DNA of 35,125 nucleotides from contig JANYHS010000188.1 in the NCBI GenBank assembly GCA_025358945.1, positions 1 through 35,125 on the forward strand. The letters run 5' to 3'. Position 1 is the stretch's first letter. Each line of letters begins with the position of its first letter. This DNA comes from Acidobacteriota bacterium. GTDB lineage: Bacteria; Acidobacteriota; Vicinamibacteria; Vicinamibacterales; CAVVIG01. Below the pieces are notes generated by a model, which ran no database searches, was not told the origin of the DNA, and was given only the letters and a program-made list of their open reading frames with translations. Positions 1 through 35,125 of the stretch are shown here, piece after piece. The position numbers and the translations under genes are program-made.

Positions 1-1518
1 GTCGCCGGTGTCTCGGCGTGCATCGCCGTTCCCGTGTTCCTGCTGTACGCAATCGGCCTCGGCTACTCGCCGATGTATCTCTCGCACGACGAAGCGATCT
101 ACGCGCTGCACGCGCACACGATCGCGACGACGGCGCGGGACGTCAACGGACATCTGCTGCCGATGTTCTTTTTCGTCGGCGGCAACTTCTGGGCGATGCC
201 GATCCACATCTACGTGATGTCGATCTTCCTCGCCGTGTTCGGCGTGTCGGAGCAGATCATCCGCACACCCAGCGCCATGATCGGCGCGCTGAACGTTGTG
301 TTGCTGTATGCCGTCGCGCGTCGGATCTTCGGGAGCACCCTGCAGGCGGTGACGGCGGCCGCGCTGTTCGCCCTGACGCCGGCGCACTTCATTCACAGCC
401 GGCTGGCGACGGATCACATCTACGTGCTGCCGTTCATGCTCGGCTGGCTGCTGTGCCTGCTCGAATTCTGCGATCGCGGGCGCGACCGCGCGCTGTTTGC
501 GGGAACCAGCCTGCTCGGTCTCGGCGTCTACACGTATCTCGCGGCGTTCGTGCTGATGCCGGTATACCTGCTCGTGACGTGCCTGGTCCTGTACCGGCGG
601 TATGGGAGAACGCGCCATCCGTACCTCGTCGCGTGTGCGGGCTTTGCATGGCCGCTGTTGCCGCTCGTGCCGTGGCTGCTGACCCACCCGTCGCAATGGA
701 CGGATCAGCTGCGGATGTACGGCTTCTTCGACGGCCGGCACGTCAGCACGGCGCTCGCGCCATCGCGATATATCGACACCTACTACAACTTCTTCAACCC
801 GTCATTTCTCTTCTTCTCCGGCGACACCAGCTACATCAACGCCACGCGCCAGGCCGGCGTGTTTCCCTACGCGCTGGCGGTGCTTCTGCCGGTGGGCCTT
901 TACGCCGTGTTGTCGGCGCGCCGGATGCGGATGGCGGAGACGCTGCTGCTGGGATTCTTTCTGGCGCCGATCGCCGCGGTGCTCGTGGCGGAGGTGAAGA
1001 TCAACCGCGCGCTGGTGGTGATGCCCTTCGGGGCATTGATCGCCGTCGCAGGAGTGGCCTGGATGCTGCGCGGCGGCCGTCTGCGGCAACTGGCCGCCAT
1101 CGCCCTCCTCCTCTCGGTGCCGCTGCAGTTTCGCGGGTTCTACGTCCACTACATGACCGAGTACCGCTTGTCGTCCGGATACTGGTTCGAGAGCAATATT
1201 CGCGGCGGTCTCGAGGAGGTGATGCGGCGCAACCCGCCCGGCGTGGACCGGCCGGTGTGGCTGGGCACGGACATTCAGTTCATCGACTGGTATTGGCCGC
1301 TCTATCTGGCGAAAGAGGGACGAGAGGATCTGCGACCCCGCACGCGGTATTTCGATCCGAAGACGATCGACCTGGCCGCAGTGCCCGCAGGAAGTTCGAT
1401 CCTCACGCGCACCGACGCCGCGTCGCAGCAGCCGTTTGTGTCCGCGGGGCCGCTCCGCAACCTGATGCCGATTGCCGAGCCTGTCGGCTCAGCGCGTTTC
1501 GCGGTCTTTGATCGCTGA
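1..1518 (+). CDS. GT39/ArnT-like membrane glycosyltransferase, 5' end outside window
   Basis: The reading frame is open from the first base, so the N-terminus lies outside the window; the GTG at 34 is only an internal candidate. The visible part is about 505 residues with many hydrophobic segments. Near residue 30 it carries SHDEAIYAL, the acidic Asp-Glu motif in the first periplasmic loop of GT-C enzymes of the PMT/ArnT (GT39) type, which take sugars from polyprenyl-phosphate donors. The C-terminal third is soluble and less conserved, as is usual in this family. A role in cell-surface glycan or lipid glycosylation is inferred from the fold only; donor and acceptor are unknown. Its last 30 bases overlap the convergent SGNH hydrolase gene. 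Confidence 0.8.
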   Translation, partial: VAGVSACIAVPVFLLYAIGLGYSPMYLSHDEAIYALHAHTIATTARDVNGHLLPMFFFVGGNFWAMPIHIYVMSIFLAVFGVSEQIIRTPSAMIGALNVVLLYAVARRIFGSTLQAVTAAALFALTPAHFIHSRLATDHIYVLPFMLGWLLCLLEFCDRGRDRALFAGTSLLGLGVYTYLAAFVLMPVYLLVTCLVLYRRYGRTRHPYLVACAGFAWPLLPLVPWLLTHPSQWTDQLRMYGFFDGRHVSTALAPSRYIDTYYNFFNPSFLFFSGDTSYINATRQAGVFPYALAVLLPVGLYAVLSARRMRMAETLLLGFFLAPIAAVLVAEVKINRALVVMPFGALIAVAGVAWMLRGGRLRQLAAIALLLSVPLQFRGFYVHYMTEYRLSSGYWFESNIRGGLEEVMRRNPPGVDRPVWLGTDIQFIDWYWPLYLAKEGREDLRPRTRYFDPKTIDLAAVPAGSSILTRTDAASQQPFVSAGPLRNLMPIAEPVGSARFAVFDR

Positions 1519-2580
1519 CGCGACCGCCGAAAAGACGATGTCGCCGACGCGGACGGCGCCCTCGTTGGTGAAGTGCAGGAAGTCGTAGAAGTAGCGCGAA
1601 TCCTTCGGCATCGCGCGCGCCAGGTCCACGACCTGCACGCCGGCCTCCGCTCCCGCCTGTCTCGTCACGTCGTTGTACAGCTCGAGCAATCGCCATTCGA
1701 GTCGTCCGTTGCCGCGCCCGTTCACCTGCACGCCGCTCACGTCGACGCGCGTCGTGGGGTCCACCGTGTCGCCGAACAGCGCCGGTTGGGTGATCAGTAC
1801 GGGCGTGATGCCGTTGCGGCGCGTCAGCGCGATGATCTCGTTCACCCGCGTCCGGTAGCCGGCCAGATATGTGTCGCGATGCTCCTGGAGCACACGCGCG
1901 ATCTCAGGTTCGTCGAGATGCAGTTGCCGGGCGGTCGTGAGGTCCACCTCGCTGTGACCGAAACCGGCGCGTCTGGCGCGAATCGCTCGCGCCAGGTTCA
2001 TCGTCAGTCCAGCCACCTCGGAATGATCGGCGAGAAAGACGAGGGCGTGATGGAGCCCGCCGCCGGTGTGCGGGGTCAGCGCGACGTCGTACCCGTTCGC
2101 GCCGCCGCGCTCGACGTCGTTCGTGCCGATCAGAAACAGCGCCAGGGTAGGATGCAGCGCAGCCACGAACTGTCGCAGCAGCACCAGGTGACCGAAGGTC
2201 GACTGGCCGTCGAGGCCGGCGTTGTTCACCCAGGCATCGCCGCGCAGATCGGCGACGCGCCGCGCGAACTGGTCCGTCCACGTCCGGCCGTCCGAGAGGA
2301 ACGTGCATTCGGTGGTGCTGCCGCCGATGGTGAGGATAGTGAGGTGTTGGGCCCAGTCGGTGGGCGGTTCGGGACCGCGGAACCCCAGAGAATTTGTGGT
2401 GTGATGCGTGACCGGATCGAGCTTGCGCGTGCCGGCATTCGTAAACGTGTACGACTGCCGGACCGGCAGGACAATCCGGTCACCTCTGACTCGTGAAGGC
2501 AGCGGGTTGTAGACCCGCAAACAGATTTCGAGCAGCGCCAGGCCGAAGACGGCCTGGGCGCCGACACGCAGCCCTCTCAT
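1489..2580 (-). CDS. SGNH/GDSL-family hydrolase, membrane-anchored
   Basis: This 363-residue protein has a short hydrophobic N-terminus (about residues 8-22), probably a membrane anchor or signal. The SGNH blocks are present in order: GGSTTE with the likely nucleophile Ser88, the glycine of block II in AGLDGQS (about 121-127), IGTNDV with Asn154, and DFLH with Asp333 and His336. The family covers esterases, lipases and carbohydrate O-acetyl hydrolases or transferases acting in the envelope. It is last in a tightly packed minus-strand train, starting 10 bases after the creatininase-family gene. Its 3' end overlaps the convergent glycosyltransferase gene by 30 bases. Removal of O-acyl groups from a surface glycan would fit that neighbour, but this is an inference. 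Confidence 0.8.
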   Translation of the reverse strand: MRGLRVGAQAVFGLALLEICLRVYNPLPSRVRGDRIVLPVRQSYTFTNAGTRKLDPVTHHTTNSLGFRGPEPPTDWAQHLTILTIGGSTTECTFLSDGRTWTDQFARRVADLRGDAWVNNAGLDGQSTFGHLVLLRQFVAALHPTLALFLIGTNDVERGGANGYDVALTPHTGGGLHHALVFLADHSEVAGLTMNLARAIRARRAGFGHSEVDLTTARQLHLDEPEIARVLQEHRDTYLAGYRTRVNEIIALTRRNGITPVLITQPALFGDTVDPTTRVDVSGVQVNGRGNGRLEWRLLELYNDVTRQAGAEAGVQVVDLARAMPKDSRYFYDFLHFTNEGAVRVGDIVFSAVASAIKDRETR

Positions 2581-2590
2581 TCCGAGAAGG

Positions 2591-3571
2591 CTATCTTGAA
2601 CTCATCGCATGCCGCTCGGCCGTCATCTTCTTGATCTCGGTGACGCCGTTGTTGACGATGATGTCGATGAAGTCCTTGCCGATCTCTTTCGTCGACTTCG
2701 TCGGATCGCCGGTGACGCCGTTGTTGACGCGCGGAGCCGCATTCGGATCCGCCGCACCGCGTCCGCCGCCGCCACCACCGCGTCCGGCTGCGGGAGGCGG
2801 TGTCTGTCCGGCCGCGATTGCGGCCTGCCGCGCCATGCGAATGTCGCGCGCGGTTTTCCACTGCTCAGGCGCCTGACCGGTTGGGTCGAAGGCCATCGTC
2901 TTGTACATCGGCCGCACCCAGGCGCCGGGCATCGGCTCGAGGTAGAGCATGATCGAGGTCTCGAGCATCGCGCCGTGGCCGCCGATCGGGAGCTTGTGCT
3001 CGTAGAGGTACATGTCCACGTCGTCGTGCGTCTTGTTGTAGAAATCGCTGACGTAGTAGACGCGGGTACCCTTCGACGTCCACTTCTTGTCCATCTCCTC
3101 GGCGGCTTCCTTCATTTCGGCTTGTCCGCCGCCGTGGTCGCCCATCACGTAGATGTCTTTGAAGCCGCTGCGGGCCAGGCTGTCGATCTGCGCCAGCTGG
3201 ACCTGCTTGAAGACGTCGGCGGGCATTTGAATCGCACCCACTTGGTCTGCCATCTCGCGGCTCGCGTTGAGGCCGGTCGCGTTCACGGCGATCGGCAGGA
3301 CCGGCGCGACCAGCGTCTTGCCGAGCTTCTTGGCGATCATGTCGGCGTGGCTGTGCGCCATCATCGTGTGGCCGCCGAGCACGTCCTGGGGACCGCGCTC
3401 TTCGGTGCCGCCCGCGGCGATCAGGATTGACGTCCAGCCGTCCTTCAATTTCTGCGACAGCTCGGTGTGCGTGAGCAGTTCGATGTCGACGATGTTCGCG
3501 ACGTTGACCTGCGCGAACGCCGTGGACGAGATCAGCGCGGAAAGGGCGACGAGTGCAAATGTGTTCTTCAT
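2591..3571 (-). CDS. Secreted creatininase-family protein with altered metal ligands
   Basis: This 326-residue protein has a clear Sec signal peptide (about residues 1-20, ending AFA-Q). The creatininase fold signature is recognisable: GGTEERGP (54-61), GDHGGGQ (144-150) and GHGAMLETS (199-206). Compared with creatininase, the first Glu (Glu57) and the His of the GHG-like motif (His146) remain, but the usual His two residues after the Glu is Arg59 and the usual Asp eleven residues after it is His68. Metal binding may therefore differ or be lost. A Gly/Arg/Pro-rich linker (about 258-285) precedes a C-terminal segment. The gene lies 5 bases after a small secreted protein and 10 bases before the SGNH gene, so it is probably in one operon with them. 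Substrate is unknown; creatinine hydrolysis should not be assumed. Confidence 0.72.
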
Positions 3572-3576
3572 GACGC

Positions 3577-4050
3577 CTACTTGATTTTTTCGTAGGTGGC
3601 GAAGGTGACGGCGCGGGTCGTCTTGCCCTCGGGATCCATGCGCATGTAGATGACGCCAATCGTGTCGCCGTCCGGCGAGAGGACGTTGGTGAGCACTTGC
3701 GTCACCTTGCCGCCCTTTTTGTAGATGATCTCGTTGACCTTGTCGTTGATCACGCGGACCGAGCCGGTGTCCGTGCCCGGATTACCGTAGAGCGCCTCAT
3801 CCTTGCCGTCGAACATCGTGTTGTAGCCCCACTTCGAGGCGACGCCGTCCTTGTTCACCGCGTCGATGGTGATCTTCATGCCCTTACCGTTGAAGGACTC
3901 GTAGGTCATGATGTTGCTGGTCGGCGCCGGCGCGTCGGACTTGATCCTCCAGCGGCCGAAGCGCGGGTTGGACGGGGCCTGGGCCGAGCCAGTGGTGGCC
4001 AGCAGGACGATCATCATCATCAGGCCAGCTGCGAGTACATGCTTTCTCAT
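3577..4050 (-). CDS. Small secreted protein of unknown function
   Basis: This 157-residue protein has an N-terminal signal peptide (about residues 1-24, ending GSAQA). The mature part is polar and rich in beta-type sequence, with alternating charged and aromatic residues such as FGRWRIKSD and TFATYEKIK at the C-terminus. I do not recognise a catalytic motif. The pattern resembles small periplasmic beta-sandwich or lipocalin-like proteins, but that is only an impression. It lies 29 bases downstream of the ankyrin gene and 5 bases upstream of the creatininase-family gene on the same strand, so it is probably co-transcribed. It has no counterpart in the second copy of the module at 17471-23155. 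Confidence 0.65.
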
Positions 4051-4079
4051 CGATCACACTCCCTTGTCGTTTCGCGCGT

Positions 4080-5828
4080 TCAGCACGAGACGCATTTGTG
4101 GTTGTTCCTGGCGCCGAGTCCTTCGAGCAGTTTGATGGTGTCGGGATACGGTTGCGTGCGCTGCACCGGGCCGTTGGCCAGATCCACGGTGGTCTGCCCG
4201 GCACGATTCACCGCTGTCGCGTCCGCGCCCTTGGACACCAGGTATTCGATCATCGCGTTGTCGCCGCGCGCCGCGGCGTGGTGGAGCGCCGTATTGCCTT
4301 CGTGATCCCGCGCGTTCACGTCGACGTGCAGATCATCGACGAAGTATTTCACCGCGTTGAGCATTCCGGTCGGTGCGAAGCGGTGCGCGTTGGCGGCGAA
4401 GCCTTCGCCGTAGCCGGCGCCCGCAGCCGCGAGCAGCGGTGGAATGCCGGGACCGCCGGTGGGCAACGGCCGTCCCGAGAGGTCGACGGTCGGCGCCTCG
4501 CGATCGGTCTCGGTGCCGCGAGGGCGTGAGAACGGCTTGATCGTGGCAATCGATGGATCCGCGCCGTGTTGCAACAGCAGTTTCATCGCCGCGATGTCGC
4601 TCGCATACGCCGCGCGCCAGAACGCCGTCGCGCCGCTATCGTCCACGCGGAGGAGATCGAAGTTGTACTGCGTGAACCATGTCCTGCGGGACAGGCGGGC
4701 GTTCGGATCGGCGCCCTTGTCGAGCAGCAGCGTCATCAGGTCCAGGTACGACGTTTCCTGTTGCAGCTGCGCGCGGGGCTGCGGGTAGAACATGCGCGGG
4801 GCCCATTCGATATTCAGGACGGCGAAGAGCGGAGTCACGCCCGCGGCATTGGCCAGGTTCGGATTGGCGCCGTGCGCGATGAGGTATGTCGCGATGTCGA
4901 ATTGTCCGTTGACGGTGGCGATGAGCAGCGGGCTGACGCCGTCGCCCGGGCTGAGCGCGTTGACGCTGGCGCCGTGCTCGACCAGCGCCTGGACGGAGCG
5001 CGCGCTGCCCTGCCGGGCGGCGAAGTGCAGCGCCGTCAGGCCGCCCTGCGTGCCGACGAGTTCGTTGAACGCATACGCGCGCGTGACACCGCCGACACCG
5101 GGGCTTGCGGGCGCCGCCGGAGCCGTGGCTGGCCGTGGCGCGCCGCCCGCGCTCCTGGCGTTCTGCGCGTCGCGGATCGTGTTCTGCAGCGTTTCTTCCG
5201 GCGCCGTCACGCCGTCGAGATTCACGATCCTCGAGGCGCGTGCCGGATCGGCGCCGTGCTTGAGCAGTTCGGTGACGGCGTCGGCGCGATCGAGGGCCGC
5301 CGCAAACATCAGCGCCGTCTCACCGTTGGCCGACTCGGCAGCGTTCGCATCCGCCGTGTGTTCGAGGAGCAGGCGGACGGCTGCGGCATTGCCCGACGCG
5401 GACGCCAGCATCAGCGCCGTTGCGCCGGTTGCAGTGGCCGCGCCCGCGTTCGCGCCGCCGGCGATCAGGCGGCCGAGTGCCGCGGCGTGACCGGCCTGCG
5501 CGGCCAGGTGCAGTGCGGTGTATCCGCCAAGCCGCGTCGTCGCCCGCACGTTGGCGCCGGCGTAGAGGAGAACCGCGGTCAGGTCGGCGTCGCCGTTCAT
5601 CGCCGCCCAGTGCAGCGCGGTCATGCCGTCGCCCTGCGCGGCATTGACGTCCTTACCGTCCTTGACCAGCGCGCGCACGGCCGCAGGATCTTTGCGCATC
5701 GCGGCAGCGGCCACGGGCGCGGCGTCCGGCGCCGCTGCGAGGGCGGTCGCGAGAGCGGTCGCGATGATGAGCACCCCGATCCAGACGCTCGCCGGGAAGG
5801 CTCGCGCTCGACGTCGTGTGTTGGTCAT
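4080..5828 (-). CDS. Secreted ankyrin-repeat protein with C-terminal HKCVSC tail (copy 1)
   Basis: This 582-residue protein has an Arg-rich N-terminus followed by a hydrophobic segment (about 13-33), a signal peptide or anchor. Ankyrin repeats run in two blocks separated by an Ala/Pro-rich linker (about 225-245). Repeat signatures such as GMTALHWAA, GYTALHLAAQ, GETALMFAA, GLTALHFAA and GNTALHHAA are plain. The last residues are NNHKCVSC, identical in the paralogue at 21428-23155. The start is fixed by an ATGA overlap with the stop of the upstream DUF1552 frame (5825-5828) and an AGGTGA ribosome-binding site before it, implying translational coupling. Ankyrin repeats bind proteins; secretion and linkage to cytochrome-like and DUF1552 genes suggest a periplasmic scaffold, which is inferred. 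The tail is a CxxC preceded by His, not a CxxCH heme site. Confidence 0.85.
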   Translation of the reverse strand: MTNTRRRARAFPASVWIGVLIIATALATALAAAPDAAPVAAAAMRKDPAAVRALVKDGKDVNAAQGDGMTALHWAAMNGDADLTAVLLYAGANVRATTRLGGYTALHLAAQAGHAAALGRLIAGGANAGAATATGATALMLASASGNAAAVRLLLEHTADANAAESANGETALMFAAALDRADAVTELLKHGADPARASRIVNLDGVTAPEETLQNTIRDAQNARSAGGAPRPATAPAAPASPGVGGVTRAYAFNELVGTQGGLTALHFAARQGSARSVQALVEHGASVNALSPGDGVSPLLIATVNGQFDIATYLIAHGANPNLANAAGVTPLFAVLNIEWAPRMFYPQPRAQLQQETSYLDLMTLLLDKGADPNARLSRRTWFTQYNFDLLRVDDSGATAFWRAAYASDIAAMKLLLQHGADPSIATIKPFSRPRGTETDREAPTVDLSGRPLPTGGPGIPPLLAAAGAGYGEGFAANAHRFAPTGMLNAVKYFVDDLHVDVNARDHEGNTALHHAAARGDNAMIEYLVSKGADATAVNRAGQTTVDLANGPVQRTQPYPDTIKLLEGLGARNNHKCVSC

Positions 5829-7212
5829 GAGGTCACCTGATTCAGATCGAGCGGGCCGGTGCTGTCGCCGAACGACGTGATCGGGAGGCCCACACTCTGC
5901 AGGCCGGTGAGCATCGCGTTCGCCATCGGCGTGCCCTCGGCCGCCTTGATGTGGACGTTCCCGTGCAGCCGTCCGCCGGCGTGGCCGAGGAAGAACAGTG
6001 GGCAGCGTTTGTGGTTGTGCACGTTGGGATTGCCCATCGGCGACCCAAGACGACGAGCGAGTTGTCGAGCACCGTGCCGCCGCCGGCGTCCGGAATCTGC
6101 TTCAGCTTGTCGAGCAGGTACGGCAGCAGGCTGACGTGGTACCGGTTGATCTTGGCGAAGTCGGTGATCCGATCCTCGCGCTCGTTGTGATGCGATGCGA
6201 TGTGGAAGCCGGTGGTCGCACCGGCCTCGGTGAAGACTCGGTTCGACACGTCGCGGCTGAGTTTCAGCGCAAACACGCGCGTGATGTCGGCGGCAAACGC
6301 CATCGCCTGCAGGTCGAACATCAGCCGCACGTGATCTGCGTAGGAGTCGGGGACGCCCATCGGCGCGGTCGGCAGCTCGCGCTGCTCGCCGCTGGCGTTG
6401 TGCGACTCGACCTTCTGAATGCGGCGTTCGATCTCGCGCACATTGTCCATGTAGTCGTCGAGCCGCGCGCGATCGCCCGCGCCGACGCCGGCTTTCAGTT
6501 CGTCCGCCGACGACATCACCCAGTCGAGCAGGCTCTTGTCCTTGCGGCGACGGCGCGCGCGCGCTTCCGGCGTGGCGCCGACCCCGAACAGCTGGTCGAA
6601 CACCGCGCGCGGGTCGCGGATCATCGGCAGCGGTTCGGTCGGCGATCCCCAGCTGATCGAGTCCGTGTACGCGCACGAGTAGCCGTAGAAGCAGCCGCCC
6701 GACTGATCGATGCTCTCGATGCACAGCTGCATCGAGGGGATCGGCGTGTCCTGGCCGGCGGCCTTCGCGTAGATCTGATCGAGTGACGTGCCGGCGTGGA
6801 CGTCGGAGCCCTGCGTCTGGTGCGGGTGCGACTGCGTCAGGAAGACCGCCGCCGATCGGAAGTGATCGCCGCCGATTTCCGGCGCGGTGAATGCTTCGGC
6901 ATTCCGGCAGTCGGTGTTGGAGACGATGGTCAGATAGTCGCGGTAGGGCTCGAGCGGCGCGAGCGAAGTCGGCGACAGGTCGAACGCCGAGCCGGCGTCA
7001 GCTGGCGACCACATGTTCTTCTTCGCGCCGAACGCGGTGGCGCCGGCAACGCCGTGCACCATCTCGATCGCGATCAGGCGCATCTTGCGCGCGCTGGCGA
7101 CGTCGAGGGCGGTGGCGGCCGGGGTCATCGCGTCGAGAAACGGCAGGGCGATTGACACACCCAGGCCTTTCAGGACCGCGCGTCGCGGAATGTGCTTCCG
7201 TGTCAGAAACAT
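5825..7212 (-). CDS. DUF1552 protein, interrupted by a one-base frameshift (copy 1)
   Basis: The start ATG at 7212 has an AGGAG ribosome-binding site overlapping the upstream stop. The N-terminus has PRRAVLKG (residues 9-16) and a hydrophobic stretch, a probable twin-arginine (Tat) signal. The body closely matches the intact paralogue at 19955-21379, for example IEMVHG, ISWGSP, IREIERRIQ and KINRYH. Near 6044, within a run of three C on the plus strand, one base appears to be missing: the frame reads LVVLGRRW instead of the expected LVVLG-SPMG, and the C-terminal part (GSPMG...NHKR...LDLNQVTS) continues in the neighbouring frame to a stop at 5825. That stop overlaps the ankyrin start as ATGA, so the second frame is genuine. 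It could be a pseudogene, programmed slippage or a sequencing error. DUF1552 has no established biochemical role. Confidence 0.8.
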
Positions 7213-7222
7213 CCGATCACTC

Positions 7223-9700
7223 CTATCGCGCGCTGGCGGTGGTGTGCGCCGCTTCGGTGGCGCGCCGCTGGAACGCGTCGCTGTTGATGATGCCGAGGAC
7301 GAACGACGACAGCCGCAGGTCGGCCTTCGAGGCCTGACGGACAATCGCGCGCACCGTCGGCATGTCGTAGTACTCGACGCGGCGCCCGAGCGCATACGTC
7401 ATCAGGTTTTCCGTGAAGGTCTGCAGGAACACGTCCTGATGTTTCAGCAGCCCTGCGCGCAGTCCGGCCGGCCCGTCGATCCTGGTGCCGTCGTACATCA
7501 CGCCCGCGGCGTCCACCGGGACGCCGTTGTCCTTGATCCGCCATTTGCCGGTGACGTCGAAGTTGTCCAGCGCGAGACCGAGCGGATCGATCACGCGGTG
7601 GCACGACACGCACGCCGGGTTCTTGCGGTGCTCCTCCATGCGCTCGCGTGTCGACAGGATTTTGCCGCCGAGTGTGCCGTTGGTCGCCTCGAGTGCCGGC
7701 ACGTTGGCGGGCGGCGGCGGTGGCGGCGATCCGAGCAGAACCTCCATGATCCACTTGCCGCGCATGACGGGCGATGTGCGATCCGCGACCGACGTCAGCA
7801 CCAGGACGCTGCCGTGTCCGAGCAGCCCGCGGCGCGTCTCGGGGAGCGCCACGCGCCGAAACGCCGGGCCGCTGACGTTCGGGATGCCGTAGTGCCGCGC
7901 AATGCGCTCGTTCGCGTAGGTGTAGTCCGCCGTCAGCAGATCGAGGACGCTGCGGTTCTCGCGCACGATGCTGTCGAAGAACAGTTCGGTCTCGCGCACG
8001 AACGCTTCGCCGAGCGTGTGGTCGTAGTAGGGATACGACACCGCGTCGGGCAGCATCGCATCGACGTCGTTGAGGCGCAGCCACTGCGCGGCAAATCGCG
8101 TGGACAGCGACTCGGCGCGCGGATCCCCGAGCATGCGCGCGACTTGTTTCTCGAGGACGCCGGGCGCCGTGAGGCGACCCTGCTGCGCGATTTTGGCCAG
8201 CTCCGCGTCGGGACCGGTGGCCCAGAGGAAGAACGACAGGCGCGATGCGAGCGCCACCTCGCTGAGCCGCACGGTCTCTGACGGTCGCAGCGCGAAGCCT
8301 TCAGGCGAGCGGCCGGCGCTCGGCTGAAGCCTTCGCGCTACGGATGGGGCGTCCGGCCTTCGCGCGACGGAGGCGGAGGCGGAGGCAGACTCGACGCGGA
8401 ACACGAACTGCGGGCTCGCGAGAATCGCCTCGAGCGCTGCGGCGATGCCGCCTTCAAACTCGCGCTCCTTGCGGCCCTCCGCGTAGAAGCGCATCAGCGA
8501 GTCGATGTCGCGCCGGCTCGCGGGACGCCGGAACGCCTGCGCCGCCAGCTGCGTCACGATCTTCGTCGCGCACGCGTCTTCGTCGTTCGCCATCGTCGGG
8601 CGGCAGGCGAAGATCCGGTCGCGGCTGGGCGTCGCCGACACGCCTGTCACGTGCTGCGGTCCGACGATGCTCAGATCCTTGAGGTGGGGGAGCGTGGTGA
8701 TGCCGTAGGCGACGCCGATCTGCGTGTCGGCCAGGGTGTGATCGATTGGCGCCAGCAGGTCGTTGACCGGCCCTTCGAAGTGCTGGATGAACGCGGCGGC
8801 GATGTGCTGCGGACCTGCGGCGACGTGAATCGGCGGCGTTTTCAGCGTGAGGCTCGTCGTGACCTCGGCCATGTTCGGATCGATATCGAGGACGGCCTTC
8901 CGCTCGCCGTTGATCGAGACGTCGATCTGTTCGCCGGACGCGGGTCCGCCGAACAGGAAACCGTCGGCGTTGCCATGCAGATCGATGCGGAACACGTAGT
9001 CGCCGTCGGCGGGGAAGGTGTGCGTGACGGCGATGCCGCCGCGCGTGCCGAGCGGCGCGCCGTCGACGCGGCGCAGCTGCGACGCGGTCTTCGGCACACG
9101 GTAATGCGCTTCCGTGGACTCCGCGTCGGGATCGCCGATGGCAAGCGCGGTCACTTTGCTCGCCGCGCGCAGGTAGCCTTCCATCAGCGCCGGCGACAGG
9201 GCCTGCGAGTCGGCAACGTTGTCGAAACCCTGGCTGATGGAGTCTGGCGGCAGCAAGCTGTTGACGTCGATGTCGAGCGCGAGCAGATCCGCGATCGCGC
9301 GCGCGTACTCCACGCGATTGAGGCGCTGGAACGATCGGCGGCCCGGGTTCGGCGCCAGCGCGGCGGCTGTGTCGATGCGCGTTTCGAGCGATTCGGCCAG
9401 TGTCAGCAACGCGGCGTCGTCTGGGCGCCGCGCGCCGGGCGGCGGCATCATGCCCGCGCGCAGCTTGCGGATCATTTTTTCGGTGACATCGGCGTGCTGC
9501 GGCGCGGCGCCGATCTCGAACGATGCGAACGACACGCCGCCCGCTTTGCCGCGTTCACTGTGACAGCCGGCGCAGTACTGCCGCACGAGCAGCGTCTGCG
9601 GATCCTGAGAGACGGTTGCCAATGATGAGGGCGCTTGCCCGTCGGCGAGTGCAGAGGCGCCGAGCATCCCAATCCCGAACACAATGAGGCCGCGCTTCAT
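7223..9700 (-). CDS. DUF1592/DUF1588-type secreted cytochrome-like protein (copy 1)
   Basis: This protein of about 825 residues starts at the ATG at 9700, where a signal peptide begins (MKRGLIVFGIGMLGASALA); longer upstream readings lack protein-like sequence. An N-terminal CAGCH (Cys43, Cys46, His47) is a c-type heme-binding motif. Then follow the DUF1587-like region (RLNRVEYARAIADLL), DUF1595-like and DUF1592-like regions (SRLSFFLWATGPDAEL), the DUF1588-like region with a second heme motif (ACVSCHRVIDPLGLAL) and a DUF1585-like end (LMTYALGRRVEYYD). This architecture is common in Planctomycetota and Acidobacteriota; electron transfer in the periplasm is presumed but unproven. A palindromic element adds about 35 residues near the middle, absent from the paralogue at 17471. 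The DUF1552 gene follows after 10 bases. No Shine-Dalgarno sequence is seen, and a TATACT box sits close to the start. Confidence 0.87.
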   Translation of the reverse strand: MKRGLIVFGIGMLGASALADGQAPSSLATVSQDPQTLLVRQYCAGCHSERGKAGGVSFASFEIGAAPQHADVTEKMIRKLRAGMMPPPGARRPDDAALLTLAESLETRIDTAAALAPNPGRRSFQRLNRVEYARAIADLLALDIDVNSLLPPDSISQGFDNVADSQALSPALMEGYLRAASKVTALAIGDPDAESTEAHYRVPKTASQLRRVDGAPLGTRGGIAVTHTFPADGDYVFRIDLHGNADGFLFGGPASGEQIDVSINGERKAVLDIDPNMAEVTTSLTLKTPPIHVAAGPQHIAAAFIQHFEGPVNDLLAPIDHTLADTQIGVAYGITTLPHLKDLSIVGPQHVTGVSATPSRDRIFACRPTMANDEDACATKIVTQLAAQAFRRPASRRDIDSLMRFYAEGRKEREFEGGIAAALEAILASPQFVFRVESASASASVARRPDAPSVARRLQPSAGRSPEGFALRPSETVRLSEVALASRLSFFLWATGPDAELAKIAQQGRLTAPGVLEKQVARMLGDPRAESLSTRFAAQWLRLNDVDAMLPDAVSYPYYDHTLGEAFVRETELFFDSIVRENRSVLDLLTADYTYANERIARHYGIPNVSGPAFRRVALPETRRGLLGHGSVLVLTSVADRTSPVMRGKWIMEVLLGSPPPPPPANVPALEATNGTLGGKILSTRERMEEHRKNPACVSCHRVIDPLGLALDNFDVTGKWRIKDNGVPVDAAGVMYDGTRIDGPAGLRAGLLKHQDVFLQTFTENLMTYALGRRVEYYDMPTVRAIVRQASKADLRLSSFVLGIINSDAFQRRATEAAHTTASAR
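8289..8388. repeat. Palindromic repeat element inserted in frame in the DUF1592 gene
   Basis: Two 16-base arms (8289-8304 and 8324-8339) are reverse complements with one mismatch. Inside them a further 5-base pair (8306-8310 with 8318-8322) extends the hairpin, leaving a 7-base loop. The right arm region recurs as a direct repeat: GCCTTCGCGCTACGG at 8329-8343 and GCCTTCGCGCGACGG at 8356-8370 (14 of 15 identical). Short GGAGGC units follow. The paralogous gene has no such segment. It looks like a REP-like mobile palindrome kept in frame, encoding repeated SVARR peptides. Confidence 0.75.
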
Positions 9701-9710
9701 ACGTGAGCCG

Positions 9711-9724
9711 AGTATACGAGCGAT
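9711..9724 (-). promoter_or_regulatory. Promoter-like motif upstream of module copy 1
   Basis: Read on the minus strand the site is ATCGCTCGTATACT, with TATACT as a good -10 box ending 10 bases before the DUF1592 start at 9700. A matching 14-mer (12 of 14 identical) lies upstream of the paralogous module at 17396-17409. No strong -35 box is visible. If transcription starts about six bases after the box, the mRNA would be nearly leaderless, consistent with the missing ribosome-binding site. Confidence 0.4.
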
Positions 9725-9842
9725 AAGAAACGCCACATCCACTAATTTGGTTCGGAGACGATCTTTCACATCCTTGATGGGGCAAATCATCATCGAGAGT
9801 GTTCTAGAATGCACCACGTTCTTATAGCGAAAGCGAGGCAGC

Positions 9843-12722
9843 ATGAGGTTGGTTCTGCGTGTGGTGGTGTGTGCGCTCTGCATCTTGACGGCAGGGATCG
9901 CGCACGCTCAGGTTCAAACCGGTTCGATTGCCGGCACGATCACGGATGCAAGTAGCGGCGTACTGCCGGGCGTGACCGCGACGCTCACGGGCGAGCGCCT
10001 CATTGGCGGCGCCGCCACGCAGGTTACCGATGCCACAGGCGCGTATCGCTTCGATCGTCTGCCCCCGGGCGCGTACGTCGTGAAATTCGAACTGCAGGGC
10101 TTCAAGAGCATCACGCGCGACGATATCCGTATCAGCGCGTCGTTTACCGCCACGGTGAACGCGAAGCTCGAAGTCGGCAGCATGACCGAGTCGATCACGG
10201 TCACCGGCGAATCGCCGACGGTCGACACCAAGTCGAACCTGCAGCAGACGGTGATGAACCAGGACATTCTCGAAGGCGTGCCTTCGGGCCGCGACCCCTG
10301 GTCGATCGCCAAGATCATCCCCGGCGTGCAGGTGTCGACGTACGACGTCGGCGGCACACAGTCGATTCAGCAGAGTTCGCTCTCCTCGCACGGGTCCAGC
10401 ACCAACGACGTCAGCTACAACATAGACGGCGCCACGGTGAACTGGCCGGGCGGCGGCGGCGGCGCGACGATGCTGTACTACGACCAGGGCATGTTCGAAG
10501 AGGTCAACTACATGACGTCGGCGATTCCCGCCGAAGTGATGGTGGGCGGCGTCTCGATCAACATGGTGACCAAGGACGCGGGCAACAAGTGGCGTGGTGA
10601 TACCCGCTACAACTTCTCGGCCGGCTGTCTCACCTCCTCGGCGCCGCAGCCGGGCTGCCTCGAGAGCGACAACGTCCAGAAGGGCAAGGACGACGGCACG
10701 CTGCCATCGACGTTCCTCGGCAACCCGACCAAGACGACCTACGACTTCAACATCGCCGGTGGCGGCGCGATCGTCAAGGACCGCCTCTGGGTGAACGGCT
10801 CGATACGCCGCTGGATCGTCGACAAGCTCGTCGCCGCCAAGAACCCGGACGGCACGCAGGCGATCGACGACAACATCCTGAAGAACTACTCGGGCAAGGC
10901 TGTCTTCTCGGCCTCGTCCAATCAGAAGCTGGCGGCGTCGTACAACTGGAACAACAAGATCCGCGGTCATCGCCGTGACGGCACGTTCCAGGCGCCGGAC
11001 ATCGCCTCGCTGGTCCAGACCAATCCCGCGTTCTCGTCGCAGGTGAAGTACACCGGCATCAAGAACAAGACGGTATTCGAGTCGTCGTTCAGCGTGATGA
11101 ACGGCCAGACGAACTACTCGTACCAGCCGGACACACTCGCGACCGCCGTTCGCATGGAAGACGCGACGCTGAACATTTCCAATTTCGCGGCGCAGCGTCA
11201 TGAGGAACAGCCGAACTCGCGCTATCAGTTCGACAACACCGTGTCGCAGAGCCTGACCGGCATGGGCGGCGATCACCTCCTGAAGGCAGGCGTGCAGTTC
11301 GGCCGTCTGTCGTACGAGAGCGACTACGACGTCCAGAACAACATCTACCTGCTCTACAGCAACGGCGTTCCCCAGTCGGTTCGCGAGTGGAACACGCCGA
11401 CGGTGTCGAAGAACGTCGACAAGATGATCGGCCTCTTCGTTCAGGACAACTGGTCGGTCGGCCGTCACCTGACGCTGAACCTTGGCCTGCGCTTCGACCA
11501 CAACCAGGGCATCCTGCCGGAGCAGTCCAATCCGCAGCGCACCTACGTCGGACCGCAGAGCATTGCGGAGTCGACGCCGATCAACCAGAACCTCTTCGTG
11601 TGGCGCAGTGGTCTGTCGTACGACCCGATCGGCGACGGACAGACGGCGATCAAGGCGAGCTACAGCCGCTACGGTCTGCAGGTGGGTATCGATCGCGTGA
11701 CCAACGTCAACCCGTTCACGGCCGCCAGCCAGACATGCCCGTGGTCGGATCCGAACAAGGACGGCATCGCGCAGACGTCCGAGTACGGCACCGGCTGCAG
11801 CGGCTTCCCCGGCCTCACCGTGAAGTACGCGGGCGACAACGGACCGCGCTGGCCGTATTCGGATGAAGTCACCGCCGGCGTCGAGCACCAGGTGATGAAG
11901 GACATGCGCGTCGGCGCGATGTTCTACTACCGCACGAACCGCGATCAGCTCGGTCTCCGCAACACCGCAGTGCCGTCGACCGCGTACACGCCGTTCACGG
12001 TCACCGTGCCGAACGGCCCCGGTGGCACGGTGGCCAGCCCGAAGCCGATGTCGGTGACGGTCTACAACCTGCAGACGGCGTTCAACGGCCTGCAGAGCAA
12101 CGTGATCGACAACCAGCCGTATCTCGACACGGTCTACAAGGGCGTCGAGTTCACGGCGTCCAAGCGCTTTTCGAAGCGCTGGCAGATGGTCACGGGCCTG
12201 ACGATCGGCAAGAACACCGGCGGCCTCAACGGCACCGGCGGTCAATCGCTCAACGCGGGTAACGACCTGAACGATCCGAACTTCCTGACGTATTCCAACG
12301 GCATCGTCGGGAACGACTCGGACCTGGCGTTCCGCCTCTCGGGAAGCTATCGGCTGCCGTACGACATCAGCCTGGCGGCAACCCTGGTGTCGAATCGCGG
12401 CTATCCCTACGTGTCGAACTACTCGGTGTCGCGCGCGTTGGCGACGGCGGCCGGTGTGGCGCTGACGCGTTCCAACCAGGTGGTCCTGCTCGGACAGCGC
12501 GGCGACGAGCGGCTGCGGGCGGTGAACCTGGTTGACCTTCGCATCTCGCGCGCGTTCCGCTTCGATCAGAAGCGGAAGATCGAACCGCAGATTGACATCT
12601 TCAATCTGACGAACTCGAACGTGGCCGACTCGACCAACGCCGCAGTCGGCGGGACCTATCTGGTGCCGCAGACGATCGTCGCGCCGCGCATCATGCGCGT
12701 GGGCTTCTCGATCAACTTCTAG
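9843..12722 (+). CDS. TonB-dependent receptor, Oar-like with carboxypeptidase-regulatory domain (1)
   Basis: This 959-residue outer-membrane protein has a signal peptide (about residues 1-22, ending AHAQ). A carboxypeptidase-regulatory-like beta-sandwich follows (about 27-110: GSIAGTITDASSG, GAYRFDRLPPGAYVVKFE), then a plug-like region (ITVTGESPTVDTKS, VSYNIDGATVNWPGG, MVTKDAG) and a long beta-barrel ending in MRVGFSINF, whose terminal Phe suits BAM-mediated insertion. Receptors of this class import or bind large ligands such as oligosaccharides, peptides or metal complexes using TonB energy; the ligand here is unknown. The gene is divergent from the DUF1592 module, sharing a 142-base intergenic region, so co-regulation is possible. 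A hairpin follows the stop. Confidence 0.9.
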   Translation: MRLVLRVVVCALCILTAGIAHAQVQTGSIAGTITDASSGVLPGVTATLTGERLIGGAATQVTDATGAYRFDRLPPGAYVVKFELQGFKSITRDDIRISASFTATVNAKLEVGSMTESITVTGESPTVDTKSNLQQTVMNQDILEGVPSGRDPWSIAKIIPGVQVSTYDVGGTQSIQQSSLSSHGSSTNDVSYNIDGATVNWPGGGGGATMLYYDQGMFEEVNYMTSAIPAEVMVGGVSINMVTKDAGNKWRGDTRYNFSAGCLTSSAPQPGCLESDNVQKGKDDGTLPSTFLGNPTKTTYDFNIAGGGAIVKDRLWVNGSIRRWIVDKLVAAKNPDGTQAIDDNILKNYSGKAVFSASSNQKLAASYNWNNKIRGHRRDGTFQAPDIASLVQTNPAFSSQVKYTGIKNKTVFESSFSVMNGQTNYSYQPDTLATAVRMEDATLNISNFAAQRHEEQPNSRYQFDNTVSQSLTGMGGDHLLKAGVQFGRLSYESDYDVQNNIYLLYSNGVPQSVREWNTPTVSKNVDKMIGLFVQDNWSVGRHLTLNLGLRFDHNQGILPEQSNPQRTYVGPQSIAESTPINQNLFVWRSGLSYDPIGDGQTAIKASYSRYGLQVGIDRVTNVNPFTAASQTCPWSDPNKDGIAQTSEYGTGCSGFPGLTVKYAGDNGPRWPYSDEVTAGVEHQVMKDMRVGAMFYYRTNRDQLGLRNTAVPSTAYTPFTVTVPNGPGGTVASPKPMSVTVYNLQTAFNGLQSNVIDNQPYLDTVYKGVEFTASKRFSKRWQMVTGLTIGKNTGGLNGTGGQSLNAGNDLNDPNFLTYSNGIVGNDSDLAFRLSGSYRLPYDISLAATLVSNRGYPYVSNYSVSRALATAAGVALTRSNQVVLLGQRGDERLRAVNLVDLRISRAFRFDQKRKIEPQIDIFNLTNSNVADSTNAAVGGTYLVPQTIVAPRIMRVGFSINF

Positions 12723-12732
12723 ATTCGGCAGA

Positions 12733-12763
12733 CGGGAGGGGCGGAATCGCTCCGCTCCTTCCG
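12733..12763. terminator. Bidirectional hairpin between convergent genes
   Basis: A 13-base-pair stem (12733-12745 with 12751-12763, two G-U pairs on the plus-strand RNA) encloses the 5-base loop ATCGC. It lies 10 bases after the receptor stop and 10 bases before the end of the convergent carboxymuconolactone-decarboxylase gene. There is no T-run, so it may act as a barrier or a non-canonical terminator. Confidence 0.55.
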
Positions 12764-12773
12764 TGCGATCACG

Positions 12774-13352
12774 TCATTTCGCCGCCGGCGTGCGTCCCAT
12801 CGTGTAGAACTCATCGTTGGGCCGGAGCGCCAGCAGGTTCGCCATGCGGTTGGACAGCGCGAACAGCGCGGCGATAGCGCCAATGTCCCACGCGTCCTCC
12901 TCAGTGAGTCCATGCCCTCGCAGCGCCGCGATGTCTGCGTCGCTCACCTCGTGTGAGCGTTCGGCAACTTGCACAGCGAAGTCGAGCATCGCGCGCTGGC
13001 GCGGTGTCAGGTCCGCGTTCAGGTAGTTGATTGCGACCTGGTCGGCGAGCAGCGGCTGCTTCGCACGGATTCGCAGAATCGCCCCGTGCGAGATGACGCA
13101 GTAGTGGCAGTGGTTCGCTGCCGATGTGGCGACGACGATCATCTCGCGTTCGGCTTTCGTCAGCCCGCCCGCTTTCTCCATCAGCGCGTCGTTGTATGCG
13201 AAGAACGCGCGAAATTCGTCCGGCCGGTGCGCCCACGCCAGGAACACGTTGGGAATGAATCCGGCTTTCTCGTGCACGGCGACGATGCGTGCGCGGATGT
13301 CGTCGGGGAGCGCCTCGAGAGCGGGGACAGGAAAGCGGCTGATCGCATTCAT
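12774..13352 (-). CDS. AhpD-like/carboxymuconolactone decarboxylase-family peroxidase-related protein
   Basis: This protein of 192 residues starts at the ATG at 13352 (MNAISRFPVP). A longer reading frame exists upstream to 13505, but that stretch is antisense to a relict receptor tail and is not protein-like. The key motif is HCHYCVISH with Cys82, Cys85 and His89, the redox CxxC and His of the AhpD fold. The order and length fit the uncharacterised peroxidase-related subgroup of the carboxymuconolactone decarboxylase family. A role in peroxide reduction through thiol chemistry is likely but the partner is unknown. It is cytoplasmic, with no signal peptide. It is a single gene, convergent with the TonB-dependent receptor. 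Confidence 0.82.
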   Translation of the reverse strand: MNAISRFPVPALEALPDDIRARIVAVHEKAGFIPNVFLAWAHRPDEFRAFFAYNDALMEKAGGLTKAEREMIVVATSAANHCHYCVISHGAILRIRAKQPLLADQVAINYLNADLTPRQRAMLDFAVQVAERSHEVSDADIAALRGHGLTEEDAWDIGAIAALFALSNRMANLLALRPNDEFYTMGRTPAAK

Positions 13353-13365
13353 GGCGGGAGTGTAG

Positions 13366-13515
13366 CGCACCGCGTCTGCGACCGCGACCGGCGGCCGCAG
13401 CTCGCTCACGTTCGGCTTGCCCGAGCATTTTGCCGACGAGCCGACGACCTTCGGCCGCATCTTTTCGGCAAAAGCGCCGCGGCAGGTGCAGTTGACCGCG
13501 CGCATCGGGTTCTAG
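13366..13515 (+). pseudogene. Relict C-terminus of a TonB-dependent receptor
   Basis: An open frame on the plus strand, with no start, encodes about 49 residues ending TTFGRIFSAKAPRQVQL followed by TARIGF and a TAG stop at 13513. This is the typical last strand of an Oar-like receptor (FGRI..A.APRQ.QL..R..F). An in-frame stop at 13363 ends it upstream, and the rest of the receptor is missing. The decarboxylase gene now starts immediately upstream on the other strand. It is best read as the tail of a deleted receptor gene left before pdxH. Confidence 0.6.
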
Positions 13516-13543
13516 CCGCGGACAGATTGCGGTAGTCTGGCGT

Positions 13544-14122
13544 ATGCCCATCGACGAACCCATCGCGATCTTTCAGGACCTGTACGCGCGCGCCCGTGAA
13601 CGGTGCGCCGAACCGGATGCCATGGTGTTGTCCACAGTTGATGCCGACGGCCGGCCGTCGGGGCGCTACGTGCTGCTGAAGGAAGTGGACGCGCGGGGGT
13701 TCTCGTTCTACACCAACGGCGGCAGCCGGAAGGCGCGGGCGCTGACGGCGAATCCGCATGCGGCGCTGACGTTCTACTGGCCGCCTGACAAACAGGTGCG
13801 CATCGAGGGAGCGATCGAGCAGGTGACCGATGCCGAGGCCGACGCGTATTTTGCGACGCGTCCGCGCGACAGTCAGATTGGCGCCTGGGCGTCGGCGCAA
13901 AGCACCGAGCTCAGCTCACGCGCGCAGCTCGATCAGCGTATCGACGAGACGAGCAGACGGTTCGATGGTGCGACGGTGACGCGTCCGCCGTTCTGGACCG
14001 GCTTCCGCGTGATTCCGCAGTCGATTGAATTCTGGACACGCGACGTCGCGAGGCTGCACGAGCGCGTGATCTTTCAGCGCGCGGACGGCGGCGGGTGGGA
14101 TCGCTCACTGCTGTTCCCGTAG
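13544..14122 (+). CDS. pdxH: Pyridoxamine 5'-phosphate oxidase
   Basis: This 192-residue cytoplasmic flavoenzyme converts pyridoxamine or pyridoxine 5'-phosphate to pyridoxal 5'-phosphate with FMN and oxygen, the last step of PLP synthesis and salvage. Family signatures are clear: SGRYVLLKEVDARGFSFYTN (about 40-59) for FMN and substrate binding, ATRPRDSQIGAWASAQS (about 104-120), and the C-terminal PPFWTGFRVIPQSIEFW and RLHERV...GWDRSLLFP. The length is slightly short of E. coli PdxH because of a compact N-terminus. It stands alone, with the relict receptor tail upstream and ferrochelatase convergent 8 bases downstream. Confidence 0.95.
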   Translation: MPIDEPIAIFQDLYARARERCAEPDAMVLSTVDADGRPSGRYVLLKEVDARGFSFYTNGGSRKARALTANPHAALTFYWPPDKQVRIEGAIEQVTDAEADAYFATRPRDSQIGAWASAQSTELSSRAQLDQRIDETSRRFDGATVTRPPFWTGFRVIPQSIEFWTRDVARLHERVIFQRADGGGWDRSLLFP

Positions 14123-14130
14123 GCTCACGT

Positions 14131-15120
14131 TCAGATGCCGGGATGGACCAGCGGTAACGGCACGCCGCGCTCGTAGCGCGTCCATGTGGACGTCACGACG
14201 TCGGCCATCATATCGAGAAACTCCGGGTCATCATTGACGGTTGTGGCGCGCGCCAGCGGCAGGCCGATCGCGCGGGCCGTCTCCGCCGCTTCCACGTCGA
14301 GATCGAATAGCACTTCGATGTGATCGCAGATGAAGCCAATCGGACAGAGGACGGCTGATGCCATGCCCGCGGCGTGTTCCGCGCGCAGGTACTCGCACAC
14401 GTCCGGCCCGAGCCACGGATCTTCGGGCCTGCCGCTCCGGCTCTGAAAGACGAGCGCCCAGTCGGTGATGCCGGCGCGCTCGGCCACGAGTCGGGCCGAT
14501 TCGCCCAGCTGTTGCTGGTACCGCGCGGCGCCCGGCATCGAGACCGGGATGCTGTGCGCCGTGAACACGAGCCTCGCGGCGGATTGGACCGGCGACGGCA
14601 ACGACTCGAGCGCTGAGCGCACGTGGCGCGCGTTCGCGTTCACGAAGCCGTCGTGCCTGTGCCAGTCGCCCACGTAGGTGACCTGGACGTCGCGCATCCC
14701 CGAGCCGATGACGTCGCCGCGCGCGTCGGCGACGTTCTGTTTGTACTGGGTGCAGCTTGAATACGACCGGTGCGCGGCGCAGAGAAGCCCGACGGCGCGG
14801 CGGATGCCGTCGTTCGCCATCGTACGCAACGTGTCGGGCAGCAGCGGATGCCAGTTGCGCATCCCGAGATATACCGGCACGTCGAGACCTCGCGCCGCGA
14901 GCCGGACCTTGAGTCCGTCAGCTTGGCGGCGCGTGATCGCGGTCAGCGGCGAGACGCCGCCGAAGCGCTCGTAATGTTTCGCCACCGCCTCGACGCGCTC
15001 AGCGGAGACGCGGCGTCCGCGCAGGACGTTGGCGAGAAACGGTCTGATGTCGTCGAGCCCCTCGGGTCCGCCGAACGCGACGACCAGCACGGCGTCGAAA
15101 GGCATTTTTCTTGTCAACAT
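14131..15120 (-). CDS. hemH: Ferrochelatase (protoporphyrin or coproporphyrin type)
   Basis: This protein of about 329 residues inserts ferrous iron into a porphyrin in heme biosynthesis. The catalytic His189 lies in FTAHSIP and the conserved Glu269 in FICDHIEVLFDLD, matching His183 and Glu264 of the Bacillus enzyme. Other signatures are AFGGPE, YLGMRNWHP and QSRSGRPEDPWLGPD. The MRNWHP and SRSG..EDPWL forms resemble coproporphyrin ferrochelatases (CpfC) of monoderms and actinobacteria, so the substrate may be coproporphyrin III; this is not settled by sequence alone. The ATG at 15120 is preferred over GTG codons at 15126 and 15123 because GGAG lies five bases before it. The upstream SDR gene on the same strand ends 54 bases away. 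Confidence 0.93.
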   Translation of the reverse strand: MLTRKMPFDAVLVVAFGGPEGLDDIRPFLANVLRGRRVSAERVEAVAKHYERFGGVSPLTAITRRQADGLKVRLAARGLDVPVYLGMRNWHPLLPDTLRTMANDGIRRAVGLLCAAHRSYSSCTQYKQNVADARGDVIGSGMRDVQVTYVGDWHRHDGFVNANARHVRSALESLPSPVQSAARLVFTAHSIPVSMPGAARYQQQLGESARLVAERAGITDWALVFQSRSGRPEDPWLGPDVCEYLRAEHAAGMASAVLCPIGFICDHIEVLFDLDVEAAETARAIGLPLARATTVNDDPEFLDMMADVVTSTWTRYERGVPLPLVHPGI

Positions 15121-15174
15121 CACCACTCCAGACCCGCCAGGGGAACGCCGAGCTGATCAGCAGCCGGGCCAGCC

Positions 15175-16587
15175 TTACGAACTCAGGAGACGCGATGCGT
15201 CAGGCCTCATAGGTTCTGTGTGATTGTCCGCCTCTGCGCGGCGGACAATGGCGTCGAGCATCCCCCGAAACATCAGCACATGGATCGGGAATAACGTGTA
15301 CCAGTAGAGGCGCCCGAATAGTCCTCGCGGATCGAACGTTGCCGTTTGCCGAATGCGCGCCCGCCGCCCTTGGTCGAGCGGTTCGACTTCGAACTCGAGC
15401 CAGGCGCGTCCGGGCACTTTCATTTCGGCCACCAGGCGGAGCCGCCGGTCAGGCTCGTACGCCTCGACGCGCCACCAGTCGATGATGTCACCGACGCTGC
15501 AGCGGTCGGGAAACGGTCGCCCGCGCCGCATCCCGGCCCCGCCGAGCCGCCGATCGATCGAGCCCCGGAACTGCCAGAGCAGGTCGCCGAAGTACCAGCC
15601 GGTGGCGCCGCCGATCCGCCGAACCTGCGCGAAGAGGGAGACGGCCGAGGTATTCGCGTTCCGCCACTCGGTCTGGAGGAACAGGTCCACGCGCGATTCG
15701 TCCTCGATCGCCGCGGCGATGGCCTCGGTGAGCGGCCGCGGGCGAACCGGGAGCAACCGCCGCGCGGCGTCCGAACGGACGGCGGTGGAGTTGCGGAGTC
15801 CTTCCACGAGCGCGCGACCGACCCTCGCGTGGGCGGGTGTCACCAGGGCCAGCCACATACCGGAGAGCCGCGGTGTGAGGAGCGGGACGGGAATGAACCA
15901 GCGGTGAAGGCCGCGCTGGCGCGCGTACTCGCGCATCAGATCGCCGTATGACACGACGTCGGGGCCGCCGATCTCGAACACCTGGCTCCCGCCATCCGCG
16001 AGATCGAGCGCCGCGAGGAGATACGCGAGCAGGTCGTCGACGGCAATCGGCTGGGTCGTCGTGCGAATCCAACGCGGGCAGATCATGACGGGCAGCCGCT
16101 CCACGAGCGCGCGGATCATCTCGAACGAGAGGCTGCCGGCGCCGATCACGATCGAGGCTTTGAACTCCACGACCGGCACGCCGGAGGCGCGCAGGATGTC
16201 GCCCGTCTCGTTGCGGCTGTGGAGGTGGGGCGAGAGCGACTCGCTGGCGTCGCTGAGGCCGCCGAGATAGATGATGCGGCGGACGCCGGCCTTGGCGGCC
16301 GCGCGGCCGAAGTTCTCGGCGGCACGGCGATCCGCGGCGGCGAAATCGCGCCGCGTGGTCATCGAGTGGACGAGGTAGTAGGCCGACTCCACGCCGGCGA
16401 GGGCGGTGTCGAGCGAGGCCGCATCCAGGCAATCGCCGCGGACTAGTTCCGTGGACGCCGCGGCTCGCCCGGCCAGACGGCCGGGATCGCGCGCGAGACA
16501 CCGCACGTGATGGCCGGCCGCCTCGAGGCGCGGCAGCAGCCGTCCGCCGATGTATCCAGTGGCGCCGGTCAGGAGGACGGTCGTCAT
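15175..16587 (-). CDS. NmrA-like SDR epimerase/reductase with DUF2867-like C-terminal domain
   Basis: This protein of about 470 residues starts at ATG 16587, just before the Rossmann motif TGATGYIGG (about 7-15), typical of NAD(P)-binding atypical short-chain dehydrogenases. YYLVHSM and YLGGLSDA follow the NmrA/YbjT pattern, and there is no classical YxxxK. The C-terminal third (about 300-455) contains FQTEWRN-like, WYFGDLLWQFRG, CSVGDIIDWWRVE and LYWYTLFPIHVLMF, characteristic of the DUF2867 part of such fusions. The substrate is unknown; related proteins are often annotated as nucleotide-diphosphate-sugar epimerases. Longer upstream readings run through the intergenic promoter region. No Shine-Dalgarno is seen and a promoter-like pair ends 8 bases upstream. 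Confidence 0.85.
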   Translation of the reverse strand: MTTVLLTGATGYIGGRLLPRLEAAGHHVRCLARDPGRLAGRAAASTELVRGDCLDAASLDTALAGVESAYYLVHSMTTRRDFAAADRRAAENFGRAAAKAGVRRIIYLGGLSDASESLSPHLHSRNETGDILRASGVPVVEFKASIVIGAGSLSFEMIRALVERLPVMICPRWIRTTTQPIAVDDLLAYLLAALDLADGGSQVFEIGGPDVVSYGDLMREYARQRGLHRWFIPVPLLTPRLSGMWLALVTPAHARVGRALVEGLRNSTAVRSDAARRLLPVRPRPLTEAIAAAIEDESRVDLFLQTEWRNANTSAVSLFAQVRRIGGATGWYFGDLLWQFRGSIDRRLGGAGMRRGRPFPDRCSVGDIIDWWRVEAYEPDRRLRLVAEMKVPGRAWLEFEVEPLDQGRRARIRQTATFDPRGLFGRLYWYTLFPIHVLMFRGMLDAIVRRAEADNHTEPMRPDASRLLSS

Positions 16588-16594
16588 CGTGTTA

Positions 16595-16623
16595 ACTATG
16601 AAGCAAATAAAGTATCGTGTCAG
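16595..16623 (-). promoter_or_regulatory. Sigma70-type promoter for the SDR gene
   Basis: On the minus strand CTGACA (16623-16618) and CATAGT (16600-16595) are separated by 17 bases. The predicted transcription start is next to the ATG at 16587, so the transcript could be leaderless, in line with the absent ribosome-binding site. Confidence 0.4.
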
Positions 16624-16643
16624 TAAAATCGACGCCAGGCCCG

Positions 16644-16672
16644 CGCGAATGTGCGTGGGATGAACATTCGCG
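16644..16672. promoter_or_regulatory. Inverted repeat, likely operator of the XRE-cupin regulator
   Basis: CGCGAATGT (16644-16652) and ACATTCGCG (16664-16672) form a perfect 9-base inverted repeat with an 11-base spacer. It sits between the divergent SDR and XRE-cupin genes. A dimeric helix-turn-helix protein would suit two such half-sites, and autoregulation is the simplest reading. Confidence 0.5.
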
Positions 16673-16709
16673 TTGAAAATGTGCGCGCCGCGCAAACGAA
16701 GGGTGGCTG

Positions 16710-17306
16710 ATGCTTTCGCCGACGCTGCAGCATGGCTTGAAGACCTACGCGATCGGCCCCAAGATTCGCGCGCTGCGACTGACAAAGAAGATGGGTCTGG
16801 TGGAGCTTGGCCGCCATACCGGGCTCTCGCCCGCGATGCTGTCGAGAATCGAGCGCGGCCGCTTGTTCCCGACGCTGCCGACGTTGCTGCGTATCGCGTT
16901 GGTGTTCAGCGTCGGCCTCGACTTCTTTTTTGCCGGCGCCAGGGAGAAACCGGTCGTCGGCGTCGTGCGCCGAAAAGAGCGTCTGCGTTTTCCCGAGAAG
17001 CCGGGCGCGAAAGAGGTGGCGTACCGGTTCGAGTCGCTGGACTATTCGGCAGCCGAGCGGCGCCTGCATGCGTATTACGCGGAATTTCTGGCGGGGTCGC
17101 CGCTGGCGCAGCGGCTGCACCAGCACGCCGGGGGCGAATTTATTTACCTCCTGCTCGGGACCTTGAGTGTCCGCATTGGCGACGAGGAACATGTCCTGGG
17201 CCGGGGCGACTCGTTGTATTTCGATTCGAGCGTGCCGCACGGCTACCGCCGCAGCGGTCGAGGTCTATGCCGCGCAATCGTTGTCGTTTCGCTGAGGGGC
17301 CATTGA
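16710..17306 (+). CDS. XRE-family transcriptional regulator with C-terminal cupin domain
   Basis: This 198-residue protein has an XRE helix-turn-helix (about 15-70: KIRALRLTKKMGLVELGRHT, LSPAMLSRIERGRLFPTLPT) and a cupin domain (about 125-195) with HQHAGGEFIYLLLGTLSVRI and a following DSLYFDSSVPHGYR segment. His and Glu in the first motif and His in the second are the usual metal- or ligand-binding positions. Such regulators sense small molecules and often control neighbouring metabolic genes. It is divergent from the SDR gene, with a 9-base inverted repeat in the shared intergenic region, so it probably regulates itself and perhaps the SDR. The ligand is not predictable. Confidence 0.9.
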   Translation: MLSPTLQHGLKTYAIGPKIRALRLTKKMGLVELGRHTGLSPAMLSRIERGRLFPTLPTLLRIALVFSVGLDFFFAGAREKPVVGVVRRKERLRFPEKPGAKEVAYRFESLDYSAAERRLHAYYAEFLAGSPLAQRLHQHAGGEFIYLLLGTLSVRIGDEEHVLGRGDSLYFDSSVPHGYRRSGRGLCRAIVVVSLRGH

Positions 17307-17395
17307 GGTGGATCGGTAGCCAGCGCCTTCCGTGAGAGACAAACTTAGACATCACTTGACGATAAAGTGCAACAAACAAGAGACTTCCACCGATA

Positions 17396-17409
17396 ATCGG
17401 CCGTATACT
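17396..17409 (+). promoter_or_regulatory. Promoter-like motif upstream of module copy 2
   Basis: ATCGGCCGTATACT matches the 14-mer upstream of the first module at 12 of 14 positions, and includes the -10-like box TATACT. The DUF1592 start lies 61 bases downstream, so unlike copy 1 this transcript would have a leader. No clear -35 box is present. Confidence 0.4.
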
Positions 17410-17470
17410 TCACGCTGGTTAGCGTCTCGAATCAGGGCGTTTCGCGACGTTTATGTATCGGGGATCGTGC

Positions 17471-19945
17471 ATGACAAAGTTCACGGCGGCGAAGACGGCC
17501 ATGCTGGCGGCGATGTGCGTCGCGCTCGGCTTGAGTCTCGCGGCGCAAACGAATCCGGCGCCGAAGAAGACCGCCGCGCGGCAGGCGGGCGCTCCCGCGC
17601 CCAAGCCCGCGCTGGCCGTGGCGCACAAACCCGCGGCCGCGGCTGAACCGCAACCCGAGATCACCAGGCAGTACTGCATCGGCTGCCACAGCGACAAGGG
17701 CAAGGCCGGCGGCCTGTCGCTCGTCGGTTTCGATGCGGCGCACGCCGACCAGAACGCCGACGTCGCGGAAAAAATCATTCACAAGCTGCGTCTCGGCATG
17801 ATGCCGCCGCCCGGCGCGCGGCGCCCGGAAGGCGCCGTGCTGACGCAGTTCGCCACCGGACTGGAAACCACGATCGACGCGGTGGCGACGCTGCGTCCCA
17901 ACCCGGGCCGCCGTGGGTTTCAGCGCCTGAACCGCGCGGAGTACGAGCGGTCCGTGCACGACCTGCTCGATCTCGACGTCGACGTGAACGCGTTCCTGCC
18001 GCCCGACACACTGAGCGCCGGCTACGACAACATCGCCGACGTGCAGACGTTCTCGCCGACGCTGATGGAAGGCTATCTGCGCGCCGCGGGGCGGATTTCC
18101 ACACTGGCCGTTGGCGATCGCAACGCGAGCCCGTCGGAAGCGACGTTCAAGGTGCCGCGCACGCAGTCGCAGATGAAGCACATCGACGGCACGCCGTGGG
18201 GCACGCGCGGCGGCATCGCCGTCACGCACACGTTTCCGGCCGACGGTGATTATTCGTTCCGCATCATGCTGCACGGCACGCCAACGGGTCAGCTGTTTGG
18301 CAGCGTGTCGAGCCGCACCGAGCAGATCGATCTCTCGATCAACGGCGAGCGCGTCGCCTTGCTCGACATCGATCACAAGATCAGCGAGACCGACAAGAAC
18401 GGCCTGAACCTGGTCACGCCGCGTGTACACGTGAAGGCGGGCCCGCAGCGCATTGCCGCGGCGTTCATCCAGAAGTTCGACGGCGTTGTGGACGACCTCG
18501 TCTCGCCGATCGACTACACGCTGGCCGATACGGAATACGGCGACAACGCCGGCATCACGATTCTTCCGCACGTGCGCGACCTCAGCATCACCGGGCCGTA
18601 CCGGGTGACCGGTGTCTCCGACACGCCGAGCCGCCGCAAGGTGTTCGTCTGCCGCCCGACCGCGCAGGCCGACGAGATTCCCTGCGCGCGTCGGATCCTG
18701 TCGACGCTGGCCAGCGAAGCCTACCGCCGGACCGCCCATAGCGAGGACGTCGAATCGCTGATGGAGTTCTACGGCGACGCGCGCAAGGGCCACGACTTCG
18801 AAGCCGGCATCAAGGCGGCGCTGCAGGCGCTGCTCGCCAGCCCGAAATTCGTGTTCCGCTTCGAGACCACGCCGGCGGCGGCGAAACCGGGACAGACCTA
18901 CCGCGTCACCGATCTGGATCTGGCCTCGCGTCTGTCGTTCTTCATCTGGAACACGGCGCCGGATGCTGAACTGGTGAAGATTGCGACCGCGGGCACGCTG
19001 CACACGCCGGTGATGCTCGAGAAGCAGGTCCGCCGCATGCTCGCGGATGCGCGCGCCGAGACGATGTCGACGCGGTTCGCGTCGCAGTGGCTGCGCCTGC
19101 AGGACGTCGAGAAGATTCATCCGGATGCGCTGCTGTTTCCGGGTTTCGACAACGAACTGGCCACCTCGTACAAACGCGAGACCGAGCTCTTCTTCGACAG
19201 CATCGTACGCGAGGATCGGAACGTGCTCGATCTGCTGGACGCGGATTACACGTTTGTCAACGAGCGCATCGCGCGCGTCTATCGGATGCCGAACATCATC
19301 GGCGAAAACTTCCGGCGCGTCAGCCTGCCGGCAGAACGCCGCGGCATCCTCGGGCAGGGCAGCATGCTGATGCAGACGGCGGTCGCCGACCGCACGTCGC
19401 CGGTGCAGCGCGGCAAGTGGATCATGGAAGTGCTGCTCGGGTCGCCACCGCCGGCGCCGCCGCCCAACGTGCCGCCGCTCGAGGACACCAAGGGCGCGAC
19501 CGCGACGGGCAAGTCGCTGTCGACACGCGAGCGCATGGAAGAGCACCGCAAGAACCCGGCATGCACGTCGTGCCACAAGGTGATCGATCCGCTCGGCCTG
19601 GCGCTTGAGAACTTCGACGTGCTCGGCGCGTGGCGCTTCAAGGACAACGGCGTCGATGTCGACTCGAACGGCGTGCTGTATGACGGCGCCAAGATGACGG
19701 GCTTCGCCGACCTGCGCGTTGCGCTGCTCAGCCACTCCGACGCACTGATCCGCAATTTCACCAACAACCTGATGTCGTACGGCATCGGGCGCCGTATCGA
19801 GTACTACGACCAGCCGTCGATTCGCGCGATCGCAAAGAAAGCTGCACAGAACGGCAACCGTTTTTCGTCGTTTGTCCTGGGGATCGTCAACAGTCCGGCA
19901 TTCCAGATGAGCACGGCCGACGCCGTGTCTTCAACCGCTCAATAG
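17471..19945 (+). CDS. DUF1592/DUF1588-type secreted cytochrome-like protein (copy 2)
   Basis: This protein of about 824 residues is the intact paralogue of the gene at 7223-9700. ATG 17471 is chosen because MTKFTAAKTAMLAAM begins a signal peptide and GGGGA lies before it. An Ala/Pro/Lys-rich linker (about 28-62) precedes the first heme motif CIGCH (Cys69, Cys72, His73). Then come DUF1587-like (RLNRAEYERSVHDLL), DUF1595-like, DUF1592-like (SRLSFFIWNTAPDAEL) and DUF1588-like regions with the second heme motif CTSCH (about 698-702) and a DUF1585-like C-terminus (LMSYGIGRRIEYYD). It is probably periplasmic. It starts a plus-strand operon, with the DUF1552 gene 9 bases downstream. Electron-transfer or polymer-related functions are speculated for such proteins, none shown. 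Confidence 0.9.
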   Translation: MTKFTAAKTAMLAAMCVALGLSLAAQTNPAPKKTAARQAGAPAPKPALAVAHKPAAAAEPQPEITRQYCIGCHSDKGKAGGLSLVGFDAAHADQNADVAEKIIHKLRLGMMPPPGARRPEGAVLTQFATGLETTIDAVATLRPNPGRRGFQRLNRAEYERSVHDLLDLDVDVNAFLPPDTLSAGYDNIADVQTFSPTLMEGYLRAAGRISTLAVGDRNASPSEATFKVPRTQSQMKHIDGTPWGTRGGIAVTHTFPADGDYSFRIMLHGTPTGQLFGSVSSRTEQIDLSINGERVALLDIDHKISETDKNGLNLVTPRVHVKAGPQRIAAAFIQKFDGVVDDLVSPIDYTLADTEYGDNAGITILPHVRDLSITGPYRVTGVSDTPSRRKVFVCRPTAQADEIPCARRILSTLASEAYRRTAHSEDVESLMEFYGDARKGHDFEAGIKAALQALLASPKFVFRFETTPAAAKPGQTYRVTDLDLASRLSFFIWNTAPDAELVKIATAGTLHTPVMLEKQVRRMLADARAETMSTRFASQWLRLQDVEKIHPDALLFPGFDNELATSYKRETELFFDSIVREDRNVLDLLDADYTFVNERIARVYRMPNIIGENFRRVSLPAERRGILGQGSMLMQTAVADRTSPVQRGKWIMEVLLGSPPPAPPPNVPPLEDTKGATATGKSLSTRERMEEHRKNPACTSCHKVIDPLGLALENFDVLGAWRFKDNGVDVDSNGVLYDGAKMTGFADLRVALLSHSDALIRNFTNNLMSYGIGRRIEYYDQPSIRAIAKKAAQNGNRFSSFVLGIVNSPAFQMSTADAVSSTAQ

Positions 19946-19954
19946 AGGACGCCA

Positions 19955-21379
19955 ATGTTCATTTCGAAAAAGCACGTCTCCCGCCGCGCGGTCCTGAAAG
20001 GCATGGGCGTCACCATCGCGCTGCCCTTGCTCGACGCCATGGTGCCAGCGCGCACCGTCTTCGCGAACACCGCCGCCGGCGCCGCGGCGTCGAAGCAGCG
20101 GCTGGTGTGCATGGAGATGGTGCACGGCAACGCCGGCAGCACCGCGATCGGTGTCCAGAAGAACCTGTTCGCGCCGGCTCAGGTCGGCCGCGACTTCGAG
20201 TGGAGCCCGACGCTGGAGCCGCTCGCCCCGTTCCGCGACTACGTGACGATTGTCAGCAACACCGACGTTCACAACGCCGAGGCGTTCACGTTGCCGGAAA
20301 TCGGCGGCGACCACTTCCGCTCGAGCGCGGTGTTCCTCACCCAGTCGCACCCGAAGCAGACCGAGGGCAACGACGTCTACGCCGGCACGTCGCTTGATCA
20401 GATTTACGCGCAGCAATTCGGTCAGGACACGCCGATTCCCTCGATGCAGCTGTCGATCGAGAACGTCGATCAGGCCGGCGGCTGCACCTACGGCTATTCG
20501 TGCATCTATACGGACACGATCAGTTGGGCGTCCCCGAAGCAGCCGCTGCCGATGATTCGCGACCCGCGCGTGGTGTTCGACCAGTTGTTCGGCGTCGGCG
20601 CGACCGCTGCCGAGCGCACGGTCAATCTGAAGACCGACCGCAGCATCCTCGACTGGATTTCGAGCCAGGCGACGCAACTGCGCCGCGACCTCGGCGCCAG
20701 CGATCGCCTCCGGCTCAACGAGTATTTCGAAAACATTCGCGAAATCGAACGCCGCATCCAGCGCGTCGAAGCGCGGAACGCCAGCGGCGAACAGCGCGCG
20801 CTGCCCGAGGCGCCGATCGGCGTGCCCGACTCGTTCGAAGAGCACGTGCACATCCTGATGGATCTGATGGCGGTCGCCTTCGCGTCGGACACCACCCGGG
20901 TGTTCTCGTTCAAGATGAGCCGCGATGCGTCCGGACGATCGTATCCCGAGAGCGGCGTCACCACCGGTTTCCACAACGCGTCGCATCACGGCGAGCGCGA
21001 AGACCGGATCATGGAGTTCGCCAAGATCAACCGCTACCACGTCAGCATGCTCCCCTACCTGATGGAGAAGCTGAAGAACACGCCGGAAGGCGACAGCAAC
21101 CTGCTGGAGAACAGCCTGATCATCTACGGCTCGCCGATGGGCGACTCCAACATCCACAACCACAAGCGCGTTCCGCTGGTGCTCGCGGGCCACGCCGGCG
21201 GCAAGCTGACCGGCGGCGTCCACATCAAGGCGCCGGACGGCACGCCGAAGGCGAACGCGATGTTCACCGGCCTGCACGCCCTCGGCCGCACGGATCTCCA
21301 GAGCTTCGGCGACAGCACGGGATTGCTCGATCTGAACACGAACGTCGCGTCCTCGACGGACGCCGCGCCCAAGGCGTAG
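19955..21379 (+). CDS. DUF1552 protein, Tat-exported (copy 2, intact)
   Basis: This 474-residue protein has the twin-arginine motif SRRAVLKG (residues 9-16) and a hydrophobic segment to about residue 35, so it is probably exported folded by Tat. AGAGGA gives a good ribosome-binding site. Family hallmarks include MEMVHGNAG, GGDHFRSSAVFLTQSHP, YAGTSLDQIYA, NIREIERRIQ and the C-terminal GSPMGDSNIHNHKRVP. The His-rich segments could bind metal; the family is of unknown biochemical role but is regularly found beside DUF1592-type genes, as here. It is the intact equivalent of the frameshifted gene at 5825-7212. The ankyrin gene follows after 48 bases, whereas copy 1 has an ATGA overlap. Confidence 0.9.
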   Translation: MFISKKHVSRRAVLKGMGVTIALPLLDAMVPARTVFANTAAGAAASKQRLVCMEMVHGNAGSTAIGVQKNLFAPAQVGRDFEWSPTLEPLAPFRDYVTIVSNTDVHNAEAFTLPEIGGDHFRSSAVFLTQSHPKQTEGNDVYAGTSLDQIYAQQFGQDTPIPSMQLSIENVDQAGGCTYGYSCIYTDTISWASPKQPLPMIRDPRVVFDQLFGVGATAAERTVNLKTDRSILDWISSQATQLRRDLGASDRLRLNEYFENIREIERRIQRVEARNASGEQRALPEAPIGVPDSFEEHVHILMDLMAVAFASDTTRVFSFKMSRDASGRSYPESGVTTGFHNASHHGEREDRIMEFAKINRYHVSMLPYLMEKLKNTPEGDSNLLENSLIIYGSPMGDSNIHNHKRVPLVLAGHAGGKLTGGVHIKAPDGTPKANAMFTGLHALGRTDLQSFGDSTGLLDLNTNVASSTDAAPKA

Positions 21380-21391
21380 GAAGTACACAAG

Positions 21392-21414
21392 GGCTCAGGG
21401 CATAGGCTCAGGGC
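21392..21414. repeat. Short tandem repeat between DUF1552 and ankyrin genes
   Basis: GGCTCAGGGC occurs at 21392-21401 and again at 21405-21414, a 13-base period. It fills the 48-base spacer that separates the two genes here but is absent in copy 1, where the genes overlap. No function is evident. Confidence 0.6.
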
Positions 21415-21427
21415 TTCAGGAGTTGAG

Positions 21428-23155
21428 ATGCGCAAATCGCTGACGACTGGTTTCTCCCTCTGCGCGGTGGCCGCGCTCGCGTTCACGCAGCTGACGCACG
21501 CAGCGCCGGCTGGCGCCGCCGCATTCGTCGAAGCGGCCATGAACGGCAACCGTGAGGTCGTGCGCGCGCTGTTGAAGGACGGCGCCGACGTCAACACCAC
21601 GCAGGCCGACGGCATGACGGCGCTACACTGGGCGGCCCAGAAGGGCGACGTCGAGCTGGCAAAAGTGCTGCTCTACGCCAGCGCGAATCTCAAGGCCACG
21701 ACGCGCATCGGTGGCTACACGCCGCTGCTGATCGCCAGCAAGAACGGCGACGCGTCGATGATCGACACGCTGACCCAGGCCGGAGCCGACTCGAATGCGC
21801 CGACGATGAACGGCACGACGCCGCTGATGCTCGCCGCCGCGGCCGGCAAGCCGGCGGCCGTCACGGCCCTCATCGATCACGGCGCGATCGTCAACGCGAA
21901 GGAATCAGTGAAGGGTGAAACCGCGCTGACGTTTGCCGCGGCGTTCGGCCGCGCCGACGTGATTCGGGTCCTCACCGCCCACGGCGCCGACGTGAAGATG
22001 ACGACCAACGCCGTCGACCTGGCGGACTTCGCGAAGGAAGAGCAGGAACGGTTCGCGGCCGAGCGCGCGCAGCAGGGCGGTGCGGGACGCGGCGGCGCCG
22101 CGCCGGCCGGTGGACGCGGCGGCGCACCTCAGGGTCCGCAGATCGCCGGCGTCAACCGCCAGTACAACTACACCGAACTGGTCGGCTTCTGGGGCGGCCT
22201 CGCGCCGATGCACCTGGCGGCGCGTCAGGGTGAAATCGAATCGGTGAAGGCGTTGATGGATGCCGGTGCTGACGTCAACCAGGTCGGCGCCGGCGATTCG
22301 ATTACGCCGCTGCTCATTGCGACGATGAACGGTCACTTCGATCTGGCAAAGCAGCTGCTCGACAAAGGCGCCAATCCCAACATCGCACAGAACAACGGCG
22401 CCGCGCCGCTCTACGCCGCGTTGAACGTTCAGTGGGCGGCGAAAGCGCTCTACCCGCAGCCGCGTGCCTACGAGCAGCAGCACGCGTCCTACCTCGATCT
22501 GATGCAGGTCCTTCTCGAGAAGGGCGCCGATCCGAATGCGCGCCTCACCAAGAAGGTCTGGTACTCGCAGTACGACTTCGATCAGTCCGGTGTCGACGAA
22601 ACCGGTTCCACACCGTTCTGGCGCGCGGCCTACGCGGCCGACGTGGACGCGATGAAGTTGATGCTGAAGTACGGCGCCGATCCCAACATCACGACGATGC
22701 GGTCGGCGGGACGTGTTCGGGTGGGTGACGTGACGCGTGAGGTGCAGGACGTGTCGCCGATGCCGCCGGTCGCCGTCGGCGGTCCTGGAGTCACCGCGCT
22801 GCTTGCGGCGTCAGGCGTCGGCTACGGTGAAGGCTTCGCAGCCAATCACCACCGGTTCGCGCCGGGCGGCATGCTCGCGGCCGTGAAATACCTGGTCGAA
22901 GATCTCCACGCCGACGTCAACGCGCGCGATCACGAGGGCAATACCGCGATTCACAACGCCGCGGCGCGCGGCGACAACGAGATGATCAAGTATCTCGTCG
23001 CCCACGGCGCCGACCCGAAGTACGTCAACCGCGAAGGCAAGACGACGGTGGACATGGCCAACGGCCCGGTCCAGCGCATCAGCCCGTTCCCCGAGACGAT
23101 CAAGCTGCTCGAGGGCATGGGCGTGAAGAACAATCACAAATGCGTGTCCTGCTAG
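21428..23155 (+). CDS. Secreted ankyrin-repeat protein with C-terminal HKCVSC tail (copy 2)
   Basis: This 575-residue protein has a signal peptide (about 1-25, ending THAAPA). Ankyrin repeats lie on both sides of a Gly/Ala/Arg-rich linker (about 205-240, AGRGGAAPAGGRGG). Repeat signatures include GMTALHWAAQKGD, GGYTPLLIASKNGD, GETALTFAA, GLAPMHLAARQGE and GNTAIHNAAARGDN. The ending NNHKCVSC is the same as in copy 1 at 4080-5828, though other parts differ substantially. The protein probably acts in the periplasm as a binding partner for the two proteins encoded upstream; this is inferred from conserved linkage. The Cys-rich tail may form a disulfide, bind metal with the His, or be modified. 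Confidence 0.88.
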   Translation: MRKSLTTGFSLCAVAALAFTQLTHAAPAGAAAFVEAAMNGNREVVRALLKDGADVNTTQADGMTALHWAAQKGDVELAKVLLYASANLKATTRIGGYTPLLIASKNGDASMIDTLTQAGADSNAPTMNGTTPLMLAAAAGKPAAVTALIDHGAIVNAKESVKGETALTFAAAFGRADVIRVLTAHGADVKMTTNAVDLADFAKEEQERFAAERAQQGGAGRGGAAPAGGRGGAPQGPQIAGVNRQYNYTELVGFWGGLAPMHLAARQGEIESVKALMDAGADVNQVGAGDSITPLLIATMNGHFDLAKQLLDKGANPNIAQNNGAAPLYAALNVQWAAKALYPQPRAYEQQHASYLDLMQVLLEKGADPNARLTKKVWYSQYDFDQSGVDETGSTPFWRAAYAADVDAMKLMLKYGADPNITTMRSAGRVRVGDVTREVQDVSPMPPVAVGGPGVTALLAASGVGYGEGFAANHHRFAPGGMLAAVKYLVEDLHADVNARDHEGNTAIHNAAARGDNEMIKYLVAHGADPKYVNREGKTTVDMANGPVQRISPFPETIKLLEGMGVKNNHKCVSC

Positions 23156-23211
23156 CCTGATGTAAGACGGTTTGGTGCGCGCCTGGCAGCACCCTTGCTC
23201 GTCAGAAGTGG

Positions 23212-23991
23212 ATGACGACGAAACTACGCAGCGCGTTGCTCGCAGCCGCGCTGGTGGCTGGGCTGGCTGCGCCGCTGCTTGCGCAGGTACCCACGCTCCC
23301 TGCGGATGAGCCGGAGAAAACCGCCAGGCGCGGGGACGTGTTCGAACGGACGCCGTCCTTCGACGAGCAGGTGCGCGACCTGCGTCACGCGCTGACCCGC
23401 CTGCCGATCGCCGCCGGCCTCGCGTGCGTGCTCGCGTTTCGCCCACGCCGAAAGGGCACCCCGCCTCGCCAGGCGTCAGTGATCCAGACCCAGATCATCC
23501 TCGCCGTCGTCGGGGCGGTCGTGATGCTGGTGGTGGGATCCAGTCTGGCGCGGGCGTTCGGAATCGTCGGCGCGGCAGGTCTCGTGCGGTACCGCGCGAA
23601 GATTGACGACCCCAAGGACGCCGGCGTGATGCTGTCGACGCTGGCTGTGGGTCTTGCCGCCGGCGTCGGCGTCTGGCTGCTCGCCGGGTTCGCGACCGTT
23701 TTCATACTCGCGCTGCTCTGGATGGTCGAGTCCATCGAGCCGAAGGCCACTTTGTTGTTCACGCTGAAGGTGAAGGCGAAGACGCCGGCCGCGCTCCAGC
23801 CGAAACTCGAGGCACTGCTGACGCGCTACCGCATGCCCTACGAATTACGAGGCACGACGCTGGAGGAACTGCATTACGAGGTGCGGACGCCGCTGGCGGG
23901 GAAGACGGATCACTTGTCGGCCCGCATCCTGAAGCTGGAGCCGGACAACGCGACGGCGGTGGAGTGGGAGGAGAAGAAAGAAAAGAAGTGA
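23212..23991 (+). CDS. DUF4956-like membrane protein (MgtC-like core)
   Basis: This 259-residue protein has a signal-like N-terminus (to about residue 24), a polar stretch, then several membrane helices (about 58-75, 94-120, 140-182) and a soluble C-terminal domain. The segment SLARAFGIVGAAGLVRYRAKI with DDPKDAGVMLSTLAVGLAAG is the recognisable core, resembling DUF4956 proteins and the MgtC/SapB membrane domain. The C-terminal part has an ACT-like alternating pattern. Its role is unknown; DUF4956 proteins are sometimes encoded near polyphosphate polymerases, not seen here. It starts 56 bases after the ankyrin gene on the same strand and may be in the module operon, but copy 1 has no counterpart. 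Confidence 0.7.
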   Translation: MTTKLRSALLAAALVAGLAAPLLAQVPTLPADEPEKTARRGDVFERTPSFDEQVRDLRHALTRLPIAAGLACVLAFRPRRKGTPPRQASVIQTQIILAVVGAVVMLVVGSSLARAFGIVGAAGLVRYRAKIDDPKDAGVMLSTLAVGLAAGVGVWLLAGFATVFILALLWMVESIEPKATLLFTLKVKAKTPAALQPKLEALLTRYRMPYELRGTTLEELHYEVRTPLAGKTDHLSARILKLEPDNATAVEWEEKKEKK

Positions 23992-24015
23992 GAACTTAGA
24001 AATGAGAACTTAGAA
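23989..24015. repeat. Short tandem repeat between convergent genes
   Basis: TGAGAACTTAGAA occurs at 23989-24001 and 24003-24015, with one base between. The first unit overlaps the stop of the DUF4956-like gene and the second ends at the stop codon of the convergent yajQ gene. No function is evident. Confidence 0.6.
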
Positions 24016-24516
24016 CTACCGATAGTTGCCGAAGCCGAGGGCGACGCCGAAATCGTGGTCGCGCAGGACGCGCATCGCATCCTGCAGTTCATCCTTCGAC
24101 GGCGAGCTGACGCGCACCTGGTCCGCCTGGATGTTGGCCTGCACCTTTTTCAGTTTCTGTTCCTTCAGGTACTTGACGATCTCCTTCGCCGCTTCGATCG
24201 GGATGCCCTGCTGGATCTCGATCACGCGGCGGACGGAGGCGCCCGCCGCCGCTTCGGAGTCGCCGACCTTGAAGTTCTTCACGGCCACACCGCGGCGCAC
24301 CAGCCGCGTCTGCAGGATTTCCCACAGCGCGTTCATCTTCATCTCATCGTCGGTGATGAGCGTGAGTGTTTTTTCCGCGACGTTGAGGTCGATGTCCGCC
24401 TTGGCGCCCTTGAAATCGTAGCGCTGGCCGACTTCCTTGCGCGCCTGGTTCAGCGCGTTGTCGACTTCCGCGAAATCGATCGTGGAGGTGATGTCGAACG
24501 ACGATGTCGTGGCCAT
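24016..24516 (-). CDS. yajQ: YajQ-family nucleotide-binding protein
   Basis: This 166-residue cytoplasmic protein matches the YajQ/DUF520 family along its length: SSFDITSTIDFAEVDNALNQ at the start, RYDFKGAKADIDL, LVRRGVAVKNFKVGD, GIPIEAAKEIVKYLKEQKLK and the C-terminal VRVSSPSKDELQDAMRVL, FGVALGFGNYR. Some members bind cyclic di-GMP and affect transcription in Xanthomonas; others bind nucleic acid or GTP, so the role here remains open. It is a single gene, convergent with the DUF4956-like gene and divergent from fdhD, with which it shares a 36-base intergenic region. Confidence 0.95.
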   Translation of the reverse strand: MATTSSFDITSTIDFAEVDNALNQARKEVGQRYDFKGAKADIDLNVAEKTLTLITDDEMKMNALWEILQTRLVRRGVAVKNFKVGDSEAAAGASVRRVIEIQQGIPIEAAKEIVKYLKEQKLKKVQANIQADQVRVSSPSKDELQDAMRVLRDHDFGVALGFGNYR

Positions 24517-24552
24517 GTAAATATTCTAACCTTGAGGCGATAAGATGGCGTC

Positions 24553-25374
24553 ATGAGCGACGCGCTGCGGCCCGTTGCTGTCGTCCGCGTGCACGGACGA
24601 GAGCGGACGTCGATGCCGGATCTTGCGGCGACCGAGGAACCCCTCGAAGTGCGGCTGTACGACCGGCCGTTTGCCGTGATCATGCGCACGCCTGGGGCCG
24701 ATCGCGAACTGGCCGCCGGGTTCCTGCTGTCGGAGCGGGTCATCGAGGGCAGCGACGATCTCGGGACGATTGCACACTGCACCGACCCCGGCGCCGAGCA
24801 TCGCGAGAACATCGTGAACGTGACGCTGGCGAACGGGTCGGCCGAGGCGATCGATCGCCTGCTCGCCGGTCGGCGTCAGGTGACGACGAATTCGTCGTGC
24901 GGGATGTGCGGGCGGCGGACGATCGAGTCGCTCGCCGCCGGCGTGGCGCCGATCACGTCGGCGTGGACCGTGTCGGCGTCCGCGATTGCCGCGTTGCCAC
25001 AGCGGTTGCGGGTGCGGCAGGCGGTCTTCGACGAGACGGGGGGCCTGCACGCGGCCGGGCTCTTCACACGCGAGGGCGACCTCCTCGACGTGGCCGAAGA
25101 CGTCGGCCGGCACAACGCGGTGGACAAGATCGTCGGCCGGATGCTGATGCGGGAGGCGCTCCCGCTTTCGGATCATCTGCTGTGCGTGAGCGGCCGGACG
25201 TCGTTCGAGATCGTGCAGAAAGCCATCGTCGCGGGCATTCCGATCGTCGCGGCCGTGTCCGCACCGTCGAGCCTGGCGATCGACCTGGCGCAGGAATTCG
25301 GCGTCACGCTGGTCGGGTTCATTCGCGGCGACGGGTTCAATATCTACGCGCACGCGGAGCGGATCGAAGGCTGA
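24553..25374 (+). CDS. fdhD: FdhD, sulfurtransferase for formate dehydrogenase maturation
   Basis: This 273-residue cytoplasmic protein transfers sulfur from a cysteine desulfurase to the molybdenum cofactor of formate dehydrogenase. The catalytic CxxC is in SSCGMCGR (Cys116, Cys119). Other family marks are ELAAGFLLSERVI, GLHAAGLF, DVGRHNAVDKIVG and SGRTSFEIVQKA. It implies a molybdenum- or tungsten-dependent formate dehydrogenase in the genome, and an iron-sulfur protein of that kind appears at the right edge (34899-35125), 9.5 kb away. The last 38 bases overlap the convergent membrane-protein gene. The ATG at 24553 is close to the yajQ start on the opposite strand. Confidence 0.95.
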   Translation: MSDALRPVAVVRVHGRERTSMPDLAATEEPLEVRLYDRPFAVIMRTPGADRELAAGFLLSERVIEGSDDLGTIAHCTDPGAEHRENIVNVTLANGSAEAIDRLLAGRRQVTTNSSCGMCGRRTIESLAAGVAPITSAWTVSASAIAALPQRLRVRQAVFDETGGLHAAGLFTREGDLLDVAEDVGRHNAVDKIVGRMLMREALPLSDHLLCVSGRTSFEIVQKAIVAGIPIVAAVSAPSSLAIDLAQEFGVTLVGFIRGDGFNIYAHAERIEG

Positions 25375-26953
25375 CGCCCATCGCAGCGCTCAAGCCCTGC
25401 GCCGCACGCGTTCCGTGTTGCGCCAGCGCAGCCGCCGCGGCGGCCAGCACGGTCAGCCAGAACATCGGGATTGCCCACACCAGCCAGAGCGGGATCGCGC
25501 CGCCGTTGGGAAGCTGCCGGCGCGCCTGCAGCAGATGCAGCGGAAAGAAGTCCGGTCCTTCACCCAGCCGCGCGGCGTGCAGCCATCCGGGTGTTCCGAC
25601 GGCAGACACAAACGGTACGTAATCGAGCCGATAGCGATTCCACACGCGTCCGGGCGCGGGCGTGATGCGCTCGTAGTACACCGTCCGCGCGCCGGATCCG
25701 AGATCGCCGCCGAGCCCCTGATCTTCGAGGAACGACACCGATACGGCAAGCGCCGCCATCATGAAGCCGGCGAGCGCGCAGGCCAGCAGGGGCGCCGGCG
25801 TCCAGCGGCTGTCCGATCCCCCCGCGGGTAGCAGCATCAGGGGGATGATCGGGACGAGATTCCTGGGGCCGTGCGAGTACGCGCCTTCCGGAAACAGATA
25901 CGCGGCATAGAAGACGAGGCCGACGCCCGCGGCTGTGGCGATGCCGATCGCGGCGGCGGGTTCGCGACGCGCAAACCGTTTCGCGCGAACCAGCGCGAGC
26001 AGCAGCGCGGGCGCCCACAGCAACACCGATTTGCCAGGCGACAGCAGCAGGACGGCGAGGCCGCGCGGCACGTCGCCCGGCAGGAACGCGCGCGGCGGCA
26101 GCTGCGGAATCGTCTCCGCCCAGTCGTAGCCGAAGTCGAACAACTGGCCGAAGCGGTACAGGTTCCAGGCCACGTGCCCGCAGGTCGCGAGCGCGATACC
26201 GGCCGACAAGGCGATCGCCACAACGATGCGCGCACGCAGCGATTGGGAACGATCGCACAGCGCCGCGATGACGAAGCCTGGCGCGAAGACGAGGCTCGTC
26301 ACTTTCGTCAGGCCGCAGATTGCCAGCAGCAGCGACGCGGCGATGACGAGTGTTCGCGCACGCACGGAGTCGCGCCTGGCCTCCAGCAGGAACGCCGCCG
26401 CCCAGATGAACGCGGCGGCCTGCCACGCCTCGGAGTAGAAGCTCGTCCCGTACGGCCAGAGGACCGTGGCGCCGCCGAGGAGCATTGCGAGGAGAAACGC
26501 CGTCCGCGGCGGCGTCTCGAGTGCCAGCGCCGCGCGATGGAAACCCGCGACGGCCAGCGCGGCGGCCGTCGCGGCCGCCGTCATCGTGATACCGCCGACG
26601 AGGAACACCCACGCCAGGCCGGCCGGCAACGCCGAGCGCGGCACGCCCGCGAGCGAGGCAATCGCGCGGCCGATCAGGTGATGGGGCAGGGCGAGGAACG
26701 CGGCGAGCGGTCCGTACGGCGCGTACGGCTTGCCGTCCCGTCCGACTTTCCCGAAAAAGATCGACTGACCGCCGCCAGAACGGATCGCGAGCGTCTGCGG
26801 CACCGACAGGTCGCCCGCATCCGCGAGATGCTCGACCTGAAAGTACACCTCGAACTCGTCGGGAACCCGAAACGCGTTGCCGGAGGAGGTGAGCGCGTAC
26901 AGCGCCTGAAAGAAGACGAAGAGCAGGAGCGTCGTCCTGCGGTGCGAGCGCAT
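25337..26953 (-). CDS. Polytopic membrane protein, probable GT-C-type glycosyltransferase
   Basis: This protein of about 538 residues has some ten to twelve hydrophobic segments. After the first helix comes a loop with VPDEFEVYFQVEHL, an acidic Asp-Glu position like that of GT-C glycosyltransferases using polyprenyl-phosphate sugars. YAPYGPLAAF, WPYGTSFYSEA and SHGPRNLVPIIPL are further loop motifs seen in uncharacterised members of this class. I do not recognise a specific family, and a role in surface glycan assembly is an inference. ATG 26953 is chosen; a GTG at 26971 would add six residues. The 3' end overlaps fdhD by 38 bases. Confidence 0.68.
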   Translation of the reverse strand: MRSHRRTTLLLFVFFQALYALTSSGNAFRVPDEFEVYFQVEHLADAGDLSVPQTLAIRSGGGQSIFFGKVGRDGKPYAPYGPLAAFLALPHHLIGRAIASLAGVPRSALPAGLAWVFLVGGITMTAAATAAALAVAGFHRAALALETPPRTAFLLAMLLGGATVLWPYGTSFYSEAWQAAAFIWAAAFLLEARRDSVRARTLVIAASLLLAICGLTKVTSLVFAPGFVIAALCDRSQSLRARIVVAIALSAGIALATCGHVAWNLYRFGQLFDFGYDWAETIPQLPPRAFLPGDVPRGLAVLLLSPGKSVLLWAPALLLALVRAKRFARREPAAAIGIATAAGVGLVFYAAYLFPEGAYSHGPRNLVPIIPLMLLPAGGSDSRWTPAPLLACALAGFMMAALAVSVSFLEDQGLGGDLGSGARTVYYERITPAPGRVWNRYRLDYVPFVSAVGTPGWLHAARLGEGPDFFPLHLLQARRQLPNGGAIPLWLVWAIPMFWLTVLAAAAAALAQHGTRAAQGLSAAMGVSLRSAPRARRY

Positions 26954-26980
26954 GTCAGCGCTAGCATACACAGGTGACGG

Positions 26981-27002
26981 TCACCGATTCGGCACGAACT
27001 GC
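26981..27002. repeat. 22-base repeat, copy A
   Basis: TCACCGATTCGGCACGAACT plus GC matches the sequence at 34899-34920 at 21 of 22 positions. It lies just upstream of the membrane-protein gene, in the 184-base gap before the toxin-antitoxin pair. Read on the minus strand it would encode QFVPNR and a stop, compared with QFVQNR and a stop in copy B. Confidence 0.6.
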
Positions 27003-27137
27003 TGTGACGACCGGCTTCCTCCTCCATCCCGACGGCACGCGCGCGGCGGTGGCACTCGTGGATGCCGAGGCCACTCAGGCGGCGCTCTATGCGCGGGACA
27101 AGATCGTGTTCTGGTCGGGTGAAGAAATGAGTCTTAC

Positions 27138-27485
27138 CTACGCCACGGCCAGCACGAATTCGACTCTCACGGCCTCGTACGGGAGCACGATGCGGCCGTC
27201 GTCGGTGCGATCGATCACGCCGGCGTTGAGCAACGCGGTGGCGTCGCCATGGACGGCCTTGACGTCCCGGTCTGCGCGGCGCGCGGCTTCTCGAATGGAC
27301 ACCGGTCCGGCGCCGCACAAGGCCTTGAGCAGGTCCAGGCGCTTCGCCGTCAGGACCTTCCACAGCAGTTCGGGCGAGGCAAAGCTGATGCGGGCGGATT
27401 TCTCGGCCTTGCCGCTCTTCCACACACGGACGAAGTCCTGCATCGCAGCGCCTGGCTTTTGGACGTCAAGAGTGACGGTTTTCAC
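27138..27485 (-). CDS. HVO_A0114-type winged-helix protein, putative antitoxin
   Basis: This 115-residue protein contains a winged-helix DNA-binding core: SFASPELLWKVLTAKRLDLL, then PVSIREAARRADRDVKAVHG as the recognition region, and a wing DRTDDGRIVLPYEAV. This matches the HVO_A0114 family, found downstream of TumE-like toxins. It overlaps the end of the upstream TumE-type gene by 20 bases, so the two are translationally linked. As antitoxin it would neutralise the toxin and repress the operon; this is inferred from pairing and family. It is encoded in a mobile-looking stretch between a membrane-protein gene and a receptor gene. Confidence 0.8.
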   Translation of the reverse strand: MKTVTLDVQKPGAAMQDFVRVWKSGKAEKSARISFASPELLWKVLTAKRLDLLKALCGAGPVSIREAARRADRDVKAVHGDATALLNAGVIDRTDDGRIVLPYEAVRVEFVLAVA

Positions 27486-27726
27486 GGTTCCACCTCGCTA
27501 TGTCGGCCTGAAAGTCGGCGATCAACTTCTCCGGCGTTTCGAAAATGTAGCTACGTTCCCTGGCATTGAAATGCCGGTGGTCGCCCTTGCCCGTTTCGTT
27601 GTCGTAGCGAACGACGCACGTGCCGTTCACGACATAGGCAAGCCGGTACTTGAACGGGTGCGTCGATCCGGAAACCGGTTGCGGGACACGCCACAACACC
27701 AACTCCGCGAACACGACTTCCGACAA
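27466..27726 (-). CDS. TumE-family (DUF6516-like) putative toxin
   Basis: This 86-residue protein carries HPFKYRLAYVVNG, VVRYDNETGKGDHRH and a C-terminal EKLIADFQADIARW, the hallmarks of TumE/DUF6516 toxins of type II toxin-antitoxin systems. The conserved R-Y-D-N-E-x-GKGDHRH block probably forms the active or substrate-binding site; the mode of action is not established from sequence. It is the first gene of a two-gene unit with the helix-turn-helix protein at 27138-27485. The start is at an ATG with no strong ribosome-binding site, so a slightly different start is possible. Confidence 0.8.
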   Translation of the reverse strand: MSEVVFAELVLWRVPQPVSGSTHPFKYRLAYVVNGTCVVRYDNETGKGDHRHFNARERSYIFETPEKLIADFQADIARWNRENRHS

Positions 27727-27809
27727 AGCCAGCCTCGTAGTAAAGACACTCGCGCATGCGTTATTTTGGATCTTGCGGAATTCTTGGATGCACGAAGTCT
27801 ATATCACCG

Positions 27810-27837
27810 TTGACTCGTCACGGATCTGGTCTAAACT
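27810..27837 (+). promoter_or_regulatory. Sigma70-type promoter for the second TonB-dependent receptor
   Basis: TTGACT (27810-27815) and TAAACT (27832-27837) are separated by 16 bases. The expected transcription start near 27844 leaves a short leader with GGAGG at 27861-27865 before the ATG at 27872. Confidence 0.5.
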
Positions 27838-27871
27838 CGGCCGGATCGAAATTGTCCCGTGGAGGTTCCGC

Positions 27872-30670
27872 ATGCCGCTATTGACCCGGCTCACCGCAGA
27901 CAGGATCGCTTTTCGGAGATTGCTGCTGGCTGCCGTCATCATCGTCCTCAGCGCACCGGCCGCGCTCGCGCAGAGCGCGATCGCCGGCGTCGTGCGCGAC
28001 GCGTCGGGCGCCGTCCTGCCTGGGGTCACGGTCGAAGCCGCGAGCCCCGCGCTCATCGAGGGCACCCGCACCGCGACGAGCGACAACGCCGGCAGCTACC
28101 GCATTGAAAGCCTGCGGCCCGGCGACTACACCGTCACCTTCGCGCTGCAGGGCTTCCGGACCACCAAACGCGAAGGGATCAAGCTGCCGACCTCGTTCAC
28201 GGCCACGGTCAACGCGGATCTCGCCCTTGGCCAGCTCGAGGAATCGATCACCGTCTCAGGCGAGTCGCCGCTGGTCGATGTGCGCGGCTCCGTATCGCAG
28301 TCGGTGATGAACCGCGAGCGGCTCGACGCGATTCCCACCGGCAAGGATCCGTTCGCCGTCGGGCAGCTCATTGCGGGCGTCACGACGGCGACGCCCGACG
28401 TCGGTGGCACGCAGATCATGCAGCAGCCGAACCTGCAGGTGCACGGGTCGTCGAACAACGACAACGTGTTCATGGTTGACGGCGTGCAAATCCAGCACCT
28501 CGGCTTCGGCGGCAACGCGACCGGCTTCTATTTCAACGACGGTCTGATGGAAGAGATCAGCTACCAGACCAGCTCGTTGCCTGCGGAAGGGCCGGTGGGC
28601 GGTGTGCAGATCAACATGATTCCGCGCGACGGCGGCAACGCCTTCCACGGGAGTGTCTTCTCCACCGGCGCCAACTCCAGCATGCAGGCCAACAACCTGG
28701 GAGACGATCAGCTGGCGCTGGGATTCAAGGTGCAGAACCGTGTGCAAAGCGTCTATGACATCAACCTCACGCTCGGCGGCCCGGTGAAGCGCGACCGTCT
28801 CTGGTTCTTCTCGACCTTCCGCCGGTGGAGCGCGAACAACTATCTGGGCAACACGTTCACGTCGACGGGCGCGCAAGCCGTCGATGATCAGTACCTCACC
28901 GACATCACCGGCCGTCTCACCTATCAGGTGAGCAAGAGCAACAAGCTCTCGCTCCATTACGATCGCAGCATCAAGTGGCGCGGCCACCGGCCGAACAACT
29001 GGCTCGGCGCCAACTTCAACGATCCGATCTCGGACGTCGTGCAGACCACGCAGCTCAATTACATCGGCGAAGTGAAGTGGCAGTCGACGATCAGCAACCG
29101 CCTGCTGGCCGAAGCGTCGGTGTTCACGATGCCGGTCAATTACACGCTCGGCTTCGAGCCCGACGCCGCGCCGGATGCGATCGCCACGTTCGACCAGATC
29201 CGCTCGACGATCAGCGGCGTCTCGCCGCGCATGGACACCAACACCGCACGCATGTTCACCTACGCCGCCAACCTCTCGTACGTCACCGGCTCGCATAGCC
29301 TGAAGGTCGGCACGCAGGTCCGCACCGGCTACTCGCAGGAACTGTTCACGATGCGCGGGGATATCCTGCAGATCACGAGCAACGGCGTCCCAAATTCCGT
29401 GCGGCTCGTGAACACGCCGAGCGGCCACAATGAAGAAGGCGCCAACACCGGGTTGTACGTCCAGGATTCCTGGCGGCTTGGCCGCGTCACGCTGAACCCG
29501 GGCCTTCGGTACGAGCGCTTCGTGATGTCGATTCCGGCGCAGGGCGCGCCGGCCGGCACGTGGGTGCCCGCGCGCGATTTCGCCGCCCAGAACGGCATCG
29601 TCAACTGGAACACCGTGTCGCCGCGTCTCGGCTTCTCGTGGGACATGTTCGGCAACGGCGAGACGGCGCTCAAAGGCGGGGTGAGCCGCTACGATCGGCT
29701 CGAAGGTGTGAATCTCGTTCAGCCGTTGAACCTGCACAACATCGCGTTCCAGGTGTGCCCGTGGGCCGACACGAACAACGACCTCGTGGCGCAGACGAGC
29801 GAGATCGTGATGGCGCGCTGCACCGGATCGCTGCAGCCGACACTTGGCAACGTCGACCCGGGCCTGAAGCGCCCGCATCAGTGGGAATACACGGCGATGG
29901 TGCAGCGGCAGGTCGGCCGCAACACATCGGTGAGCGTCGGCTACTACGGCCGGCGATACAGCGACTTGTACACGACCGTCAACGGGAACGTGCCGGCCAC
30001 CGCCTATACGCCGGTGACGATCACCAACCCGCTGACCGGCCAGCCGCTGGTCGTGTACAACCAGGATCCGGCCACCAAGGGATCGGTCCGGAACGTGTTG
30101 GCCACCATTCCCGATCTGCGCCAGCTCTACAACGGCGTCGAATTCCAGGTGAACACGCGCCTGAAAAACGCGACGATCTTCGGCGGGCTGACGGTCGGCC
30201 GCGACGAGGGCGATCAGGACACCGGCGACCTCAACAACCCGAACAACCGAATCAACAACTACGGCGCGATCGGGTTCGACTCGCCGTATCAGGTGCGCGG
30301 CGGCTTCACCTACCGGCTGCCCGCCGACGTCCAGTTCGCGGGCTCGATCCGCGAATCGAGCGGGCTGCCGCAGACTCGCGTGTACCCCGTGACGACGACG
30401 ATCGTGCCGGGCCTGACGCAGGTCACGCAGAATGTGCAGGCTGCGGAGCGCGGCGAGTTCCGCTACCCGTGGATTAACCTGGTCGATCTGCGCCTGATGA
30501 AGGTCTTCAAGTTCGGCACGAAGAAGTTCGAGCCGACCATCGACTTCTACAACATCTTCAACAACAACGCCGTTACGAGCGCCGTCACGACGATCGGCTC
30601 GTCGCTCGGACGGCCGTCAGCGATCATCATGGGACGGCTCGTGCGCGTCGGCGGCCGCATCGCGTTCTAG
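27872..30670 (+). CDS. TonB-dependent receptor, Oar-like with carboxypeptidase-regulatory domain (2)
   Basis: This protein of 932 residues starts at ATG 27872, six bases after GGAGG; the frame is open further upstream but there is antisense to the toxin gene. A signal peptide (about 1-35, ending AALAQ) precedes a carboxypeptidase-regulatory-like domain (about 37-118: IAGVVRDASGAVLPGVTVE, GSYRIESLRPGDYTVTF). A plug region (ITVSGESPLVDVRGS, NNDNVFMVDGVQIQ, INMIPRDGG) and a barrel follow, ending VRVGGRIAF with the terminal aromatic residue. It is clearly related to the receptor at 9843-12722 but divergent. The ligand is unknown. A GC-rich hairpin lies after the stop. Confidence 0.92.
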   Translation: MPLLTRLTADRIAFRRLLLAAVIIVLSAPAALAQSAIAGVVRDASGAVLPGVTVEAASPALIEGTRTATSDNAGSYRIESLRPGDYTVTFALQGFRTTKREGIKLPTSFTATVNADLALGQLEESITVSGESPLVDVRGSVSQSVMNRERLDAIPTGKDPFAVGQLIAGVTTATPDVGGTQIMQQPNLQVHGSSNNDNVFMVDGVQIQHLGFGGNATGFYFNDGLMEEISYQTSSLPAEGPVGGVQINMIPRDGGNAFHGSVFSTGANSSMQANNLGDDQLALGFKVQNRVQSVYDINLTLGGPVKRDRLWFFSTFRRWSANNYLGNTFTSTGAQAVDDQYLTDITGRLTYQVSKSNKLSLHYDRSIKWRGHRPNNWLGANFNDPISDVVQTTQLNYIGEVKWQSTISNRLLAEASVFTMPVNYTLGFEPDAAPDAIATFDQIRSTISGVSPRMDTNTARMFTYAANLSYVTGSHSLKVGTQVRTGYSQELFTMRGDILQITSNGVPNSVRLVNTPSGHNEEGANTGLYVQDSWRLGRVTLNPGLRYERFVMSIPAQGAPAGTWVPARDFAAQNGIVNWNTVSPRLGFSWDMFGNGETALKGGVSRYDRLEGVNLVQPLNLHNIAFQVCPWADTNNDLVAQTSEIVMARCTGSLQPTLGNVDPGLKRPHQWEYTAMVQRQVGRNTSVSVGYYGRRYSDLYTTVNGNVPATAYTPVTITNPLTGQPLVVYNQDPATKGSVRNVLATIPDLRQLYNGVEFQVNTRLKNATIFGGLTVGRDEGDQDTGDLNNPNNRINNYGAIGFDSPYQVRGGFTYRLPADVQFAGSIRESSGLPQTRVYPVTTTIVPGLTQVTQNVQAAERGEFRYPWINLVDLRLMKVFKFGTKKFEPTIDFYNIFNNNAVTSAVTTIGSSLGRPSAIIMGRLVRVGGRIAF

Positions 30671-30697
30671 ACCAGAACCTGCTTCATGACCTCGTCG

Positions 30698-30725
30698 CTG
30701 GGGCGGGCCCGCGTGTCCGCCCCAG
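30698..30725. terminator. GC-rich bidirectional hairpin between convergent genes
   Basis: CTGGGGCGG (30698-30706) and CCGCCCCAG (30717-30725) form a perfect 9-base stem with a 10-base loop. It lies between the receptor stop and the end of the convergent amidohydrolase gene. No T-run follows on either strand. Confidence 0.55.
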
Positions 30726-30761
30726 GCCGACGTATGGGTCCGGGCCGACACACCGGCGGCC

Positions 30762-31997
30762 CTACTTCGCCGCGCTCGCGGCCGGGAGCGGGCCTTTGTA
30801 GACTTTCCCGCCCTTCATCACGAACGTCACCCGCCGGACCGCGGTGATGTCCTGCAGCGGATCGCCCGCGACCGCGATCACGTCGGCCTCGAGGCCGGGC
30901 ACCAGCGAGCCTGTCGTCTTGCCGAGCCCCATGGACTCGGCGGCCAGCGCGGTCGCACCGACGATCGCGTCCATCGGATTCTGGCCACCGTCCTTCACCC
31001 GCACCACGATCTCGCGCGCGTTCTGCCCGTGGGCGCCAGCCACCGCGTCGGTGCCCATCGGCATCTTCACCTTCGCGGCCAGGCCGCGCTTGAACATCGG
31101 GAAATTGGTCGGCACCGCCTTCTCCATGAACGCGAAGCCTTCTTCGTTGTAGTTGCCGATGCCCATGTAGCGCACCTTGTTCTCGACGTAGTTCTGCAGC
31201 ACGAGGCCGATGTTCGGATCGAAGTAGACGCCGTGCTCGGCCATGTACGTCAGGCCCTCATCGCTGACGAACGCGCCGTGTTCGATCTGCGTGCAGCCCG
31301 CCTTCGCCGCCGCGAGGACGGCGTCCGCAGCGTGCGCGTGGACGAGCGTCCGCAGCCCTTGCGTCTTCGCTTCTCCGCACGCGGCCTGCAGCTGCTCGTC
31401 AGTCATGGTCTTCGCGCCGCCTTCGCGGATGCTCTTCGACGCGAAGATTTTGATCAGATCCGCGCCGTCGGCCTTCTGCTTGCGCACGTACGCGCGCAGT
31501 TCCTTGGGTCCACCGGTCCGTTCGTTCAGGGATCCGAGCGAGGTGAGGATGCGGGGCCCGGGCAACACACCGCGCGCGATGGCATCGCGGAGCTCCTTGT
31601 CGGCCGCGGCGCCCACGCTCTGCACCGTCGTGAAGCCATTGGCGAGCGTTGTCCAGGCGTTCTCCGCCGCGTAGAACGCCACTTCGGCCGGTGCCTCGCC
31701 GAGGTTCTGCGCACGGCCGTCCTTGCCGAAGTGATAGCCGATGTGGACATGCACGTCGATCATGCCGGGCATCATCGTGACATTCCCCAGGTCGTAGGTG
31801 ACGGGACCGGTCCGTTGATCGACTTTCGTGATCTTCGATCCCTGGATTTCAACCGTGGCGTTGGTCAGCACCTTGCCGGTGCCGTCGATGACCCGGGCCG
31901 CGCGGATCGTGATCGGCTGGCCCTGCGCGAATGCGGCGCAGGCAGCAGTGACAGCGAAGGTAGATGTGAGAATGAGCCGCAGCAACAGGATGTTCAT
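30762..31997 (-). CDS. Secreted amidohydrolase-family enzyme (imidazolonepropionase/prolidase-like)
   Basis: This protein of 411 residues starts at ATG 31997, followed by a signal peptide (about 1-25, ending AAFAQ). Amidohydrolase metal ligands are present: HVH (His83, His85), the likely carboxylated Lys183 in LIKIFAS, His220 in LVHAHA, His240 in IEHGA and the catalytic Asp317 in MGTDA. The C-terminal GSLVPGLEADVIAVAGDPL is the usual return to the small beta-domain. Members of this subgroup hydrolyse dipeptides with C-terminal proline or other cyclic amides; the substrate here is unknown. Secretion suggests extracytoplasmic peptide use, as with the amidase at 32796-34517. It is a single gene, convergent with the receptor. 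Confidence 0.9.
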   Translation of the reverse strand: MNILLLRLILTSTFAVTAACAAFAQGQPITIRAARVIDGTGKVLTNATVEIQGSKITKVDQRTGPVTYDLGNVTMMPGMIDVHVHIGYHFGKDGRAQNLGEAPAEVAFYAAENAWTTLANGFTTVQSVGAAADKELRDAIARGVLPGPRILTSLGSLNERTGGPKELRAYVRKQKADGADLIKIFASKSIREGGAKTMTDEQLQAACGEAKTQGLRTLVHAHAADAVLAAAKAGCTQIEHGAFVSDEGLTYMAEHGVYFDPNIGLVLQNYVENKVRYMGIGNYNEEGFAFMEKAVPTNFPMFKRGLAAKVKMPMGTDAVAGAHGQNAREIVVRVKDGGQNPMDAIVGATALAAESMGLGKTTGSLVPGLEADVIAVAGDPLQDITAVRRVTFVMKGGKVYKGPLPAASAAK

Positions 31998-32029
31998 GCG
32001 GGGATTATAGCGGGGCGCACGATGCTCCC

Positions 32030-32290
32030 TCAGTCGAACAGCGGCTGCCCCTTGGGTTTCGCGGGAGCCTTGGGCTTCGCGTAGCCGGCGCCGCCCGAGT
32101 TCAGGCGACACCGCGCGCCGTCATGATCGCGCGCAGCAGAGCGGCAGTGTGCAGCATCTGCTTGGTCGTCCCGTTGTCAGACACGCCTTCGACGATCCAC
32201 AGCGGGGTCCATCCTAGTTTGTTCTTCGCGTCGAGTCGGGCACCCGCCTCGACCAGCAGCTTCACGCAAGCCTGTGCCGGGGGCTGGGGT
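32030..32290 (-). pseudogene. Relict C-terminus of an ankyrin-repeat protein
   Basis: On the minus strand, from about 32286, one ankyrin unit is readable: ACVKLLVEAGARLDAKNKLG, then WTPLWIVEGV and ALLRAIMTARGVA, with a stop at 32101. In the next frame the text continues as LNSGGAGYAKPKAPAKPKGQ and PLFD with a stop at 32030, suggesting a further one-base frameshift in the original tail. There is no N-terminal part: homology stops beside a hairpin at 32299-32324. This is a fragment of a decayed gene, different from the two HKCVSC-tailed ankyrin genes. Confidence 0.55.
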
Positions 32291-32298
32291 CTGAGAAG

Positions 32299-32324
32299 GG
32301 GCGTTCCGTTAAGCTGGGACACCC
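32299..32324. repeat. Imperfect hairpin at the breakpoint of the ankyrin relict
   Basis: GGGCGTTCC (32299-32307) and GGGACACCC (32316-32324) pair over eight of nine positions, counting one G-U, around an 8-base loop. It lies exactly where ankyrin similarity ends, so it may be the end of a mobile element or a recombination footprint. Confidence 0.45.
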
Positions 32325-32326
32325 GT

Positions 32327-32563
32327 CTAACTAATGCGTCCTATCGTCTCGGTCAGGCGCGTCGCCGCCCAGCGGACGGCGAGGACAATGATCAGCGTGG
32401 CGGCGAGCGCGGCCAGCGCCGCGAAGGGCAATCCGGCATGGATCCGTCCCGCCAGCAGAACGGCGGCCGTCCATCCGGCGAGACCGGACATGAACGCGAT
32501 TGCCGTCGCCACAACACCGCCCTGGAGGTCGGCCACACGCTCGAGCCGTGACTGAGGATCCAC
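32327..32563 (-). CDS. Small membrane protein of unknown function
   Basis: This reading frame of 78 residues begins with a GTG. It has a short polar N-terminus and two hydrophobic helices (about 18-38 and 45-65) joined by RIHAGLP, ending with a charged amphipathic stretch. The general plan resembles small holin- or phage-shock-like membrane proteins, but I recognise no family. It could also be a remnant of a larger membrane protein, since it sits between a decayed ankyrin gene and a region without genes. Confidence is low because the start is weak and there are no conserved neighbours. Confidence 0.35.
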   Translation of the reverse strand: MDPQSRLERVADLQGGVVATAIAFMSGLAGWTAAVLLAGRIHAGLPFAALAALAATLIIVLAVRWAATRLTETIGRIS

Positions 32564-32795
32564 AGCACGAGGCCTTCGAGCCGTTCCAGACGGAGGCGTA
32601 GGGGAGCCGCAAGGTGGCGGACGCGATGTCGCACTGACAATCAGCGTTACGCCATGGCGACTTTACGGCGGGTGAATAAAATCGGATCAGCTACAGCCCC
32701 TTCGATGCATCCCGTCGATACATCGTTGACTTGGCCATGCGGTTGATACAGGATCCAGCCCGTCCCGTTCCGTCACCGCACGCTCGGAGGAATCA

Positions 32796-34517
32796 ATGAG
32801 GAAACTGTCACTGATCGTCGCTCTGTTCCTCGCGCTGTCGACGATCATCACGCGCGCGCAGAACCCCGCCAGACTGCTTCCGCGGCTCACAGGCTTTGAC
32901 GTGGTGGAAGCGAGCATCTACGACATGCAAACCGCGATGCAGCGGGGACGCGTGACGTCGAAGGAACTGGTGCTGCAGTCGTTCGCGCGCATCGCGTTCT
33001 ACAAGGATCTGCTCAACCCCACCATCAGTCTCTATCTGGATGCGGTCGCGCAGGCCGAGCGGCTGGATCTCGAACGCGCGCAAGGGAAATATCGCGGCCC
33101 GCTCCACGGTATCCCGGTCGCCGTCAAGGACAACATCAATACGACATTCATGCCGACCAGCGGCGGCGCGCTCGCGTTCCGCGGCTATACGCCGCCCTAC
33201 GATGCGACGCTCGTGACGAACCTCAGAAACGCCGGCGCCGTCATCATCGCGAAAACGGTGATGACCGAGCTGGCCAACTGGGTCACCAACGGGATGCCCG
33301 GCAACTACAGCGCGGTCGGCGGCTGGGGCATGAACCCGTACGATCCGAGGCGCGATCCCCGAGCGGGGAACGACGGGTTCGGGATCCCGTTCACTGACGG
33401 ACGGCCGGTCATGAGCGTGGCCGGATCCAGTTCCGGCATCGGTACGGCGGCCAGCTTGTGGGCCGCCAGTGTCGGCACCGAAACGTCCGGCTCGATCCTG
33501 AGCCCGTCGAACCAGAACATGCTGGTCGGCATCAAGCCCACCGTGGGGCGCATCAGCCGGTGGGGCATCATTCCCATCACCGCCGATCAAGACACGGCGG
33601 GTCCGATGACGCGCAACGTCACGGACGCCGCGATCATGCTCGGCGCGATGGAAGGCGCCGACGCGAACGATGCCGCGACCACTCGCTGCGCGCCGCCGCC
33701 GGGACGCGATTACCAGCGGTTCCTTCGGCTCACCGGCCTGCGCGGCAAGCGCATCGGCATCCCGCGGGCGTTCTACTACGATCCGATCACGCTTCCCGGC
33801 AGATCCACTCCGAGCGGCGGCATCTCGGCGTTTCAGCGGGCCGTTGTGGAGGACGCCATCGCGGCGCTCAGGGCACAGGGCGCCATCGTGATCGATCCGG
33901 CGGACATCCCGAGCATCGTGGATGGGACCCCGAACAACAACAACGCATTGATCGGCACGTGTGTCGGCGCCAAAGCGACCGACGTGGACTGCTCGACGGT
34001 GTTCAAGTACGGGTTCAAGCGTGATTTCGCCGCGTACATCGCCTCGCTCGGTCCCACGGCGCCCGTCAAGTCGCTGACCGAACTGCGGCAGTTCAATACC
34101 GCCAACGCCTCGCAGAACGCGATCAGATACCGGCAGGACCTGCTCGACACGTCCGACGAAATGAACCTCACGACGGATCTGGCGAGGTACACGCAGGACC
34201 GCGCGCGCGACATCTTCCTGTCCGATACGCACGGCATCGGCGAGGTCATGGCGATCAACAAGCTCGACGCGCTGCTTTTCCCGGGCAGCAGTTCGGCCGG
34301 CATCGCGGCCCGTGCGGGATTTCCCACCGTCATCCTCCCGTACGGCTTCATCCCGAACGCGCCGAACCCAGCATTCCCTGCCGGCTTCAACGCGAACGAC
34401 CAGCCGTATGGCGTGGGCTTCACCGGCCTGGCGTGCAGCGAGCCGGCGTTGATCGAGATGGCCTACGCGTTCGAGCAGGCGACGAAAAAGCGCATTCCGC
34501 CGCCGAGCACGCCGTAG
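32796..34517 (+). CDS. Secreted amidase-signature family enzyme
   Basis: This 573-residue protein has a signal peptide (about 1-21) and a good ribosome-binding site (GGAGG at 32786-32790). The amidase-signature catalytic triad is evident: Lys111 in VAVKDNI, the cis-Ser about 212 in AGSSSGIG and the nucleophile Ser233 in GTETSGSI. The flanking text GPLHGIPVAVKDNINT, SPSNQNMLVGIKPTVGRISR and PITADQDTAGPMTRNVTDAA is typical. The enzyme hydrolyses amide bonds; many secreted members are annotated only as amidases. It contains an insertion between the Lys and Ser motifs (about 170-205). It stands alone, with relict gene tails on both sides. Confidence 0.92.
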   Translation: MRKLSLIVALFLALSTIITRAQNPARLLPRLTGFDVVEASIYDMQTAMQRGRVTSKELVLQSFARIAFYKDLLNPTISLYLDAVAQAERLDLERAQGKYRGPLHGIPVAVKDNINTTFMPTSGGALAFRGYTPPYDATLVTNLRNAGAVIIAKTVMTELANWVTNGMPGNYSAVGGWGMNPYDPRRDPRAGNDGFGIPFTDGRPVMSVAGSSSGIGTAASLWAASVGTETSGSILSPSNQNMLVGIKPTVGRISRWGIIPITADQDTAGPMTRNVTDAAIMLGAMEGADANDAATTRCAPPPGRDYQRFLRLTGLRGKRIGIPRAFYYDPITLPGRSTPSGGISAFQRAVVEDAIAALRAQGAIVIDPADIPSIVDGTPNNNNALIGTCVGAKATDVDCSTVFKYGFKRDFAAYIASLGPTAPVKSLTELRQFNTANASQNAIRYRQDLLDTSDEMNLTTDLARYTQDRARDIFLSDTHGIGEVMAINKLDALLFPGSSSAGIAARAGFPTVILPYGFIPNAPNPAFPAGFNANDQPYGVGFTGLACSEPALIEMAYAFEQATKKRIPPPSTP

Positions 34518-34542
34518 TGCGAGTCAGGAGGAAGGCTGGCGG

Positions 34543-34722
34543 TTAGAAGCGCAACTGACCGCTCAGCTGAAAGATCCGCGGATCGAGAATCGCGGTCGGA
34601 CTCAGCCAGCTCGGACCGAACGTCGAATTGATCGACTGAATGGCACTGGAGTTCAAGGCGTTGTAGCAACTGATACAGAACCGCTGATTGTGTTTTGAGA
34701 TCGGCGTCGAACGCGTCGCTCG
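34543..34722 (-). pseudogene. Second relict C-terminus of a TonB-dependent receptor
   Basis: On the minus strand an open frame without a start encodes YNALNSSAIQSINSTFGPSW, then LSPTAILDPRIFQLSGQLRF and a TAA stop at 34543. This is the typical end of an Oar-like receptor (D.YNALNS.A....N..FG..W..P..IL.PR...L...F). An in-frame stop at 34723 closes it upstream and the remaining receptor is missing. It differs in sequence from the relict at 13366-13515 and from both intact receptors. Confidence 0.65.
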
Positions 34723-34898
34723 TCAGCCCGGCCGCAAAGGCGACCGCGCGTTGAGCCGCGGTGAGCCGCGGCGAGCATGTCAAGGACGCGGCATCATCCC
34801 TGGACATCGAGTGGCCGGTCGACCTTCCGGCCAATCGCCTCCGTCAGTTCCTGTTCCATGCGCTCCCTACCTACTCCTACCGTGGCAGGGGGCGCACT
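34723..34898. other. Non-coding stretch with possible gene debris
   Basis: No convincing gene is seen. On the minus strand from 34859 a short frame reads MEQELTEAIGRKVDRPLDV, slightly reminiscent of the ELxxxIGRKVD segment of MNT-type nucleotidyltransferases, but it stops after about 21 residues. It is probably debris between the receptor relict and the formate-dehydrogenase-like gene. Confidence 0.35.
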
Positions 34899-34920
34899 TC
34901 ACCGATTCTGCACGAACTGC
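34899..34920. repeat. 22-base repeat, copy B
   Basis: This matches 26981-27002 at 21 of 22 positions. Here it supplies the last six codons and the stop of the formate-dehydrogenase-like frame. Confidence 0.6.
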
Positions 34921-35125
34921 CATCCGAAGCGCCCCTTGATGCACAAGTGGCCGTGCGTGACGTCGTGATCGATCGGCGACGTGACGCGCACGATATGGTT
35001 CTCCTGGACGTGGTGCTGCAGCGTGAAGCCGACGCCGCAGTAGGGGCAGATGGTGTCGGTGACGGTCTGCTTCGACTCGTCCCACGTGCCCGCCTGCCGC
35101 ATGTCGTACTCCGACTTGAACATCA
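34899..35125 (-). CDS. Formate-dehydrogenase-like iron-sulfur protein, C-terminal end only
   Basis: The frame enters from the right edge, so most of the protein is outside the window. The visible 75 residues contain DTICPYCGVGFTL and HGHLCIKGRFGW, the N-terminal [4Fe-4S] segment of molybdopterin oxidoreductases such as formate dehydrogenase alpha. Of the four usual cysteines, the third is Phe (CPYCGVGF instead of CPYCGVGC). The protein stops right after FGWQFVQNR, where a full-length subunit would continue into the catalytic domain. Either this is a small electron-transfer subunit that ends with this domain, or the gene is truncated. The stop falls in a 22-base sequence repeated at 26981-27002. 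It could work with FdhD encoded at 24553. Confidence 0.7.
   Translation of the reverse strand, partial: MFKSEYDMRQAGTWDESKQTVTDTICPYCGVGFTLQHHVQENHIVRVTSPIDHDVTHGHLCIKGRFGWQFVQNR

Follow-up and report, generated by a model that had tools for sequence, protein, structure and literature searches.

An in-frame palindrome in an acidobacterial DUF1592 gene is very probably a dimer of mobile GTAG-tagged REP sequences

The palindrome found inside a cytochrome-like DUF1592 gene of the window, by which we mean the whole stretch of 35,125 nucleotides analysed here, is very probably a head-to-head dimer of the REPIN type, formed by a mobile family of GTAG-tagged REP sequences that was spread by a RAYT and is tolerated in frame at this site. 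In support of this reading, copies of the unit lie scattered at more than 90 sites, they are patchily amplified in relatives, and they flank one particular type of RAYT. A first-pass annotation had proposed a REP-like mobile element turned protein-coding, and both the copies found in the genome and their linkage to RAYT genes support that proposal.

Results

The palindrome and its host gene

The arms of the palindrome (8286-8311 and 8317-8342) are 26 nt each, complementary at 23 of 26 positions (88%) and separated by 5 nt, so that the near-perfect palindrome of the first-pass annotation is larger than the 16-base arms it had been given. Folded as single-stranded DNA it reaches -30.1 kcal/mol (z = -6.5, with 0 of 200 shuffles as good), and when RNA folding energy is compared over 7013 overlapping 61-nt windows of the 35 kb, its own 61 nt come out lowest. 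It resolves into two inverted REP units with their tags outward, the arrangement that defines a REPIN (Table 1); in unit 1 the tag has decayed to GCAG and the inner stem is swapped GCC/GGC. The direct repeat seen beside the palindrome as a match of 14 in 15 extends to 18 of 21 identical positions (8329-8349 versus 8356-8376), and the GGAGGC units that follow were recovered as three exact copies, a run that is probably due to local slippage.

Table 1. Features of the palindromic insert, its host gene and the paralogue
Feature	Position	Strand	Basis or remark
Host gene, 886-aa DUF1587/1588/1592/1585/1595 cytochrome-like protein	7223..9883	-	Open frame across insert; Pfam; homologue L063
Segment replacing about 20 nt of the paralogue	8286..8389	.	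Net gain 84 nt = 28 aa
REP unit 1, GCAGCGCGAAGCCTTCAGGCGAGCG	8287..8311	+	3 mismatches to family consensus
Spacer of head-to-head dimer, 5 nt	8312..8316	.	Arm search
REP unit 2, GTAGCGCGAAGGCTTCAGCCGAGCG	8317..8341	-	0 mismatches to consensus; GTAG tag 8338-8341
Half-unit GTCGCGCGAAGGC, GTAG side of unit 2 (the direct repeat of the first-pass annotation)	8356..8368	-	
GGAGGC x3, exact	8369..8386	.	Encode alternating Ser/Ala
Paralogue without insert, for comparison only	17453..19945	+	Pfam; protein alignment

The host protein carries five PSD/PSCyt (DUF15xx) Pfam domains, and the insert lies between DUF1595 (residues 438-498) and DUF1592 (540-667). Its bounds were taken from the aligned flanks (8186-8285 and 8390-8509 against 18886-18985 and 18746-18865, respectively) together with the protein alignment. 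As had been claimed, the reading frame is kept and a short loop of the paralogue is replaced, the latter being 28 residues (84 nt) shorter at this position, and the added residues contain SVARR twice. The AlphaFold2 model of the host protein (mean pLDDT 76) places residues 502-537 below a pLDDT of 50 between confident helices, which suggests that the added residues probably form a disordered loop at the surface that the protein tolerates. The two paralogues are themselves part of two inverted paralogous gene blocks (4082-9582 and 17667-23153 of the window) with stretches that are 70-83% identical.

The interval that holds the loop measures 74 residues in the window gene. Of 75 DUF1592 homologues taken from other genomes, 73 have 41-53 residues there, and the REP segment occurs in none of the 75. 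The two exceptions in length, L063 with 62 residues and L082 with 85, both differ in sequence from the window insert. No clean empty site was found at base resolution: the nearest homologue of the host gene, L063 (about 80-82% identical), has a different loop that is itself enlarged, and the target site, the exact length of the insertion and any duplication are therefore not fixed by this comparison. In L082, from a Lake Baikal acidobacterium, the corresponding loop contains a different sequence of 39 bp that is tripled in frame (TGAPGAAAALGWK x3).

A dispersed family of short hairpins

A genome-wide search for the arm, which the first-pass annotation had put forward as a check, was made in the genome to which the window belongs (G000; 3.9 Mb, 372 contigs, 96.8% complete). 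The nearest named homologues for this genome are all acidobacterial. With at most two mismatches the 17-nt arm GAAGCCTTCGCGCTACG gave 137 matches versus 4 for the reversed control, mostly outside genes, as anticipated; the absence of any other copy and the presence of the segment in distant orthologues had been named as grounds for rejection, and the opposite was observed on both counts. The copies were examined as loci at 94 distinct sites. Read on the opposite strand as CGTAGCGCGAAGGCTTCAGCCGAGCG, the unit is conserved at 90-100% per position over the 25 nt from GTAG onward, bar one loop base, and conservation ends abruptly on both sides: over 111 copies the tag reads G 98, T 90, A 92 and G 100 per cent, and the flanks are unconserved. 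GTAG is followed by CGC-GAA-GGC-TTCA-GCC-GA-GCG, that is, two 3-bp stems with an internal loop, and many stem changes affect both bases of a pair: among 41 distinct units, five carry C-G in place of G-C at pair 12-19 and four carry G-C in place of C-G at pair 5-25. A lone unit folds into a weak hairpin that is no better than its own shuffles.

Most sites hold a single unit, and some hold two facing units with the tags outside. Half-units that lie on the GTAG side, in the same orientation and lacking the other half, accompany 17 of the 103 units counted in the own-genome loci L001-L062, L175 and L207-L252, versus 2 or 3 for every one of the three remaining arrangements; the direct repeat of the window is an instance of this family trait, for which tandem slippage starting at the tag would be the simplest conjecture.

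RAYT genes and distribution among relatives

The 35-kb window contains no RAYT gene, and the linkage to RAYTs is seen elsewhere in the genome; it bears out the second check of the first-pass annotation, in which a nearby RAYT gene was to strengthen the case. The fragment C298 is an internally deleted RAYT with one unit upstream and two inverted units downstream, all of exactly the window family. Its best match is an intact RAYT in a relative (G015 C106; 49%), which lies amid 20 unit matches, the best being GTAGCGCGAGGCTTTCAGCCGAGCG with 3 mismatches; a further RAYT fragment (G010 C448; 51% to C298) has one unit. Of 41 RAYT loci inspected, some of them overlapping, only these three have the unit within 6 mismatches, and since no other locus does, RAYT type and REP type go together. 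An intact cognate RAYT was not found in the 96.8% complete assembly of G000; the presence of such a gene is a usual and not a defining feature, and its loss is described in the text of PMC3733652 for other REP genomes too.

Three other RAYT genes of G000 were considered as drivers of the family and rejected. Against the cut-off of the NCBIfam model REP_Tyr_transpos, C84 scores above, C223 just above and C184 below; C84 goes with a related unit of its own that recurs every 32 nt, C184 is accompanied by 11-nt repeats, and C223 has a single poor unit only. The C84 gene (L060, 560-1500) is an intact RAYT with arrays of the related unit GTGGCGCAAGGCTTCAGCCTTGCG on both flanks, including stem variants such as CGCACGACTGAAGTCGTGCG, and these arrays form a second REP family with its own RAYT. 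The C184 gene (L061, 2052-2113) and L174 of the same-genus relative G001 (C164) are RAYT-like genes of another type, with 11-nt end repeats such as CTGACCCCAAT, whose complement contains GGGGTCAG and fits the GGGGWSAS motif reported for RAYTs flanked by terminal inverted repeats.

Among 59 relatives, arm matches number 206 in G010, 74 in G018, 22 in G015 and 8 in G001; the remaining relatives have 0 to 8 versus 0 to 8 for the control. The family has thus expanded in few lineages (3 of 59 relatives) and not in the nearest one, G001. Of 42 units in G010, 54% have T and 42% have G as the second tag base, so both GTAG and GGAG occur in this genome.

In-frame copies in other genes

Sites were placed with a home-made, self-trained three-periodic Markov gene caller. 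Within a gene and in one frame lie 21 of 91 classifiable sites, whereas about 88% of the sequence is coding, and genes are therefore strongly avoided. About 15 in-frame hosts are convincing by length, Pfam or orthologues; the gene-caller positives L016, L030 and L243 were discarded as half-unit or short-frame artefacts, and L004 and L244 are doubtful. Pfam confirms a PfkB-family kinase, a radical-SAM protein, IspDF (ispDF), arginyl-tRNA synthetase (argS), the DNA polymerase III alpha subunit, an E1 dehydrogenase and the DUF1592 gene of the window as hosts. By sequence reading alone we would add an acyl-CoA synthetase, a 3-hydroxyacyl-CoA dehydrogenase, a methyltransferase, a metallo-beta-lactamase-fold protein, an M20 peptidase, and prolyl oligopeptidase-like and M14-like peptidases. 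The encoded peptide is RSAKASAER or a close variant in ten hosts and VARRLQPS in four.

Orthologues in G001, G003 and G007 are 8 to 10 residues shorter where a single unit is present (kinase, E1) and 18 residues shorter for two double units. A clean gain relative to every relative is absent for L032, L040 and L211, in which the loop is variable in all relatives. Nucleotide alignment with orthologues (67-83% identical), in which a target-site duplication and the exact insertion length were sought, gives a gap of about 27-30 nt per unit with no defensible boundary. The methyltransferase copy is common to G000 and G001 with mostly synonymous differences, and judging from these sequences it probably predates their split. 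Of 16 hosts, 14 have the unit oriented with its GTAG end towards the 5' side of the coding strand (p = 0.004), and stop codons do not account for this bias, as either orientation leaves two of three frames open. In the DNA polymerase III alpha subunit the loop that has units in G000 has another repeat-like sequence, SHQPSAISHQPS, in G001 (L253, C5); these are independent insertions at one permissive loop.

Discussion

The family has the features of a GTAG-type REP: a 25-nt unit (the range being 20-40 nt) with a stem-loop and a 5' GTAG tag, high dispersed copy number, mainly noncoding sites, and a RAYT flanked by the same units, as seen in the C298 remnant and, with a near-identical unit, in G015 C106. 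As described in the text of Di Nocera et al. 2013 (PMC3733652; 24 families), GTAG-tagged REPs likewise combine the tag with a short stem-loop that has complementary stem variants, occur as singles and head-to-head dimers, are mostly intergenic, flank RAYTs and lie in some cases in frame within genes. According to the same text, in-frame intragenic copies are known from several species and are most numerous in Opitutus terrae; dimers encode 20-30 aa, and hosts include error-prone DnaE2 polymerases and tRNA synthetases; a DNA polymerase and a tRNA synthetase recur as hosts here. REPINs (Bertels and Rainey 2011, PMC3116915) share with the window copy the two inverted units with tags outside, whereas most sites of G000 hold single units. 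The TnpA-REP systems of E. coli and Stenotrophomonas (PMC8266576) share GTAG and the stem-loop, interrupted as in E. coli, but the putative cognate enzyme of G000 is decayed. The in-frame REPs of tnpA-REP subclass 2.4 (PMC6006769) are found in tnpA-REP genes, whereas ordinary and housekeeping genes are the hosts here. The repeats of class 3 TnpA-Y1, for example in Solibacter usitatus (PMC6006769), are also acidobacterial high-copy hairpins beside a Y1 transposase, but they have a CnGA foot and atypical structures instead of GTAG.

By analogy with enzymes from E. coli, Stenotrophomonas and Marinomonas, the RAYT, an HUH single-strand endonuclease, would bind single-stranded DNA at tag and hairpin, cleave close by and move units to new places; in other species the TnpA-REP recognises the single-stranded tag and hairpin, cuts at CT and transfers the strand (PMC8266576). 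Most surviving units would be intergenic and some would have landed inside genes, where they may be tolerated if the net gain is a multiple of three and the site is a loop, and would be translated if the genes are expressed. The copy of the window is probably such a tolerated case, with 28 residues added to a predicted disordered loop; we infer that it arrived by RAYT-catalysed insertion and that the host protein is expressed. Since the assembly shows the matching RAYT in decayed form, the family may have lost its mobility in G000.

One may ask whether the segment is simply a local inverted and direct duplication of native gene sequence, with no dispersed family behind it, given that the loop also has slippage-like GGAGGC units and a half-unit direct repeat and that the L082 loop holds a 39-bp tandem triplication. 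This explanation is barely credible and is refuted by the copies in the genome: more than 100 of them, dispersed among unrelated genes and spacers, yield a consensus that unit 2 matches letter for letter. We also consider it unlikely, though worth keeping in mind, that the repeats are retained because they serve a function themselves, for example as RNA hairpins or protein-binding sites near gene ends, the host-gene copy being selected as a DNA or RNA structure. Most copies do adjoin genes, the 12-bp outer stem forms strongly in RNA, and REPs of other organisms have been credited with a role as RNA elements (PMC3733652); but the family is numerous in only 4 of 60 genomes of the order, and the position in the window is not common to a homologue that is about 80% identical. 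Use after arrival is in any case compatible with a mobile origin.

The roughly 15 in-frame hosts with one encoded peptide also recall the Rickettsia palindromic elements, which the text of PMC3733652 describes as in-frame mobile palindromes in many proteins, of the CGTC type or longer and with no dedicated transposase. That the family is such an analogue, specialised in gene entry and independent of a RAYT, seems very improbable: few of the sites are intragenic (21 of 91, against about 88% coding), the tag is GTAG and not CGTC, and units flank RAYT genes, a linkage that disfavours the analogy. Within the preferred reading of RAYT-spread REPs, it is quite doubtful that the family is biased towards harmless gene entry, so that RSAKASAER was repeatedly added to core enzymes by the RAYT system and some copies, such as the methyltransferase copy shared with G001, are now selected. 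Behind this idea stand a 26-nt unit that is frame-neutral with one base gained and can be read through in four of six frames, and the prevalence of one orientation among the copies in genes (14 of 16).

REPs lying in frame inside genes are known from Opitutus, Rickettsia and others; what looks new here is the family, apparently the first of this kind on record for Acidobacteriota. According to the text of PMC3733652, GTAG REPs occur in Proteobacteria, Cyanobacteria, Chloroflexi and PVC, and the sole entries for Acidobacteria are RAYT-like genes bordered by long terminal inverted repeats; we found no other report of GTAG REPs in Acidobacteriota in the open-licence literature, which is weak as evidence of absence. 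Going by the descriptions of the 24 GTAG families, the family is apparently unrecorded, though it may still coincide with one of the units listed there. Our analysis adds to Acidobacteriota a GTAG REP family that seems not to have been recorded before, the RAYT lineage that matches it, and about 15 natural in-frame insertions, several of them in housekeeping proteins. Together with relatives that have or lack the family, these insertions lend themselves to studying how frequently, and at which places, a mobile hairpin can turn into protein.
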